A stretch of 64,000 bases of DNA from an uncultured Flavobacteriales bacterium (GTDB lineage: Bacteria > Bacteroidota > Bacteroidia > Flavobacteriales_D > Crocinitomicaceae): the NCBI GenBank assembly GCA_903945495.1, contig CAJAVU010000057.1, positions 1 through 64,000 on the forward strand, in the 5' to 3' direction. Below the pieces are notes generated by a model, which searched no databases, was not told the origin of the DNA, and saw nothing but the letters and a program-made list of their open reading frames with translations. Positions within the stretch are counted from its first letter, which is position 1, and each line of letters opens with the position of its first letter. Position numbers and translations under genes: made by a program. Below are positions 1 to 64,000 of the stretch, in pieces.

Positions 1-1284
1 ATCAACTTTGCAATAGTTGGTTTAATATTTGGAACAAATTTAACCTACTATGCCTCGATCGAATTTACGATGTCACATTTATATGCCTTCGTATTTTGCA
101 CCTGGTTTTTAGTTTTTCTTAAAAAATGGGTTGAAACTAACAGAACGAAGGATTTTTATTTGGCAGTATTTTTTTATAGTTTTTTGATTCTAATTCGTCC
201 AGTTGATGGACTGATTCTATTAATTGCTCCTTTCTTTTTTAATTCATTCAACGCTTTTTTAGATCGCATAGGAATCACAGTGAAGAAGCCCAAAACAATC
301 GTTTTCTCCTTTTTAATTTTCATTTGTTTTATTGGGATTCAATTGATGTCAAATTACGCACAATTTGGAATGCTTAAGTTAAATGGCTACACCAATGAAG
401 GATTTGATTACCTATTTTCACCAAAGTTCATTGAAGTTCTTTTTGGTTACAGAAAAGGAATGTTCATGTATAGTCCTTTATTGTTATTGATCATTCCAGC
501 ATTCTTAGTGTTATTTGTCAAGAGAAAATACTTCGGCATTGGATCCATTGTTGTTTTTGTTATAATCATTTGGATTACATCTTCCTGGTGGTGTTGGTAT
601 TATGGGGGAGGCTTCGGAATGCGCCCGTTGATTGATTTCTACTCATTTTTTGGATTAATCATAGCGCTTTCTTTTCAGTATTACTCGCAAATTATCCGAG
701 GTATTATTGTGCTTTGTAGTATTGCTTTTGTTTATTTTTCTCAAGTAGCAGAATATCAATATATCAATAACATCTTTCACTGGGATCAAATGAACAAGCA
801 TTCTTATTGGCATTTATTCTTGAAAGAAGATAGTCGTTTTGCTTGGTATCCACACTTGCAATTGGAGAGTGAATCTTTGCCTAAAGATGTTCCATACAAA
901 AAAATACGAATTTCGTTCAATGCTGCAGTCAAACGTTTAAACGGAGTTTATTCGTTAAATTCAATCAAAAAAGAATTTCATTTTAATCCTCAGAAACTGG
1001 ATGCAACCAACTATGGATTTTTACTTGAAGGAGAAGCCTTGATAACGAATCCAAATGATATTTTTGGGGTAGAGTTGCTGTGTTTTAAAAAGAACGATAC
1101 AATTCATCGAAAAATCGAGTATATCGGGAATCAAATAAAAGACGTCAATAGCTTTGGTCACTTTGAATTAGAATTTTATAATGGGCATATTCCATATTCC
1201 GATTCAATTCAAATGTTAATAGATGATCATAGTTCAACTAGAAAATTAAAAAATGCGACAATTACCATTTTAATGTATAAATAA
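1..1284 (+). CDS. Membrane glycosyltransferase-like protein (GT-C/GT39 type), 5' end outside window
   Basis: The frame is open from base 1, and the codons before the first ATG (position 70) encode continuing hydrophobic protein, so the true start lies upstream and about 427 residues are visible. About seven membrane segments occupy the first 240 residues, including a Trp-rich segment followed by a GGGFGMRP loop. The last 130 residues are soluble and strand-like. This layout resembles dolichyl-phosphate-mannose-type GT-C transferases of Bacteroidota, which use polyprenyl-linked sugars at the inner membrane. The catalytic N-terminal loop that would confirm this is not in the window, so the substrate is unknown and the family call is inference. 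Confidence 0.6.
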   Translation: MNFAIVGLIFGTNLTYYASIEFTMSHLYAFVFCTWFLVFLKKWVETNRTKDFYLAVFFYSFLILIRPVDGLILLIAPFFFNSFNAFLDRIGITVKKPKTIVFSFLIFICFIGIQLMSNYAQFGMLKLNGYTNEGFDYLFSPKFIEVLFGYRKGMFMYSPLLLLIIPAFLVLFVKRKYFGIGSIVVFVIIIWITSSWWCWYYGGGFGMRPLIDFYSFFGLIIALSFQYYSQIIRGIIVLCSIAFVYFSQVAEYQYINNIFHWDQMNKHSYWHLFLKEDSRFAWYPHLQLESESLPKDVPYKKIRISFNAAVKRLNGVYSLNSIKKEFHFNPQKLDATNYGFLLEGEALITNPNDIFGVELLCFKKNDTIHRKIEYIGNQIKDVNSFGHFELEFYNGHIPYSDSIQMLIDDHSSTRKLKNATITILMYK

Positions 1285-1356
1285 TTTAGATTACAAGCTT
1301 TCGGAAAATTCAACTAGTTAGAATTTACTATTTCATTTTCCTACTATCTTCACCAC

Positions 1357-2022
1357 ATGAAACGAGAAATCATTCAAACAGCCGACGGTTCAAACACGAT
1401 TCACATTCCTGATATGGATGAAAATTATCATTCTACTCATGGCGCTTTGCAAGAGGCTTTGCATGTGTTTATCAAGAATGGTTTGGAGTTAAAAAAGGAA
1501 CTTTCGCAACTCGACATTTTTGAAATGGGCTTTGGAACTGGATTAAATGCCTTGTTATGTTTCATTGAAGCGGAAAAAGGGAAACAACACATTTCGTACA
1601 AAGGAATTGAAGCGTATCCAGTTGAACCAGAATTGATTCAAGCAATCCGTTACGAAGATTTGGTCGATGATTGCTTTCATAAAGGATTTCAACAAATGCA
1701 TGAATTATCGTGGAATGAAACACATGCATTAACGAATAACTTTACGTTTGAAAAAATTCATTCAAAAATTGAGGAATATCTGGTCGAACACGAACAAATT
1801 GATCTCGTTTTTTATGATGCCTTTGGTCCTAAAGCGCAAGAAGCAATGTGGCATCCGAGTATTTTAAAGAAAATGTTTGACATGCTGAAACCGAATGGAA
1901 CACTAGTAACTTACTGTGCAAAAGGTCAAGTTAAACGTGATTTAAAAGCCTTGGGATTTACAATTGAAGCTGTTCCAGGTCCGCCAGGAAAGCGAGAAAT
2001 GACGTTAGCACATAAAAATTAA
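1357..2022 (+). CDS. mnmD: tRNA 5-methylaminomethyl-2-thiouridine methyltransferase, stand-alone MnmD
   Basis: This SAM-dependent methyltransferase (Methyltransf_30, formerly DUF752) makes the last methylation of mnm5s2U at wobble position 34 of tRNA. The 221 residues show the SAM-binding glycine motif FEMGFGTGLNALL near residues 55-67, the acidic LVFYDAFGPKAQEAMW motif near 150, and the diagnostic C-terminal AKGQVKRDLKALGF and PGPPGKREM segments. It lacks the FAD domain of enterobacterial MnmC, so it is the single-domain form usual in this phylum. A TATCTTCA element (1345-1352) ends only four bases before the ATG. The stop overlaps that of mtaB on the other strand, another tRNA-modification gene. 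Confidence 0.9.
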   Translation: MKREIIQTADGSNTIHIPDMDENYHSTHGALQEALHVFIKNGLELKKELSQLDIFEMGFGTGLNALLCFIEAEKGKQHISYKGIEAYPVEPELIQAIRYEDLVDDCFHKGFQQMHELSWNETHALTNNFTFEKIHSKIEEYLVEHEQIDLVFYDAFGPKAQEAMWHPSILKKMFDMLKPNGTLVTYCAKGQVKRDLKALGFTIEAVPGPPGKREMTLAHKN

Positions 2023-3326
2023 TTGGCGAATTCACATTTCATGATTCCATCACGGTCAATTTCAGTCAGTTTAACTGTTTGAAAAGTATTGACCATTGCT
2101 ACATCATACGGCATTTTGACTTTTACATAGTTTTCAGTGAAACCGTACATTACACCATTGTCTTCCTCGTGTTCAAATAAAACGGAGCGAATCGAACCAA
2201 TGTTTTGCTCATAAAATGCGCGTTTTTTCTTGTCTGAAAGAATGTGTAATTGTTTGCTACGTTCACGTCGAACAGCCATTGGAACAGGATCGCCAAGTTT
2301 CACAGCGGTTGTATTCGCGCGTTCTGAATAGGTAAAGACATGTAAATAGGAAATATCAATGTCTTTCAAGAAATTGATGGTATCCAAGAATTCTTCATCT
2401 GTTTCACCTGGAAAACCAACAATTACATCAACACCAATACACGCATCGGCACGTAAAGATTTAATGTAGGCAACACGTTCGGCGTACAATTCACGTAAAT
2501 ACTTTCTGCGCATTGCTTGCAACAAACGATTATTTCCTGATTGTAAAGGAACATGAAAATGGGGAACGAAACGTTTTGACTCGTTTAAGGAAAAATGAAT
2601 AATCTCATTCGTCAATAAATTCGGTTCAATCGAAGAAATTCGGTAACGATCAATTCCTTCAACTTTATCCAATTCTTTGACCAAACCAAATAGGTTTTCG
2701 TCGCCTCCTTGTCCAAAATCACCGATGTTCACACCTGTTAAAACAACTTCTTTTACATCAGTTAAAGCAATTTTCTCTGCTTCTTCTAGCGTTTTTGCAA
2801 TCGATGCATTTCTACTTTTACCACGCGCTAAAGGAATCGTACAAAAAGTACAGAAATAGTCACAACCATCTTGTACTTTCAAGAATGAGCGTGTGCGATC
2901 GCCATAAGAAAAGGCAGGAACGAATTCCTTAGTGTTTTTGATCGATTCAAACTCAATCACTGTTTCTTCTGGCTTCGCTTCTAATTTTTCGATATGTTCA
3001 ATCAAATTGAATTTTTCATTTGCCCCCAAAACGATATCAACTCCGGGAATTTGTCCGATTTCAACAGGTTTTAATTGAGCGAAACATCCAATGATTGCCA
3101 CAAAAGCATCTGGATTAATCTTCAACGCCTTTTTTACAAGTTGCTTGCATTTTTTATCAGCATTTTCAGTTACTGAACATGTATTAATCACATAAATATC
3201 CGGAGTTTCTTCAAAATCAACCTTCGCATATCCAGCATCATCGAATAGGCGAGAAATGGTTGATGTCTCCGAGAAATTCAACTTGCACCCTAAGGTGTAA
3301 AACGCAACTTTTTTGTATTGATTCAT
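2019..3326 (-). CDS. mtaB: tRNA t6A37 methylthiotransferase MtaB
   Basis: MtaB is a radical SAM enzyme that converts t6A to ms2t6A at position 37 of tRNAs. The UPF0004 N-terminal domain starts with TLGCKLNFSE and carries further cluster cysteines in NTCSVTENADKKC and IIGCFAQ. The radical SAM triad CDYFCTFC lies near residues 153-160 (CxxxCxxC), and a TRAM-like end follows (YGFTENYVKVKMPYD). A longer reading from a TTG at 3338 is possible, but that TTG is part of a TATTTTTG -7 element, so I choose ATG at 3326, giving 435 residues. The gene ends tail to tail with mnmD, sharing the palindrome TTAA for both stop codons. Confidence 0.93.
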   Translation of the reverse strand: MNQYKKVAFYTLGCKLNFSETSTISRLFDDAGYAKVDFEETPDIYVINTCSVTENADKKCKQLVKKALKINPDAFVAIIGCFAQLKPVEIGQIPGVDIVLGANEKFNLIEHIEKLEAKPEETVIEFESIKNTKEFVPAFSYGDRTRSFLKVQDGCDYFCTFCTIPLARGKSRNASIAKTLEEAEKIALTDVKEVVLTGVNIGDFGQGGDENLFGLVKELDKVEGIDRYRISSIEPNLLTNEIIHFSLNESKRFVPHFHVPLQSGNNRLLQAMRRKYLRELYAERVAYIKSLRADACIGVDVIVGFPGETDEEFLDTINFLKDIDISYLHVFTYSERANTTAVKLGDPVPMAVRRERSKQLHILSDKKKRAFYEQNIGSIRSVLFEHEEDNGVMYGFTENYVKVKMPYDVAMVNTFQTVKLTEIDRDGIMKCEFAN

Positions 3327-3335
3327 AATCGAGTG

Positions 3336-3343
3336 CAAAAATA
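3336..3343 (-). promoter_or_regulatory. -7 promoter element of mtaB (TATTTTTG)
   Basis: Read on the minus strand this is TATTTTTG, matching the Bacteroidota consensus TAnnTTTG, nine bases before the chosen mtaB ATG. It also explains why the TTG at 3338 is unlikely to be a start codon. Confidence 0.6.
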
Positions 3344-3398
3344 GAAAATTTCCAGCATTCCTTCATTTTCCAAATCCCTCATTATTTCATTTATTCTT

Positions 3399-3406
3399 TA
3401 TATTTG
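3399..3406 (+). promoter_or_regulatory. -7 promoter element (TATATTTG) of the 3429-5995 group
   Basis: An exact TAnnTTTG match 22 bases before the ATG at 3429. No clear -33 TTTG is visible. It would drive the WPGG membrane protein, cdd and the two genes behind them. Confidence 0.6.
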
Positions 3407-3428
3407 TCTAGAATCATTCGGGACTAGT

Positions 3429-4097
3429 ATGCTGATCACGTATATCGTATTAATTATCATTGCAATTGTTTTTAAGTTCCTTCATTGGCCAGGCGGTTCA
3501 TTGATACTTTTGTTTTCCATTCTTTTTCCCTTGATTGATATTCTAATTCAATCCTTGCGAAAAAAGGAAGATAAGATTGCTCGCATCTACAGTGCAATAA
3601 GTCTTTTTTTATTAGCGGTTTTCATTCAATTTAAATTGCTTGCATGGCCGGGAGGAATTCCATTGTTGTTTTTTGGATTATTATTGGCAGGATTTAGTTT
3701 CTATCATTTAAACAAAAAGAAAAGTCGATTTTCAGTACGTTTTATCCTATTTTCGGCAGTGATTTTATTCGCACTGTTCAATGCATCTTTAAAAACGAGT
3801 ACCTTGAAATTGGCCTATTCTCTAGAAGATCCATTTGATTCGAACACGCAGGTTCCAACGTTTTGGGTGCAACAATTAGCGTACGATTTTTACCGAGAAG
3901 GCGATTACAAAAAGGCAGAATTTCTGATTCAAAAGAATATTAATCACATTGAACGTTTGTTAAAACAAGAGGATGTGGAAGATTTCTTGCGAGACATTGA
4001 CGAGAAGAATTTGGAACAATCGAAATTAGATTTAAAACAACTAAAGAATCGTAAATGGTCGTTCAATCCATTGATTCCTGAAGACAGACAAGAATGA
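3429..4097 (+). CDS. Multi-pass membrane protein with two GldL-like WPGG helices
   Basis: A 222-residue protein with about five membrane segments in the first 120 residues and a charged, helical, probably cytoplasmic tail. Two segments carry the same motif, FKFLHWPGGS (residues 15-24) and FKLLAWPGGI (68-77). A very similar motif marks the first membrane helix of GldL, the T9SS/gliding motor subunit. The protein is not GldL itself, because order, helix number and tail differ. It overlaps cdd by four bases (ATGA), so the two are translationally coupled. Function is unknown; a GldL relative is inferred from the motif alone. Confidence 0.65.
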   Translation: MLITYIVLIIIAIVFKFLHWPGGSLILLFSILFPLIDILIQSLRKKEDKIARIYSAISLFLLAVFIQFKLLAWPGGIPLLFFGLLLAGFSFYHLNKKKSRFSVRFILFSAVILFALFNASLKTSTLKLAYSLEDPFDSNTQVPTFWVQQLAYDFYREGDYKKAEFLIQKNINHIERLLKQEDVEDFLRDIDEKNLEQSKLDLKQLKNRKWSFNPLIPEDRQE

Positions 4098-4567
4098 AAA
4101 AATCACTAGCACTTGAATATGAAGATTTTGCAGATTACAGCGAATTACCTGAATTGGAGCAAAATCTAGTCGAAAAAGCCTATTCAATATCCAATGATGC
4201 GTATGCGCCATACAGCAATTTTAAAGTTGGTGCAGCGGTTTTATTGGGAAATGGGGAAGTAGTGCTTGGTAGTAATCAAGAAAACATTGCATATCCATCC
4301 GGTTTGTGCGCTGAACGTGTTGCCTTGTTTTATACAGGTGCAAACTATCCCAATGAAACAATTAAACTGTTGGTCATCGTAGCCAAAGGAGATTTGTTAC
4401 CCTTTGATAAGATTTTATCGCCTTGTGGATCATGTCGACAAGTATTGGTTGAATCAGAATCGCGCCAAACAGAACCTTTTCAAGTGATTTTGGTGAGTCA
4501 AAATAGACGAACGATTCGCTTCTCATCTGCCAAAGATTTATTACCTTTTGCCTTCGGAACGATTTAA
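4094..4567 (+). CDS. cdd: Cytidine deaminase
   Basis: This enzyme deaminates cytidine and deoxycytidine to uridine forms in the pyrimidine salvage pathway. The zinc and proton-transfer residues are visible as CAERVAL (Cys-Ala-Glu, near residue 74) and PCGSCRQVL (near 115), with the substrate-binding motif YSNFKVGAAV near 40. Length (157 residues) fits the homotetrameric small form with a short N-terminal extension. The start overlaps the upstream stop as ATGA. As I recall, flavobacteria commonly keep cdd just ahead of pdhA/pdhC; here two extra genes intervene. Confidence 0.95.
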   Translation: MKKSLALEYEDFADYSELPELEQNLVEKAYSISNDAYAPYSNFKVGAAVLLGNGEVVLGSNQENIAYPSGLCAERVALFYTGANYPNETIKLLVIVAKGDLLPFDKILSPCGSCRQVLVESESRQTEPFQVILVSQNRRTIRFSSAKDLLPFAFGTI

Positions 4568-4580
4568 ATACTAGAGAATT

Positions 4581-5177
4581 ATGAAAGTATTGGAGAAATG
4601 GTGGTTTTGGTTTGCTTTGAGTTTTATTACGTATGCAAATACCTTGAATCACGATTATACGATTGATGATTTAATTGTTGTTACATCCAATAAAATGACG
4701 CAAGAGGGAATCGGCGGAATTCCTGAATTGTTCAAACACAGTTATTTATTTGGGTATGATGGTCGTGAGGATGAATCGTATCGACCTGTGACTTTAGCAA
4801 GTTTTGCTGTAGAGAAATCATTTTTTGATGCAAAACCAGCCGCCTCACATTTCGTTCAAGTCTTGTTATACGGACTTTGCATGATTGTCGTTTTTAAGTA
4901 TTTATCGCGTTTATTTGGGGAGGAGAAAAAGGATTACTTGTTGGAAATCTCCAAAGAGTTTTTCGAGCAACAAAAAATCGAAAAGAGTTTGGAAATCATG
5001 ACAATTTATGTAGATCGTTTTCCTGAAGATTTAAGTGCAAAATCAAACAAAGGGATGTTACTGGAAATGCAAGGTTCTAAGAAAGAAGCCTTAAAAATCT
5101 ACGAAGAAATTTTGTCGAAGGATCCAAATCAAGTGCACACCAAAGAATTATACAACAAATTAAAACAATCCATCTAA
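4581..5177 (+). CDS. Shortened membrane/TPR protein, probable internal deletion derivative
   Basis: The first 110 residues match the N-terminus of large Bacteroidota membrane proteins of the glycosyltransferase/TMTC type: one helix, the loop ANTLNHDYTIDD, then YRPVTLASFAVEKSFF and a second helix. In those proteins, of roughly 600 residues or more, many further membrane helices follow before a C-terminal TPR region. Here the sequence passes from FKYLSRLFG straight into soluble TPR-like helices (residues 115-198). The frame is intact and codon use looks normal, so it may still be translated, but the catalytic core is absent. The family comparison is from memory and needs alignment. It begins 14 bases after cdd. 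Confidence 0.6.
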   Translation: MKVLEKWWFWFALSFITYANTLNHDYTIDDLIVVTSNKMTQEGIGGIPELFKHSYLFGYDGREDESYRPVTLASFAVEKSFFDAKPAASHFVQVLLYGLCMIVVFKYLSRLFGEEKKDYLLEISKEFFEQQKIEKSLEIMTIYVDRFPEDLSAKSNKGMLLEMQGSKKEALKIYEEILSKDPNQVHTKELYNKLKQSI

Positions 5178-5995
5178 TGCGCATCTTTTTCATTTTATCT
5201 GTAGGAATACTACTCGCGTCTTGTCATTCAACTAAAACAGCTGAAATTACAACAACACCAGAACCAAAACCGGCAACTGAACATACAAAAGACCTTGTGA
5301 TGGGAAAAGTTGAAATTCAACATTTTTCAGATTATGCAGCGGATACAACGGTTCATACCTTGTCGTATATGTATTACGATGCGACGATAGGACCAAAGGC
5401 GGTTTACAAAGACTCAATCAATCAACATATTATTGATTTTACACGCACGTCAACCGAATTTGAAATTGATGAATCCAGAACTGCAACCTTGAACAATGAA
5501 TTTTTTGAGAAGCAATTGAAGTCTTTTGAAGCCATTGCAGCTGAGGCTTATTCAATGGATGAAACCGAAAATTTGTGGGATTACCAAGGAACAATAGCAA
5601 TCACAGAATACCCTAATTTTGTTGCCTTAGAAATAGGGAATTGGACATACACTGGCGGAGCACATGGAAATGGCTTTACTGGTTACACCATGATTGACCG
5701 AAAAACAGGGGCTGTCTTGAATTTAGCAGATTTTGTTACTGATTTAAACGCTTTTGCAGTGATTGCTGAACGCGAATTCAGAAAAGACAATGAAATAGGA
5801 GCAAATGATAATCTAATGGAACTAGGATATTGGTTTGAAGAAGGAAAATTTCAGTGCAATGAAAACTTCTTTTTTGATAACAATGAACTAGTCTTTTTAT
5901 ACAACAATTATGAGATTGCACCTTATTCGGCAGGTCAAATCACTTTTTCAATTTCATTGAGTGATTTAACGAATTTGTTAAGAATTAAACCTTAG
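5177..5995 (+). CDS. Lipoprotein with DUF4163/DUF3298 (RsiV-like) domains
   Basis: The N-terminus is a lipoprotein signal with lipobox LLASC near residue 16, so the 272-residue protein is likely membrane-anchored and faces the periplasm. A DUF4163-like half (about 45-160) is followed by a DUF3298-like half with the signature WTYTGGAHGNGFTGYTMIDR (about 155-175) and NLADFVTD. The same fold occurs in RsiV and PdaC of Bacillus, where it binds or deacetylates cell-wall material; catalytic activity cannot be inferred here. The ATG shares a base with the upstream stop (TAATG), pointing to coupling. It is the last gene of the group before the pdhA promoter. Confidence 0.75.
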   Translation: MRIFFILSVGILLASCHSTKTAEITTTPEPKPATEHTKDLVMGKVEIQHFSDYAADTTVHTLSYMYYDATIGPKAVYKDSINQHIIDFTRTSTEFEIDESRTATLNNEFFEKQLKSFEAIAAEAYSMDETENLWDYQGTIAITEYPNFVALEIGNWTYTGGAHGNGFTGYTMIDRKTGAVLNLADFVTDLNAFAVIAEREFRKDNEIGANDNLMELGYWFEEGKFQCNENFFFDNNELVFLYNNYEIAPYSAGQITFSISLSDLTNLLRIKP

Positions 5996-6031
5996 GTGAT
6001 TTTTGTTTTAGTGGAACACAATAAATAAAAG

Positions 6032-6058
6032 TTGTTTTACTAGAATTTTCTATATTTG
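6032..6058 (+). promoter_or_regulatory. pdhA promoter (TTG, then TATATTTG)
   Basis: TATATTTG at 6051-6058 is an exact -7 match. A TTG at 6032-6034 is the best -33 candidate, with a short 16-base spacer. The predicted transcript would start near 6065, leaving about 20 bases before the ATG at 6086. A possible upstream TTG start at 6056 lies inside this element. Confidence 0.65.
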
Positions 6059-6085
6059 CGAATTGAATTTTTAACAGGGAATAAC

Positions 6086-7138
6086 ATGGCGGTAAAAACT
6101 GCAAGCAAACCTTCTAAAACCTCTAAAAAAGAGTCAACTGCAGGGAAAACAAAATTTTCAAAGGACACGTACATTAAATGGTACAAGGACATGTTGTTGA
6201 TTCGTAAATTCGAAGAGAAAACGGGTCAGTTATACATTCAACAAAAATTTGGTGGATTTTGTCACTTATACATTGGACAAGAGGCAATCGTTGCAGGAAC
6301 AGCAAGTGCTTGTCGCCCAGGTGATAAACACATGACAGCATATCGTGACCACGCACATCCAATTGCTCTAGGAACAGATCCACGTATTTTAATGGCTGAA
6401 CTTTACGGTCGTGTTACTGGATGTTCGAAAGGAAAAGGTGGTTCAATGCACTTTTTTGATAAAGAGAAAAACTTCATGGGTGGACACGGAATCGTTGGTG
6501 CTCAAATTGTGATGGGTGCAGGCGTTGGTTTCGCTGAAAAATACAATGGAACAGACAATGTTGCTTTTGTTTCAATGGGTGATGGAGCTGTTCGTCAAGG
6601 TGCTTTGCATGAAACATTCAATATGGCAATGAACTGGAAATTACCAGTGATTTTCATTATTGAAAACAATAATTATGCAATGGGAACATCGGTTGAGCGT
6701 ACAACAAACGTTACGGATCTTTCAAAAATTGGACTTTCATATGAAATGCCTTCGAAAATTGTAAATGGAATGTCTCCTGAGGCTGTTCACGAAGCAATTG
6801 AAGAAGCTGCAGATCGCGCTCGTCGTGGTGATGGACCAACATTGTTGGATATCAGAACATATCGTTATAAAGGACACTCAATGTCAGATCCTCAAAAATA
6901 CCGTTCGAAAGAAGAGGTAGCTGAGTGGATGGAACAAGATCCTATCGAGCACTGTTTGAGAATGATTCAAAGCAACAAATGGTTATCTCAAGCAGAAATT
7001 GATGAAATTGGTGTTTGGGTGAAAAAAGAAGTGGATGAATCAGTTGAATTTGCTGAAAACTCTCCATATCCAGAAGCACATGAGTTGTATGAAGACATTT
7101 ACATGCAAACGGATTACCCATATATCAAAGAATACTAA
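6086..7138 (+). CDS. pdhA: Pyruvate dehydrogenase E1 component, alpha subunit
   Basis: With the beta subunit this protein decarboxylates pyruvate and passes the acetyl group to lipoyl-E2. The thiamine diphosphate motif begins at GDGAVRQGALHE and ends at ENNNYAMGTS. The E1-alpha signatures GGSMHFFDKEKNFMGGHGIV and YRYKGHSMSDPQKYRSKEE are present. I choose ATG at 6086 (350 residues), because an upstream TTG is part of the promoter. The N-terminus is Lys/Ser-rich (KTASKPSKTSKKES). The next gene is the E2 component. The beta subunit is not in this window and must be elsewhere, as usual for flavobacteria with separated pdhB. Confidence 0.95.
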   Translation: MAVKTASKPSKTSKKESTAGKTKFSKDTYIKWYKDMLLIRKFEEKTGQLYIQQKFGGFCHLYIGQEAIVAGTASACRPGDKHMTAYRDHAHPIALGTDPRILMAELYGRVTGCSKGKGGSMHFFDKEKNFMGGHGIVGAQIVMGAGVGFAEKYNGTDNVAFVSMGDGAVRQGALHETFNMAMNWKLPVIFIIENNNYAMGTSVERTTNVTDLSKIGLSYEMPSKIVNGMSPEAVHEAIEEAADRARRGDGPTLLDIRTYRYKGHSMSDPQKYRSKEEVAEWMEQDPIEHCLRMIQSNKWLSQAEIDEIGVWVKKEVDESVEFAENSPYPEAHELYEDIYMQTDYPYIKEY

Positions 7139-7140
7139 AA

Positions 7141-7184
7141 AGAACCGAGAACCAAGATCCGAGAATCGAGAACTGAGAGTCGAG
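7141..7184 (+). repeat. Degenerate heptamer tandem repeat, six copies (AGAAYCG)
   Basis: Directly after pdhA six contiguous 7-base units can be read: AGAACCG, AGAACCA, AGATCCG, AGAATCG, AGAACTG and AGAGTCG, followed by AG. Each differs from the consensus by one or two bases. No gene is seen in the 192-base pdhA-pdhC spacer. Confidence 0.85.
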
Positions 7185-7281
7185 TTCGCGGTGGAGGGGA
7201 AAGTTTGGTTCAAGGTAGTTGTGTTAAAAGAAATAATTAGAATAACATAGAATAGAGAAGCACAAGAGAAAAAGGGATTAA

Positions 7282-7315
7282 GTCTCGAATCTCTCAAAGA
7301 GGTGGTCTCGAATCT
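7282..7315 (+). repeat. 11-bp direct repeat GTCTCGAATCT, twice
   Basis: Two exact copies (7282-7292 and 7305-7315) just before pdhC. Their reverse complement AGATTCGAGAC nearly matches the heptamer array at 7141-7184, so the spacer RNA could fold back on itself. Confidence 0.8.
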
Positions 7316-7330
7316 AATATCGAAAAAGAA

Positions 7331-8590
7331 ATGGCTGAGATTATATACATGCCCAAGTTGAGCGACACGATGACAGAAGGTGTTGTTGCTGAATGGACTA
7401 AAAAAGTTGGTGATAAAGTTGCTTCAGGTGAAGTGTTAGCTGAAATCGAAACGGATAAAGCGACAATGGAATTCGAATCATTTTATGATGGAGTTTTATT
7501 GCACATCGGTGTTGAGAAAGGAAAAGCGGCTCCAGTAAATGCTATTTTGGCAATTATAGGTGAAGCAGGTGAAGACGTTAATGCACTATTAGCAACAGCA
7601 GGTGCTCCAGCAGCTCCAGCAGCGGCTCCAGTTGAAGAAGCGAAACCAGTTGAAGAAGCAGTGCCATCTCCAGCGCCAGTTGCACCAGTAGCGAAAGCGG
7701 CACCAAGTCCAGCACCAGTTGCAGCGGCTAACGCTAACGGACGTGTAATTGCTTCTCCATTGGCGAAAAAAATGGCTGAGGAAAAAGGAATTGATTTAAA
7801 TGCATTAGCAGGAACAGGTGAAGCAGGTAGAATTGTAAAACGCGATGTAGATCATTATGTGCCTTACACGCCGGCAGAACTCACGTTCTCTTCAGTTCCA
7901 GCAGGTGTTGAATCGTATACAGATGAGAATGTTTCGCAAATGCGCAAAACAATCGCTCGTCGTTTGGCTGAAAGTAAATTTACAGCACCTCATTTCTATT
8001 TAACATTGGATATTGACATGGATAACGCAATTAAAGCACGTAAGTCAATGAACGCTGTTGAAGGAGTCAAAGTATCATTCAATGATATGGTTGTGAAAGC
8101 GGTAGCAATGTCCTTGAAACAACATCCAACAGTGAATTCTTCTTGGTTAGGAGATGTAATTCGTAGAAATCACCACGTACATATTGGTGTTGCTGTTGCA
8201 GTTGAAGATGGATTATTGGTTCCAGTTTTACGTTTCGCTGATACAAAAGGCTTAAACCAAATTGGTGCAGAAGTAAAAGAATTCGCTCAAAAAGCAAAAG
8301 ACAAAAAATTACAACCAGCAGATTGGGAAGGAAATACATTTACAATTTCTAACCTAGGAATGTTCGGTATCGAAGCATTCACTGCAATTGTGAATCCGCC
8401 AGACGCTTGTATTTTAGCTGTAGGAGGAATCAAAGAAGTTCCAGTTGTTAAAAATGGTCAAGTTGTTCCAGGAAATGTAATGAAAGTTACCTTGTCTTGT
8501 GATCACCGCGTTGTTGATGGAGCATCTGGATCTGCATTCTTACAAACCTTCAAAGGTTACATGGAGAATCCAGTGAATATGTTGTTGTAA
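7331..8590 (+). CDS. pdhC: Pyruvate dehydrogenase E2, dihydrolipoamide acetyltransferase
   Basis: E2 is the core of the pyruvate dehydrogenase complex and transfers acetyl groups from E1 to CoA. There is one lipoyl domain (residues 1-78) with the lipoylated lysine in ETDKATMEF. An Ala/Pro/Val linker follows (about 90-130), then a peripheral-subunit-binding domain (SPLAKKMAEEKGIDLNALAG, about 140-175). The acetyltransferase domain (about 195-419) ends with the catalytic SCDHRVVDGASG. At 419 residues with a single lipoyl domain it is shorter than the two-lipoyl forms I know from related bacteria. It lies 192 bases behind pdhA, and a strong terminator follows. Confidence 0.95.
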   Translation: MAEIIYMPKLSDTMTEGVVAEWTKKVGDKVASGEVLAEIETDKATMEFESFYDGVLLHIGVEKGKAAPVNAILAIIGEAGEDVNALLATAGAPAAPAAAPVEEAKPVEEAVPSPAPVAPVAKAAPSPAPVAAANANGRVIASPLAKKMAEEKGIDLNALAGTGEAGRIVKRDVDHYVPYTPAELTFSSVPAGVESYTDENVSQMRKTIARRLAESKFTAPHFYLTLDIDMDNAIKARKSMNAVEGVKVSFNDMVVKAVAMSLKQHPTVNSSWLGDVIRRNHHVHIGVAVAVEDGLLVPVLRFADTKGLNQIGAEVKEFAQKAKDKKLQPADWEGNTFTISNLGMFGIEAFTAIVNPPDACILAVGGIKEVPVVKNGQVVPGNVMKVTLSCDHRVVDGASGSAFLQTFKGYMENPVNMLL

Positions 8591-8610
8591 AAAGAAAACA
8601 TAGATAAATG

Positions 8611-8642
8611 AAAATCCTGATCGAAAGATTGGGATTTTTTTT
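8611..8642 (+). terminator. Rho-independent terminator after pdhC
   Basis: A ten-base-pair stem (8613-8622 with 8627-8636, two G-U pairs) around a GAAA loop is followed by eight T. It is positioned to end the pdhA-pdhC transcript. Confidence 0.85.
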
Positions 8643-8689
8643 GGCTAAAAGAATCGTATTAACATCAGTTCTCTATTTGTTAACATTTT

Positions 8690-8720
8690 TTTGAAGAATA
8701 GTCTAAAAATGTTACTTTAG
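8690..8720 (+). promoter_or_regulatory. Promoter of the T9SS cargo/PorP-OmpA pair (TTTG-N19-TACTTTAG)
   Basis: TTTG at 8690-8693 and TACTTTAG at 8713-8720 are 19 bases apart, the preferred spacing for Bacteroidota promoters. The last two bases of the -7 box deviate from TTTG. The same TACTTTAG variant occurs upstream of the secreted protein starting at 20749. Confidence 0.6.
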
Positions 8721-8742
8721 GCCCAAATTATAAACCCAATTT

Positions 8743-11700
8743 ATGTTATTAACTCGAACAATTACTGTTCGGGCAATAATCGCACTACTACTCTCGATGG
8801 TTTTTTCCAATAACTCTATTGGTCAAGCTATCGTCCGCGTTCGTGTCTTGTCCGTTCAAACTTTAAATAATGTCGACTGTGATGGTTTTCTTAGCGGAAA
8901 CAGTGATTTTGTCTGGGAATTCATCGGAACCGATAATACACTAGGGTTTTCCAATAATAACCCTTCTGCTTTGGGAGGATTGTTTGGGGATTTCAATCAC
9001 GCATTTAAAAATGATAACAATGGTCCTTTTACTTTAATTGCCCCAAGTGGAGATTTTAACCCGAATAGCGGATTATTTTTCGATCATCAATATGTGTGTG
9101 CAACTGATGTTCCCAGCCAAATTAATTTAGAATGGCGTGCCTATGAAAACGACGATTTATTTTTTAATTATAATCTACTCGGTTTAGGATCAAATGGTGA
9201 AACATCAAACCAAAATGTTACAATGACAGTTCCAATTGCAACTGGAACAACAAATTATACTTACACTGCATCAAGCACGGATGGAGGATGTCAACAGAAT
9301 TATAGTATTACATTGCAAGTTGAACGTTTACCGCTTGTTATTTCCTATTTTGAAGACAATATATGCGACGCAACGAATATTGCCTTAAATACAACCTATA
9401 CGTTGGGTTGGTGTCCAGATGCTACCTTAGAAGCGAATGAGCCAAGAGCAACAGATGTTGCCGCAAATGGTTCTGTTTGGTTCCGTTTTGTTGCACCTGC
9501 GAGTGGTTCTGTGCAGGTTACAACAGATTTAGGAGGAACTCAATTTGGAACCTACTTTCAACTCTATCACGCGGCAGATGGTTCGAGCTGCACAACTGGT
9601 CTGGAACCGCTAACAAACAATGTGATTAAAGATAAATTTGACTATTTATCGAACTATGAGTTTTCTGATGGATTGGATAATTTCTTTGATCCTGAAGCAG
9701 ATATTACCCTAAGTTCATGCAGTCCAGTAACAGGGTTTAGTTACCAAAAATTAATTCCAAATGAAACGTATTACGTTCAATTTACTTCAGATGAGGCAAA
9801 CGAACGTGGATATTATGAAGTGCGCGTTAACAGTCTTGGTGGAAGTGCTCCAGATTTAGAAGATATTCCATGTCTTTCATCAACAGTTGTTCCAGGGACA
9901 AATCAAATTAGTTCATTAGCGAGTTCACCGGTTACGACAAACTTAAGTTTTGGATGTGCTTACGATGGTGGAAACAGTTTTGGTGAAACAGGATTGGCGC
10001 ATACTTCAACCAATCCAAATCAATACCATGCCTACGATTATGACCATCCTGCAGTGAACAATGCTGATATGAATGAAAGTGTTTGGTTAAATTTTGTTGC
10101 GCCGAACAATGGTCGAATGATTTTTGAGACAGATTATCAAAGTGCTATCTACTCTGAAAGTTCAGCTCTATTTGGTTATGATGCACGTTTTGCACCTGGA
10201 ATTCCATCGGATTATTCATGTGCCAACTTAGAAGATTTGTATGCTCAGGATGGTGCTTTAAACGGTCTTCTAGGAGGTTCGGTTCAAAGTGCCATTATTG
10301 ACGCACGATGCTTAGAGCCAGGCTATAAATATTTTGGAATGATTGACCCGGCAAATGCGTTAACCGATCTTTCAGCTCAAGATATCGATACGTGGTTATA
10401 TGATCCTTCAGTTGTTGACCCAACAACAAATCCACCTGGAAATGATATTCTTTGTTTAGCATTCGCAAATCCTTTGTTTGAAATTCCAGTTACATTGGCA
10501 GGTACAAATCCAAATTTTCAAGCAGTTGCAGGAACGAATGAATTTGCGTGTCGCGAATACTTAGCAGGAGAACCAGCAGCGGATCCATTGCAAACGAATC
10601 GTGCAGATCAAACAGTCTGGCATTATTTCGTTGCTCCTCCATCGGGTGCTGTTGAAATGAATCTTCGTGCATACATCGGAATGAATCAATTGCGTTATTC
10701 AATATATGAATTATTGAATGGAACGGATTGTTATGGTGGACTTCAGCCAGCTACGTTTACATCCGACGGTACAAAAAACACACCTGTTGTAACTCCATTA
10801 TTACAAGGAGTAGCAGGATTTTCTGGAACGCAGGAATCATTGTGTTGTTTGGTACCGGGAAAAATTTACGCTGTTCAATTAGATGGCGGATCTCCTGGAG
10901 ATGAAGGACAGTACATTATTGAATACATTCGTGAAATAGCTAGTGATGCCGGTGATATTTTTGTCGAGATGACAAATGGAACGATTATAAATGTGAACCA
11001 GCCAGATACTGCTTTTGTTTGTTACGGAGATACAATTTATCCTGGAATCATGTTAAATGGAATTGGTGAAACAACACTCGATATTCCTTCATGTTTGCAA
11101 TTGGGGTATGTGATCCATACAACCAATCCTGTTCCAAATCCAGTTGCAAATACTGGTTTTACATTTATCGACTCAGTGCAAACAGAGAATGGCGGTTTTG
11201 TAAACAATTCAAACGGAACAGGTAGTTTCGGTAATCCATTGTATAATCAGTTGTATTACATTTCACCAATGGCCGATGAGCCAACAAATTGGGGTGATTT
11301 AACGTGTATTAGTTCAACGGTTGGAGCTGGTTTACCGCTTGTTTTCTTACAACCAATTGTTCCAACTTCTTCTTATAATAATTCAAACTGTGAAATCACA
11401 TTTACATGTTCTGGTGGATTGGCAGGATTTAACGGAACTGATTTCTCTTATACAATTTCAAATGCTTCAGGTAATATTGTTGCAGTTGGAACCTTTGCAC
11501 CTTCGCAGAATGTTGTTTTCCCAGTTCCCTCTGCGGAAGTATTTACAATCTCTGTAACAGATGGAGCTTGTCCATATTCATTTACGATTGACGCAACAGC
11601 CTGCGCAAATCCATGTATTGTGAGTCCGAATTTAAATTTTGTGTCTACGACATTGTGTAATGGTGAGAGCATTTTCTTAGCCGGTGCAAACCAAACAACT

Positions 11701-12819
11701 GCTGGAATGTACACGGATATTTTTGCCGCAGCCAACGGATGTGATAGTACAATTTATACAACTGTTACTATGATTCAGCCAGTTGAATTCTCACAAACCA
11801 TTTATCTTTGTCAAGGCCTTTCTACTAACGTTGGAAGCAGCACATATAATTCTTCAGGTGTTTACACAGATGTATTGACTGCTGCAAATGGATGTGACAG
11901 TACAATTACAACAACCTTGTTTGTGACGTCAACATTTACATCGAATTTTAGTGAGATTATTTGTTATGGAGACTCGTATGCTTTTGGTGATAACAATTTA
12001 ACGACTAGTGGAATATACAATACAACCTTATCTGCTTCAGGTGGATGTGATTCTATTGTAACCTTATTCTTAACAGTACGACCTTTAGCAACAAGTAATA
12101 TCAATGCTTCAATTTGCTATGGTCAATCATATCCGTTTGGAGGACAAATGTTGTCAGCAACAGGATCTTATAATCAAACATTGTCGACTGTGAACGGTTG
12201 CGATTCGATTGTAACGTTGAATTTAACAGTGCTACCAATTATCAATGGATCTACTTCAGCCACTATTTGTCAAGGTCAATCGTATACATTTGGAACTCAA
12301 GTTTTAACTGCTTCAGGAACCTATTCACAGCAGTTTACGACTGCTACAGGTTGTGATTCGATAGCTACACTTTATTTATTTGTTGAAAATCAATTGACAT
12401 CAAATATTGATACCGCAATTTGTATGGGAGAAACGTATGACCTAGGTTCTCAAACAATTACGGAAACGGGTGTTTATGAAGAATTATTTACAAATGCAGC
12501 AGGATGTGATTCTTTAGTTCATCTGGAAATTAGTGTTAATGATTGTTCAGGGCCTTTTGAAATAAGTAATATCGTTACTCCAAATGAAGATGGTCAAAAT
12601 GATACATGGAAAATCAATCACTTTGAGCAAATTTCTAGTTGCACAGTTACCATCTACAATCGATGGGGACAACCAGTATTTGAGACGACGAATTATCACA
12701 ATGAATGGGGAGGAACAAAAGATGGTGAATCATTACCGGATGGCGTTTATTATTATTCGATAAAATGTTCGAATGAAGAATATAAAGGTTCATTGAATTT
12801 ATTTCGATTAAAAAAATAA
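8743..12819 (+). CDS. Large secreted T9SS type B cargo with GCDS repeats
   Basis: The protein has 1358 residues. A signal peptide (about 1-28, ending SIGQA) is followed by a long beta-rich region with several bacterial pre-peptidase-like domains, recognisable by ESVWLNFVAP, GSVWFRFVAP and QTVWHYFVAP. Six 45-50 residue repeats with (I/L)CxGxS and GCDS follow (about 967-1265). The gliding-motility-associated C-terminal domain starts at NIVTPNEDGQND and contains YNRWGQPVFE and DGVYYYSIKC, which directs export by the T9SS type B route. The product should be surface-exposed or released. The next gene is a PorP/SprF barrel, the usual partner of type B cargo. Ligand and function are unknown. Confidence 0.85.
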   Translation: MLLTRTITVRAIIALLLSMVFSNNSIGQAIVRVRVLSVQTLNNVDCDGFLSGNSDFVWEFIGTDNTLGFSNNNPSALGGLFGDFNHAFKNDNNGPFTLIAPSGDFNPNSGLFFDHQYVCATDVPSQINLEWRAYENDDLFFNYNLLGLGSNGETSNQNVTMTVPIATGTTNYTYTASSTDGGCQQNYSITLQVERLPLVISYFEDNICDATNIALNTTYTLGWCPDATLEANEPRATDVAANGSVWFRFVAPASGSVQVTTDLGGTQFGTYFQLYHAADGSSCTTGLEPLTNNVIKDKFDYLSNYEFSDGLDNFFDPEADITLSSCSPVTGFSYQKLIPNETYYVQFTSDEANERGYYEVRVNSLGGSAPDLEDIPCLSSTVVPGTNQISSLASSPVTTNLSFGCAYDGGNSFGETGLAHTSTNPNQYHAYDYDHPAVNNADMNESVWLNFVAPNNGRMIFETDYQSAIYSESSALFGYDARFAPGIPSDYSCANLEDLYAQDGALNGLLGGSVQSAIIDARCLEPGYKYFGMIDPANALTDLSAQDIDTWLYDPSVVDPTTNPPGNDILCLAFANPLFEIPVTLAGTNPNFQAVAGTNEFACREYLAGEPAADPLQTNRADQTVWHYFVAPPSGAVEMNLRAYIGMNQLRYSIYELLNGTDCYGGLQPATFTSDGTKNTPVVTPLLQGVAGFSGTQESLCCLVPGKIYAVQLDGGSPGDEGQYIIEYIREIASDAGDIFVEMTNGTIINVNQPDTAFVCYGDTIYPGIMLNGIGETTLDIPSCLQLGYVIHTTNPVPNPVANTGFTFIDSVQTENGGFVNNSNGTGSFGNPLYNQLYYISPMADEPTNWGDLTCISSTVGAGLPLVFLQPIVPTSSYNNSNCEITFTCSGGLAGFNGTDFSYTISNASGNIVAVGTFAPSQNVVFPVPSAEVFTISVTDGACPYSFTIDATACANPCIVSPNLNFVSTTLCNGESIFLAGANQTTAGMYTDIFAAANGCDSTIYTTVTMIQPVEFSQTIYLCQGLSTNVGSSTYNSSGVYTDVLTAANGCDSTITTTLFVTSTFTSNFSEIICYGDSYAFGDNNLTTSGIYNTTLSASGGCDSIVTLFLTVRPLATSNINASICYGQSYPFGGQMLSATGSYNQTLSTVNGCDSIVTLNLTVLPIINGSTSATICQGQSYTFGTQVLTASGTYSQQFTTATGCDSIATLYLFVENQLTSNIDTAICMGETYDLGSQTITETGVYEELFTNAAGCDSLVHLEISVNDCSGPFEISNIVTPNEDGQNDTWKINHFEQISSCTVTIYNRWGQPVFETTNYHNEWGGTKDGESLPDGVYYYSIKCSNEEYKGSLNLFRLKK
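11641..12540 (+). repeat. Six in-frame GCDS repeats within the T9SS cargo
   Basis: Each unit of roughly 140-150 bases encodes (I/L)CxG(Q/E/D/L)S, a short hairpin with SGxY, then GCDS and a beta strand. The paired cysteines suggest one disulfide per unit. One similar unit is found inside the giant adhesin at 57889-58014. Confidence 0.8.
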
Positions 12820-12827
12820 GAAAAGCT

Positions 12828-14225
12828 ATGAAAACTATCACAAAAATTGGATTTATTCTAGCTAGCTTTTGTTTAGCACTGACTAGTTTTAGTCAACAAA
12901 CACCGCAATCGAATGTTTATGGTTACAATCGTTTTTCACTGAATCCCGCCTATGCAGGAGAGCAAGGCTGTACAGAAGTGTTTTTTTCTCATTTGAATCA
13001 ATGGACACGTATTGAAGGTGCTCCAATTACAAGTTTATTATCTGTCAATTCTCGATTAGGAAAAAATTGGGGTATTGGAGGAAGTGTTTTAGTTGATAAA
13101 TTGGGAATGCTTCAACAAGTAGCAGCTTCAGGATCTGTTTCTTATGGCTTCACCCTGTCGAAAGAACATAAAATTCGAATTGGATTAAGCGCGGGGTATT
13201 ATCAATTCCGTTTAAATCCTGATGGCGCTGTTGCTTTTGATTTAATGGATAACATTGTGAATGGGGGAAGTCAGTCTTCATCATCGATAAATTCTGAGTT
13301 AGGCTTTTTATATCAATTTAAGGGATTAGAAGCATCTTTCTCATCGAAACAAGTGTTACAAACCTTTTCAAATTTCGGTTATTCAGGCTTGGATGGTTAT
13401 GGTTTAAAACGCCATTTTATTGGACTAGTAGGTTATAAATTTAATCTTAATTCGAATTTAAGTTTAAAACCTTCTGTTTTGTATAAAGGAATAAATAACA
13501 TTTCGCAATTGGACGTAAATGCCGATTTGACCTATAAAAATTTCTTGCAAGGTGGTTTAGGGTATCGCACAGGTGTTGGATTGATTGGAAGAATAGGTAT
13601 GAATTTCCGCGACATATTTTTTATTGGTTATGCTTATGAAGCACCTATTCAAAATATAGCGAGTTATGGAGCAGGTTCTCATGAATTGATTTTAGGATTG
13701 AAACTTTGTCGTCAACCCAAAACACCACCAGTTGATGATGTAAGTTCTACAAGAAGTCCAATGAAAATAGACACTGTTTATTCCGTAGAACGTATTGTTG
13801 ATACACTAGTTGTTGAGCGAATTGATACGGTTTATATGGATGCACCTCAACAAAAAGGTGCGTCAGATGAAGAAGCTAAACGCGCATTAGACTTAGCTTC
13901 TAAGAAACTGGAATTTGAGAATGACAAATCGATTATTTTGAAAAAATCGTACGGAGAACTGGAATCGTTAACCAATATTCTTTTACTAAGACCTGAATTA
14001 AAAATTCGCTTAGAAGGTCACACGGATAATAATGGTACAGAATTTTACAATATGGAACTTTCGAAAAATCGCGTACAAGCTGTAAAAGATTTTCTAGTTG
14101 CAAATGGGGTAGAAGCAACACGCATTGAAACTGCTTATTTCGGAGAGTCTAAACCAATTGCAGAAAATACTACCGAAGAAGGAAAAGCGAAGAACCGTCG
14201 TGTAGAGATGCATTACATTAAATAA
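12828..14225 (+). CDS. PorP/SprF-type T9SS membrane protein fused to an OmpA domain
   Basis: A signal peptide (about 1-22) is followed by a PorP/SprF barrel (about 25-295) with the family hallmark RFSLNPAYAGEQGCTEVFF near the start and repeated barrel strands. A linker with VDTLVVERIDTVYMD leads to a helical stretch and an OmpA C-terminal domain (about 355-465) with the peptidoglycan-binding motif EGHTDNNGTEFYN and KNRRVEMHYIK. PorP/SprF proteins bind type B cargo at the outer membrane; OmpA domains bind peptidoglycan. The gene starts eight bases after the cargo gene, so the two are an operon. Specific pairing with that cargo is inference. Confidence 0.88.
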   Translation: MKTITKIGFILASFCLALTSFSQQTPQSNVYGYNRFSLNPAYAGEQGCTEVFFSHLNQWTRIEGAPITSLLSVNSRLGKNWGIGGSVLVDKLGMLQQVAASGSVSYGFTLSKEHKIRIGLSAGYYQFRLNPDGAVAFDLMDNIVNGGSQSSSSINSELGFLYQFKGLEASFSSKQVLQTFSNFGYSGLDGYGLKRHFIGLVGYKFNLNSNLSLKPSVLYKGINNISQLDVNADLTYKNFLQGGLGYRTGVGLIGRIGMNFRDIFFIGYAYEAPIQNIASYGAGSHELILGLKLCRQPKTPPVDDVSSTRSPMKIDTVYSVERIVDTLVVERIDTVYMDAPQQKGASDEEAKRALDLASKKLEFENDKSIILKKSYGELESLTNILLLRPELKIRLEGHTDNNGTEFYNMELSKNRVQAVKDFLVANGVEATRIETAYFGESKPIAENTTEEGKAKNRRVEMHYIK

Positions 14226-14252
14226 AATAAAATATTATTCACATAGAACATT

Positions 14253-14288
14253 AAAGCTCCTGTCATTTTGATTGGAGCTTTGTGTTTT
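14253..14288. terminator. Terminator between convergent genes
   Basis: AAAGCTCC (14253-14260) pairs with GGAGCTTT (14274-14281) around a 13-base loop, followed by a T-rich stretch. It ends the + strand cargo/PorP operon; for the opposite gene the U-run is weak. Confidence 0.65.
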
Positions 14289-15444
14289 ATCGATAATATT
14301 CAATACCATTTTCACCGACAAATCCAGACTGATTTCCTTTTCGCGTATAATAGAGGATAAATGACCATTTTTCGTTTACTTTTAAGTGAGTGAACAAGTG
14401 AATTTCATCATACAAGGCCTCAATTGTTGGATAATGCGTGAAAAGTAACTTAATTCCATGTTTTGTCCCCAAGGTGGTTTCAATGTATTTGAATTGTTCC
14501 TTAATTACCAAACGGTCGTAGATTGCTGGAAGAATGACACTATCATTTTGATTTAAACAACCAAACTTTCCATCTTTGTGTAGGATCTTAATCTGTTTGT
14601 AGTTGTATTCATTTTGGCGACATTCTAAACTTAAAATAATTCCATTTTTGAGTTCTTTCGAAACGTAATTTTTTGAATCAAAATCAACATCCATTTCTTC
14701 GATAACAAATCCTGTCATTCTTTTTGGGTGATTTTTCCATGCATCAATCGTTTCTTGATCGATAGGATATTCCAAGTCATTAACACGTTCAACTTTTGTC
14801 CCATTTGCTTTTGTTGCAATTTCATGTTGACGAAAATTGATAAAATCATCTTCGCCTTGCGATTCTGAAATTAGTTCAAGCGAAACATAATCACTTCGGT
14901 TTGTTTTTTTATTCTGACTATTAAAAGCATAAAGATTCTTGCTACCTGATTTCTTTAAGTAGATTAAATCCTGCTGTTGACTTTTAAAAACAATGCTATC
15001 ATAAATAGATTCTGTAACAAACGATTTGGATGCGCATGAATAAATGCCAATTTTGCCTTTTTTATTCTTTAAGAAATACAAGCTTTCAGTTGTGGGATTT
15101 TTCACAATGAACTCATCCACTAATGAATGTGCTTTCGGTAAAATCAATTTCTTTTTAGAGCTATAATAATTGTTTCGACCTTTATACTTGACATCTGCTA
15201 CGAACTCATTTTTTCCATTGATGCGTTTCTCAAAATAGAAACCAGTAGAATCGAATGAACGTGATTTTTCTATATTTCCCAAGGTGTCCGACCAAATCCA
15301 TTTTCCTTGATTGTTGAAAGGAACCAAAAATGAAGGATTTGTTTGGGCAAAGGAAACACCGTTCAAATTTGAAATTGCGATGACGAAGCAAACAACAAAT
15401 TTGAATTTTGGCTTTGGGTTAAGTATGTCAATTAACTTATTCAA
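14287..15444 (-). CDS. Secreted protein of unknown function with WG-like repeats
   Basis: About 385 residues. A hydrophobic signal (about 14-34, ending SFAQ) predicts export. Segments such as NNQGKWIWSDTLGNIE, NKKGKIGIYSC and HKDGKFGCLNQNDSVILPAI recall WG beta repeats, which form propeller or solenoid folds, but they are degenerate. No in-frame ATG or GTG precedes the signal peptide; the only usable start is a TTG at 15444. That TTG sits seven bases after a perfect TATCTTTG -7 box, so the message would have little or no leader. Function is unknown. Confidence 0.65.
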   Translation of the reverse strand: MNKLIDILNPKPKFKFVVCFVIAISNLNGVSFAQTNPSFLVPFNNQGKWIWSDTLGNIEKSRSFDSTGFYFEKRINGKNEFVADVKYKGRNNYYSSKKKLILPKAHSLVDEFIVKNPTTESLYFLKNKKGKIGIYSCASKSFVTESIYDSIVFKSQQQDLIYLKKSGSKNLYAFNSQNKKTNRSDYVSLELISESQGEDDFINFRQHEIATKANGTKVERVNDLEYPIDQETIDAWKNHPKRMTGFVIEEMDVDFDSKNYVSKELKNGIILSLECRQNEYNYKQIKILHKDGKFGCLNQNDSVILPAIYDRLVIKEQFKYIETTLGTKHGIKLLFTHYPTIEALYDEIHLFTHLKVNEKWSFILYYTRKGNQSGFVGENGIEYYR

Positions 15445-15451
15445 TTGACTG

Positions 15452-15459
15452 CAAAGATA
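15452..15459 (-). promoter_or_regulatory. -7 promoter element (TATCTTTG) of the WG-like gene
   Basis: An exact TAnnTTTG match on the minus strand, seven bases before the TTG start at 15444. Transcription would begin at about the start codon. Confidence 0.6.
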
Positions 15460-15553
15460 AGTAATTGTTTAGTTTAAAGCAGATTAAATTATATTTCTAT
15501 TGGATTGTATAAAGGATACGATTCAAACAAATAGCATTAGAGGTATAACATTA

Positions 15554-16195
15554 TTATTTCTCCAATTGCTTATGCGAACCATCGCAATTCGGCATACGTT
15601 TAGACAGTCCACACGTGCAATCTGTAATACCTTTTCCATTCAAGATGCGTGGAATGTATTTATCGATTCGTGCAATTCGTGTAGCTGAATTTTTTGATCC
15701 TGAGAAATGTAAAATGTAAGCGCGTTGTCTTCCAGGTGTTAATGCATAAAATGCATCCTTCAATTCAGGAAGTTCGGCGAATTTCGCTGTTAATTCTTCT
15801 GGAACAATGAAATCTTCATGCTTTTTCATCGGAACTTTTACACCTGCTTTTTCAACTTCAATAGCTTCAAAGATGTACGCTTTTAAAACAGGTTCAAGTT
15901 CAATGATTTCCTGCAAAGAGTTGAAGCGAATTTGTCGACCCGCTTGTACATTTTCTGTTTGCTGAATCAATAGTTTGTGTGTGTCACTCAGCAATGATCC
16001 TTTCATGAATAACAAAGCGCAATAGTCCTTAAAACCGTGGATCAAGAGAATGTTTTTAGTACCCAAACAATAACACGGTTGTCCCCATTTTTGCTCTTCC
16101 AATAAATTACATTCTAAAACGATTTTTCGCATGTATTTCATTTCCTCACGCCATTGCGACAGTTCTTCCATGTATGCGTCAATTGCTGGGTTCAT
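15554..16195 (-). CDS. YdeI family protein with C-terminal CDGSH iron-sulfur motif
   Basis: The first 190 residues fit the YdeI/DUF1801 family (WGQPCYCLGTKNILLIHGFK, TPGRQRAYILHF and SGSKNSATRIARIDKY are typical); function in that family is unsettled. The tail DCTCGLSKRMPNCDGSHK follows the mitoNEET-type pattern C-x-C-x2-S-x3-P-x-C-D-G-S-H exactly, so a single 2Fe-2S ligand set is attached to the C-terminus. CDGSH modules bind a redox-active, transferable cluster. The gene starts ten bases after the PaaY-like gene on the same strand and is probably cotranscribed with it. Confidence 0.82.
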   Translation of the reverse strand: MNPAIDAYMEELSQWREEMKYMRKIVLECNLLEEQKWGQPCYCLGTKNILLIHGFKDYCALLFMKGSLLSDTHKLLIQQTENVQAGRQIRFNSLQEIIELEPVLKAYIFEAIEVEKAGVKVPMKKHEDFIVPEELTAKFAELPELKDAFYALTPGRQRAYILHFSGSKNSATRIARIDKYIPRILNGKGITDCTCGLSKRMPNCDGSHKQLEK

Positions 16196-16205
16196 GAATA
16201 TGGAT

Positions 16206-16805
16206 TTAACGATTTTTAATCTCTTCCCATGTCTTAAACAAGGCTTCTTGTTCTGGGCGATTTGCTTCTATTTCGCGTAAAGGTTCACATTCCTTCATGG
16301 TTGCGTAACAATCTGCAGGTAAAGCTTGATATAAAGCTGTTCCTTTCGTTTTCCAAGCAATCATTTCATCCGATACTTCTTTGATAATTTTCGCTGGATT
16401 ACCAACAGCAAGACTTCTTTTTGGTAAGTGCATTTTCGCAGGAACAAAACACAAAGCGCCAATAATGCATTCATCTTCCATAATCACATCGTCCATCACA
16501 ACGCTATTCATTCCAATTAAACAGTTTTCACCAATTGTTCCTCCGTGAATAATTGCTCCGTGACCAATGTGTGCACCTTTTTTCAAGCGGGTAGTGGTAC
16601 CCGGAAACATGTGAATCGTACAATTTTCTTGCACATTGCAACCATCTTCAATTACGATTTGCCCCCAATCACCGCGAATAGCAGCACCTGGACCAACATA
16701 AACGTTTTCGCCAATGATAACATTTCCGATGACAGCTGCCAAAGGATGAATAAAGCTACTTTCTTTGATTACAGGCTTAAAGCCATTGAATTCATAAACC
16801 GCCAT
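16206..16805 (-). CDS. PaaY-like left-handed beta-helix (gamma-carbonic anhydrase fold) protein
   Basis: The 199 residues carry hexapeptide repeats (VIGNVIIGENVYVGPGA, HIGHGAIIHGGTIGENCLIG) of a trimeric left-handed beta helix. The metal-ligand histidines of the gamma-carbonic anhydrase fold can be seen in CTIHMFPG and HIGHG. Length and the C-terminal helix (MKECEPL) match PaaY, a thioesterase that clears dead-end CoA thioesters in phenylacetate degradation. No paa operon surrounds it, so the real substrate is open; it may be a general acyl-CoA thioesterase or carbonic anhydrase relative. Confidence 0.85.
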   Translation of the reverse strand: MAVYEFNGFKPVIKESSFIHPLAAVIGNVIIGENVYVGPGAAIRGDWGQIVIEDGCNVQENCTIHMFPGTTTRLKKGAHIGHGAIIHGGTIGENCLIGMNSVVMDDVIMEDECIIGALCFVPAKMHLPKRSLAVGNPAKIIKEVSDEMIAWKTKGTALYQALPADCYATMKECEPLREIEANRPEQEALFKTWEEIKNR

Positions 16806-16819
16806 TGTGAACTTTTTCC

Positions 16820-16827
16820 CAAAGTTA
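16820..16827 (-). promoter_or_regulatory. -7 promoter element (TAACTTTG) of the PaaY-like/YdeI pair
   Basis: An exact TAnnTTTG match on the minus strand, 14 bases before the ATG at 16805. The identical octamer precedes the barrel gene starting at 17668. Confidence 0.6.
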
Positions 16828-16834
16828 CAATAGA

Positions 16835-17668
16835 TTATTTAGCTTTTTTAGACGGAATACGGAAATTTACACCAAATACAACATTGTACTGTGAAAACAA
16901 GAAGTGTTGACTCGCTTTATCCGATTCATTCATGGTTGTGCGAATATCTGGCATGTGAATGAATCCACCGCGCCATTCACTTTGGATAAAGAAATACTTG
17001 AAAAACGTAGCGTTCAAGGCTAAAACAGCATTAAATCCGTAACCTGCTAAATGGAATTCATCATAACGGGCATTGTTTAATAATGTGGTATTGGTTCTCG
17101 GAACTAATAATCCAAAACCTAAACCTTCATTTGCCGCTAAACTAAAGAATTTTCTACCAAATAAAACGTCGAATCGGCGCACTTCAATATTTTCGTAATT
17201 CAAGCCGTCTGTATGCTCAAATTTCAGAAAATCTTCTGTTAACTTAATATCGTCGTTTTCATACGTGCCATCGTAGGTAGGTCCTGTGTTCGAAATCGTA
17301 CCGTTTATTTTAACTATTTGATCTTGTTGCATCACGTATTTCATGTGGTCTGCCCCCAAAGAAACGTTGTAATGATCATTGAAAAAGTATCCAATTCTAA
17401 AATTGTACTGTGGAATTGTAATGCTTGAAGGTTTGAAATATGTTCTTACTGAAAAAGGCGATTGTCTGTCCTTTGCGATCGTGTTTTCCAAGGTGAAATC
17501 ATAATTGTCTCCTTTAAAATGGATATCTGAAGTATTGTAAGCCGCACGATTCCATCCCCAATAGATAAACCAATTTCCTTTGCGGTAATAGTTGTCTTTT
17601 ACAAATTCAAATTGACCAAAAAGGTTAAAGCTTGTAACCATTAAAAGTGCAATAATCAGTGCTTTCAT
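16835..17668 (-). CDS. Outer-membrane beta-barrel protein
   Basis: A 277-residue protein with a cleavable signal peptide (about 1-18, ending LFGQ) and alternating aromatic/polar strands typical of outer-membrane barrels, for example NFRIGYFFNDHYNVSLGAD and FFKYFFIQSEWRGGF. The mature N-terminus has FIYWGWNRAAY, which I have seen in Bacteroidota barrels of unknown cargo. It has no TonB box or OmpA domain. It has its own promoter-like element and reads toward the PaaY-like gene, with a gap of about 30 bases. No specific function can be assigned. Confidence 0.75.
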   Translation of the reverse strand: MKALIIALLMVTSFNLFGQFEFVKDNYYRKGNWFIYWGWNRAAYNTSDIHFKGDNYDFTLENTIAKDRQSPFSVRTYFKPSSITIPQYNFRIGYFFNDHYNVSLGADHMKYVMQQDQIVKINGTISNTGPTYDGTYENDDIKLTEDFLKFEHTDGLNYENIEVRRFDVLFGRKFFSLAANEGLGFGLLVPRTNTTLLNNARYDEFHLAGYGFNAVLALNATFFKYFFIQSEWRGGFIHMPDIRTTMNESDKASQHFLFSQYNVVFGVNFRIPSKKAK

Positions 17669-17692
17669 AGCAATACGTTTTCAAATTCTGGA

Positions 17693-17700
17693 CAAAGTTA
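17693..17700 (-). promoter_or_regulatory. -7 promoter element (TAACTTTG) of the barrel gene at 17668
   Basis: An exact TAnnTTTG match on the minus strand, 24 bases before the ATG at 17668. Confidence 0.6.
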
Positions 17701-17895
17701 AGTGTTCGAAAGGTATAAATTGGTAATACATGAAATTTAGATTAACTCCAAATAAGGAAGTTGAGCCTTAACAACAGTAGTTTATATGGTATTATTTTTT
17801 AGGATCGGGTTTAAATGCGTCCTTCATTTCGTTCATGATTTTGCGTAAGCCAAAAAAAATCAAGAATTTTGCCGAAAATTGTGAAGGTGAATAAA

Positions 17896-19122
17896 ATGGA
17901 ATTAATGGCGCCTGCTGGTTCTTATGAAGCATTAGCAGCGGCAGTGAAGGCGGGTGCAAACTCGGTTTATTTTGGCGTAGAACAGTTGAATATGCGTACA
18001 AAATCAACGCATAATTTCACAATGGAAGATCTACCTGAAATTGCGCGTGTTTGTAAAGAGAACGGATTGAAAAGCTATTTAACACTGAACACAATCGTTT
18101 ACGATCATGATGTTAGTTTGATGAAACGCATTTTGGACGAAACAAAAGCAAGCGGAATCACAGCTGTAATTGCTTCCGATCATGCAGTTATGAATTACGC
18201 CAAGAAAATTGGTGTTACAGTTCATATTTCTACACAAGCAAACATTACAAATATCGATACGGTTGAATTTTATTCTGCCTACGCGGATGTAATGGTGATG
18301 GCGCGTGAATTAAGCCTTTTGCAAGTTGAAGCGATTAACAAAGAAATTGCTCGACGTGAAGTTACTGGGCCTTCTGGGAAATTAGTTCGAACGGAGGTTT
18401 TTGGTCATGGAGCATTGTGCATGGCGGTTTCTGGAAAATGTTATTTGAGTTTACATTCGCATTTTTCTTCTGCAAATCGTGGAGCGTGTGTTCAAAATTG
18501 CAGAAAACCATACGTTGTTATGGACAAAGATGAAGGAACGCAATTTGAAATTGACAATGAATACATCATGTCAGCGGCAGATTTATGCACAATTGATTTC
18601 TTAGATAAAGTGATTGCTGCAGGAGTTTCAGTTTTAAAAATAGAGGGTAGAGGACGAGCGGCAGATTACGTTTTCACTACAACACAATGTTACCGAGAGG
18701 CAATTGATGCGTATTACGACGGAAACTTTTCGTCTGAAAAAGTGGCTGATTGGAAAGATCGATTGAGCACTGTTTTCAACCGTGGTTTCTGGGATGGATA
18801 TTATCTTGGACGCAAAATGGGTGAATGGAGCGATGAACCTGGATCGAAAGCAACCAAACGAAAAGTGTACATCGGTAAAGGAATGAAATACTATGAAAAT
18901 GCTGGTATTGGTGAATTTTTAATCGAGGCCCAAAATGTAAAAGTGGGCGATGAATTGATTATAACTGGACCAACAACTGGAGTTGTAGAATTACATCTAG
19001 GATCATTGCGTGTTGATGATGAACCAGCGGAAGGTGCAAAACGTGGAGCTACAATTACCTTCCCAGTAAATGAGAAAATTCGTCCGTCTGATAAATTGTA
19101 TAAATTGGTTCCTGTAGAATGA
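17896..19122 (+). CDS. U32 family protein, TrhP/YegQ-like tRNA hydroxylation protein
   Basis: U32 proteins, once called peptidases, include O2-independent hydroxylases such as TrhP, which uses prephenate to form 5-hydroxyuridine in tRNA. The start ELMAPAGSYEALAAAVKAGA is the family N-terminus. Four cysteines at GALCMAVSGKCYLS and GACVQNCRKPY (about residues 170-205) match the 4Fe-4S site. KIEGRGR and a C-terminal beta-barrel domain follow. I choose ATG at 17896 behind GAAGGTGA (408 residues) over a TTG at 17869. The next gene is a ferredoxin, overlapping by four bases. Which U32 subgroup this is remains inference. Confidence 0.85.
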   Translation: MELMAPAGSYEALAAAVKAGANSVYFGVEQLNMRTKSTHNFTMEDLPEIARVCKENGLKSYLTLNTIVYDHDVSLMKRILDETKASGITAVIASDHAVMNYAKKIGVTVHISTQANITNIDTVEFYSAYADVMVMARELSLLQVEAINKEIARREVTGPSGKLVRTEVFGHGALCMAVSGKCYLSLHSHFSSANRGACVQNCRKPYVVMDKDEGTQFEIDNEYIMSAADLCTIDFLDKVIAAGVSVLKIEGRGRAADYVFTTTQCYREAIDAYYDGNFSSEKVADWKDRLSTVFNRGFWDGYYLGRKMGEWSDEPGSKATKRKVYIGKGMKYYENAGIGEFLIEAQNVKVGDELIITGPTTGVVELHLGSLRVDDEPAEGAKRGATITFPVNEKIRPSDKLYKLVPVE

Positions 19123-19349
19123 TTCGAGTTGTTCAACATCGTCACAAATGCATCGGTTGTAACGCCTGTGTAGAAGCCGATAAATACCGTTGGCGAATTT
19201 CTAAAAAGGATGGAAAAAGCACCTTGATTGGTGGAGTCGAAAAAAAAGGCTGGTTTTCAGTTCTTGTCGATAATGATGAGCAAGCGGCATTGGAAGCGGC
19301 AAAACAACATTGTCCCGTTAACATTATTCGTTACGAGCAATTGGATTAA
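19119..19349 (+). CDS. Small single-cluster 4Fe-4S ferredoxin
   Basis: A 76-residue cytoplasmic protein with CIGCNACVEA near the N-terminus and HCPVNIIRYEQ near the end, giving the CxxCxxC...CP ligand set of one 4Fe-4S cluster. There is no second cluster motif. Its ATG overlaps the stop of the U32 gene as ATGA, so the two are made together. The likely role is electron supply to, or cluster maintenance of, the U32 enzyme; this is inferred from context only. A weak hairpin follows before the convergent secreted-protein gene. Confidence 0.88.
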   Translation: MIRVVQHRHKCIGCNACVEADKYRWRISKKDGKSTLIGGVEKKGWFSVLVDNDEQAALEAAKQHCPVNIIRYEQLD

Positions 19350-19374
19350 ACGAAGGTTTTGACATCCTTCTTAA
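19347..19374. terminator. Weak hairpin between convergent genes
   Basis: GAAGG (19352-19356) pairs with CCTTC (19366-19370), and flanking TTAA can extend the stem. There is no strong T-run, so termination strength is uncertain. Confidence 0.4.
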
Positions 19375-19378
19375 TCAA

Positions 19379-20749
19379 TTACTCACAAAATAGTTTCAGC
19401 ATGGAAGTAGAATCTGCTACTTTCACTTGAATGAAATAAATACCTGAAGCTGGTTTTTGCTCGAATATCAATTCATTTCCAATACGTTTGAAGCTTATTT
19501 CTTTTAAATCAGCATAAAAAATGTGTATATCTGCCGTTTCTGGACAGTTTTCTAGTTGAATGTTCGTTGAAAACGGATTTGGGTAAACTGCAAATTGAAT
19601 TTCTTTCGTTTCAGCAACCGATAAACCCGAACATGTTGAATAACTATTTGCGAAATTTGGCAAACCATTTAAATTGTACTTGTAGCTCAAGTAAAATCCA
19701 CTTGGTACATAATTACTTCCTGTTCCCGCAGTTTCTGGAGCATTAATAACGCCTAATGTATGTTTTGACGGTTCAGTAACGTAAATCTTACCATTTGGCG
19801 CCAAAAGCATTTGACCAAGGTTGTTCCATTCGGTGCAATCTCCAAGATTAGTTTTACTTGCCAAAATGTTACTTGCTGTCATATCAAATTGCCACATTGG
19901 ATAGGGTTCAACGCGATCATTGCAATATAGGTAATTTCCAGATGATGAAAAGGCTACACCAACGGCCTGAACATCCAAATAAATAGGATTTGAAATAATT
20001 CCTGTAAAAATGTCAAAATCAAAAAGGGTAACACCTGTCAGATAATTTCCAACTGCTATTTTAGATCCAGAATTGTTCACTACTATTTGGGTATAAGCAA
20101 TTGGTGCTAAATTTCCGATATTCATTGTAAGGCTATCATTAACGCCAGCATCTGAGACTAAAATAGAATGAAATTTTGACGTATTATTTTCGTGGGCAAT
20201 AACCCAATAATCACACGAATTTCCATGTTTTATTGCTGTAACCGTTTCAACAGCGTTTGGTAAAACTTGAATGTCCCTTATTGAAACATCACCGAGTCCA
20301 CCATCCAGATTCATATCAACAATGCTGTAACGCACACCATCGGTCAAATTGTTCTCATGGCAATTGACGGTAAAAAGGTAGTATTGATCTTCATTAGCTG
20401 GATTTGGTATAATTACCGACGATGTTGCTGCACTAGTACAGCCTGAAGTGTCATTTAAAACACCATTCGGCATAAGTTGATGGTTTTTGTTCCATATTCC
20501 TCCCGAGTAGCCAAAATCTGTGAGCGGACCACCATTCGTGTAAAAAAGTAAATTTCCAGCGGTATCGGAAATAGTGGCACATCCTTCAAAGGCACGCATT
20601 TGCCCATCAACAAGTGGAGTGGGAGGAGCGGTGTTGAAATTTACCCCTGTTTTATCACCAAAATACCAAATGTTTTTTTCGTTTTGACTGAATAGAGAAG
20701 ATGATGCAGTTAAGCATAAAAGAATGAATAGTAGAGTGGTTCTTTTCAC
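19379..20749 (-). CDS. Secreted protein with T9SS type A sorting domain
   Basis: 456 residues. The signal peptide (about 1-22) is followed by NIWYFGDKTGVNFN, an N-terminus common to Bacteroidota propeller-like secreted proteins. The body has repeated strand motifs (YYLFTVNCHEN, CDYWVIAHEN, YLYCNDRVEPYPMW) fitting a beta-propeller. The last 75 residues begin with VYPNPF, the start of the type A T9SS signal, and contain SGIYFIQVKV. The product should cross the outer membrane through T9SS and be anchored or released. No catalytic motif is visible and the ligand is unknown. Confidence 0.83.
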   Translation of the reverse strand: MKRTTLLFILLCLTASSSLFSQNEKNIWYFGDKTGVNFNTAPPTPLVDGQMRAFEGCATISDTAGNLLFYTNGGPLTDFGYSGGIWNKNHQLMPNGVLNDTSGCTSAATSSVIIPNPANEDQYYLFTVNCHENNLTDGVRYSIVDMNLDGGLGDVSIRDIQVLPNAVETVTAIKHGNSCDYWVIAHENNTSKFHSILVSDAGVNDSLTMNIGNLAPIAYTQIVVNNSGSKIAVGNYLTGVTLFDFDIFTGIISNPIYLDVQAVGVAFSSSGNYLYCNDRVEPYPMWQFDMTASNILASKTNLGDCTEWNNLGQMLLAPNGKIYVTEPSKHTLGVINAPETAGTGSNYVPSGFYLSYKYNLNGLPNFANSYSTCSGLSVAETKEIQFAVYPNPFSTNIQLENCPETADIHIFYADLKEISFKRIGNELIFEQKPASGIYFIQVKVADSTSMLKLFCE

Positions 20750-20773
20750 AATTAGCTTGTTTTAATCGAATTG

Positions 20774-20781
20774 CTAAAGTA
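20774..20781 (-). promoter_or_regulatory. -7-like element (TACTTTAG) of the secreted-protein gene
   Basis: TACTTTAG on the minus strand, 24 bases before the ATG at 20749. It is the same variant as in the promoter at 8713-8720. Confidence 0.45.
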
Positions 20782-20847
20782 TGGATTAAATGGTGAAAAA
20801 ATGGAAATTAAAAAAAATTAAGTTGAAAGAAAAAATCAGAAATATTT

Positions 20848-20880
20848 TTTGGTGTAATTAATTAGAATTGTATAATTTTG
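20848..20880 (+). promoter_or_regulatory. Promoter of the LamG protein (TTTG-N21-TAATTTTG)
   Basis: TTTG at 20848-20851 and TAATTTTG at 20873-20880. The ATG follows 18 bases later. A TTG that could extend the reading frame lies within the -7 box. Confidence 0.65.
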
Positions 20881-20898
20881 TTTCATAAACCTTTAAGT

Positions 20899-21930
20899 AT
20901 GAAAAAACTAAACTATTATGCAACAGTGATGTTGCTTTCCTTTGGGATTCAATCAAACGCACAACAAAACGATGCTTTATCGTTCAACGGTACTGCAGAT
21001 TATGTTCAAGTAATGAACGCTGATCAATTAAACATTATCAACAATTTAACGGCTGAAGCATGGGTTCAACTCGACAAAGTTAATGGAGTTAATATTGTTT
21101 TTAGCAAAGCATGGTGCGGTATTTCACAAGCGGCATATACGATGTCAATTGCTGATGGTAAATTAAGATGGTCATGGAATGCAAATGGTAATTGTAACTT
21201 TTCATCCTATATTGAAACGAATAACATCGTATTTCAGGTTGGAGAATGTCATCATTTAGCTGTTGTTCATACGAATACAAACGTTCTTTTATATGTAGAT
21301 GGTGTTTCTGTTCCGTATACAATAATGCAAGGATCTTATTCGAATATTATGCAAAGTACTGAACCGTTGAGAATCGGTATTTATCGTGGTCTGTCAGGAA
21401 GTTTTATGTATTATATGGATGGTAAAATAGATGAATTAAAATTCTGGGATGCAGTTAGAACTCCACAACAAATAAGCTATTCAATGAATAATGCTTTGGC
21501 AGGAAATGAGTCAAATTTAGTTGCATATTATGATTTCGAGAATTTAGTGGCTGGTTCGTTCATTACAATTCCAAATAAAGCGACTGCTACAGGAAGCACG
21601 CTTGATGCTGTAAGTAGCTCGACTTCACCGTTAATTGAAACGTCTTGTGCAATTTTAAATAATTTACAAGTTGAGGAAAACACATTAATAGTGAACAATA
21701 ACTCTGTTAATGTTTATCCAAATCCAACAACAGGATTTGTAACTATTGAATTTGAAAAAGCGGTAGACAATGAATTGATTCAAGTCATAGATACTTATGG
21801 AAAGAAAATTAAAGAGTTTAAATTAAGTGGTTTACAAACAGAACTTGATTTATCAGATTTGACTAAAGGAATTTATTATTTAAACGTTGGTAACTCAATT
21901 GGTTCCAGTGTTAAAATAATTAAGGAATAA
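20899..21930 (+). CDS. LamG/concanavalin-like protein with T9SS type A signal
   Basis: About 343 residues from the ATG at 20899. The signal peptide ends SNAQ (about residue 22). A LamG/laminin-type jelly roll (about 25-215) shows ADYVQVMNADQLN, LTAEAWVQLDK, HLAVVHTNTNVLLYVDG and the end motif MDGKIDELKFWDAVRTPQQI, a fold that binds carbohydrate or protein ligands. The C-terminal T9SS type A signal starts at VYPNPTTGFVTIEF and ends with LTKGIYYLNV. The protein should be secreted to the surface. It is a single-gene unit with its own promoter and a strong terminator. Confidence 0.86.
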   Translation: MKKLNYYATVMLLSFGIQSNAQQNDALSFNGTADYVQVMNADQLNIINNLTAEAWVQLDKVNGVNIVFSKAWCGISQAAYTMSIADGKLRWSWNANGNCNFSSYIETNNIVFQVGECHHLAVVHTNTNVLLYVDGVSVPYTIMQGSYSNIMQSTEPLRIGIYRGLSGSFMYYMDGKIDELKFWDAVRTPQQISYSMNNALAGNESNLVAYYDFENLVAGSFITIPNKATATGSTLDAVSSSTSPLIETSCAILNNLQVEENTLIVNNNSVNVYPNPTTGFVTIEFEKAVDNELIQVIDTYGKKIKEFKLSGLQTELDLSDLTKGIYYLNVGNSIGSSVKIIKE

Positions 21931-21935
21931 AATAG

Positions 21936-21972
21936 AAGAAAAAAAGGCAAGTAAGTTACTTGCCTTTTTTTC
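21936..21972. terminator. Bidirectional terminator
   Basis: A run of A, then GGCAAGT (21946-21952), loop AAGTT, ACTTGCC (21958-21964) and eight T. It serves both the LamG gene and the DUF2892 gene on the other strand. Confidence 0.88.
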
Positions 21973-21982
21973 TTCTTCTTAT

Positions 21983-22186
21983 TTATTTCTTCTTACACGT
22001 ATTGATTCCAAATGGAGCGTATAATGGACAAAAGCTAATTAAACTAGTTAATACAAAGATTCCAGCTAAGGCCAATAATACAATTCCCAATGTTCCTGGA
22101 ATTACTTTTGTAAAATATAACACTGCTATAATTGCTGCAATTATTACGCGAATAACTCGGTCAGCACCACCCATATTTTTTTTCAT
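21983..22186 (-). CDS. DUF2892 (YgaP-like) small membrane protein
   Basis: This 67-residue protein matches DUF2892: GGADRVIRVIIAAIIAVLYF forms helix one and TLGIVLLALAGIFVLTSLI helix two, followed by the family end FCPLYAPFGINTCKKK with two cysteines. In YgaP a similar segment anchors a rhodanese domain; here it stands alone. Its promoter-like TAGGTTTG box and a palindrome GTGAC-N4-GTCAC lie just upstream, next to a Crp/Fnr regulator gene, suggesting direct control. The biochemical role of stand-alone DUF2892 proteins is unknown. Confidence 0.85.
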   Translation of the reverse strand: MKKNMGGADRVIRVIIAAIIAVLYFTKVIPGTLGIVLLALAGIFVLTSLISFCPLYAPFGINTCKKK

Positions 22187-22208
22187 GACGTTTTGTTTTT
22201 TGTTTCTA

Positions 22209-22216
22209 CAAACCTA
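22209..22216 (-). promoter_or_regulatory. -7 promoter element (TAGGTTTG) of the DUF2892 gene
   Basis: An exact TAnnTTTG match on the minus strand, 22 bases before the ATG at 22186. Transcription should start near 22202. Confidence 0.55.
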
Positions 22217-22238
22217 CCATGTTGGTTAACTAAAAACA

Positions 22239-22252
22239 GTGACAAAAGTCAC
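22239..22252 (-). promoter_or_regulatory. Probable Crp/Fnr-type operator (GTGAC-N4-GTCAC)
   Basis: A perfect 5-4-5 palindrome, GTGACAAAAGTCAC, two bases beyond the stop of the Crp/Fnr gene. Its centre is about 43 bases upstream of the predicted DUF2892 transcript start, the usual place for an activator site. The same bases could form a short hairpin, so a terminator role is the alternative. Confidence 0.55.
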
Positions 22253-22254
22253 CA

Positions 22255-22887
22255 TTACAAAATTTCTATGGAATTTGTGTGTTGTTTTATTTTCCCTTCG
22301 GTCTCTAAACGCTTTAAAATTCGAGAAACAACCTCACGTGCTGTACCTAATTCAGATGCTATTTGGCGGTGAGAAATTTTTATAGGATTTTGCTTGGTAA
22401 CACGGATCCGCTCTTCAAGAAATGTGAAAATTCGTTTATCCAGAGAATCAAAAAGTATGTGATTAATGGTGTCAAGCAATTCACTGTAACGTGAGTTGTA
22501 TTGCATGAAAAACAGTGTGTTGATGTCAGGATATTGTTTAATCCATTTCACAACTTTTTCCACCGGAAGCAAAATAGCGCGTGTTTCTTCCTCTGTAATA
22601 GCAAATACTTTACTTGGCTCGTCTTTTAGGCAAGATGAGAAAGACATAACGCAACTTTCCTTTGGTTCAATGTAATACAGCAACAAATCTTTATCATCGT
22701 ATTTTGAGAAAACCTTGATTAATCCATCCAAAACCAATGGAATCACTTTGACATATTGTCCTTCTTTTAAAATCAATTGATTGGCTGGAATGGTTTGTAC
22801 TGTTGCCTGTTCAATGATTTCTTTTATCAATTCTTTATTTAGTAAAGGAAAAGCCTTACGAATGCTTAATTCAGTAGATTCATCCAT
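22255..22887 (-). CDS. Crp/Fnr family transcriptional regulator
   Basis: About 210 residues: a cyclic-nucleotide-binding-type beta roll (about 15-120, with ILKEGQYVKVIPLVLDGLIKV split across strands), a dimer helix, and a Crp winged helix with ISHRQIASELGTAREVVSRI (about 165-185) as recognition region. There is no N-terminal cysteine cluster for Fnr-type 4Fe-4S binding; a single SSC near residue 85 is the only cysteine. The ATG at 22887 is nine bases behind the FrnE stop; a TTG at 22896 is the alternative. It is likely cotranscribed with the FrnE gene and probably controls the DUF2892 gene. Confidence 0.88.
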   Translation of the reverse strand: MDESTELSIRKAFPLLNKELIKEIIEQATVQTIPANQLILKEGQYVKVIPLVLDGLIKVFSKYDDKDLLLYYIEPKESCVMSFSSCLKDEPSKVFAITEEETRAILLPVEKVVKWIKQYPDINTLFFMQYNSRYSELLDTINHILFDSLDKRIFTFLEERIRVTKQNPIKISHRQIASELGTAREVVSRILKRLETEGKIKQHTNSIEIL

Positions 22888-22896
22888 TGTTTTCAA

Positions 22897-23535
22897 CTAT
22901 TGTTCAGAATACACTTTTTCTAAGGTCTGTAAAAATGCTTCTACAGGTTGAGCGCCCGAAACAGCATATTTTCGGTCAAACACAAAGAACGGAACACCTT
23001 GAACACCAATATTTTGAGCTTCTTGAATATCTTGCATCATTTCGTATGCAAATGCATCACTTTCGAGTATCGTTTTTAACTCTTGTGATTCTAAGCCTAT
23101 TGAAGTACCAAGTTCAACTAAATCGTTCAAATCAGCCATGTTTTTTCCATCTGTAAAATAGGCTTTGAACAAGGCTTCTTCCGCTTGATCACCCAAACCT
23201 TTTGTTTTTGCAAATTGGATTAAACGATGCGCGTCTTTTGAATTTCCAACTACAGCGATATCGAAATTATAGTCTAATCCTACATTTTTTGCCATCTGAA
23301 TGACATTGTCATGCATAGCTTTGGAATGCTCTAGTGACATTCCTTTTTTATCAGCCAAGTATTGATAAACATCTACACGTTCCTCCATTTTAGGGATGGT
23401 TGGATCAAGTTGAAAACTCTTCCATTCAATTTGCACATTTTCTGCATGCGGAAATTGTTTTAATGCTGATTCAAAGTGGCGTTTACCAATGTAACAAAAT
23501 GGACACATGATGTCCGACCAAATTTCAATTTTCAT
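22897..23535 (-). CDS. DsbA family oxidoreductase, FrnE-like
   Basis: A 212-residue thioredoxin-fold protein without signal peptide. The active-site motif CPFC lies in DIMCPFCYIGKRHFE (residues 8-22), and the cis-proline loop near the end is GVQGVPFFVFDRKYAVSGAQ (about 175-195), both diagnostic of FrnE/2-hydroxychromene-isomerase-like DsbA proteins. These act as cytoplasmic disulfide oxidoreductases, often in redox stress. The gene sits directly upstream of the Crp/Fnr regulator with almost no gap and three bases after the lipocalin-like gene, so an operon is likely. Confidence 0.88.
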   Translation of the reverse strand: MKIEIWSDIMCPFCYIGKRHFESALKQFPHAENVQIEWKSFQLDPTIPKMEERVDVYQYLADKKGMSLEHSKAMHDNVIQMAKNVGLDYNFDIAVVGNSKDAHRLIQFAKTKGLGDQAEEALFKAYFTDGKNMADLNDLVELGTSIGLESQELKTILESDAFAYEMMQDIQEAQNIGVQGVPFFVFDRKYAVSGAQPVEAFLQTLEKVYSEQ

Positions 23536-23538
23536 TTG

Positions 23539-23946
23539 TTATTGTTTATTGAAATGAATCGATGATGAACCTTCTTTTAGTTCGAATTGTCCATTTGGTA
23601 ATTCATATAAATCATAGGTCTTACTGCCATTGCAGTTGACATTGATTTTCTTTGTTGATGCATCAAATGACCAATTACCGGTGCTTTTTACGCCATTGAT
23701 AACTTCAGTATAACTACCATCCGAATTAAATTGAACAAAATCATTTGCCTTAATTGTACTCGTTGATTTATTTTTAGTAACTGACGTGATGGTTAATGGT
23801 TTATTGTAACTGCCATTCAACATGCAATTGTCATCTTTTCCACCATATTCTTTTTTAGGTGGTTTTTGTGCTGCTTTTGTGCCTTGAGCATAAGAAGTAG
23901 CAAAACAAATTGTTATGAATACGATTAAAATAGAGAGTGCTTTCAT
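23539..23946 (-). CDS. Small secreted lipocalin-like protein
   Basis: From ATG 23946 the protein has 135 residues. MKALSILIVFITICF...YAQ is a signal peptide, followed by a Lys-rich stretch and a set of beta strands with FNSDGSYTEVINGVKSTGNW, the pattern of lipocalin-like domains in Bacteroidota. A GTG at 23961 could add five residues, but it is the first base triplet of a TATCTTCG promoter-like box (23961-23968). Ligand unknown. It reads into the FrnE gene three bases downstream. Confidence 0.7.
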   Translation of the reverse strand: MKALSILIVFITICFATSYAQGTKAAQKPPKKEYGGKDDNCMLNGSYNKPLTITSVTKNKSTSTIKANDFVQFNSDGSYTEVINGVKSTGNWSFDASTKKINVNCNGSKTYDLYELPNGQFELKEGSSSIHFNKQ

Positions 23947-23960
23947 GTGATTAGTTTTCA

Positions 23961-23968
23961 CGAAGATA
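23961..23968 (-). promoter_or_regulatory. -7-like element (TATCTTCG)
   Basis: TAnnTTcG on the minus strand, 14 bases before the ATG at 23946. One base departs from the consensus, so this is tentative. Confidence 0.4.
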
Positions 23969-23974
23969 TGAAAA

Positions 23975-24913
23975 TTACTCTTCGAATTTTTGCCATTTAA
24001 ATTTTAAGAGCGTTGGCACACCTAATTCTCCTTCATTTGTGATAATTAAGTCACCGTTTTCAAGAAAGGTTATTCCTTCAGGTTTGTTAAATAATTTATC
24101 ATCTAATTTAACAAACGACATGATTTTTCCTGTTTTATCAAACACGGCCATTGTTTTGTCAATTGCCGATATAATGTAGATTTCATCCGTTTTTGGGTGA
24201 ACAGCAATTGAAGAAGGCATAAATTTTAATGCACTTATTGAATCGTTACTGTTTCTTTGGATTCTTTGAGGAAGGTGTAAATTATTGACATTGGCAAAGG
24301 CCTCAATTTCAGAAACGCTTATAACAAATAAAGGTGTTTCAATCAATTTTTTTGTGGTTAAATCAATCGCATAAATTGCTCGATAATCCTTTAATTCAGG
24401 ACCTTTTCCAAGTTTACTTTTGGGAGCAATTAGTAATCGATTGTCACGCTCATCAAAGCACAAACCTTCATTGTCGAGGGTTGGGATAGCTAATTTTGTT
24501 TCAATGATTGATGTAGAATCCCAAGGCGAACTAAGCTCAATCAAAGTGGCGTCGCTTCTAAGAATATAATACGTACTATCAACTCGCGTTAATCCTTCAT
24601 AATCACCGTCCTTCGCGAAATTGTATTGCTGAATAATTGAATCGTTTTCTAAATTATAAATGAACAAAATTCCATTTTCATCCTGAACACAGGCAATTTC
24701 ATTGTTGGATTGATCGGTAAGTCCCGATATTTCTCTTAATTCAAACGGTAAGTTCAAAATAAAGTCTGGCTTCTTGAAATTGAACCAACCATTTTCTTTA
24801 TGAAAAATAGACTGTAAAAATTGAAAATGAATTACACCAGCCTCTTGCAAACGTTTAACCGTTATGAAAGAAAGCGCAACAATAACAAACGAAAAATAGA
24901 CTTGTCTTGACAT
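23975..24913 (-). CDS. SdiA-regulated (YjiK-like) beta-propeller protein
   Basis: 312 residues with one N-terminal membrane segment or uncleaved signal (about 5-20) and a propeller-like domain beginning LPFELREISGLTDQ. DGDYEGLTRVDSTYYIL, LDNEGLCFDERDNRLLI, PSSIAVHPKTDEIYIIS and NKPEGITFLENGDLIITNEG are the repeated blade signatures of the SdiA-regulated family, related to phytase-like esterases. Activity is unproven in the family. The gene has its own promoter box and is followed by the lipocalin-like gene. Confidence 0.85.
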   Translation of the reverse strand: MSRQVYFSFVIVALSFITVKRLQEAGVIHFQFLQSIFHKENGWFNFKKPDFILNLPFELREISGLTDQSNNEIACVQDENGILFIYNLENDSIIQQYNFAKDGDYEGLTRVDSTYYILRSDATLIELSSPWDSTSIIETKLAIPTLDNEGLCFDERDNRLLIAPKSKLGKGPELKDYRAIYAIDLTTKKLIETPLFVISVSEIEAFANVNNLHLPQRIQRNSNDSISALKFMPSSIAVHPKTDEIYIISAIDKTMAVFDKTGKIMSFVKLDDKLFNKPEGITFLENGDLIITNEGELGVPTLLKFKWQKFEE

Positions 24914-24926
24914 GTTTTTAGCTAGA

Positions 24927-24934
24927 CAAATATA
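24927..24934 (-). promoter_or_regulatory. -7 promoter element (TATATTTG) of the SdiA-regulated-like gene
   Basis: An exact TAnnTTTG match on the minus strand, 13 bases before the ATG at 24913. Confidence 0.6.
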
Positions 24935-24975
24935 CCAAGGAATTTGTTTTTTAGATAACTTTCATCTTTTTTTTT

Positions 24976-24983
24976 CATCTTTG
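24976..24983 (+). promoter_or_regulatory. -7-like element (CATCTTTG) upstream of tag
   Basis: One mismatch (C for T) to TAnnTTTG, 30 bases before the tag ATG. Confidence 0.4.
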
Positions 24984-25013
24984 GAATTCACTAGAGTTTA
25001 ATGACGTTATAAA

Positions 25014-25556
25014 ATGAGCTATTGTGCGTATTGTGCAGACAAAACAGAAGATAATATCCACAAGAATTATCATGATTGGCACTATGGATTTCCAATTGAA
25101 AATGATGATGAATTGTTTGGAAGATTAATTTTGGAAATAAACCAAGCAGGTTTGTCTTGGGAAACGATTTTAAAAAAGCAAGATAATTTTAAACAGGCGT
25201 ATGCTCAGTTTTCAATCGAGAAAATTGCAAATTTCACAGAAGATGATAGAAGTAATTTGCTCGAAAACCCTGGAATTATTCGCAACCGATTGAAAGTTAA
25301 TGCAGCAATTCACAACGCTCAACAAATAATACAGTTAAAAGAGGAATTTGGTTCCTTTAGACAATGGTTGAACCATCATCATCCAAAAACACGTGAAGAA
25401 TGGACTAAATTGTTCAAAAAGACGTTTAAATTTGTAGGAGGTGAAATTGTCAATGAATTTTTGATGAGCACGGGCTACCTAAAAGGAGCACATGATGAAA
25501 ATTGTATTATTTTTGATGTAGTTGCAAAAAAGCAACCCAAATGGATGGAGTTATGA
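25014..25556 (+). CDS. tag: DNA-3-methyladenine glycosylase I
   Basis: Tag removes 3-methyladenine from alkylated DNA in base excision repair. The 180 residues show the zinc ligands of the family: Cys4 (MSYCAYC) and His in YHDWHYG near the start, and HDENC at the end. The catalytic glutamate lies in LEINQAGLSWETIL (about residues 38-51), with KFVGGEIVNEFLMSTGYLKG later. The usual YHDxEWG reads YHDWHYG here, a minor departure. The stop overlaps the start of a barrel-protein gene (ATGA), an unexpected partner for a repair enzyme. Confidence 0.93.
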   Translation: MSYCAYCADKTEDNIHKNYHDWHYGFPIENDDELFGRLILEINQAGLSWETILKKQDNFKQAYAQFSIEKIANFTEDDRSNLLENPGIIRNRLKVNAAIHNAQQIIQLKEEFGSFRQWLNHHHPKTREEWTKLFKKTFKFVGGEIVNEFLMSTGYLKGAHDENCIIFDVVAKKQPKWMEL

Positions 25557-26209
25557 AGAATTTTGGTTTAGTATTGGCATTATTGATCTTAGGAAACTAC
25601 TCAAATGCCCAATTTGGATTATCTGGTGGCGTTAGTATGCTCAAAGGATTTGGGATTCCACAGCCGTTTGTTGGTTTTCATATTGGTGGTGAATTACCGC
25701 GTGATGATCAAAACTCGATATATGGACGAATTTCATTTTATGCCAAACAAACAGAGACTATAAGTACTACTACTGTATTAACGGCAAACGATTTGCTAAC
25801 TAGTCCATATACGATTAACGTTGCGTATAAAAGTTCACTGAATTATACAGTTTTGGAAGGTGGTAACCGTTTTTACATTGGCGATGGTTATGATTCAGGA
25901 TTTGGGGCGTATGGTGGAGGAAACTTTATGCTTATGTTTAATTCTGTTAAACGAAATTATGAAGATTACGATGAAACAAAATACTCACTTCCTGTTTCTG
26001 AAATACCTAGAGGCTCTATTTTTAGTGTTGCCTTTGGATTAAATGGTGGGGTTAAACATACCTTCGCTGGAATTGGTACCTTATACGGTGACGCAGGTTT
26101 TGGTTATGTTTTAATTGGAAAACCAAGTAATATTACAGCTCAAAGTACAAATTTATATAGCAACTTGTTGTTTACATTTAGTATCGGATTTAGAAAGGAA
26201 TTTTATTAA
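25553..26209 (+). CDS. Outer-membrane beta-barrel protein
   Basis: About 218 residues from the ATG that overlaps the tag stop; an upstream in-frame ATG at 25541 would only add MDGV. The signal peptide ends SNAQ (about 19). Short strands rich in Gly/Tyr/Phe alternate with loops, and the protein ends in a hydrophobic strand finishing with FRKEFY, a typical barrel end with terminal aromatic residue. FGAYGGGNFMLMF and GIGTLYGDAGFGYVLIG are typical porin-like strands. No specific family is recognised. Confidence 0.72.
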   Translation: MKNFGLVLALLILGNYSNAQFGLSGGVSMLKGFGIPQPFVGFHIGGELPRDDQNSIYGRISFYAKQTETISTTTVLTANDLLTSPYTINVAYKSSLNYTVLEGGNRFYIGDGYDSGFGAYGGGNFMLMFNSVKRNYEDYDETKYSLPVSEIPRGSIFSVAFGLNGGVKHTFAGIGTLYGDAGFGYVLIGKPSNITAQSTNLYSNLLFTFSIGFRKEFY

Positions 26210-26242
26210 ATATCTAAGTGTAAATTCATTCAATTGAATGTT

Positions 26243-27127
26243 TCAGAAAAATAACCATTTTCTATCCTTCACTTCATTTAATTCAGCTAGTATTTCTGAA
26301 AAATTTGAAGGTCTCTCATTCATTGCCGCTTTTAAGTTCATCCTACATTGTTCTGATTTTAGTTGATTTGGAGGCAAATTGAAAGTGTGTTTTGCGCTTA
26401 GTTTTTTAACAAGATTGAACAATCCTTTTGACATATAATCCGGTTCTGGAAGAGGATGATTGATTTGTAAATTCGTATAAATACTTGGATTCGGATGCAT
26501 AAATGGAAGTTTGTTTTCATACAAGCGCCAGATAATAATTCCAAGTGAATAAAAATCCGTTCGATCATCAATTAGTTCCAATTCATTTAACAATAATTCA
26601 GGAGCAGCATATCCTAAAGGAAAGAGAATAGATCGTTGTTCTTGGGCTGGATAACGAATCGCCATACCAAAATCGATTAAGGCCACAAACAATTCATTTT
26701 CATTTTGTCGAACAATTATGTTGCTTGGTTTCAGATCACAATGGGCAATTGATTGCTCCTTTAAGTGATGAAAAATCGGAGCCAATTGATTGAAGATTGA
26801 TTTTAATGTGTTTAAACGGTCTTTTTTTCGAATTTCTTTCCAAAAACTATCCAATGTAACGCCTTCGAAATATTCTTTTACTAGAATAATCTCTGTTTCA
26901 TTTTCATGAAAGAAAAGAGTTTTTGGTAAGCCTGTCATTTCGAAATCAAATGAAGCTTCAGATTTTAATCGCTCAATAATCGTTTCTTTAACAGAATCCT
27001 TCCTGAGATGTTTTAAAACTGCCTTGATTCCATTTTCTGAATGTTCAATCAAATAGACTTTCCCAAACTTTCGATTTTTTTGAGAACCGAGTTCATGAAG
27101 TATGCGGTATTTCGATAATCCTTCCAT
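26243..27127 (-). CDS. Eukaryote-like Ser/Thr protein kinase
   Basis: A 294-residue soluble kinase with no membrane segment or sensor domain. A degenerate glycine loop (ELGSQKNRKFGKVYLIEH), the ATP lysine in AVLKHL, the catalytic loop AHCDLKPSNII (Asp and Lys kept), the DFG motif LIDFGMAI and an APE-like YAAPELL are all present, so catalysis is plausible. The HRD arginine is replaced by cysteine (HCD), which puts it among non-RD kinases that usually need no activation-loop phosphorylation. It is divergent from the GlcNAc-kinase-like gene. Substrates are unknown. Confidence 0.88.
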   Translation of the reverse strand: MEGLSKYRILHELGSQKNRKFGKVYLIEHSENGIKAVLKHLRKDSVKETIIERLKSEASFDFEMTGLPKTLFFHENETEIILVKEYFEGVTLDSFWKEIRKKDRLNTLKSIFNQLAPIFHHLKEQSIAHCDLKPSNIIVRQNENELFVALIDFGMAIRYPAQEQRSILFPLGYAAPELLLNELELIDDRTDFYSLGIIIWRLYENKLPFMHPNPSIYTNLQINHPLPEPDYMSKGLFNLVKKLSAKHTFNLPPNQLKSEQCRMNLKAAMNERPSNFSEILAELNEVKDRKWLFF

Positions 27128-27206
27128 CTTTTAGGTAAAATTAAAAGAATCCTTTAAATGGTTAGATGTAAGTTTCTATTTCAGGAAAAACCTTTATTTT
27201 TCGGGA

Positions 27207-28040
27207 ATGAAACGTGCCAAATTAATAGCAGATAGTGGAGGAACCAAAACTGATTGGGTTTTAATTGACGAATTGAATAATTGTCATTATTTCACTACCG
27301 ATTCATACCATCCAATTCATGTGACTAATGATTGGATTCAGGAGAAATCTTCTTTTTGGCTCGATTACACAGAAAAGTATGAGTTAGAGGTTCATTTTTT
27401 TGGAGCAGGTTGTTTGAGGGAGGAAAACCAATTGAAAATGTTGGCTGCTTTTGAACAATGGGGAATGAGAAACGTTTCAGTAAAATCAGATATTCTTGCT
27501 GCTTATTTGGCAACTTCTAATCAAGAAAATGGGTATGTTGCTATTTTGGGAACAGGTTCAGTTATTGGAAGAATTGAAAATCGCGAGGTAAGCGAAATTT
27601 TTGGAGGATTAGGATATCTAAAAGGTGATGAAGGTAGTGGATATTACTTTGGTAAATTAATCATAGAAAAAATCATTGCTGGACATTTTTCAAAAAATAC
27701 AGAAAAACAATTAATCGAATTACTTGGACACAAAGCGTTATTAATTGAAAAATTAGGAGATAGTCCCGATAAATCATTTGTTGCAAGCATTTCGTTTTTA
27801 CTGAAGGATTTACAAAACGAGGAACTTTTAGCGGTTCATTTAGAAAATGCGATGACTTTTATCAATTTATATCTTCCCAAAACGGAGCAAAACAGAAAAA
27901 TTGGAATTGTTGGGTCGTATGGCTTTTCTCAAGGTAGGCTTTTCAATGATTTGTTCCAAAAAGAAGAGTGGAATGTGGTGAAATTGGTCGAAAAGCCAAT
28001 TGGCGAATTAGCGAAATGTTTCATGAAAAGCACACTTTAA
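27207..28040 (+). CDS. BadF/BadG/BcrA/BcrD-type ATPase, N-acetylglucosamine kinase-like
   Basis: 277 residues of the ASKHA fold. Phosphate-1 motif ADSGGTKTDW is at residues 8-17, the second phosphate region is ILGTGSVIGRI (about 115-125), and GGLGYLKGDEGSGYYFGK (about 132-150) is the hallmark of bacterial GlcNAc-kinase-like proteins. Such enzymes phosphorylate N-acetylglucosamine or related amino sugars from wall recycling. The last codons and stop lie in a 21-bp tandem duplication. A TATTTTTC element ends four bases before the ATG, so the leader would be very short. Confidence 0.86.
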   Translation: MKRAKLIADSGGTKTDWVLIDELNNCHYFTTDSYHPIHVTNDWIQEKSSFWLDYTEKYELEVHFFGAGCLREENQLKMLAAFEQWGMRNVSVKSDILAAYLATSNQENGYVAILGTGSVIGRIENREVSEIFGGLGYLKGDEGSGYYFGKLIIEKIIAGHFSKNTEKQLIELLGHKALLIEKLGDSPDKSFVASISFLLKDLQNEELLAVHLENAMTFINLYLPKTEQNRKIGIVGSYGFSQGRLFNDLFQKEEWNVVKLVEKPIGELAKCFMKSTL

Positions 28041-28067
28041 TCAATAAAAAGCACACTTTAGTCAATC
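28026..28067 (+). repeat. 21-bp tandem duplication spanning a stop codon
   Basis: AAAAGCACACTTTARTCAAT occurs twice in direct succession (28026-28045 and 28047-28066) with one base difference. The first copy encodes the end of the GlcNAc-kinase-like protein with stop TAA; the same position in the second copy is TAG. Confidence 0.9.
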
Positions 28068-28182
28068 AAACGGAACTTTGTTTGGCTAAATCGCTTATTC
28101 ATCTACAAGAATTAGCGATTGGTAGAAAAAATAAAAAAGCTGTCTAAAAAAAATGCAAATTGCAGTATAAATCAAATGATAA

Positions 28183-28584
28183 ATGGAAGATTTGTTTATT
28201 AATGAAGGCCCTCAGACCCCTTTGATTCACTTTAGCAATAAAAGTGGTGTGATGGAAATTAAAGGACGCTCTATTCCTGATCAACCAGATGATTTTTGGA
28301 TTCCAGTTTTAAACTGGTTTGAATCTTATTTGTTGAATCCAGTGAATAAAACAGTGGTTAAAATAGATTTAGAATATTTCAACATTTCTTCTTCTAAACG
28401 AATATTGTTCTTGTTGTATAAGCTGAATGAATTGGCGGATGCTGGAAAAGATGTTCATGTTGAATGGTTGTATCGTCAAACAGATGAAGATATGTACGAA
28501 GTTGGGCAAGATTATGCTTACATGGTAAAAGTTCCGTTCGTATTTAAAGAATATGCAGATAATGATATCGCTATTGCGATTTAA
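28183..28584 (+). CDS. SiaC family (DUF1987) regulatory phosphoprotein
   Basis: 133 residues matching DUF1987/SiaC: TPLIHFSNKSGVMEIKGRSI at the start, then a conserved acidic helix and FNISSSKRILFLL in the middle, where SiaC carries its phosphorylated threonine; here serines occupy the region. In Pseudomonas, SiaC is phosphorylated by SiaB and dephosphorylated by SiaA to control a diguanylate cyclase and aggregation. No SiaA, SiaB or cyclase gene lies next to it, so only the family role can be stated. It is followed by a terminator and appears to be a single-gene unit. Confidence 0.87.
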   Translation: MEDLFINEGPQTPLIHFSNKSGVMEIKGRSIPDQPDDFWIPVLNWFESYLLNPVNKTVVKIDLEYFNISSSKRILFLLYKLNELADAGKDVHVEWLYRQTDEDMYEVGQDYAYMVKVPFVFKEYADNDIAIAI

Positions 28585-28598
28585 TTAACGTTTTTTAT

Positions 28599-28630
28599 AC
28601 AAAAAGCTCCGAAATTTCGGGGCTTTTTTT
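28599..28630 (+). terminator. Terminator after the SiaC-like gene
   Basis: The near-palindrome around AAAAAGC and GCTTTTTT, with inner CCGAAATTTCGG, forms a long stem ending in seven T. Confidence 0.85.
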
Positions 28631-28661
28631 GTGCTTTACTTTTTCAGTAGTGGAATTCTGT

Positions 28662-28669
28662 TATTTTTG
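28662..28669 (+). promoter_or_regulatory. -7 promoter element (TATTTTTG)
   Basis: An exact TAnnTTTG match seven bases before the ATG at 28677; it would drive the small protein, the OmpH-like lipoprotein and DUF4924. Confidence 0.55.
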
Positions 28670-28676
28670 CAAAAGC

Positions 28677-28931
28677 ATGAGATTATTAAAAGACATTCCC
28701 CACGAAAGGTATAAAATTCAGCTAATGAGTTACAATGCCAAGTATATTCTGAAAATTGAATTAGCTCAATTTGAGCAGATTTACAAAATTGGTGAAACAG
28801 ACGTGTATTCTCTTGAAGAAGTTGAACAAATGATTACTCCAACATTATTGAGTAACTGCTTGAAACGATTCATTGAAATGCGTTCAGATTGGGAAGAGGC
28901 TTTTAAAATGCGAAATGAACTATCTAAATAA
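28677..28931 (+). CDS. Small conserved-looking cytoplasmic protein, unknown function
   Basis: 84 residues from the ATG at 28677, seven bases after a TATTTTTG promoter box; upstream in-frame codons fall in the promoter and terminator region and are excluded. The protein is charged and helical with no signal or membrane segment (IPHERYKIQLMSYNAKYILK, QFEQIYKIGETDVYSLEEVE). I do not recognise the family. It is 16 bases ahead of the OmpH-like lipoprotein and probably cotranscribed with it and DUF4924. Confidence 0.7.
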   Translation: MRLLKDIPHERYKIQLMSYNAKYILKIELAQFEQIYKIGETDVYSLEEVEQMITPTLLSNCLKRFIEMRSDWEEAFKMRNELSK

Positions 28932-28947
28932 ACTTAAAAAATTGAAC

Positions 28948-29541
28948 ATGAATAAATTGATGATTGTATTCACTGGTTTGTTGCTTGTCACAGCAGCTTG
29001 TGGACAAAAAGAGGAAGTCAAAAAAGATACAACTCCAAAAGTTGAGGCGAGAGATTTAAAAGGACTAAAAATTGCTTTTTATTACAATGATAGTTTAAAA
29101 ACACAGTTTAAGTATTTTAAAGACGAAGAGGCGATTATTACAAAGAAACAAAAAGCATTTGAAGCAGAGATTCAACGACGTTCAAATGAATATCAAAGTT
29201 TTATTCAACGCAACAACGAACGTTTACAATCTGGTCAATTATCCGAATTTGATGCTCAACAAATACAGCAAAAAGCCCAAAAAATGGAAGCTAGTTTGAT
29301 GCAGTATCAGCAAACTGAAGGAGCCAAGTTGGAAAAAGAATCATTCGATAAATCAACCGCAATTAACAAGAAAATTGAAGCCTTCGGAAAAGAATTTAGT
29401 GAGAAAAACGGTATCGATTTATTGCTAATGCACGGACCTGGTGGACAAATTAATTTTGTAAATCCTTCTATGGATGTAACAACAGAATTTGTGAACTTTT
29501 TGAATGAAAAACAAGCTGAAATCGAAAAGGATTTAAAATAA
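28948..29541 (+). CDS. OmpH/Skp-like periplasmic chaperone, lipoprotein form
   Basis: From the ATG at 28948 the protein has 197 residues. The lipobox TAAC (near residue 18) indicates a lipoprotein, unlike soluble Skp. A first strand (LKGLKIAFYYNDSLKTQFKY) is followed by a long charged coiled coil (about 60-150, EIQRRSNEYQSFIQRNNERL) and a closing strand region (NGIDLLLMHGPGGQINFVNP), the jellyfish layout of OmpH/Skp. Such proteins hold unfolded outer-membrane proteins in the periplasm, useful given the many barrels nearby. Lipid anchoring is inferred from the motif. Confidence 0.87.
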   Translation: MNKLMIVFTGLLLVTAACGQKEEVKKDTTPKVEARDLKGLKIAFYYNDSLKTQFKYFKDEEAIITKKQKAFEAEIQRRSNEYQSFIQRNNERLQSGQLSEFDAQQIQQKAQKMEASLMQYQQTEGAKLEKESFDKSTAINKKIEAFGKEFSEKNGIDLLLMHGPGGQINFVNPSMDVTTEFVNFLNEKQAEIEKDLK

Positions 29542-29546
29542 GTTGA

Positions 29547-30098
29547 ATGCTAGTTGCAAGACAAAAGATAAATGAAAATATTGCTGAATATGTCTTGTAC
29601 ATGTTTCAGATTGAAGATTTAATTCGTGCCTACGATTTTGATTTAGAAGCAATTATTGATGGATATGTTCGTCCGCAATTGCCGGATAGCTCGTTCATCG
29701 AACAATACAAAGAATGGTACCGCGATTTGATTGCTCAAATGAAATCTCAGCGCATTCAAAAAACGGGACACCTGCACGATTTAAAGGATATCATTGTTGA
29801 ATTGTCGTATTTGCACAATACATTGATTAATATCTCAAACGACGAGAAATACAAAACACTGTTCACAGCTGCAACGCCTTACATTGAGGAATTCAAGGAG
29901 ATTTCCAATTTGAAAGACAAAAATGCAATCGAAATTGTGTTTCACGCCATGTATATGAAACTTTTACTTCGTTTACAAAAGAAAGAAATCAGTGCAGAAA
30001 CCGAGGAAGCATTTGACGCCATGCGAATTCTAATTGCTTATTTAGCAAAAGCGTACCACGATATGAAAAGTGGTAGTATGAATTTTTTGAATAATTAA
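29547..30098 (+). CDS. DUF4924 family protein
   Basis: 183 residues, all alpha-helical, no signal. The start ARQKINENIAEYVLYMFQIE is the recognisable DUF4924 N-terminus, followed by EDLIRAYDFDLE and WYRDLIAQM. Function is unknown for this Bacteroidota-specific family. It follows the OmpH-like gene by five bases and is the last gene of that group. Its TAA stop overlaps the TAA stop of the FAD oxidase on the other strand within TTAA. Confidence 0.88.
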   Translation: MLVARQKINENIAEYVLYMFQIEDLIRAYDFDLEAIIDGYVRPQLPDSSFIEQYKEWYRDLIAQMKSQRIQKTGHLHDLKDIIVELSYLHNTLINISNDEKYKTLFTAATPYIEEFKEISNLKDKNAIEIVFHAMYMKLLLRLQKKEISAETEEAFDAMRILIAYLAKAYHDMKSGSMNFLNN

Positions 30099-31498
30099 TT
30101 AAAAATCTTCCCGGGATTCAAAATTCCATTTGGATCAAATACATCCTTGATTGAACGCATGATGTTCAAACTGATTTCTGGAAATGCAATGTCCATGTAT
30201 GGTTGTTGTACCAATCCAATTCCATGTTCACCAGATAATGTTCCACCCAATTTCACCACTTCAGTGAAAATTTCGCGAATGGCCTTTGGTAAATCATTTT
30301 CCCATTGTTCGTCAGTCAATTCCCCTTTAATGATGTTCACGTGTAAATTTCCATCGCCAGCGTGACCATAGCAAACTGAATGTAAACCGTATTTGTTTCC
30401 AATCGTTTTTACATGATGTAAAAGTGCCGGCAGTTCGTAACGGGGAACAACTGTGTCTTCTTCTTTATAAATGGATTGTGATTTCACTGCTTCACCAACT
30501 TTTCGGCGTAAGGACCACAAACTATTTTTCTGCGCTTCACTTTCAGCGAACAAAATTTCATCCGTTTGGAAGCTTTCCAACACCGTCATGATTTTTTCGC
30601 ATTCAAGCATTAAGGCATCTTGGTCAAATCCATCCACTTCAATTAACAAGTGTGCAGCGTGATTTTCTTTCACCTCCAAGGTGAAATCATTCGTAAATGC
30701 TTGTGTCCACGTTAGTGCGTCGCGCTCCATGAATTCCAATCCACTCGGTGTAATTCCTGCACGGAATATCGCTGCAACGGCTTCACAGGCTTTCTCTGCG
30801 TCAAAAAATGGAACCAACATCAACAAATCATTTGTTGGATGTGGAATCAAACGCAAGACAATTTTTGTTATCACAGCCAACGTTCCTTCAGAACCTACAA
30901 TCAATTGCGTTAAGTTGTATCCAGTTGCATTTTTTAGAACGTTTGCGCCTGTCCAAATAATTTCTCCTGTTGGTAAAACAACCTCTAGATTTAAGATATA
31001 ATCTTTCGTAACACCGTATTTCACTGCTTTTGGACCGCCAGAATTCTCTGAAACATTTCCTCCAATGAAACAACTTCCTTTACTTGCTGGATCGGGTGGG
31101 TAAAACAAGCCTTTTTCTTTTACTGCATTTTGCAAGACTTGAGTGATAACTCCCGGTTCTGTTATTACTTGATGGTTTTTTTCGTCGATGTTCAAAATGC
31201 GATTGAAACGTTCCATTGAAAGAGCAATTCCTTTGTGAATCGGCAATGCGCCGCCACTTAATCCTGTTCGCGCTCCTGAAGGCGTTACGGCAATGTTATT
31301 CACGTTACAATAACGAAGAATTGCTGCAACTTCTTCCGGAGTTTCAGGTTTTGCTACAATGTCAGGCAGAAAGCACAAATCTTCCGTTTCATCGTGACCA
31401 TATTCGGTTAAATTCGTTTCATCCAGGAAACAACGGTTGCCCAAAAGTTCTTGAAAAAATGCGATGTCTTGCGAATTGATGGTACGAAATGGATGCAT
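30095..31498 (-). CDS. FAD-linked oxidase, GlcD/D-lactate dehydrogenase type
   Basis: 467 residues. The N-terminal PCMH-type FAD domain (about 35-215) has VTPSGARTGLSGGALP and PPDPASKGSCFIGGNVSENS. The FAD-oxidase C-terminal domain has GHAGDGNLHVNI (about 375-390) and GTLSGEHGIGLVQQPYM near the end. Such enzymes oxidise D-2-hydroxyacids (glycolate, D-lactate, D-2-hydroxyglutarate) and pass electrons to quinones or ETF. No GlcE/GlcF subunits lie nearby, so the single-chain form is likely and the substrate is undetermined. It starts six bases after the beta-CASP gene and is probably in one transcript with it. Confidence 0.9.
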   Translation of the reverse strand: MHPFRTINSQDIAFFQELLGNRCFLDETNLTEYGHDETEDLCFLPDIVAKPETPEEVAAILRYCNVNNIAVTPSGARTGLSGGALPIHKGIALSMERFNRILNIDEKNHQVITEPGVITQVLQNAVKEKGLFYPPDPASKGSCFIGGNVSENSGGPKAVKYGVTKDYILNLEVVLPTGEIIWTGANVLKNATGYNLTQLIVGSEGTLAVITKIVLRLIPHPTNDLLMLVPFFDAEKACEAVAAIFRAGITPSGLEFMERDALTWTQAFTNDFTLEVKENHAAHLLIEVDGFDQDALMLECEKIMTVLESFQTDEILFAESEAQKNSLWSLRRKVGEAVKSQSIYKEEDTVVPRYELPALLHHVKTIGNKYGLHSVCYGHAGDGNLHVNIIKGELTDEQWENDLPKAIREIFTEVVKLGGTLSGEHGIGLVQQPYMDIAFPEISLNIMRSIKDVFDPNGILNPGKIFN

Positions 31499-31504
31499 GT
31501 CTTT

Positions 31505-32878
31505 TTATTTCAATAGATATTCGGCGCCTAATTTAGGAATTTCTGCTTCCCAATTGAGCTCATGTTTAATTTTTGTTCGCAAAGCATCTGCTTGATGAGC
31601 TTCTCCATGATTCAAAAATAGGGTAGTTGGTGCATGTTGAAAATTGCGCAACCAATCAATCATTTCGTTTTGATCTCCGTGTGCAGAAAGCGAAGAAATT
31701 GTTCTAATTTGACAATTTACTTTGCGGTATTCACCAAAGAATTTGATTTCTTTACTTCCTTCCATGATTTGTCTTCCTCGTGTCCCTTCACCTTGATAAC
31801 CAACAAACAAGAGTGTATTCTTTTCCTCAGAAATGTGATTGTTCAGGTAATGTAAAATGCGTCCACCTTCCATCATTCCACTTCCTGCTAAGACAATTTT
31901 CGGATGTTTATCCAATACAGTTGCGCGCGAATGTTCGAAGTCGTTGACAAACACAATGTCGTCATACATGCGCGAAATATCGTAACCAGAAATGTTTTGC
32001 CAATCACTGTATTTATTGTACACATTTGTAGAATTTACGCCCATTGGAGAATCCAAATAGATTTTGATGTGCGGTAATTTATCTTCTTGTTTTAATTCAT
32101 GCAATAAGTAAACTAATTCTTGCGTTCGTTCAACAGCAAACGACGGAATCATCAAAATTCCTTTTTGTTCGAAGGTGTCTTCAATCACGCGCAACAATTC
32201 CTCTTTTACATTTTCTTTTGAATGGACACGATCGCCATACGTCGATTCTAAAATAATGTAATCCGCATCTTTTATTTTCGCTGGTGGATATAATAACATT
32301 GGTTTCGTGCGACCTATATCTCCTGAAAAAACGATCTTTTTATCAAAAACGCGCATGTCGATAAAGGTTGACCCCATGATATGTCCGCTATTCAATAATT
32401 GAAATTTGATGTCATTGTCTAAAATCACCCATTCGTGTGTTTCGTGCGTTTCAAATTGCTTCATTGCTTGCACAACATCAGAAACTCGATACAACGGCTC
32501 AGCCTTCTCATGTTTTGAATAGGAGTGAGTATTTGCACGTTCAGCGTCTTCTTCTTGAATTTTAGCGCTATCCAGCAAAATAATCTCTGCTAATTCTCTG
32601 GTTGGATTCGAACAGTGAATCGCCCCTTTGAATCCTTTTTTAACCAGCAAGGGAATGTAACCGCAATGGTCCAAATGCGCATGTGTCAAGATCAATTCAT
32701 CAATCGAACTTGGATCAATCGGAAACGGCGCCCAGTTCTTCAAGCGCAATTCTTTCAAGCCTTGAAAAAGACCACAATCAACAAGTACGCGCTTATCGTT
32801 TGTTTCAATTAAAATTTTGGAACCTGTAACGGTGCCCGCGCCGCCAAGGAAAGAAAGTTTGAATTCGTTGTTTTGCAT
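31505..32878 (-). CDS. Metallo-beta-lactamase/beta-CASP RNA-processing-type hydrolase
   Basis: 457 residues. The MBL signature THAHLDHCGYIP (about 65-76), a later metal ligand in SGHIMGSTF, FSGDIGRTKP, the beta-CASP region (about 245-380) with SPMGVNSTNVYNKYSDW, and the C-terminal SSLSAHGDQNEMIDWL are all typical of the CPSF73/Ysh1-like family with RMMBL domain. These are zinc-dependent RNA nucleases or related hydrolases; bacterial members likely act in RNA processing. It shares a transcript with the FAD oxidase. A bidirectional-looking terminator separates it from the OmpA gene. Confidence 0.9.
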   Translation of the reverse strand: MQNNEFKLSFLGGAGTVTGSKILIETNDKRVLVDCGLFQGLKELRLKNWAPFPIDPSSIDELILTHAHLDHCGYIPLLVKKGFKGAIHCSNPTRELAEIILLDSAKIQEEDAERANTHSYSKHEKAEPLYRVSDVVQAMKQFETHETHEWVILDNDIKFQLLNSGHIMGSTFIDMRVFDKKIVFSGDIGRTKPMLLYPPAKIKDADYIILESTYGDRVHSKENVKEELLRVIEDTFEQKGILMIPSFAVERTQELVYLLHELKQEDKLPHIKIYLDSPMGVNSTNVYNKYSDWQNISGYDISRMYDDIVFVNDFEHSRATVLDKHPKIVLAGSGMMEGGRILHYLNNHISEEKNTLLFVGYQGEGTRGRQIMEGSKEIKFFGEYRKVNCQIRTISSLSAHGDQNEMIDWLRNFQHAPTTLFLNHGEAHQADALRTKIKHELNWEAEIPKLGAEYLLK

Positions 32879-32918
32879 AAAGTGGTTGTTTATACTTTAA
32901 ATTTAAGCATTATAGAAA

Positions 32919-32950
32919 CAAAAAAGGCGAGTAAACTCGCCTTTCTTTTT
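32919..32950 (-). terminator. Terminator of the PorE-like gene
   Basis: AAAGGCGAGT and ACTCGCCTTT (32923-32944) form a ten-pair stem with a two-base gap. On the minus strand the stem is followed by six T, so it ends the PorE-like transcript. Confidence 0.8.
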
Positions 32951-35018
32951 AATTTCCTTTAATCTCAAACTCAGTTCGACGATTTTGTTGTTTTCCATCG
33001 TCTGTGGCATTCGAAGCGATTGGTTTACTTGCTCCGTAACCTTTTGCAGTCATGCGATTTGCAGCAATTCCTTTCGTTGTTAAATACGCAACAACTGCTT
33101 CTGCACGACTTTGTGAAAGTGTTTCGTTTAATGTTGCTGAACCAGTGTTGTCCGTGTGACCTGAAATTTCAATTTTCAAAGTTGGCACATCTTTCATCAA
33201 TTTCACTAAACGATCTAACTCAGCATTCGATTCCGCACGCAAAGTAGATTTTCCTGTATCGAAGAAGATATTACGCAACGCAATTTTGCTACCAATGGCA
33301 ATGTTTTTCAATTCGATTACTTTGTTTACCAAGTTGTCAGCAGATCCCATCGGAATGTCGAAGTTTTCTGAGTGGAACAAGTATTTATCCGCTTTCACAG
33401 CAATACCGTAGTTTTTACCAGAAGCCAAAGTGATAATGAATTTTCCTGTTGCACTATTCGTAGTGAACGTTTCAATTACCTTTCCTGTTACGTTATCAGT
33501 GATTTCGATTTGTGCCTCAACTGGTTTTTTCGTCATTGCGTCAATCGTCATCCCTTTGAATACAGTGAAAGATTTTTTGTTCACGTCAACCGTTGCTTCC
33601 ACTTGTGCATCTTTCATCGGCATCGCAATTGATGACAATAAATAATCTTCAACATCTACCACTGGCGATTTTTCTGGACCCCAGAACGTTACTTTGTAAA
33701 TATCGTAACCACCTTTTCCACCAGCACGATTTGAAGAGATGTAAGCAAATTTACCATTCGCTGTAGAAGCGAAGAAGAAATCATCGTATGGCGTATTGAT
33801 AGGGTAACCCATGTTTACCGGTTTCGACCATTGTCCACCAACTTTTTTCGATACAAAAATGTCGTATCCTCCAATTGATTCATGACCTTCAGAAGCGATG
33901 TACATTGTTTCTCCATCGATGTGCAAGTAAATTGGTCCATCGTTGAATTTCGAATTTACCGTTGGAATCATTGTTGCCGCCATGTAGTCTTTTTGCAATT
34001 TACTTTGCATAGAACTGTACATAATGTCAAATCCATTTGCACGGCTGTCATTGTCGCGCATAAAGTAAATACTCCAACCATCATCACTGTACGTTCCGTA
34101 TTGTTCGTTCGCTTTAGTTGATGAAATTGCAAAATGAGCAGGTGTAGGGTTTGACCAATTTAAACCACTTAATTTCGATTCAAAAATGTCGTATTGACCA
34201 TTTACCAAACGGTGGAGTAACAACTTCGTTCCGTCATAATTCATACTGTTCGAAACATCGTCTCCGTCAGAATTGATTGGACCAGTGATTGCTTTTGGTG
34301 TTGACCATTTTCCGTCACTCAAACTTGCTGTATAAATGTCTTTGTCATAACCGCCAACTTCATTTGTAGCATGACCATTTGGACGATTCGATGTAAGAAT
34401 CAATTCAGATCCATCCGTTGTAATAGAAGGAGAAATTTCATCAAATTCAGAATTCAATGTTGGCACATTATCAACCCAAGCGCGAATTGGAGCTGCTTTT
34501 GCCGTTTTTGCCAATTTACATTCGTTCTTACGTTGTGAAACAAACTTTGTGAAGTTATCTGCTTTCTTGTAATTTGTTTCGAACGCTACGTATGCATTTG
34601 TTGCATCATCAAATTTTTCTTCTAACTGATACGCATAACCAAGGTAGTAATTTATAAATGGATCACACGCAGGATCAAGTGTATTGGCTTTTTTGAAGTA
34701 TTCAATACATTTTGTTGGATCTGTTGAGTAAGCGTAACAAACGCCTAATTTAAAATTCAAATGGCCATTGTTTGGATTGAATTTTTGAGCTACTAAATAT
34801 TCTTTTAGCGCTTTTTGGAAATTAAATCCAGGACTTTGAACTAGAAAAACTGCTTCATTTCCAAGTGTAAGAAATTCATCTCCTTTTTTTATTGCCTCTT
34901 CAGCTTTTTTCAATCCTTCTTTATCGTCTTTGAAGTTAGCCGCTTTGAATTCAACATTTTGAGCGAATGATAGCAGAGAGAAAAACGCCACAAACGCTGA
35001 TAATAGATACTTTTTCAT
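32949..35018 (-). CDS. PorE-like protein: TPR, beta-propeller, CRD and OmpA domains
   Basis: 689 residues with a cleavable signal (ends SFAQ, about 19). The order is TPR repeats (about 35-165), a PD40/WD40-like propeller (about 185-455; PSITTDGSELILTSNRP, GGYDIFVSKKVGGQW, KFAYISSNRAGGKGGYDIY), a carboxypeptidase-regulatory-like domain (about 490-570) and an OmpA domain (about 580-689; FFDTGKSTLRAES, SGHTDNTGSATLNE, NRRTEFEIKG). This is the domain order of PorE, the T9SS protein that ties the secretion machinery to peptidoglycan. PorE of Porphyromonas is a lipoprotein; no lipobox is seen here, so it may be a paralogue. A TPR protein lies 11 bases upstream. Confidence 0.85.
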   Translation of the reverse strand: MKKYLLSAFVAFFSLLSFAQNVEFKAANFKDDKEGLKKAEEAIKKGDEFLTLGNEAVFLVQSPGFNFQKALKEYLVAQKFNPNNGHLNFKLGVCYAYSTDPTKCIEYFKKANTLDPACDPFINYYLGYAYQLEEKFDDATNAYVAFETNYKKADNFTKFVSQRKNECKLAKTAKAAPIRAWVDNVPTLNSEFDEISPSITTDGSELILTSNRPNGHATNEVGGYDKDIYTASLSDGKWSTPKAITGPINSDGDDVSNSMNYDGTKLLLHRLVNGQYDIFESKLSGLNWSNPTPAHFAISSTKANEQYGTYSDDGWSIYFMRDNDSRANGFDIMYSSMQSKLQKDYMAATMIPTVNSKFNDGPIYLHIDGETMYIASEGHESIGGYDIFVSKKVGGQWSKPVNMGYPINTPYDDFFFASTANGKFAYISSNRAGGKGGYDIYKVTFWGPEKSPVVDVEDYLLSSIAMPMKDAQVEATVDVNKKSFTVFKGMTIDAMTKKPVEAQIEITDNVTGKVIETFTTNSATGKFIITLASGKNYGIAVKADKYLFHSENFDIPMGSADNLVNKVIELKNIAIGSKIALRNIFFDTGKSTLRAESNAELDRLVKLMKDVPTLKIEISGHTDNTGSATLNETLSQSRAEAVVAYLTTKGIAANRMTAKGYGASKPIASNATDDGKQQNRRTEFEIKGN

Positions 35019-35029
35019 GGTTTTTTCTT

Positions 35030-36130
35030 TTATTCGTTACAATTGCTTGAATAGTAATTTTTTCCTAATTCAGCACCCAATTCTTTTGCTTTGTGCCAAT
35101 CTTCACAAGCGCCTTCCATGTCGCGATTCATTTCTTTTGCATTCGCACGATTTACATACGCATTCGCATAATTTGGATCTAAAGAAATTGCTTTGTTCGC
35201 GTATTCAAGTGCTTTTTTATAATCCTTTTGTTTGAAATAAATGGCACTTAAATTTGATGTTGCAGGAGCATATTTTGGATTGATTTCCAATGCTTTTTCA
35301 AAGTCTTTTTTCGCATCGTCCATATGATTTTGGTCCATTTGAACTGCGCCACGATTGTTATAGGCCATATAGAATTTAGCATCCACAGAAATTGCACGAT
35401 TGAACGCAGCAATTGCACCAACGTAATCTTTTGTTTTACGTTTTGTCGTACCTATGTTGTTCAAGGCAAATGCCATTTTAGGGTTTTTCTTTACTGCTTC
35501 CTCGTAATCAGCAACAGCTTTCGGGTAATTGCCTAACATGCGGTAACAACTTCCACGATCGTTATACGCAAAGGCAAAATTTGGATCTAACTCAATTGTT
35601 TTCGTGAAGTGCTTAATTCCACCATTGTAATCTTGTTGAAGAAAACGCAACGTTCCATAATTGTAATAAGCTTTCGCATTTTTAGGATCAATTTGAATTG
35701 ATTTTTCGTAGTCTTTTTCAGCTTTCAAATAATCATTCATTCCTTGAAAAGCACGACCACGTTGGAAATACGCTTTTGAATAATTTGGATCTTTTTCAAT
35801 CAAGGTATTCAATGTTTTAGCCGCATCAGCATATTTTTCCGCTTCATTTTCCGCTACACCTTTGTTGTAATAGGCTGCAGTGAAGTTCGGGTCAAAACCA
35901 ATTGAATTAGAAAATTCCTTGATTGCTTCTGTGTAGCTTTTTGCAGTAAAAAGTTGAATTCCTTTGTTATAGGCTTCTTGACTTTTTGCAACAGCTTCAT
36001 TTTGAAGATTTAAGGCTTTAATAGAATCACGGTAAGCTAGTTCAGCTGGTGTGAGTTCTTCAATCTGTGCATAGGAGTTTATTCCAAAAGCCAGGCACAG
36101 CTTTAGCAATAGCAGATACTTTTTTTTCAC
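35030..36130 (-). CDS. Secreted/periplasmic TPR protein
   Basis: 366 residues starting at a GTG; a signal peptide ends NSYAQ (about 22). About nine TPR units fill residues 45-355, recognisable by repeated DPNFxxAYYNxG, LGNYPKAVADYEEAV, PKYAPATSNLSAIYFKQ and DPNYANAYVNRAN. TPR scaffolds mediate protein contacts; together with the following PorE-like gene it may form part of a periplasmic complex. The GTG is chosen because no ATG is available before the signal peptide; a TATCTTGG box lies 24 bases upstream. Confidence 0.85.
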   Translation of the reverse strand: MKKKYLLLLKLCLAFGINSYAQIEELTPAELAYRDSIKALNLQNEAVAKSQEAYNKGIQLFTAKSYTEAIKEFSNSIGFDPNFTAAYYNKGVAENEAEKYADAAKTLNTLIEKDPNYSKAYFQRGRAFQGMNDYLKAEKDYEKSIQIDPKNAKAYYNYGTLRFLQQDYNGGIKHFTKTIELDPNFAFAYNDRGSCYRMLGNYPKAVADYEEAVKKNPKMAFALNNIGTTKRKTKDYVGAIAAFNRAISVDAKFYMAYNNRGAVQMDQNHMDDAKKDFEKALEINPKYAPATSNLSAIYFKQKDYKKALEYANKAISLDPNYANAYVNRANAKEMNRDMEGACEDWHKAKELGAELGKNYYSSNCNE

Positions 36131-36213
36131 GTCGTTTTACTTTATTTAGGAACTCCAAGATACAAACATTCGAAATGTGATGGGAAATTAGTTTTCAACA
36201 ATGGCAAAAATGT

Positions 36214-36221
36214 TAACTTTA
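36214..36221 (+). promoter_or_regulatory. -7-like element (TAACTTTA) upstream of the thiolase
   Basis: TAnnTTTA, one base from consensus, 18 bases before the ATG at 36240. A longer thiolase reading from 36201 would place this box inside the gene. Confidence 0.4.
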
Positions 36222-36239
36222 AACCTTCAAAATAATTGT

Positions 36240-37448
36240 ATGTCAAAAGAAGTATATATTGTCGATGGTGTGCGCACCGCAATTGGTAGTTTTGGTGGAA
36301 CACTTTCAGGCGTTCGAGCTGATGATTTAGCAGCACATGTGATTAAATCACTGATGGAAAAAAACAGTTCATTGGACCCGAATTTGGTGGAAGATGTCAT
36401 TTTTGGTTGTGCAAATCAAGCAGGTGAAGACAATCGAAATGTGGCTCGCATGGCAGGTTTATTGGCTGGTTTACCTGTACAATCAGGTGGAGAAACGGTA
36501 AATCGCTTATGTGCTTCTGGAATGGCTGCAACAATTAATGCGGCACGCGCAATTAAAGATGGTGCTGGTGACATTTATATCGCTGGTGGAGTAGAGCACA
36601 TGACACGCGGACCTTGGGTTATTTCTAAAACATCATCGGCTTTCGGTCGTGACGCACAAATGTTTGATTCTTCATTCGGATGGCGTTTCATTAATCCTAA
36701 AATGGAAGATATTTACGGCGTTGATTCAATGGGTACTACTGCTGAAAATTTAGCTGAAATGTATAGTATTAGTCGCGAAGATCAAGATGCATTTGCACTT
36801 TGGTCACAACAAAAAGCGGCAAAAGCGTTCGCATCAGGACGTTTTAACGAAGAGATTGTTGCGGTATCAATTCCACAACGTAAAAAGGATCCAATCATCT
36901 TTCAACAAGACGAATTTGCACGTCCAGAAACGAGCATTGAAAGTTTAGCAGGATTGCGTCCAGCCTTCAAAAAAGATGGTTCAGTAACCGCAGGAAATGC
37001 TTCTGGATTAAATGATGGAGCTGCAGCTTTGTTAATTGCTTCTGAAGATGCTATAAAGCAACATGGATTAAAACCATTGGCGCGCATTGTTAGTGCCGCT
37101 GTTGCTGGTTGTGAGCCACGAATCATGGGGATTGGACCGGTACACGCTTCGAGAAAAGCATTGGATCGCGCAGGATTGACCTTGGATCAAATGGATATTT
37201 TAGAGTTGAATGAAGCATTCGCAGCACAAGTGTTGGCGTGTACACGTGAATTAGGTTTAGCTGATAACGATCCGCGCATCAATCCAAATGGAGGAGCAAT
37301 TGCTTTAGGTCATCCACTTGGAATGTCAGGAGCACGTATTCTGCATTCAGCAGCAATCGAACTTCAAAAAACAAATAAACGTTACGCTTTGGTAACAATG
37401 TGTATTGGTGTTGGACAAGGTTATGCAACAATTATTGAGCGTGCATAA
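36240..37448 (+). CDS. Thiolase, 3-oxoadipyl-CoA/acetyl-CoA acyltransferase (PaaJ/PcaF-like)
   Basis: From ATG 36240 the protein has 402 residues. It follows PaaJ closely in length and motifs: [20 protein letters not shown] at the start, [20 protein letters not shown], the nucleophile cysteine in VNRLCASGM (about 90), [10 protein letters not shown], the histidine in [19 protein letters not shown] and the second cysteine in MCIGVGQG. It would cleave 3-oxoadipyl-CoA to succinyl-CoA and acetyl-CoA, or act as a general thiolase in fatty-acid degradation. No aromatic-degradation genes flank it, so the physiological substrate is open. Confidence 0.87.
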
Positions 37449-37484
37449 ACCCAACCAAACCAAATCTAAATCCGTTATAGAACT

Positions 37485-39071
37485 GTGAAATTGAAAACTG
37501 GCTTATTGTTACTTCCATTGCTTGCATTTTTTTCTTGTAGAAAAGAAAAGGCAACATGGGATTCGGATTGGGTTGCTCCCTTGGTGAGTGACACGCTTTC
37601 ATTGAAGGATTATGTAAATGACTCTACTATTGTTGAAAGTGGTGGAGTTTATAATTTGGATTTAACGCGCACCATTGCAGATTTTGGAATTGAAGATTTA
37701 ATTGAAATTCCTGATACAACAATTAGTCAAACCTACTCAATCGTCGTTTCGAGTTTATCGATTCCTCCAGGTACAAGTATTGTGAATCAAATTGAAGAAC
37801 ATACAATTGATTTAGCGCCAATTGAATTAAAGAAAATTCGTATTAGCCAAGGTTCTATTAAATTGAAAATCTATAATCCAGTTGCTTCAAAAGTATATTT
37901 CACAGTGCAATTGCCTGGTGTAACACAAAATGGTATCACATTTGAACAAAATTATTTCGCCCCTGCGGCTGTTGGTTCGACGCCGGGTAGTGTTGAAGCG
38001 AATTTGAACATTTCGGGTTATGATATTGATTTAACCGGAGTTTCGGGGGGAGAAGTAAATGTGCTTCAGTCCAAATTGGTGATCAATACGGATCCTTTAG
38101 GGGCAAATGTTACTGTTACCAACCAACACGTATTTAAAGTCGATGCGGAATTTAAAAATGTGAAAATTGATTATGCGAAAGGCTATTTTGGCAATAAGGT
38201 TTTTACAGATACAACAACCTACACGATTGATTTATTGAATGGTTTAACAGCTGGTTCAATTGATATTCCTTCTAGTGCCATTCAATTGTTAATCACAAAT
38301 GGAATGAAAGTCGAAGGACGAGCAACTCTGACAAAACTTTCAAATACAAATACATTTGGTTCTACAGTTAATTTATCAAGTTCATTGATTGGTAATCCAG
38401 TTTACATGGAATCGGCAACAGGAAGTGCATGGTCGTACATTCCTTCTTCGCAGACCATTTCCTTGAATGGAACAAATAGTAATTTGGAAAGCTATATTGA
38501 AAACCTTGGTAACAAACATACTGTTGGTTATAAAGTCGAATTGAATCCGTGGGGAAATACTTCAGGAGGTTTCAATGAAATTTATTCGACTAGTCGCTTA
38601 AAAGTGAAATTGAAAGCACAAATGCCAATGGCAATCGGAGCAGATGGTTTGACTTTACGCGATACGTTTGATTTGGATATAACTCAAGATATAGAGAAAT
38701 CGCACATTGAATCTGGAAGGTTAATCTTAAGTGCCTCCAATGCTTTTCCAATGAGTAGTTCAGTCAAAATATATCTCTTGGATGCAAACGGATCAACTTT
38801 GCACATTGTGAATGGAAGTTCACCAATTGAATCAAGTTTATATGGTTCTGTCGATCCAAAAGATGGCATGTTAAAGACCAATTCAGAAGTGAATTTTGTT
38901 CTTCCTGAAAATGTATTAGCCGATTTAGCTTTGATTAAAAATATTGCTGTGGAAACGACATTCAATACGCCAAATCCAGCGACAACCTTGAACGAACAAC
39001 AAGCGATTCCAGTTGGAGCATTTATCGCCGTGAAATTGAAGTCGAAGTTTGTAATTAAAGCAATTATCTGA
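37485..39071 (+). CDS. Large lipoprotein of unknown function
   Basis: 528 residues from a GTG start. The lipobox FFSC (near residue 18) predicts a lipoprotein. The remainder is beta-rich, with repeated long strands (GSIKLKIYNPVASKVYFTVQ, VNVLQSKLVINTDPLGANVT) and no catalytic motif; no family recognised. It lies 36 bases after the thiolase and its stop overlaps the ATG of a DUF5723 barrel gene (TGATG), so it is translated together with the barrel and probably works at the outer membrane with it. Confidence 0.72.
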   Translation: MKLKTGLLLLPLLAFFSCRKEKATWDSDWVAPLVSDTLSLKDYVNDSTIVESGGVYNLDLTRTIADFGIEDLIEIPDTTISQTYSIVVSSLSIPPGTSIVNQIEEHTIDLAPIELKKIRISQGSIKLKIYNPVASKVYFTVQLPGVTQNGITFEQNYFAPAAVGSTPGSVEANLNISGYDIDLTGVSGGEVNVLQSKLVINTDPLGANVTVTNQHVFKVDAEFKNVKIDYAKGYFGNKVFTDTTTYTIDLLNGLTAGSIDIPSSAIQLLITNGMKVEGRATLTKLSNTNTFGSTVNLSSSLIGNPVYMESATGSAWSYIPSSQTISLNGTNSNLESYIENLGNKHTVGYKVELNPWGNTSGGFNEIYSTSRLKVKLKAQMPMAIGADGLTLRDTFDLDITQDIEKSHIESGRLILSASNAFPMSSSVKIYLLDANGSTLHIVNGSSPIESSLYGSVDPKDGMLKTNSEVNFVLPENVLADLALIKNIAVETTFNTPNPATTLNEQQAIPVGAFIAVKLKSKFVIKAII

Positions 39072-40300
39072 TGAAAAATAGTCTTCTTTTAGTTGCTTCG
39101 GTACTAATTTCACTTATGGGGAAAGCTCAAAACGTACTTCCGATTCAATACGACACTTCGCTGTACAAACAAGAATTTATTTTAAGTGGAAACATGGATT
39201 ATTCGGCAAGTTCAATCCTCAATTCCATGTCTTCCAAACTCATATTTGGTGGTGAAATTAATGACGAAATAAAAAACAACTCTTTTGATCAGCACAAAGG
39301 AATCAATCGCTTTGGAATTGATGCTTCTGCTGAATTTGAATACCGTAACATGAATGTGAATCTGTTCAAAAATGAAAAATATGGATTCGTTGTCAAGGCA
39401 GGATATTACAATTACGCATCTGCGATTTATGCAAAGGATTTATTTGGCTTGACGTTTTTTGGAAATGAACGCTATTTAGGAGGCGATGCGGATTTTTCTG
39501 GAAGTAAATTTTCAGCAATTACTTTTCAAAAGATTGGTTTTGGTGTAATTGATAAAAAATCAAAAAGTTCGCTTTCCTTGAATTATTATAATTTTTCGAA
39601 TTATGCAGAAGGTTTCATCAACGATGGGTATTTATATCAATCCGAAAGCGGTGATTCTGTCAGTTTGACCTTAGATGGACAGTTTGATTTTGCTGGTTCT
39701 TCTTCATTTATGAAAGGATATGGTGTTGGACTAGATGTTGATTATCGTTTCGCAGTGACAATCAATCAAGAGAAATCAGCCATTATTCAATTGCAAGCTA
39801 AAAACATTGGATTTGCCCAAATGACGTCTAAACTTACGCGTTATAAAGTGGATACGCTTTTAACATTTGAAGGATTTACGTTTGATCAGCTTATTGGCAA
39901 TTCGAATGTCTTGGACAATGGAACAAGCATTTTGGATACATTGGGAATTGACTCATTATCTGTAACAAAGTTTCGTATTTTACCTGGTTATATCCAAGTC
40001 GGTAAAATAGTTGATGAATCAAGTCAGCAGCGTTTACAAGGATTTTTTGGTGTTCGTTTGTATACAATTTCAACCTACGCGCCTTTGGTTTTTGGAGGAG
40101 CGCATGTAAGAGCAAATTCATGGTTGTCATTCGGCGTAAATGCTAGTTACGGTGGGTTCACTCGGTTTAGAACCGGGTTGTATGCACAAAGTTCATTCAA
40201 AAACATGACAATTGCATTGGCTTCAGAAGATGTTGTTGGACTAGTTTCAAATCAGGGAAAAGGAAAATCGGTTATTCTTCGTTTAAGATATAAAATATGA
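39071..40300 (+). CDS. DUF5723 outer-membrane barrel protein
   Basis: 409 residues. The signal peptide ends GKAQ (about 19). The mature part matches DUF5723: a long loop, then regular barrel strands (AEFEYRNMNVNLFKNEKYGF, SLSLNYYNFSNYAEGF, YGVGLDVDYRFAVTIN) and a C-terminal strand VILRLRYKI. Members resemble PorV/PorP-type barrels, but no transport activity is documented that I know of. It is coupled to both neighbours, a lipoprotein upstream and a T9SS cargo downstream (ATGA overlap). Confidence 0.83.
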   Translation: MKNSLLLVASVLISLMGKAQNVLPIQYDTSLYKQEFILSGNMDYSASSILNSMSSKLIFGGEINDEIKNNSFDQHKGINRFGIDASAEFEYRNMNVNLFKNEKYGFVVKAGYYNYASAIYAKDLFGLTFFGNERYLGGDADFSGSKFSAITFQKIGFGVIDKKSKSSLSLNYYNFSNYAEGFINDGYLYQSESGDSVSLTLDGQFDFAGSSSFMKGYGVGLDVDYRFAVTINQEKSAIIQLQAKNIGFAQMTSKLTRYKVDTLLTFEGFTFDQLIGNSNVLDNGTSILDTLGIDSLSVTKFRILPGYIQVGKIVDESSQQRLQGFFGVRLYTISTYAPLVFGGAHVRANSWLSFGVNASYGGFTRFRTGLYAQSSFKNMTIALASEDVVGLVSNQGKGKSVILRLRYKI

Positions 40301-41766
40301 GAAAGTTAGTTATAGTTCTTATTGTTTTGTTGCTGAATGCTTTCGTTGGATTCGGACAAGTGAAGTTTTTCAAAATCTACACAAACGACGGGTATGATTA
40401 TGGCGAGGGTGTTGTTCAGTTGAATGATAGTTCGTACTTAGTAACCGGAAGTTCAAGTAGTTTTAGCGATTCTCCAGCTCAAGCGTTTTTATTGAAATTG
40501 GACAAACACGGCGATTATGTTTGGTCGCGTAATTACGGCGGAACAGAAAGTGATTGGGGGAGACGAGTATTAAATTGGAATGATAGTATTTTCTACATCA
40601 CGGGCTATTCAAACTCATTGGGAGCAGGTTCTTACAATGCATATTTGGTAAAGACAGATGAGGATGGCAATGAACTTGTTCAAAAACATTACAATCATCC
40701 TGGTTGGGACAAAGTGAATGATGCACTTTTTACTGCTGATTCAATGATTTACATGGTTGGTGAAACAACAGGGACAGCGAATGGTGACCAAAATTATTAC
40801 ATAATTAAAACGGATAATAACGGCGATACTTTGTGGACGCGAAACTTTGGTTCTGCGGGCGAAGATGGATTACAATCGATTCACCAGTTTGACGCAAATA
40901 CCTTTTACGCTGTAGGGCATAAATACAATGTTGATTCTACCTATTCGAAAGGTGTGTTAGTGAAATTTGATAAAGACGGTAATGTATTACTTGAAAAAGA
41001 ATTTGGACCAAATGGCTCATATCATCTCTATGATTTCTATTTCCGTTTTGGGACTATTTATGCTGTTGGAAAGCGTCAATTACCGCAATCAGATGAAATT
41101 GATGAATACCGTGTGCAAATGAGCTATGCAGGCGCGGTATTATGGGAAGCAAGTGATCAATCTTCAGGTACAACCATTTACGACCATGTAATGCCATATG
41201 GAACCGGTGGTAAAGTGTTTTTATCCTCGTTTCACAATGATGAATTGTCCGCCTCAAGTAGTTTTGATGCGGATATTACACGTTTTTATGACAATCTTAT
41301 ATGGGATGCCGCTTTCTGTTCAGTTGGATTTCCTGGTGAAGATAGAAATGAAGAACTTGCATTGACAAATGATGAAGGCGTTGTTGTTGTTGGTTACATG
41401 ACGATGCCAGGAATGGGTGGAAGTAGTGTGTTCGTCTACAAAGTTGGTCCAAATGCAGATTTTCCGATAATAAACTTAAACGATATTTCAAGTAATGAAA
41501 TATATGATTTAGTGAACATTGATGAGGAAAATAGCGATTTTGTTGACTTTACTGTATTTCCAAATCCAACTTCTGGTCTGGTACAGTTTAAATCTAACCA
41601 CGAACGAGCAATTCAATTAATCGATTTAAATGGAAGAATGTTAGGAGAATATCATATTGAAAACGGCTCAGCGGTTGATGTTTCTTCCTTCACAAAAGGA
41701 ATGTATTACCTCCGTGTTGTTCAAGAAAACAAAGTAGTGAAATCAATTAAATTGTGTGTTTACTAA
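40297..41766 (+). CDS. Secreted beta-propeller protein with T9SS type A signal
   Basis: 489 residues with a signal peptide ending GFGQ (about 21). The body consists of propeller blades with the delta-60/SBBP-like pattern AFLLKLDKHGDYVWSRNYGG, AYLVKTDEDGNELVQKHY and YYIIKTDNNGDTLWTRNFGS (about 65-190), continuing less regularly to about 390. The type A T9SS signal begins FPNPTSGLVQF and ends with FTKGMYYLRVVQ. It is the third gene of an overlapping trio with the DUF5723 barrel. Its stop abuts the stop of the GT39 gene on the other strand. Confidence 0.86.
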   Translation: MRKLVIVLIVLLLNAFVGFGQVKFFKIYTNDGYDYGEGVVQLNDSSYLVTGSSSSFSDSPAQAFLLKLDKHGDYVWSRNYGGTESDWGRRVLNWNDSIFYITGYSNSLGAGSYNAYLVKTDEDGNELVQKHYNHPGWDKVNDALFTADSMIYMVGETTGTANGDQNYYIIKTDNNGDTLWTRNFGSAGEDGLQSIHQFDANTFYAVGHKYNVDSTYSKGVLVKFDKDGNVLLEKEFGPNGSYHLYDFYFRFGTIYAVGKRQLPQSDEIDEYRVQMSYAGAVLWEASDQSSGTTIYDHVMPYGTGGKVFLSSFHNDELSASSSFDADITRFYDNLIWDAAFCSVGFPGEDRNEELALTNDEGVVVVGYMTMPGMGGSSVFVYKVGPNADFPIINLNDISSNEIYDLVNIDEENSDFVDFTVFPNPTSGLVQFKSNHERAIQLIDLNGRMLGEYHIENGSAVDVSSFTKGMYYLRVVQENKVVKSIKLCVY

Positions 41767-43179
41767 CTAGTTCGTAAAGAGATAAACTGTAAAATTTCCT
41801 TTGAATTGTTGTGCTTTTATTAAGGTGTAACCATATAATAAAAAACTTTTCTTAACTTTTTGATTGGCTTGAAGAAATTGAAAATCTGCATCCACAACAG
41901 CAATGGTTCCTTTTAGATTTAATTCTTTTACTTTTTGTACATCCATCAATGGATAGATATGATTGGCTTTCAATTTATTACGAAAATCAATGTCTTTAAA
42001 TAAGTTTTGATTGTAGTAATATAAAAAGTGAATGTCGTAATATTCTGGGAAAATCACGATGTTATTCACCTTGTTTTTCTTGACAAATGCGACGATCTGA
42101 TCTGTTTCACGATTGTTTTCAGGAGTGTAATCGAAATATACGATAAATGCGATTAAAATGCTCGACAAGGCGTAAATTGAGAAGCGTTCAATTGAAAGAA
42201 AAAAATAGCTTAAACCGATGAAAAGAGGCAGTGTTAAAAAGAACAAATAACGGTCGTAATAGACTTCCGCAATTTGAAAACGAGATAGCATAAAGGCCGC
42301 TAAAAACGGTAGGATAAATAAAGAACTCAGGGTAAAATAGATTCTCCCTGATCCTTGACGATTATTTTTAGATTGAGTGAAATGCGTCAGTAGGTATAGA
42401 ACGCCGAGCAAAAGCACGATAGCAAATACCCATTTGTTGTTCAAAAATTTATTGAGAAATCCATACAACTCTGTGTAGTTTGCTTGTGTGAGCCAAGTCC
42501 CTGCTTTTGTGACATTGCTTACGCGCCCAGCGAAAGTGGAAGCCCAAGGAAGTAAACCAACTATCACGATGCCTGCTGTAATTAGCAAGTTTTTCAAATT
42601 GTAAGAACGAATGAATGCTACTAAAAGGAAGCCTTCAGAAAGGAAAATTAGCAAAGAAATGTAATGCGTGTAAAACAATGCTACATTGACAATTCCAAGT
42701 GATAAAAAGGTTTTCCAAGTATTTTCTGTTGGTGTTAAAATGAGTTTTAACAGAAGATAAATGAGAATTGAATATTCAAAAACTAGAAGGGAATAGGTGC
42801 GTGCCTCAAGACCGTAATAGTGATGAAAATCTGAAAAAATGAAGAACAGACAGGTGAAAATCGCGACGTTTTGTGAAAAGAACTTCAGTCCAATTTTAAA
42901 CAATACAACTACAGTTAATACTGAAAAGATCAATGACATCGAACGAACTGCAAATGGTGAAATTCCGAATGCTTGTTCCCAGAAATGCAACAACAAAAAA
43001 TGGAGTGGAGGATTGTTTTCGTTTTTGAAAATCCCAAACAAGTCTCCAAAGTTGTTTTGTGCATGGAAAATGGAAAAGGGTTCATCTAAATCAACGGAAT
43101 GATGGGTAATAAATAGAAGTCCAATGCTAATTTTAATTAACACTACTATTCCTAAAATCCATCTCGCTTGATTTGTCAT
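41767..43179 (-). CDS. Membrane glycosyltransferase family 39 protein
   Basis: From the ATG at 43179 the protein has 470 residues. Roughly eleven membrane segments are visible. The first periplasmic loop has SVDLDEPFSIFHAQ, with the acidic DE pair expected for polyprenyl-phosphate-sugar-dependent GT-C enzymes, then NENNPPLHFLLLHFW, a GT39 hallmark. A soluble C-terminal part (about 375-470) follows. It would transfer sugars to lipid, glycan or protein at the periplasmic face. A longer reading from 43239 overlaps kdsC; the stop of kdsC and this ATG are one base apart (TAAAATG), so coupling is likely. Confidence 0.85.
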   Translation of the reverse strand: MTNQARWILGIVVLIKISIGLLFITHHSVDLDEPFSIFHAQNNFGDLFGIFKNENNPPLHFLLLHFWEQAFGISPFAVRSMSLIFSVLTVVVLFKIGLKFFSQNVAIFTCLFFIFSDFHHYYGLEARTYSLLVFEYSILIYLLLKLILTPTENTWKTFLSLGIVNVALFYTHYISLLIFLSEGFLLVAFIRSYNLKNLLITAGIVIVGLLPWASTFAGRVSNVTKAGTWLTQANYTELYGFLNKFLNNKWVFAIVLLLGVLYLLTHFTQSKNNRQGSGRIYFTLSSLFILPFLAAFMLSRFQIAEVYYDRYLFFLTLPLFIGLSYFFLSIERFSIYALSSILIAFIVYFDYTPENNRETDQIVAFVKKNKVNNIVIFPEYYDIHFLYYYNQNLFKDIDFRNKLKANHIYPLMDVQKVKELNLKGTIAVVDADFQFLQANQKVKKSFLLYGYTLIKAQQFKGNFTVYLFTN

Positions 43180-43180
43180 T

Positions 43181-43699
43181 TTACCATTCAAAAGCTTCGG
43201 CTGTGAACCATTTCTTTTGCACGCGCAATGTTTGTTCAATTACATCACGTACACAATGTCTGCCGCCATTAAACGGTGATTGATAGTGACTTATTGCCTT
43301 GATTTCAACAGCAGCATCTTGTGGACAAGCTGCAACTCCAGCATGTTTCATGACTTGATAGTCCGGAATATCGTCACCCATGTATAAAATCTCAGTATCT
43401 GTTAACGTATGGCGCTCTTTGATATCGTTGTAAACATTCATTTTATTGAACGAAGAGAGGTGCACTTCTTGCACGCCTAATCCCAACAAACGATCTTTAA
43501 CATCTTGCGAATTCCCACCTGTTACAATAATGATTTTATAACCCATTTTAATAGCATACTGAATGGCATACGCGTCACGCGAATTCAAGGTACGCAAGAT
43601 TTCATTCTGAAATAAAAGTACATCTCCGTTGGTCAATACTCCATCAACATCAAATAGGAATGTAGTGATGTGATTCAATCGTTCTTTGTAACTAATCAT
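43181..43699 (-). CDS. kdsC: KdsC-type HAD phosphatase (3-deoxy-D-manno-octulosonate 8-phosphate phosphatase)
   Basis: 172 residues, the size of the cap-less tetrameric C0 HAD enzymes. Motif I FDVDGVLTNGDVL (about 16-28) contains both aspartates, motif II is IIVTGG, and motif IV is MGDDIPDYQVM (about 107-117). KdsC releases phosphate from Kdo-8-phosphate for lipopolysaccharide core synthesis. The start overlaps the end of the DUF2520 gene by eight bases. A sugar nucleotide-type phosphatase of the same subfamily is the alternative, but the fit to KdsC is good. Confidence 0.83.
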   Translation of the reverse strand: MISYKERLNHITTFLFDVDGVLTNGDVLLFQNEILRTLNSRDAYAIQYAIKMGYKIIIVTGGNSQDVKDRLLGLGVQEVHLSSFNKMNVYNDIKERHTLTDTEILYMGDDIPDYQVMKHAGVAACPQDAAVEIKAISHYQSPFNGGRHCVRDVIEQTLRVQKKWFTAEAFEW

Positions 43700-44459
43700 G
43701 TTTATTGTACGTGTCGTTTATACTTTTTGAAAGGAGTAGATAAAGTTCTTTTTGTAGTCCTTCTAGCATGTCTGCATGTGCCGAAATAACTGTTTGATCA
43801 TTTCTTCGTGCTGGCCCAGTTTGAGCGTCATAAGGATCCATTGTCAATAATTTAGCTGTTGTTTCTTTTAATAAGGGCAACAGGTAGTCCCAATTCAATT
43901 CATGGTTATCGATAATTGCTTTCGACTGAAAAGCTAAATGATTCGTAAAATTGTTCACCCAAACTGCTGCTAAATGATATTTCTTGCGGTCTGAGGAATT
44001 GGCAAATGAAACTTTGCTGCTCAAATTCCAAGCTAAATCAAATAACTCTTGCGAAAGCTCTGGCGTTTTTCCTTCGATTAAAAAAGGAACTTCGTTTAAG
44101 TTTAATTCTTTGTTTTTGGAAAATGTTTGAAGTGGGTAGAAGACACCAACGTTCTCATGATTTATGAAACTTGAAAGTTCAATTGAACCTGAGGTGTACG
44201 CGATTTTTTGAGTTGTTGGCAATTGCTTAATGATGGACGAAATAGCGTCATCACTAACACAAATTAGGATTAAGTCAGCTTCGAGCTCTGAAATCTGCTT
44301 AACTGATTGGGATTTCCATTGATTGGCAAAAGCTTCGGCTTCTCCTTGATTGCGACCAAAAACCGATGAAATTGTAATTCCCTGTTCAAAAAAAGAATTC
44401 CCGAGATGAAAAGCCACGTTACCTGTTCCAACAATGGAAATCGTTTGTATGCCTTTCAT
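43692..44459 (-). CDS. Rossmann-like/DUF2520 protein (NADP-dependent oxidoreductase fold)
   Basis: 255 residues. The N-terminal Rossmann part has the dinucleotide motif ISIVGTGNVAFHLG (about 7-20) and LICVSDDAISSI. The C-terminal DUF2520 part has VFYPLQTFSK, DRKKYHLAAVWVNNFTNHL and DPYDAQTGPARRNDQTVI, all family hallmarks. It is related to pyrroline-5-carboxylate and ketopantoate reductase-like enzymes, but the substrate is unknown. It is directly downstream of secA and upstream of kdsC, a gene order I recall from other Bacteroidota. Confidence 0.88.
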   Translation of the reverse strand: MKGIQTISIVGTGNVAFHLGNSFFEQGITISSVFGRNQGEAEAFANQWKSQSVKQISELEADLILICVSDDAISSIIKQLPTTQKIAYTSGSIELSSFINHENVGVFYPLQTFSKNKELNLNEVPFLIEGKTPELSQELFDLAWNLSSKVSFANSSDRKKYHLAAVWVNNFTNHLAFQSKAIIDNHELNWDYLLPLLKETTAKLLTMDPYDAQTGPARRNDQTVISAHADMLEGLQKELYLLLSKSINDTYNKHD

Positions 44460-44478
44460 CTCGGGAAAATTAGTTTAA

Positions 44479-47400
44479 TTATTTACCGTGACATTGTTTG
44501 TATTTCTTGCCACTTCCACAAGGACAAGCGTCATTACGTCCAATTTTCGGGTCAGCCACAACTGGTTGAGATTTCTCAGGTTGTTGCATAGAGTTTTGAA
44601 TTGCTTGCTGATAACCATCACTTCCAGAGAAACGTGGAGCAGAAGTCGAAGAAGTATTCGAATCTGAACCTTGGTTCAATTGCGCTTTATCATAATTGTG
44701 CTGATGCGTTACTTCACTGTTTGTACTTTCAACTTCTTGAACAATTGGTAAGTCCAATTTCATCAATAATTCGATTGCTTCTCCATTTAAGCGCGACAAC
44801 ATGGCTTTGAACAATTCAAACGATTCCAATTTGTAAACCAATAATGGATCTTTTTGCTCGTATTGCGCATTGTTTACTGCTGAACGTAAATCATCCATTT
44901 CGCGTAAATGCTCTTTCCACTCGTTATCAATCATTCCTAAAATGATATTTTTCTCGAATGATTTAGTGATTTCTTTTCCTTCAGATTCGTATGCATCTTT
45001 CAAGTCAATCACCATACGAACTTCTCTTCGTCCATCAGATAATGGGAACACAATGTTTTTATATTGATCCGACATTGTTTCGTATACATGTTTAATTTGA
45101 GGGAATGCTTTGTGAGCAATTTTCTCATTTTTACGCATGTATTGTTCGAACATTGAATTGTAAACTTTTTCAACTAAATCTTGACGATCAACCGTTTTGT
45201 ATTCTTCTTGTGAAACTGGTGATTCAATTCCAATCAAACGTAATAAGTCTAATTCAAATGCTTCGAAATCGTCTTTTGTATGAGCGAATACTGTTGTTTC
45301 ACATACATCATAGAACATGTTGTCAATGTCTAAATCTAAACGATCTCCATAAAGTGCATTTTTACGTTTTTTGTAAATAGCTTTGCGTTGAGCGTTCATT
45401 ACATCATCATATTCCAATAAACGTTTACGGACACCGAAGTTGTTTTCTTCCACTTTTTTCTGTGCACGCTCGATTGATTTAGAAACCATACTATGTGTAA
45501 TAACTTCTCCTTCTTTCAAGCCCATTCTGTCCATTAACTTAGCAATACGCTCTGAACCGAATTTACGCATCAAATCATCTTCCAATGAAACGAAGAATTG
45601 AGAAGAACCTGGATCACCTTGACGACCAGAACGACCTCTTAACTGTCGGTCAACACGACGTGAATCGTGACGCTCAGTACCAATGATTGCTAAACCACCA
45701 GCTTCTTTAACGCCTTCACCAAGTTTAATATCTGTACCACGACCAGCCATATTCGTAGCGATTGTTACAGCTCCAGCTTTACCAGCATCCGCAACAATTT
45801 CCGCCTCACGTTGGTGGTGTTTCGCATTCAATACTTGATGTTTAATTCCTCTGCGAGTTAGTAAAGCACTCAAATATTCAGAAATTTCAACTGTTGTTGT
45901 ACCAACCAATACTGGTCTTCCTTCAGCAACTAATTTTTCTGTTTCATTAATTACAGCATCAAATTTCTCACGAGCCGTTTTGAAAACTAAGTCGTTTTGA
46001 TCAATACGTACAGCTTGTCTATTCGTTGGAACTACAATTACTTCTAAGTTGTAAATATCCCAGAATTCTTTTGCTTCTGTTTCGGCTGTACCTGTCATAC
46101 CACATAATTTGTGGTACATTCTAAAGTAGTTTTGTAGCGTAATCGTCGCATATGTTTGCGTTGCTGCTTCTACTTGTACATTTTCTTTTGCTTCAATCGC
46201 TTGGTGCAAACCGTCAGAGTAACGACGACCTTCCATGATACGTCCTGTTTGCTCATCAACGATTTTTACTTTACCATCCAAAATCACATATTCATTTTCG
46301 ATTTCGAATAGGGTATATGCTTTTAATAATTGGTTAATCGAGTGAATACGCTCAGATTTGATACTGTAATCACGCACTAACGCATCTTTACGCTCCAAGA
46401 ATGCTTCTTTCTCTAATCCTTCTTTTTGCAATTTTGCAATTTCAGAACCGATATCTGGCATCACATAGAAGTCACGCTCGTCGTTTCCTGAAATTAAGTC
46501 AATACCTTTGCTCGTTAACTCAATTGTATTGTTTTTTTCATCAATTACAAAGAATAACTCAACGTCGATTTTCTTCATATGCTTTCCTTGTTCTTGCATA
46601 TAGAAGTTCTCCGTTTTTTGCAAATGCGCTTTAATTCCCGGTTCTGATAAATATTTAATTAATTCTTTGTTCTTAGGTAAACCGCGATGAGCACGAAGTA
46701 AGGCAATTCCACCTTCTTCAATCATTTTTTTTGAATCTTGTCCTGCCTCAACAGTTCCATTGATGGCAACCAACAAACGTTTTGCATCTGCTAAACATTG
46801 GTTGATGTAACTTTTTTGAGCAGAAACAATTGATTCAACGCGTGGTTTTAATTCGTAGAATTCGTGTTCGTCACCGCGCGGAGTTGGACCAGAAATAATC
46901 AATGGTGTACGCGCATCATCGATCAAAACTGAATCGACCTCATCGACAATTGCGAAATGATGTTTTTGTTGAACTAACTCATCCACAGCTCCTGCCATGT
47001 TGTCACGCAAATAATCAAAACCAAATTCGTTATTCGTTCCAAATGTAATATCCGCTAGGTAAGCCAAACGACGTTCCTCAGAATTTGGACGGTGTTTATC
47101 GATACAATCTACTTTTAATCCGTGGAATTGGTATAATGGTCCCATCCACTCAGAGTCACGTTTTGCAAGGTAGTCATTCACCGTTACCACGTGAACACCT
47201 TTTCCAGAAAGCGCATTTAAATATACTGGGAGCGTTGCTACCAACGTTTTTCCTTCCCCAGTTTGCATCTCTGCAATGTTTCCGCCATGAAGCACAGCTC
47301 CACCCATTAATTGAACATCGTAATGAACCATGCTCCATTTAACTTCTGCTCCAGCTGCAGTCCATGCATTGTGCCAGATTGCTTTATCTCCTTCGATTGT

Positions 47401-47838
47401 AATACCGTCTTTCTTCGCTGCTAAATCACGATCAAATTGCTGAGCAGTTACAGTTAATTGACCATTTTCAGCCCATCTTCTTGCAGTTTCTTTAACAACG
47501 GCAAATGCTTCTGGAAGAATTTCTTTTAAAACTTCTTCTATTTTTTCGTCAATCGCTTTGGAAAGTTTATCAATTTTCTCAAAGATTGCTTCTTTCTCGT
47601 GAATTTGAGTTGCGACGTCTGAACCTAGTTTAGTTAGACTTGCCAATTCATCTTCTAATGGCTGTGCAGCAGTTTTTACTTGAGCTTGAAAGTTTGCAGT
47701 TTTAGCACGTAATTCATCATCAGTAAGGTTACTAAATGAATTGAAAAATTCAGTTGCTTTGTCAATGATTGGTTGGTATTCTTTGCGGTCTTTCGCTGAT
47801 TTATCACCAAATAATTTCTTTAAAATTCCTGCTATCAT
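44479..47838 (-). CDS. secA: Preprotein translocase ATPase SecA
   Basis: SecA drives export of unfolded proteins through SecYEG, the first step for all signal-peptide proteins in this window. The 1119 residues include Walker A in MQTGEGKTLVATLP (about 205-215), the DEAD-like IVDEVDSVLIDDARTPL, helicase motifs VLVGTTTVEISE and TNMAGRGTDIKLGEG, RRVDRQLRGRSGRQGDPGSS, the helical scaffold and a C-terminal SEC-C zinc motif CPCGSGKKYKQCHGK. It is longer than Escherichia coli SecA (901), as usual for the phylum, with extra sequence in the first 350 residues and around 330-460. Confidence 0.97.
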   Translation of the reverse strand: MIAGILKKLFGDKSAKDRKEYQPIIDKATEFFNSFSNLTDDELRAKTANFQAQVKTAAQPLEDELASLTKLGSDVATQIHEKEAIFEKIDKLSKAIDEKIEEVLKEILPEAFAVVKETARRWAENGQLTVTAQQFDRDLAAKKDGITIEGDKAIWHNAWTAAGAEVKWSMVHYDVQLMGGAVLHGGNIAEMQTGEGKTLVATLPVYLNALSGKGVHVVTVNDYLAKRDSEWMGPLYQFHGLKVDCIDKHRPNSEERRLAYLADITFGTNNEFGFDYLRDNMAGAVDELVQQKHHFAIVDEVDSVLIDDARTPLIISGPTPRGDEHEFYELKPRVESIVSAQKSYINQCLADAKRLLVAINGTVEAGQDSKKMIEEGGIALLRAHRGLPKNKELIKYLSEPGIKAHLQKTENFYMQEQGKHMKKIDVELFFVIDEKNNTIELTSKGIDLISGNDERDFYVMPDIGSEIAKLQKEGLEKEAFLERKDALVRDYSIKSERIHSINQLLKAYTLFEIENEYVILDGKVKIVDEQTGRIMEGRRYSDGLHQAIEAKENVQVEAATQTYATITLQNYFRMYHKLCGMTGTAETEAKEFWDIYNLEVIVVPTNRQAVRIDQNDLVFKTAREKFDAVINETEKLVAEGRPVLVGTTTVEISEYLSALLTRRGIKHQVLNAKHHQREAEIVADAGKAGAVTIATNMAGRGTDIKLGEGVKEAGGLAIIGTERHDSRRVDRQLRGRSGRQGDPGSSQFFVSLEDDLMRKFGSERIAKLMDRMGLKEGEVITHSMVSKSIERAQKKVEENNFGVRKRLLEYDDVMNAQRKAIYKKRKNALYGDRLDLDIDNMFYDVCETTVFAHTKDDFEAFELDLLRLIGIESPVSQEEYKTVDRQDLVEKVYNSMFEQYMRKNEKIAHKAFPQIKHVYETMSDQYKNIVFPLSDGRREVRMVIDLKDAYESEGKEITKSFEKNIILGMIDNEWKEHLREMDDLRSAVNNAQYEQKDPLLVYKLESFELFKAMLSRLNGEAIELLMKLDLPIVQEVESTNSEVTHQHNYDKAQLNQGSDSNTSSTSAPRFSGSDGYQQAIQNSMQQPEKSQPVVADPKIGRNDACPCGSGKKYKQCHGK

Positions 47839-47867
47839 CTGAGGTTGTTTGTGTTTTTTAAAAGCTC

Positions 47868-47875
47868 CAAATCTA
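47868..47875 (-). promoter_or_regulatory. -7 promoter element (TAGATTTG) of secA
   Basis: An exact TAnnTTTG match on the minus strand, 29 bases before the secA ATG. The 213-base divergent spacer to guaA holds no gene. Confidence 0.55.
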
Positions 47876-48039
47876 ATGAAAAAATGAAGTTTTTAAGCAT
47901 AAATATTCTTAAAATTTTGTTCTGCTTTGTCATAAACCATTCCAAAGTCTTTTTTTATGACAAATTGTCGTTTTTGATTTGTTAACAATTCGTGTTTATT
48001 AAGAATAAAAACTTTGCTTTCAAGTTCTGATTTTCATAG

Positions 48040-48047
48040 TATCTTTG
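48040..48047 (+). promoter_or_regulatory. -7 promoter element (TATCTTTG) of guaA
   Basis: An exact TAnnTTTG match. A TTTG at 48013-48016 is the only -33 candidate, with a 23-base spacer. The box ends four bases before the chosen ATG. Confidence 0.6.
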
Positions 48048-48051
48048 CACC

Positions 48052-49584
48052 ATGCATGAAATGATTTTGATACTTGATTTTGGTTCGCAATACACACAAT
48101 TAATTGCGCGCCGTGTTAGAGAGATGAATGTCTATTGTGAAATTCATCCGTGGAACAAATGTCCTGAATTAACTCCTAACATTAAAGGCGTTATTTTGTC
48201 AGGAAGTCCTTTCTCAGTGAGAGACGAAGCGTCTCCAAAACCTAATTTGGACGCAATTAAAGGTAAAATGCCTTTGTTAGGTGTTTGTTTTGGAGCACAA
48301 TACTTATCTCACAATTTTGGTGGAGAAGTAATGCCTTCAAATACACGTGAATATGGACGTGCACATTTATCGTATGTAGATCATTCAAATATTTTGACAA
48401 AAGGAATGTCAGATGGTTCGCAAGTGTGGATGTCGCATGGTGATACGATCAAAAAGATTCCATCGAATTATAAAATCATTGCAAGTACGAGTGATGTTGA
48501 AGTTGCAGGATACCAAATTGAAGGTGAAGAGACGTTTGGAATTCAATTCCATCCTGAAGTATATCATTCATTGGAGGGCGCGATTTTATTGAAAAACTTT
48601 ATTGCTCATGTTTGTCACTGTAAACAAGATTGGACACCAGATTCATTTGTTGAAGAAACAGTTGCGAAATTAAAAGCGCAAATCGGTTCGGATAAAGTAA
48701 TTCTTGGATTATCTGGTGGTGTAGATTCTTCAGTTGCAGCTGTTCTTTTGAATAAAGCAATTGGCGCTAATCTTCACTGTATTTTCGTTGACAATGGTTT
48801 GTTGCGTAAAAATGAATTTGCTCAAGTATTGGATTCGTATAAGCATATGGGATTGAATGTGAAAGGAGTTGATGCATCAGCAAAATTCTATGAAGCATTG
48901 TCAGGTTTAACGGATCCTGAATTAAAACGTAAGGCAATCGGACGTGTGTTTATCGAAGTATTTGACGAAGAATCAAAATTGGTTGAAAATGCAAAATGGT
49001 TGGGACAAGGAACAATTTATCCAGATGTAATTGAGTCTGTATCAGTTAATGGTGGACCTTCTCAAACGATTAAATCGCACCACAATGTTGGGGGATTGCC
49101 AGATTATATGAAATTACAAGTTGTTGAGCCTTTACGTTTGTTGTTTAAAGATGAAGTAAGACGCATTGGTCGTTCAATGAATATCGACGAGGCTTTGCTA
49201 GGTCGTCACCCGTTCCCAGGTCCAGGATTAGGAATCAGAATCTTAGGTGAAGTGACAGCTGAAAAAGTGCGCATTTTGCAAGAAGTAGATTCAATCTTTA
49301 TCAATGGATTGAAAGAGGATGGATTGTATGACGATGTTTGGCAGGCTGGAGCAATCTTCTTACCAATTCAATCAGTTGGTGTAATGGGAGATGAGCGAAC
49401 GTATGAAAATGCAGTTGCCTTGAGAGCGGTTACTTCGACAGATGGAATGACAGCGGATTGGTGTCACTTACCATATGAATTCTTAGCGAAAATATCGAAT
49501 CGTATTATTAATCAAGTGAAAGGAATTAACCGAGTAACGTATGATATTAGTTCGAAACCACCAGCAACAATTGAATGGGAATAA
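48052..49584 (+). CDS. guaA: GMP synthase (glutamine-hydrolysing)
   Basis: GuaA converts XMP to GMP with ATP and glutamine, the last step of guanine nucleotide synthesis. The class I amidotransferase domain (1-190) has the catalytic cysteine in GVCFGAQYL and His/Glu in [12 protein letters not shown]. The ATP-pyrophosphatase P-loop is [13 protein letters not shown] (about 220), and the C-terminal dimerisation domain ends [14 protein letters not shown]. The ATG at 48052 gives the family N-terminus ([11 protein letters not shown]) but is only four bases after the -7 box; a second ATG at 48061 would also fit. Confidence 0.96.
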
Positions 49585-49626
49585 TTTAATGGCATATTGC
49601 TTGCTAACGGGAATAAAAAAAATCAT

Positions 49627-51402
49627 ATGAAGAATTGGCTTTTAATACTTTTAACATTTGTTTCGTTTGGTGTTTTTGCTCAACCGGAAAATGCGACGAC
49701 TGAAGTTGTAAATGGTAAGAAATATTATGTTCATATCGTTCAGGATGGAAATACCTTGTATGGAATTCATTCCTTATATAATATAAGTGTTGAAGAAATC
49801 ATTAAGCAAAATCCTGGAACAGAAAAAGGTCTTACTGAAGGACAAAAGTTATTGATTCCAATTGTTTTAAAAACAATTATTCACGAAGTCGCATCAAAGG
49901 AAACATTATACGGTATTTCAAAAAAATACAATGTAACAGTTGAAGCCATTACCAAAGCAAATCCTGGGATTGAAGCAGGATTGAAAGTTGGGCAAAAATT
50001 AACGATTCCGGGAGTAGAGCCAACCTTTGTGAGCAAAACACAAACGTTTTCAACTGAAACGCCTTCAACTTCAGCTGTTAAAGACACGGTTGTAAGTTCT
50101 GCTCCAAAATATGTTGTTTCTTTTTCTGATACGATTATCAATCACGTGGTGTTGGATCACGAGACCTTATACAGTATTTCAAAACGCTTCATGGTTCCTG
50201 TAGAGGATTTACAGAAGTTAAACGGTTTGAAATCCACTAAAATAAAACCAGGAGATACCATTAAAATTCCAGTTAAAAAGGAAAAAGTGGAACAAGTTAA
50301 AGTGCGAGAAATTGAACGAATTCAAGTAAGAAAAGTTGATTCGACACTTTTGTTTCCGAAACAAAGTAATTATAAAATCGCGCTTTTATTACCTTTCTTC
50401 CTGGAAAAAGGCGAGGGAAGTAGTGATTATCTGACAAACTTGGCAACAGAATATTATATGGGGGCTCAGTTAGCTGTAGACTCTTTGGAAAGACTAGGTT
50501 TGAAGGCACAATTGTATGTGTACGATACCAGAAATGATACGAATTCAATTAAAAAGATTTTGGCAAAACCAGAATTTTCTGGAATGGATTTAGTATTTGG
50601 ACCTCTTTTTCCTGATAAAGTAGATGTCGTTGCGCGTTGGTGTAAAGAAAACAAAGCAAGGATGGTTTGTCCTGTTTCTGTGAATACCAATGTTTTAAAA
50701 GGAAATCAAGTTGTTTATTCAGCCGTTGCATCAGATGTAACTTTAACAGCTGGATTGGCAGAATACACCTTGAAAAACCATTCAACCGCACAAATTATTT
50801 TGATTAAATCATCGTCTGATAAGGATTTGGCGATGTATGAAAGTTTTAGAAATACATTTAATACGACATCTTTTTATGGTACGCGTCCAAAATTGACTGA
50901 AGCAACAGTGGAGAATTTTACTTCATTTATGAAAAAAGGTGTGAAGGTAATTTTGGTTTTCCCAACGAATGAAAAGTCGCTTGCAACTAAGTTTATGAAC
51001 AATTTGAACGGTGTTGCGGGTAAATTTAATTCAGACAATATTTTTGTTTTTGGTACAAAAGAATGGGTGAATTACGATGCTATTAAACCGCAATACAAGA
51101 ACAAGTTTCATTATACATTTGCAAGTCCTTCAGATTTGAATTATAAATACAATCAAACTGAAAAATTGCATTTAAAGTATCGTTCAAAATACAATTCCGA
51201 CATGACTAAGATGGCCGTTCAAGGATTCGATGTTACATTGTATTTTTGTGCGGATTTATTGTTGAATAAGAAAAACAACAATATGGTAATGAACGAATTT
51301 GAGATGAAACAACGCAATGCCGATAGCGGCTACGAGAATGTGAACAGTTACATCCTTCAGCAAGTCGATTATGAATTAATCAACCTTGAGCAGTCAAAAT
51401 GA
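49627..51402 (+). CDS. LysM protein with ABC-type periplasmic-binding-like domain
   Basis: About 591 residues from the ATG at 49627; earlier in-frame codons precede the signal peptide, which ends GVFAQ (about 19). Three LysM domains follow (about 35-80, 85-128 and 165-215; GNTLYGIHSLYNIS, ETLYGISKKYNVT, ETLYSISKRFMVP), which bind peptidoglycan. Residues about 245-585 form a type 1 periplasmic-binding fold (YKIALLLPFFLE, FGPLFPDKVD), as in LpoA-like and ABC solute-binding proteins. The likely place is the periplasm, attached to the wall; the ligand is unknown. It overlaps hemF by four bases. Confidence 0.85.
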   Translation: MKNWLLILLTFVSFGVFAQPENATTEVVNGKKYYVHIVQDGNTLYGIHSLYNISVEEIIKQNPGTEKGLTEGQKLLIPIVLKTIIHEVASKETLYGISKKYNVTVEAITKANPGIEAGLKVGQKLTIPGVEPTFVSKTQTFSTETPSTSAVKDTVVSSAPKYVVSFSDTIINHVVLDHETLYSISKRFMVPVEDLQKLNGLKSTKIKPGDTIKIPVKKEKVEQVKVREIERIQVRKVDSTLLFPKQSNYKIALLLPFFLEKGEGSSDYLTNLATEYYMGAQLAVDSLERLGLKAQLYVYDTRNDTNSIKKILAKPEFSGMDLVFGPLFPDKVDVVARWCKENKARMVCPVSVNTNVLKGNQVVYSAVASDVTLTAGLAEYTLKNHSTAQIILIKSSSDKDLAMYESFRNTFNTTSFYGTRPKLTEATVENFTSFMKKGVKVILVFPTNEKSLATKFMNNLNGVAGKFNSDNIFVFGTKEWVNYDAIKPQYKNKFHYTFASPSDLNYKYNQTEKLHLKYRSKYNSDMTKMAVQGFDVTLYFCADLLLNKKNNNMVMNEFEMKQRNADSGYENVNSYILQQVDYELINLEQSK

Positions 51403-52286
51403 CAAAAGAATTTATTGCTGGGGAGTTTGCTAAACTTCAGGGACGAATTTGTGAGCGACTTGAAAAAGTGGATGGTTTAGCTCTTTTCGGTCAAGATAAT
51501 TGGGATAGAGAAGAAGGAGGAGGGGGAAAAACCCGTATCATTCAAAATGGAGCAGTCATCGAAAAAGGTGGTGTTGCGTTTTCGAAAGTTTTCGGTCCAG
51601 TTTCAGATGTAATGAAAAAGCAACTGAATTTAGATGGTGATGATTTCTTTGCTACTGGTGTTTCGATTGTTTTGCATCCATCAAATCCACATGTGCCAAT
51701 TATTCACATGAATGTGCGCTATTTCGAATTGAACACAGGTGTTTTTTGGTTTGGAGGAGGAATCGATTTGACACCTCATTATATTATCCCGAAACAAGCA
51801 AAAGAATTCCATTTAGGATTAAAAAACATTTGTGATAATTATAATATAACATTCTATCCGAAATTTAAGTCGTGGGCAGATGATTATTTCTTTATACCTC
51901 ATCGCAATGAAACACGTGGGATCGGCGGGATATTCTTCGATCACCAAAATGAAAATTCAGGTTTAGCGAAAGATCAATTGTTTGCATTTTGCCTTGAACT
52001 TGGAGATAATTTTGCTGCATTGTATGAAAATCAGGTTGTTCAAGGGAAAAATCTTCCAGTCTCAGAGCAAGACTTGAGATGGAGAAATATTCGTCGTGGT
52101 CGATATGTTGAATTTAATTTAGTGAATGACCGTGGAACTAAATTTGGTTTATTGTCTGGAGGACGAACTGAATCAATATTGATGAGTTTACCGGCAGATG
52201 CTTCTTGGGAATACCAATATCAACCTCAGTCTGATAAAGAGCAATCCACAACAGATTCTTTAAAAAAGGGAATTTCGTATTTATAA
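51399..52286 (+). CDS. hemF: Oxygen-dependent coproporphyrinogen III oxidase
   Basis: HemF oxidatively decarboxylates coproporphyrinogen III to protoporphyrinogen IX using O2, in heme synthesis. The 295 residues carry all family signatures: GGGGKTRIIQNGAVIEKGGV near 48-67, NPHVPIIHMNVRYFE, FGGGIDLTPHY (about 117-127), the conserved GIGGIFFDH and the C-terminal RGTKFGLLSGGRTESILMS. The presence of this oxygen-requiring enzyme fits an aerobic organism. It overlaps the LysM gene as ATGA, a pairing with no obvious functional link. A long gene-free stretch follows. Confidence 0.96.
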   Translation: MTKEFIAGEFAKLQGRICERLEKVDGLALFGQDNWDREEGGGGKTRIIQNGAVIEKGGVAFSKVFGPVSDVMKKQLNLDGDDFFATGVSIVLHPSNPHVPIIHMNVRYFELNTGVFWFGGGIDLTPHYIIPKQAKEFHLGLKNICDNYNITFYPKFKSWADDYFFIPHRNETRGIGGIFFDHQNENSGLAKDQLFAFCLELGDNFAALYENQVVQGKNLPVSEQDLRWRNIRRGRYVEFNLVNDRGTKFGLLSGGRTESILMSLPADASWEYQYQPQSDKEQSTTDSLKKGISYL

Positions 52287-52665
52287 ACTCCTACTACGTA
52301 TAAATGCGTAATTTGAATTGTGCATTTTTATGTAATTCTCGCCTTATTCTCCTAGCATTATATTCTATTCTTTTGATAAACCTCACATTTGAAATGATAA
52401 GTGAGAGATTAACAATGTTCAATAACTTATCAACAATATATAAGTGTGATTTTTTTTGGGCAACTTATTAATTAAATTTGCGTCTGAAAACTGCCACCTT
52501 AAAAAAAATGGATTTTTACCCGGAATCCAGAAACTATTTTCTTATTTAAAAAAAAACCATTCTACATAATCATTAGCATGATTTTTCATGCTGGCGCGTT
52601 TTTATTTTTTCGCGTTTGATAATGAGTTTTTATTCAGCATTTGCTGAGCTTAAATAATGTAGAAA
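52287..52665 (+). other. Gene-free 379-base stretch with promoter and structured leader
   Basis: No reading frame of note on either strand. It holds a promoter-like element (52455-52480) and a leader of about 185 bases with inverted repeats: AGCATGA/TCATGCT (52575-52592), CGCG/CGCG (52595-52614) and TCAGC/GCTGA (52634-52647), the last ending 18 bases before the ATG at 52666. No known riboswitch is recognised. Confidence 0.6.
52455..52480 (+). promoter_or_regulatory. Promoter of adhesin cassette 1 (TTTG, TAAATTTG)
   Basis: TTTG at 52455-52458 and TAAATTTG at 52473-52480 with a short 14-base spacer. The surrounding bases (GGCAACTTATTAA, CGTCT) are shared with the region ahead of cassette 2. 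Confidence 0.55.
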
Positions 52666-53079
52666 ATGAAGGTTTTAATTACTTCTGTATTTGTTATTTG
52701 TATTTCTTCTTTTGGTTTTACACAAATCAAAAATGAAAGCAAGATTATTGAAAGTCGCGGACAAGCATGGTATGCTCAAATGCAAACCGAAGCTCCTGAT
52801 TTATTGAATTTATTTGATAAATATCTTTCGTATGGTTTCAATATTCGAAATGTAAGCGAAGGTAAATATGCGGAATTTGAACCAATGGAATTTGTTCCAT
52901 TGAACACTAAAAACGGCGGAGTAGTGACCGTTGCTGAGTTTTTAGCGGATGTGGAGTCTTCGGATTTCAATCCTTTAGATTACAATTTTTTTCCAACAAT
53001 GGAAGCCCAAGTTTACAAACTTAAAGGGGTTAACAAAATCATTTACATTTTACCACAAGACGTAATTCTTGCCAAATAA
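52666..53079 (+). CDS. Small secreted protein of adhesin cassette 1
   Basis: 137 residues with a signal peptide (about 1-19, ending GFTQ). The mature part is helix then strands: KIIESRGQAWYAQMQTEAPD, LNLFDKYLSYGFNIRNVSEG and the strongly conserved end AQVYKLKGVNKIIYILPQD. No cysteine is present in the mature protein and no family is recognised. A paralogue lies at 61010-61426, again immediately upstream of a giant adhesin, so an accessory role in folding, export or anchoring of the adhesin is inferred. The adhesin ATG follows after 19 bases. Confidence 0.82.
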   Translation: MKVLITSVFVICISSFGFTQIKNESKIIESRGQAWYAQMQTEAPDLLNLFDKYLSYGFNIRNVSEGKYAEFEPMEFVPLNTKNGGVVTVAEFLADVESSDFNPLDYNFFPTMEAQVYKLKGVNKIIYILPQDVILAK

Positions 53080-53098
53080 TCGTTCAGACCATAGTATT

Positions 53099-56000
53099 AT
53101 GAAAAGTATAGTTACACGCATTTTAATTCTATTGCCAATCTTGTTTTTTGGCAGAGCAGTGGCTCAAACCTACACAATGGGAGTAGGTCCTGCTAATATT
53201 TCAGCTTGCTCAGGAACATTTTATGATCCAGGAGGCACTGGAAATTATGGTAATAGTCAAACATTTGTCTATACCATATGTCCTTCAACTCCTGGAGCAA
53301 AGGTAATTGTCAATTTTAGTGCATTTAATTTGGAGAATAGTTTCGATTTTCTTGAAGTTTTTGATGGAAATAGCGTTGCTTCTCCAACACTGGGTGCTTA
53401 TACTGGTGCAGCGGGACCAGGATTAGCAACTGCGTCAGTTTCAAATGCCACGGGTTGTTTGACTTTTCGTTTTACTTCTGATGGAAGTGTCACATCAACA
53501 GGTTGGATTGCGGCAATTTCGTGTTCAGTACCGTGTCAAACAATTACTGCGAATTTAACGAGCACAACACCAGCAGCGAGTTCAGGAATAGTTAAAATTT
53601 GTCAAGGAGGAGCTGTATCATTTACTGGAACTGGGACTTTCAGTGGAAGTAGCGCAGGTGCTGTATATACATGGAATTTTGGTGATGGAACAACTGGCAC
53701 GGGTACAACTTTTTCCCATACATACCCAACCGCCGGAAGTTATCAAGCAAGTTTATCAATAAATGTTGGAGGTTGTATTAACAACAATTCTGCAAGTGTT
53801 ATTGTGCAGGTTTCAACAACGCCAACAATAACGACTACTGCCAATCCAACGTCCATTTGTTTAGGTCAATCCTCAAATTTATCGGCAAATGTGACGATGA
53901 CTCCTTACGTGCCTAATTGCACACCTCCAGTTTCTGGAACAACTTTCTTACCGGATGGATCTGGTGTTTCTTATACAACCTCAATTGCTGTAAATTGTTT
54001 TAATGCCGCTCAAACAATTACTGCAGCCAATCAGGTTTCGAATGTTTGTCTAACAATGGAACATTCATATTTGGGTGATTTGAATATTGTACTTATTTGC
54101 CCTAACGGACAATCTATGATACTAAAATCATATGCGAATGGCGGAAATGGAACTTATCTTGGTTCGCCATTAGATGATCCAACGACTGGTCCAGGAACGG
54201 GAGCTACCTATTGTTTTACCCCCGCTGCAACAAATTTATTAGTAAACGGTGGAACTGTTACAGCAGGTTCACCTTCAGGGGCTTCCATTGCACCGGGGAA
54301 TTATATGCCAACTCAACCATTTTCGAATTTGATTGGATGTCCATTGAATGGAAACTGGACAATTCAAGTAACTGATAACTTGGCTGCTGATAACGGATAT
54401 ATCTTTAACTGGGATGTGAACTTTACGATTCCACCTGCGACAGGTAGTTTTACTCCAACTATTGTTTCTCAAGGCTGGACTGCAACCGCGGGATTGACTT
54501 CAACAGGCACAACAACGGCAACTGTTACTCCAACAGCAACTGGTTCACAATGTTATACGTATTCATTGACAGATAATTTTGGTTGTACATATAATCAAGT
54601 TCAATGTGTTACTGTTAATGCAAATACACCGGTAAATGCAGGCGCAGATGTTTCAATCTGTCCTGGTGGATCAACTACATTAACGGCAAGCAATGCTTCA
54701 ACTTATACATGGTCACCAGCGACTGGTCTGAGTGGAACAACTGGTGCTAGTGTAACGGCTAACCCTGCGGTAACAACAACTTATACAGTTACAGGAACAA
54801 GTGCTTCAGGTTGTGTAACAACTGATCAAGTTGTTGTAACAGTTACTGCTCCACCAATAGTAAATGCTGGTTTGGATCAAGCTGTTTGTGTTGGCGGTTC
54901 AGCATCATTATCTGCTTCAGGAGCTACAACATATACATGGTCACCACCAACAGGTTTAAGCGCAACAACGGGTGCATCAGTTACAGCTGCACCTGCTGCA
55001 ACCACTACTTATACAGTTACAGGTACAACATCTGGATGTATTGCAACGGATCAAGTTGTTGTTACAGTAAATCCTGTTGCAACAGTGAATGCGAATGTTG
55101 ATCAAACGGTTTGTGCCGGAGGAACAATTACCCTTGCAGGAACTGTGGGGGGGAGTGCAACAGCTGGAACATGGTCAGCGCCTTCTGGAACTTTTTCAAA
55201 TGCAACAAGCTTAACTTCTACATACACCCCAACGATTACTAGTGGCACCATAACGTTAACATTGATAACTAACGACCCTGTAGGACCTTGTCCAGCTGTT
55301 ACAGATATCATGATTGTCACTGTTAATCCGCTTCCAGTCGTGAATGCTGGAAATGATGTTTCAATTTGTGTTGGAGCTTCAATCTCTTTAACAGCATCTG
55401 GAGCTACATCATATTCATGGTTACCAGGTGGTCAAACAACCGCAACGATTAACGTTACTCCTGTTGCAACGACAACATATACAGTAACAGGAACAACTTC
55501 TGGATGTACAGCAACTGATGCAGTTGTTGTTACAGTTAATCCTTTGCCTACAGTAAATGCAGGAGTAGACCAAACTATTTGTATTGGTGCTTCTGTAACA
55601 CTTTCTGGTGCTGGCGCATCAACGTACTCATGGAACAATGGAGTTTCGAATGGTGTTTCTTTTACACCTTCTGCTACAACAACATATACACTTACAGGAA
55701 CGGATGCAAATGGTTGTGTGAATACAGACCAAGTTTTGGTAACTGTTAATCCACTTCCAACGGTTAATGCAGGTATGGATCAAACGATTTGTGCTGGTAC
55801 ATCTGTTACCCTTGCTGGTTCTGGAGCTTCAACTTACACATGGGATAATGGAATTTCAAATGGAGTAGCATTTGCACCTTCTTCAACAACAACATATACA
55901 GTAACGGGAACAGATGTTAATGGTTGTATTAATACCGATCAAGTAGTTGTTACTGTTAATCCTTTACCTTTAGTGAATGCTGGTGCGGATGTATCTATCT

Positions 56001-59000
56001 GTGTTGGTGGTTCTACAACTCTGACTGCATCTGGAGGAACAAGCTTTTCTTGGAGTCCGGGAGGTCAAACAACAGCTTCAATTACTGTTAGTCCAGCGGC
56101 AGCAACAACTTATACAGTAACTGGAACATCTCTTGGTTGTACGGCAACGGATGCAATTACGGTAACGATTTTATCAAATGCTGCGATTAATGCAGGCCCG
56201 GATGTAGCAATTTGTACTGGTGCTTCAACGATTTTAACGGCAACAGGTGGCGTAACCTATTCATGGAACAATGGTTTAGGTAACGGAAATGGATTCTCTG
56301 TTGCGCCAGCCGCTACGACAACATATACAGTTGTAGGAACAGATGCAAGTGGATGTACAGGTACAGACGCAGTGACAATTACAGTAAATCCTTTACCAAC
56401 GGTCAATGCAGGATTAGATCAAACAATTTGTGCTGGTACTTCTGTTACTTTAAATGGCGCAGGAGCAGCATCATATACTTGGGATAACGGTGTCACAAAC
56501 GGTGTTTCTTTTGTACCATCGTCAACAACAACTTATACGCTTACTGGAACAACGCTTGGATGTACAAATACAGATCAAGTTACGGTTACGGTAAACCCAC
56601 TTCCAACTGTCAATGCTGGGTTAGATCAAACAATTTGTGCTGGGGTTTCTGTAACATTGAGTGGTTCAGGAGCAGCAACATATACATGGAACAATGGGGT
56701 AACGAATGGAGTAGCATTTGCTCCAGCTGCAACAACAACATATACAGTAACAGGAACTTCTGCTGCAGGCTGTATCAATACAGATCAAGTAGTTGTAACT
56801 GTCAATCCTTTACCAACAGTGAACGCTGGAGTTGACCAAACAATTTGTGTTGGTGCTTCAGTTACTTTGAGTGGTTCAGGAGCAGCAACGTATACTTGGA
56901 ACAACGGTGTTACGAATGGAGTAGCATTTGCTCCAGTTGCAACAACAACATACACAGTAACTGGTACAGACGTTAACGGATGTATCAATACTGATCAGGT
57001 TACCGTTACGGTTAATCCACTTCCAACTGTGAATGCTGGATTGGATCAAACAGTGTGTTCAGGAACTCCAGTAACGTTAAATGGTTCAGGTGCTACCACT
57101 TATTCATGGGATAATTCAGTGACAAATGGAGTTGCTTTCACTCCTGTTTCAACAACAACATACACGGTTACAGGCACTGCGCTTGGTTGTACAAATACAG
57201 ATCAAGTAACAGTTACAGTTAATCCTCTTCCTACAGTGAATGCAGGATTGGATCAAACTGTTTGTGCAGGAACTTCTGTAACATTAAATGGTTCAGGAGC
57301 AGCAACGTATACATGGAACAATGGTATTAATAATGGTGTAGCATTCACGCCAGCAGCAACAACCACCTATACAGTAACTGGAACTACAGCAGCTGGATGT
57401 ACATCAACAGATCAAGTTTTGGTAACTGTCAATCCTTTACCAATTGTAAATGCAGGTTTAGATCAAACGGTTTGTTCTGGAACATCGGTGACTTTAACTG
57501 CAAGTGGTGCATCAACTTATTCATGGGATAATGGAGTAACGAATGGAGTAGGCTTTACTCCAGCTATAGGATCGATTACATACGCGGTAACGGGAACAAC
57601 AGCAGCTGGATGTACAGCCACTGATCAAGTAATTGTTACAGTGAACCCATTACCAGTTCCTGTTATTAATGGTCCAACAAGTTATTGCACAGGATATACA
57701 GCGACTTTGGGTACAAACGTACCATATACAACTTATGCATGGTCAACTGGAGCTAGCACGCCAACTATCAACGCAACGATTGCAAATAATCCAATTACTG
57801 TTACAGCTACAAATAGCTTCGGATGTTCAGCAACATCACCAAGTATTACATTAACTCAGAATATTGTAATTACAGCGAACTTTACGGTAACAATTTGTCA
57901 AGGTCAATCGGCGCTTATTCATGGTGTAAATCAAACTGTTGCCGGACTCTACACTCAAACATATCCAACCCCTTCTGGATGTGATAGTGTGTCAAATGTA
58001 ACATTGGTTGTGAATGCTTTACCAGCTGTAAATGCTGGAATCGACCAATCAGTATGTACTGGGACAGCGACAACATTAACAGCAACAGGTGCTGCAACAT
58101 ATACTTGGAATAACGTTATTACGAATGGAGTGCCATTTACACAAGCAATTGGTTCAACTACCTATTCAGTAACAGGAACTGATGCAAATGGTTGTATAAA
58201 TACTGATCAAGTGGTAGTAACAGTAAATGCTTTACCAGTTGTAAATGCAGGAATCGACCAAGTATTGTGTATTGGTTCTTCTGCAACGCTTTCAGGTGCC
58301 GGCGCTACGACATATACATGGAATAACGGTGTTACAAATGGAGTTCCTTTTGCTCCTTCAAATACAAATACGTATACAGTAACTGGGACTGATGCAAATG
58401 GATGTATCAACACAGACCAAGTTATTGTTACAGTAAACCCTCTTCCTATAATGAATGCAGGAGCTGATCAAGTTACATGTATCGGTGGTACAGTGATATT
58501 GAGCGGTTCAGGAGCTTCAACGTATACTTGGAATAATGGTGTGACAAATGGTGTTTCTTTTGCACCGGCAGTTACAACAATATATACTGTGACTGGAACG
58601 GATTTAAATGGATGTATCAACACAGATCAAGTATTAGTAACAGTGAATACATTGCCAACAGTGAATGCTGGTCCAGACCAAACGGTTTGTATCGGAACAG
58701 CAGTAACATTAACAGGAACGGGTGCAGCTACTTATTCATGGGATAATGGAATAAACCAAGGAGTGGCATTTACGCCAGTAGTTGGAACATTGACATATAC
58801 AGTAACAGGAACAAGTGGGCCTGGATGTATTGCAACGGATCAAGTGACGGTGACGGTGAATGCTTTACCAATTGTAAATGCAGGTCCTGACCAAGCCTTA
58901 TGTATTGGTTCAACAGCTACACTTTCAGGTTCTGGAGCAGCAACTTATACATGGAACAATGGTGTAACAAATGCTACTGCATTCTCACCTGCTTTAACAA

Positions 59001-60727
59001 ATACTTACACAGTTACTGGAACAGACGCAAACGGTTGTATCAATACAGATCAAGTCGTAATTACAGTGAACGCAATTCCTCTTGTGGATGCAGGTGTCGA
59101 CCAAGCAATTTGTTCAGGAAACTCTACAACTTTATTTGGTGCAATGCCATTATCAATTGGAGGCTCTACTTATACATGGAACAACGGTGTCACGAATGGT
59201 GTTGCCTTTAATCCAGCAGCTACTAACACTTATACTGTTACTGGAACGGATGTGAATGGATGCACAAATACGGATCAAATTGTGGTAACTGTCAATTCTT
59301 TGCCAGTTGTAAATGCAGGCATAGATCAAACATTATGTCAAGGTAATTTAGTTACGTTAACAGCAACTGGAGCATCAACTTATTCTTGGAATAATGGAGT
59401 CAACCAAGGTGTTTCTTTCTTACCTGTAGTTGGAACAGCAACATATACAGTAACAGGTACGAGTGGTGCAGGTTGTATCGCAACAGATCAAGTAGTTTTA
59501 ACGGTGAATGCTTTACCGATTGTAGGTGCAGGTGCGGATGAAGTATTATGTGCAACATCTAATGTTACTTTAACGGGAACAGGCGCAACAACCTATACTT
59601 GGAACAATGGAGTGACAAATGGAGTTGCATTTACTCCCGTTGCGACAAATACATACACGGTTACAGGAACAGATGCTAATGGATGTGTGTCAACAGATCA
59701 AGTTGTGGTTACAGTGGGACCAATTCCAGTTGTTTTTGCAGGAAATGATGTTACAATTTGTGATGGACAGTCTGTAACATTAACGGCAAGCGGTGCAACA
59801 AATTATAACTGGGATAATGGAATCTCGAATGGTGTATTGTTTACACCTTCAATTGGAACGATTACATATAGCGTAACGGGTACGAATGCATTTGGGTGTG
59901 TTGGAACTGATCAAGTAAATGTTACTGTAAATGCTCTACCAACAGTATCGTTTAGTTCAGATGTAATTACAGGTTGTGCGCCTTTGCTAGTGAATTTAAC
60001 AAATACAACTCCAGGTGCAGCATCTTGTTCTTGGGCAATTGAAAACGGTGCAACATTGAGTGGTTGTGGAACTGTTCAGACTACATTTACACAAGCGGGA
60101 TGTTATGATGTTACATTAACAACAACTGGTGCTAATGGATGTGTGAATAATCTAACTATTTCAAATATGATATGTGTTGAAGAAGATCCAATTGCTTCAT
60201 TTACTCCTGCTTCTCAGGTATTAACCACATTGAATACAACAGTTGAATTTAATAATACTTCTTATGGAGCGGTAGATTATTTATGGAACTTCGGTGATGA
60301 ATCAATGAATTCTTCGATTGAATCACCTAATCATACTTACCCTGAAGTTGATGGAAACTATAATGTTCAATTAATTGCGACATCAGCTTTAGGTTGTGTT
60401 GATACAGCTTATGGATTTATACAAGTACAAGAAGAATTGTTGTATTATGTTCCAAATACATTTACACCTGATTTTGATGATTACAATGAAACGTTTAAAC
60501 CAATCTTCACTTCTGGATTTGATCCGTTCGATTATACTTTATTAATATACAACCGTTGGGGTGAAGTGATTTTTGAATCGCACAACGCTGAAATTGGTTG
60601 GGAGGGAACGTATGGTGTTGATGGTAAAATTGTTCAAGATGGAACATATACATGGACGATAGAATATAAACGTTCAATCAATGATGCCCATCAACAAATA
60701 CAAGGACATGTAAACATTATTCGATAA
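53099..60727 (+). CDS. Giant T9SS type B surface adhesin with 22 Ig-like repeats
   Basis: 2542 residues from the ATG at 53099. The signal peptide (ends AVAQ, about 23) is followed by a CUB-like domain (about 25-142, CSGTFYDPGGTGNYGNSQTF), a PKD domain (about 160-240, YTWNFGDGTTGTG), a P-domain-like jelly roll (about 275-450, MEHSYLGDLNIVLICPNGQ), the repeat array (about 512-2282), a second PKD (about 2355-2445) and a gliding-motility-associated C-terminal domain (about 2450-2542; FTPDFDDYNETFKP, YNRWGEVIFES). Export by the type B T9SS route and surface display follow from these domains. Ligand unknown. An upstream start at 53069 would spoil the signal peptide. No PorP/SprF gene is adjacent in the window. 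Confidence 0.9.
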   Translation: MKSIVTRILILLPILFFGRAVAQTYTMGVGPANISACSGTFYDPGGTGNYGNSQTFVYTICPSTPGAKVIVNFSAFNLENSFDFLEVFDGNSVASPTLGAYTGAAGPGLATASVSNATGCLTFRFTSDGSVTSTGWIAAISCSVPCQTITANLTSTTPAASSGIVKICQGGAVSFTGTGTFSGSSAGAVYTWNFGDGTTGTGTTFSHTYPTAGSYQASLSINVGGCINNNSASVIVQVSTTPTITTTANPTSICLGQSSNLSANVTMTPYVPNCTPPVSGTTFLPDGSGVSYTTSIAVNCFNAAQTITAANQVSNVCLTMEHSYLGDLNIVLICPNGQSMILKSYANGGNGTYLGSPLDDPTTGPGTGATYCFTPAATNLLVNGGTVTAGSPSGASIAPGNYMPTQPFSNLIGCPLNGNWTIQVTDNLAADNGYIFNWDVNFTIPPATGSFTPTIVSQGWTATAGLTSTGTTTATVTPTATGSQCYTYSLTDNFGCTYNQVQCVTVNANTPVNAGADVSICPGGSTTLTASNASTYTWSPATGLSGTTGASVTANPAVTTTYTVTGTSASGCVTTDQVVVTVTAPPIVNAGLDQAVCVGGSASLSASGATTYTWSPPTGLSATTGASVTAAPAATTTYTVTGTTSGCIATDQVVVTVNPVATVNANVDQTVCAGGTITLAGTVGGSATAGTWSAPSGTFSNATSLTSTYTPTITSGTITLTLITNDPVGPCPAVTDIMIVTVNPLPVVNAGNDVSICVGASISLTASGATSYSWLPGGQTTATINVTPVATTTYTVTGTTSGCTATDAVVVTVNPLPTVNAGVDQTICIGASVTLSGAGASTYSWNNGVSNGVSFTPSATTTYTLTGTDANGCVNTDQVLVTVNPLPTVNAGMDQTICAGTSVTLAGSGASTYTWDNGISNGVAFAPSSTTTYTVTGTDVNGCINTDQVVVTVNPLPLVNAGADVSICVGGSTTLTASGGTSFSWSPGGQTTASITVSPAAATTYTVTGTSLGCTATDAITVTILSNAAINAGPDVAICTGASTILTATGGVTYSWNNGLGNGNGFSVAPAATTTYTVVGTDASGCTGTDAVTITVNPLPTVNAGLDQTICAGTSVTLNGAGAASYTWDNGVTNGVSFVPSSTTTYTLTGTTLGCTNTDQVTVTVNPLPTVNAGLDQTICAGVSVTLSGSGAATYTWNNGVTNGVAFAPAATTTYTVTGTSAAGCINTDQVVVTVNPLPTVNAGVDQTICVGASVTLSGSGAATYTWNNGVTNGVAFAPVATTTYTVTGTDVNGCINTDQVTVTVNPLPTVNAGLDQTVCSGTPVTLNGSGATTYSWDNSVTNGVAFTPVSTTTYTVTGTALGCTNTDQVTVTVNPLPTVNAGLDQTVCAGTSVTLNGSGAATYTWNNGINNGVAFTPAATTTYTVTGTTAAGCTSTDQVLVTVNPLPIVNAGLDQTVCSGTSVTLTASGASTYSWDNGVTNGVGFTPAIGSITYAVTGTTAAGCTATDQVIVTVNPLPVPVINGPTSYCTGYTATLGTNVPYTTYAWSTGASTPTINATIANNPITVTATNSFGCSATSPSITLTQNIVITANFTVTICQGQSALIHGVNQTVAGLYTQTYPTPSGCDSVSNVTLVVNALPAVNAGIDQSVCTGTATTLTATGAATYTWNNVITNGVPFTQAIGSTTYSVTGTDANGCINTDQVVVTVNALPVVNAGIDQVLCIGSSATLSGAGATTYTWNNGVTNGVPFAPSNTNTYTVTGTDANGCINTDQVIVTVNPLPIMNAGADQVTCIGGTVILSGSGASTYTWNNGVTNGVSFAPAVTTIYTVTGTDLNGCINTDQVLVTVNTLPTVNAGPDQTVCIGTAVTLTGTGAATYSWDNGINQGVAFTPVVGTLTYTVTGTSGPGCIATDQVTVTVNALPIVNAGPDQALCIGSTATLSGSGAATYTWNNGVTNATAFSPALTNTYTVTGTDANGCINTDQVVITVNAIPLVDAGVDQAICSGNSTTLFGAMPLSIGGSTYTWNNGVTNGVAFNPAATNTYTVTGTDVNGCTNTDQIVVTVNSLPVVNAGIDQTLCQGNLVTLTATGASTYSWNNGVNQGVSFLPVVGTATYTVTGTSGAGCIATDQVVLTVNALPIVGAGADEVLCATSNVTLTGTGATTYTWNNGVTNGVAFTPVATNTYTVTGTDANGCVSTDQVVVTVGPIPVVFAGNDVTICDGQSVTLTASGATNYNWDNGISNGVLFTPSIGTITYSVTGTNAFGCVGTDQVNVTVNALPTVSFSSDVITGCAPLLVNLTNTTPGAASCSWAIENGATLSGCGTVQTTFTQAGCYDVTLTTTGANGCVNNLTISNMICVEEDPIASFTPASQVLTTLNTTVEFNNTSYGAVDYLWNFGDESMNSSIESPNHTYPEVDGNYNVQLIATSALGCVDTAYGFIQVQEELLYYVPNTFTPDFDDYNETFKPIFTSGFDPFDYTLLIYNRWGEVIFESHNAEIGWEGTYGVDGKIVQDGTYTWTIEYKRSINDAHQQIQGHVNIIR
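54632..59944 (+). repeat. Array of Ig-like repeats, about 70 residues each, 22 copies
   Basis: I count 22 units of the form VNAGxDQxxCxGxSVTLxGSGATTY(S/T)W, split here for length, ending GTDxNGCxNTDQVxVTVNPLP. Each unit of about 205-210 bases has one cysteine near residue 10 and one near 52, suggesting a disulfide. Three other modules interrupt the array: an 85-residue one (55070-55324), a different Ig-like one (about 57655-57860) and a GCDS unit (57889-58014). Confidence 0.9.
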
Positions 60728-60733
60728 AATATG

Positions 60734-60763
60734 AAAGGCGCTTTTTAAGGCGCCTTTTTTTTT
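60734..60763 (+). terminator. Terminator after adhesin 1
   Basis: AAAGGCGC (60734-60741) pairs with GCGCCTTT (60750-60757) around a T-rich loop and is followed by more T. It separates the two cassettes into different transcripts. Confidence 0.88.
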
Positions 60764-60843
60764 GAATTGTTTTTTTCAAATGTTTGTTAAAACAAAGGAT
60801 ATATTCGTTTGCTAACAAATTGTGAATATTTCTTTTAATGAAG

Positions 60844-60867
60844 TTTGGCAACTATTTATTAACTTGG
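60844..60867 (+). promoter_or_regulatory. Promoter region of adhesin cassette 2
   Basis: TTTG at 60844-60847 and TAACTTGG at 60860-60867 lie in a stretch matching the cassette 1 promoter (TTTGG, CAACT, TTATTAA, CGTCT in the same order). The -7 box departs from consensus at one position. The leader to the ATG at 61010 is about 140 bases. Confidence 0.45.
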
Positions 60868-61009
60868 CCGTCTAATCGAAAAAAGTAACAATTACTTATT
60901 GATGAACCACTCATTTTGAAGCCACTACTCAAGCGATAACATATAATCGATATGTTTATTTACAGGTAAAATTGAAATGGATGTTTCATTGGTAGAATAT
61001 TTTTTAACA

Positions 61010-61426
61010 ATGAAAAGCATTATTACTACTACACTCTTTATTTTCATTTGTGGAATTTCATTTTCACAAATCAATCATGAAGATAAAATTATCGAAGTTT
61101 ATGGCCAAGAATGGTACAGTCGGATGCAAGTGGATGCCCCTGATTTATTGGTTCTTATGGATAAATATGTTGACCATGGCTTTAGTGTTAGAACGGTTAG
61201 TGAAGGGAAATATGACGCGGAACTCGTTCCTTTGGAATTTATTCCTCTTGTAAGTAAAACGGAAACAGCGATAACAGTTGAACAATTCTTACTTGAGGCT
61301 GCCTCTCCAAATTTTAATCCATTGAGATATCAGTTTTTTTCAACAAAAGATGCTCAAGTCTATAAGTTAAAAGGTGTAAATAAAATTATTTACATCATCC
61401 CACAAGAATCTATCCTTTTGAAATAA
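61010..61426 (+). CDS. Small secreted protein of adhesin cassette 2
   Basis: 138 residues from the ATG at 61010; an in-frame ATG at 60977 would add 11 residues ahead of the signal peptide. The signal ends SFSQ (about 19). It is a clear paralogue of the protein at 52666: KIIEVYGQEWYSRMQVDAPD, TVSEGKYDAE, and an almost identical C-terminal AQVYKLKGVNKIIYIIPQES. The middle differs more than the ends. As in cassette 1 the adhesin ATG follows after 19 bases. Function unknown. Confidence 0.82.
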   Translation: MKSIITTTLFIFICGISFSQINHEDKIIEVYGQEWYSRMQVDAPDLLVLMDKYVDHGFSVRTVSEGKYDAELVPLEFIPLVSKTETAITVEQFLLEAASPNFNPLRYQFFSTKDAQVYKLKGVNKIIYIIPQESILLK

Positions 61427-61445
61427 GCTCACTACTGCTATCATT

Positions 61446-64000
61446 ATGAAAACACTATTTTTAAAACTACTCGTACTACTTCCAATTTTTGTTGTTGGTA
61501 TTACATTCGGACAAAACGTAACTATGTCGAATGGTTCCTCTACTCAATGTAGTGGAACATTTTACGATCCAGGAGGTACTGGAAATTATGGTAATAGCCA
61601 AACATTTACTTATACTTTTTGTCCTTCTACACCAGGGGCAGATATGATGTTCAACTTTACAAGCTTTAGTCTTGAAAATGCTTGGGATTTCTTGTATATC
61701 TATGATGGAAATTCAATAGCAGCACCTTCTTTGGGTACCTATACGGGAACAACTGGTCCTGGAACAGTTACCGCTTCTCCAACAAATCTAACGGGTTGTA
61801 TTACTTTTAGATTTACATCAGATGGATCTGGAGTAGCTGCAGGATGGGCGGCAACAATTTCATGTTCAACTCCTTGTCCAACGATTACCACTTCAATTGC
61901 AAGTACGACTCCAGCAGCGGTTGCTGGAATAGTTAAAAGATGTCCTGGACAATCAGTTTCTTTCAGTGCAACAGCTGGATCAGGTGGTACAGGACCTTAC
62001 ACGTATTCTTGGAATTATGGAGATGGTGCCACAGGTACAGGTCAAAATGTTTCTCATGCTTATGCAACTGCCGGATCATACCAAGCAAGCTTAACGGCAA
62101 CTGATGCGAACGGTTGTCCAACTACAACATCAAGTACTGTAATTGTTCAAGTGGCGACAACACCAACAATTACTACAGCAGTAGCACCCAATCCAATTTG
62201 TTTAGGTCAGTCAGCCAATTTAACAGCCAATGTAACAATGACACCTTATGTGCCCAATTGTACGCCACCAGTTTCTGGAACAACCTTCTTACCAGATGGA
62301 TCTGGGGTTTCGTACTCAACAGGTATTACTGTGAATTGTTTCAATGCAGGTCAAACGGTTACAGCAGCTTCGAATATTAGTAATATTTGTTTAACCCTTG
62401 AGCATTCATATTTGGGAGATTTACAAATTGTGTTGATTTGTCCAAATGGACAACAAATGATTTTAAAATCATATGCAAGTGGTGGGAATGGAACTTATTT
62501 AGGAAATCCAATTGATAATACAACAGGTGGGCCAGGTACAGGATCACTATACTGTTTTACACCGGCCGCTTCAACTTTACTTGTGAATGGGGGAACGGTT
62601 TCTTCAGGTTCTCCGGCTGGTAACTCAATCGCGGCAGGTAACTATATGCCAGTTGATCCATTTACCAACTTGGTGGGATGTCCATTGAATGGAACTTGGA
62701 CAATTCAAGTTACGGATAACCTTTCAGCAGATGATGGGTACATTTTTAACTGGGATGTCAACTTTACAACTCCACCAGCTACTGGTTCTTTTACACCTAC
62801 AATCGCATCGCAAGGATGGAATGCTGCAACAGGTTTAACATCTACAGGATTAACAACTGCAACAATAACTCCAACTGCAGCGGGTGCACCATGTTACACG
62901 TATACAGTTGTAGATAATTTTGGTTGTACATGGACGCAAAATCAATGTATTACAGTAAATGCCAATGTACCTGTAAATGCAGGACCAGATGTCTCAGGAT
63001 GTCCAGGTTCAACACTTACAATTGGAGGGGCTCCTTCGGGTCCAGTTGGCATGACTTATTCTTGGGTAGAAACTGGTGCAAATGCGAATATCGCGATCAC
63101 GAGTTCAACTACAATTGCAAATCCTACTGTAACGATTAGTGCAGGAGCTACAGGTACTGCTACATATACCGTTACTGGTACATCAGCAGGTTGCGTTACA
63201 ACTGACGTAGTAGTAGTAACAGTTGTACCTCCACCAGTTGTAAATGCCGGAGCGGATCAAACAGTATGTGCGGGTGGTTCAGCAACATTAACTGCTTCTG
63301 GTGCGACAACGTACACCTGGTCTCCAGCAACAGGATTAAGTGCAACAACAGGAGCGACTGTTACGTCAACTCCAGCTGCAACAATTACTTATACAGTAAC
63401 TGGAACAACAGGAGGATGTACAGCAACTGATCAAGTGGTACTTACAGTGAATCCAGTTGCTACGGCAAATGCCAATGTAGACCAAACTGTTTGTGTTGGA
63501 GGTTCAATTACCTTAGCAGGAACAGTGGGCGGTAGTGCAACTACAGGAACGTGGTCAGCACCAACTGGTACATTCTCAAATGCATCAAGTTTAACATCGA
63601 CATATACACCAACAATCACATCGGGAACAGTAACACTTACTTTAACGTCTAATGACCCAGCAGGACCTTGTCCAGCGGTTACAGATATTATGGTTGTTAC
63701 GGTGAATCCAGTTGCAACAGCAAATGCAAATGTTGATCAAGCTGTTTGTGCGGGAGGAACCGTTACGTTGGCTGGTGCAGTTGGCGGTAGTGCAACTTCA
63801 GGAACATGGTCTGCTCCAACAGGAACATTCTCAAATGCATCAAGTTTAACTTCAACATACACACCTTCCATTACAAGTGGAACGGTGACATTAACATTAA
63901 CAACAAATGATCCTGCTGGACCTTGTCTAGCTGTAACGGATCAAATGATTATAACAGTGAATCCTTTGCCAACAGTTAGTGCTGGACCAGATGTAGCAAT
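61446..64000 (+). CDS. Second giant T9SS-type adhesin, 3' end outside window
   Basis: The frame opens at ATG 61446 and stays open to the window edge, giving 851 visible residues. The signal peptide ends TFGQ (about 23). A CUB-like domain (about 30-140, CSGTFYDPGGTGNYGNSQTF, as in adhesin 1), PKD (about 175-240, SWNYGDGATGTG), a P-domain-like jelly roll (about 275-450, LEHSYLGDLQIVLICPNGQ) and the start of a repeat array follow. Domain order equals adhesin 1, so a type B T9SS C-terminus is expected beyond the window. An extra repeat (about 510-595) and a duplicated 85-residue module distinguish it from adhesin 1. Confidence 0.88.
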   Translation, partial: MKTLFLKLLVLLPIFVVGITFGQNVTMSNGSSTQCSGTFYDPGGTGNYGNSQTFTYTFCPSTPGADMMFNFTSFSLENAWDFLYIYDGNSIAAPSLGTYTGTTGPGTVTASPTNLTGCITFRFTSDGSGVAAGWAATISCSTPCPTITTSIASTTPAAVAGIVKRCPGQSVSFSATAGSGGTGPYTYSWNYGDGATGTGQNVSHAYATAGSYQASLTATDANGCPTTTSSTVIVQVATTPTITTAVAPNPICLGQSANLTANVTMTPYVPNCTPPVSGTTFLPDGSGVSYSTGITVNCFNAGQTVTAASNISNICLTLEHSYLGDLQIVLICPNGQQMILKSYASGGNGTYLGNPIDNTTGGPGTGSLYCFTPAASTLLVNGGTVSSGSPAGNSIAAGNYMPVDPFTNLVGCPLNGTWTIQVTDNLSADDGYIFNWDVNFTTPPATGSFTPTIASQGWNAATGLTSTGLTTATITPTAAGAPCYTYTVVDNFGCTWTQNQCITVNANVPVNAGPDVSGCPGSTLTIGGAPSGPVGMTYSWVETGANANIAITSSTTIANPTVTISAGATGTATYTVTGTSAGCVTTDVVVVTVVPPPVVNAGADQTVCAGGSATLTASGATTYTWSPATGLSATTGATVTSTPAATITYTVTGTTGGCTATDQVVLTVNPVATANANVDQTVCVGGSITLAGTVGGSATTGTWSAPTGTFSNASSLTSTYTPTITSGTVTLTLTSNDPAGPCPAVTDIMVVTVNPVATANANVDQAVCAGGTVTLAGAVGGSATSGTWSAPTGTFSNASSLTSTYTPSITSGTVTLTLTTNDPAGPCLAVTDQMIITVNPLPTVSAGPDVA
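63450..63959 (+). repeat. Tandem duplication of an 85-residue module in adhesin 2
   Basis: Two consecutive 255-base units (63450-63704 and 63705-63959) encode NPVATANANVDQ(T/A)VC, then GTWSAPTGTFSNASSLTST and NDPAGPC. Adhesin 1 has one copy of the same module, also exactly 255 bases (55070-55324). Confidence 0.9.

Follow-up and report, generated by a model that had tools for sequence, protein, structure and literature searches.

A palindrome between a Crp/Fnr-family gene and a DUF2892 gene as a candidate class II operator in Bacteroidota

In the genome of an uncultured Flavobacteriales bacterium (Crocinitomicaceae; assembly GCA_903945495.1), a perfect palindrome, GTGAC-N4-GTCAC, separates a gene for a Crp/Fnr-family regulator from one for a small DUF2892 protein, which raises the question of whether the regulator acts on its neighbor through this site. 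We analyzed the palindrome in the window, that is, the whole stretch of 64,000 nucleotides at positions 1 to 64,000 of contig CAJAVU010000057.1, and in related Bacteroidota genomes. Our analysis indicates that the palindrome is probably the operator of the adjacent Crp/Fnr protein, which would act as a class II activator of one YgaP-like gene and possibly senses reactive sulfur.

Locus, promoter geometry and conservation

The minus strand carries, in this order, a dsbA-like gene, the Crp/Fnr gene (hereafter crp), the palindrome, TAGGTTTG, the DUF2892 gene and a hairpin (Table 1). The palindrome (GTGACAAAAGTCAC at 22239–22252) is present and perfect between the two genes, where the earlier note on this DNA had placed it; it lies 2 nt past the TAA stop codon of crp (22257–22255) and 52 nt from the ATG of the DUF2892 gene (22186), in a 68-bp gap between two minus-strand genes. 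PF11127 aligns over positions 1–66 of 66 in the DUF2892 protein, which is the sole match to this family in the genome and comprises the TM family only, in 67 residues, a rhodanese domain being absent (Pfam). At its other end, crp begins within about 10 nt of the dsbA-like gene (22887–22897), and the two are probably co-transcribed, judging from their spacing. The crp genes of L106, L108, L109, L112, L114 and L117 lie at most 16 nt behind an unrelated same-strand gene. The position of crp looks as if the gene were riding on whatever operon received it.

Table 1. Coordinates of the features of the locus within the window
Feature	Position	Strand	Basis or remark
DsbA-family gene, directly upstream of crp	22897..23535	-	DSBA, E 2.5e-42
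Crp/Fnr-family regulator gene (crp), 213 aa from TTG 22896; alternative ATG 22887	22255..22896	-	Pfam, model
Putative operator, perfect palindrome GTGACTTTTGTCAC (GTGAC-N4-GTCAC)	22239..22252	-	centre 22245.5, predicted −41.5
−7 box TAGGTTTG	22209..22216	-	predicted −12 to −5; box placement from the available portion of PMC9723704
Predicted transcript start (A)	22204..22204	-	sequence and box position in the available portion of PMC9723704
DUF2892 / YgaP-like_TM gene, 67 aa, presumed target	21983..22186	-	PF11127, E 3.1e-23
Bidirectional terminator-like hairpin	21934..21976	.	would end the DUF2892 transcript

Class II activation by Crp and FNR is textbook knowledge, and at E. coli class II promoters a GTGA-N6-TCAC core is centered at −41.5, 29.5 nt ahead of the first base of the −10 element. 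The window has the same two-fold core, a predicted center at −41.5 and the same 29.5-nt spacing to the first base of its −7 box; it differs from the E. coli promoters by its Bacteroidota TAnnTTTG box and by a regulator that falls far under the Crp equivalog cut-off. In the start-site map of Flavobacterium psychrophilum, TAnnTTTG occupies −12 to −5 according to the available portion of PMC9723704, and this position combined with the 29.5-nt spacing predicts a center at −41.5 and a transcript start near 22204. The class II geometry advanced in the earlier note would be exact once the flavobacterial map is applied, its center "around −43" being corrected to the predicted −41.5, and its start near 22202 was close to the position now predicted.

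The geometry recurs across 31 non-redundant loci chosen by their site (GTGAC-like, at most one mismatch), not by helix type. TTTG lies 33.5 nt (17 loci) or 34.5 nt (7 loci) from the palindrome center in 24 of them, against nine occurrences at all other scanned offsets, and the fixed-distance TTTG is missing in the remaining seven; the best site was selected with a bonus for a fixed-distance TTTG, which matters only in loci with several candidate sites. Of the 17 loci in the main class, 15 have a purine at the predicted +1 and 14 a G at −33. These observations support the palindrome as occupying the class II Crp/Fnr operator position of a Bacteroidota housekeeping-sigma promoter with a predicted start.

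Taken alone, the palindrome carries little weight; its place and its conservation are what goes beyond chance. The genome-wide search proposed in the earlier note returned a single perfect GTGAC-N4-GTCAC in all 3,642,191 bases (3.64 Mb), the window's own; with at most one mismatch, the pattern occurs at 31 places in the genome versus 51 for the reversed pattern, that is, without enrichment, and when the window was shuffled 100 times, at least one such match arose in 69 cases. The composite of palindrome, N22 and TAnnTTTG likewise occurs once without mismatch, and its 27 genomic matches with at most three mismatches (one with 0, six with 2 and 20 with 3) are not enriched relative to 32 for the control. 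Over 395 Bacteroidota genomes, the perfect GTGAC composite was found 13 times versus once for the reversed pattern. We rejected a wider regulon of the regulator in its own genome, as there is no second perfect composite and weaker ones are not enriched, and autoregulation of crp, as the window holds no second palindrome with at most one mismatch.

Conservation among relatives with the same gene order, on which the earlier note had staked its reading, was examined in 23 loci that encode a regulator 48–62% identical to that of the window followed by DUF2892 (L044 and L045 among them being near copies of each other). All 23 keep a site with no more than one mismatch, which is perfect in 16 and has a single mismatch in seven; such a site arose in 17 of 11,500 base shuffles of these regions. 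A peptide-pattern search of the genome contigs had yielded four loci, and whole-genome searches were therefore used; the duplicates L001 and L039 were omitted from the locus, spacing, helix and conservation counts, and L010, a short contig without DUF2892, stands outside the 23. The genes flanking the crp–DUF2892 units vary between relatives, L112 and L113 excepted. An unannotated frame of 30–34 residues, which has a common C-x-x-C motif and probably one membrane helix, separates the −7 box region from DUF2892 in L041, L042, L046, L047 and L050 and is also present in L010, where DUF2892 is not seen; it reaches the cut-off of no Pfam family and is missing from the window.

Sister operators and the candidate signal

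A related composite, GTAAC-N4-GTTAC-N22-TAnnTTTG, occurs at 71 sites in 36 of the 395 Bacteroidota genomes, the reversed control giving none. Three perfect copies are found in the window genome, before (i) a DUF983 gene that precedes a paralogous crp, (ii) a persulfide-dioxygenase-like gene and (iii) a rhodanese-like lipoprotein gene followed by a YeiH-like transporter, the names in (ii) and (iii) coming from reading the translations. We scanned with Pfam the 69 sister-site genes for which a downstream frame was available, many of which carry more than one family, and detected Rhodanese in 23, Lactamase_B in 15, OEP in 14, TauE in six, Sulfate_transp in three, DUF983 in three and Prismane in one. 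Among 121 control genes, Rhodanese, Lactamase_B, OEP and TauE are absent from the 25 most frequent families and thus occur at most once each. These controls were 121 of 149 flanking frames, taken from genomes other than those of most sister sites, and excluded all five frames of L113 (which nearly duplicates L112), nine of the longest frames, L118:7375-7776 and all 13 frames of L122, which is not a crp–DUF2892 unit; L122 holds a persulfide-dioxygenase-like gene, so that its omission favors the sulfur reading. The 13 GTGAC composites precede, as read from translations, persulfide-dioxygenase-like (3), rhodanese (1), peroxiredoxin (2), redoxin-like (1), DUF2892 (3) and other genes (3). The neighbors in the window itself include dsbA, for a thiol oxidoreductase, and no other sulfur gene.

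TolC-type outer membrane efflux genes form the third commonest class behind GTAAC sites (14 of 69 genes, for example in L137, L140 and L141). This suggests that export may be part of the response.

The regulator has a Crp-type helix-turn-helix (HTH_Crp_2, 40.6 bits for a cut-off of 27; Pfam), and its cNMP_binding match is just below threshold (26.1 versus 27.5). Its predicted structure (pLDDT 88) has the β-roll and overall fold of CAP, with CAP structures matched at a TM score of about 0.7–0.8. It falls far short of the CRP equivalog model (46.7 versus 266 bits required) and of FtrB, its best NCBIfam match (66.9 versus 211), and the QERSA stretch of Crp, from the cAMP phosphate-binding region, stands opposite nepsk in a gapped part of the profile alignment. 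Instead of the four [4Fe–4S] cysteines of FNR, the regulator contains only the two of ESCVMSFSSC. All 58 aligned regulators share one cysteine, and the profile alignment places this invariant residue beside the cAMP-binding segment of Crp. The nearest solved relative by sequence (6.2e-29) and by fold (TM 0.83) is PDB 3dv8, a Crp/Fnr regulator of Eubacterium rectale, in which a cysteine aligns with that of the window regulator, the two proteins being 27% identical. An alignment of 13 DUF2892 rows (two of them the same protein) also shows one cysteine in every row and a second that is conserved in nearly all.

A further parallel is offered by E. coli, in which ygaP is controlled by the sulfide-responsive repressor YgaV according to the available portion of PMC9774250. 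YgaV, of the SqrR/BigR group, is likewise encoded beside a YgaP-type gene; it differs from the window's Crp/Fnr regulator in being an unrelated repressor that answers to sulfide (PMC9774250, same portion), and YgaP is described as a rhodanese-like enzyme of which the window protein corresponds to the TM part alone. The matches listed from open-licence literature, mainly titles and the starts of abstracts, contained no Bacteroidota Crp/Fnr circuit with sulfide defense, DUF2892 or persulfide dioxygenase.

Because of the sulfur genes behind the sister sites, the YgaV–ygaP pair and the conserved cysteines, we infer by guilt by association that the likeliest signal would be reactive sulfur, namely sulfide, persulfide or polysulfide, sensed through the invariant cysteine, and we give this assignment about an even chance of being correct. 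The signal may instead be redox, NO or oxygen, with DUF2892 targeted for another reason, a possibility that we regard as appreciable and somewhat short of even. FNR-type proteins are often gas sensors, which counts in its favor, as do the single Prismane gene among the 69 and the operator of HcpR2. In the portion of PMC1274295 available, GTAACnnnnGTTAC is the published operator of HcpR2, a CRP/FNR protein of Bacteroides and others, and is predicted for hcp, which alone makes up the HcpR2 regulon in most Bacteroides. HcpR2 resembles our system in being a Crp/Fnr regulator whose operator equals the sister operator GTAAC-N4-GTTAC; the window differs by having GTGAC-GTCAC before DUF2892, and no Prismane gene was found among the scanned neighbors. 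Weighing against a non-sulfur signal, Rhodanese, MBL-fold, TauE and sulfate permease genes predominate behind the sister sites.

Binding partner and mode of action

The recognition helix of the window regulator reads REVVSR, and its glutamate (E) aligns with that of RETVGR in Crp, which is residue 181 (numbering as in PMC1274295); in Crp, residues 180, 181 and 185 touch DNA and their mutation alters specificity, as stated in the portion of PMC1274295 available. A site was found in 56 of 58 relatives, and the third base of its left half is G with E in 33/37 loci and A with V in 19/19. Both halves are G-type in only 28 of the 37 E loci; an A-type half is present in nine, on the right in L006, L010, L041, L042 and L043 and on the left in L015, L016, L028 and L047, and the right half is G-type in two of the 19 V loci. 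This correspondence between helix and operator is a clade-level one, with one or two independent changes on the tree (from which L008, a partial protein, was omitted), which places statistical significance out of reach. The window genome and G493, which has the same layout, contain both pairs, E beside GTGAC and V beside GTAAC; the V paralogue of the window genome (helix RVVISR) has its GTAAC site about 0.5 kb upstream.

This paralogue, at C2, or another Crp/Fnr protein could bind the operator, alone or in competition with the neighbor, which we consider rather unlikely. In six genus relatives (L195–L200), DUF2892 is preceded by an operator-like site that has a TA at the same distance and no regulator beside it, so another Crp may act on DUF2892. 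In addition, the E regulator of L048 has a complete GTAAC-GTTAC site, and E is also found in the one further regulator listed for its genome (G170). On the other side, the paralogue has the RVVISR helix and GTAAC-GTTAC as its likely own sites, from which that of the window is two mismatches away, and the site accompanies a window-type regulator in 23/23 relatives.

The bound protein could also repress, since the palindrome spans −48 to −35, in the place of the −33 element, and might block sigma access. We find this improbable: the operator takes up most of the −33 TTTG element and leaves the G at −33 (14/17), which suits a promoter in need of help, and −41.5 is the textbook activator position of Crp and FNR. 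A terminator hairpin of the crp transcript is rejected as highly improbable: although a scan lists the palindrome as terminator-like with a T-rich tail, only 8 of 31 loci have such a tail and 23 lack it, the palindrome overlaps the crp stop codon in 19, its letters are fixed and not the pairing alone, the distance to the −7 box is fixed in 24, and L048, in which DUF2892 precedes crp, has an exactly spaced site before DUF2892 and not after crp.

In our preferred reading, a dimer of the adjacent Crp/Fnr protein would bind the palindrome at −41.5 of a housekeeping-sigma promoter, touch RNA polymerase and turn on the DUF2892 transcript, which seems to carry that gene alone. No such palindrome is found upstream of the regulator gene; crp would probably ride on the dsbA transcript, with the signal sensed post-translationally.

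Origin of the gene pair and implications

The nearest genus relative, L195, has a DUF2892 protein 97% identical to that of the window and lacks crp before it. Nucleotide homology between the window and L195 breaks off at 22917 and is regained at 22206, next to the predicted start; with L196, it is regained at the start codon. The 22 same-genus genomes listed (including G403 and G802) contain no crp orthologue at E ≤ 1e-50. The sites of L195–L199 are GTAAC-like with one mismatch, L197 and L198 being identical there, and that of L200 is a perfect GTGAC-GTCAC before a DUF2892 gene whose product is only 48% identical. The full TAnnTTTG is kept at that spot in none of the six relatives; the L200 box, TACCTTGT, fits the TAnnTTGY box given in the available portion of PMC9723704.

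A different gene of unknown function is found between dsbA and DUF2892 in L195 and L199, where the window has crp, and a gap of about 110–125 nt separates the two genes in L196–L198. The dsbA–DUF2892 interval looks like an insertion-prone spot.

From these comparisons, DUF2892 looks native to the genus of the window, with crp together with its operator seen only in the window genome. The simplest reading is that crp came with its operator and −7 box and landed before the native DUF2892 gene; crp may instead have been lost in the genus relatives.

We extend this reading to the phylum only tentatively, at somewhat below even confidence. Bacteroidota Crp/Fnr proteins with the invariant cysteine may form a family of class II activators of sulfide and persulfide defense, with sub-regulons separated largely by the E/V helix difference (GTGAC versus GTAAC) and targets recruited when a regulator travels with its operator and −7 box to a native gene.

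The proposed circuit offers a lead on the role of DUF2892. The operator–promoter geometry, mostly fixed across the phylum, supplies a ready set of promoters for testing and a rule by which Crp/Fnr targets could be predicted in Bacteroidota, where few regulons have been mapped.
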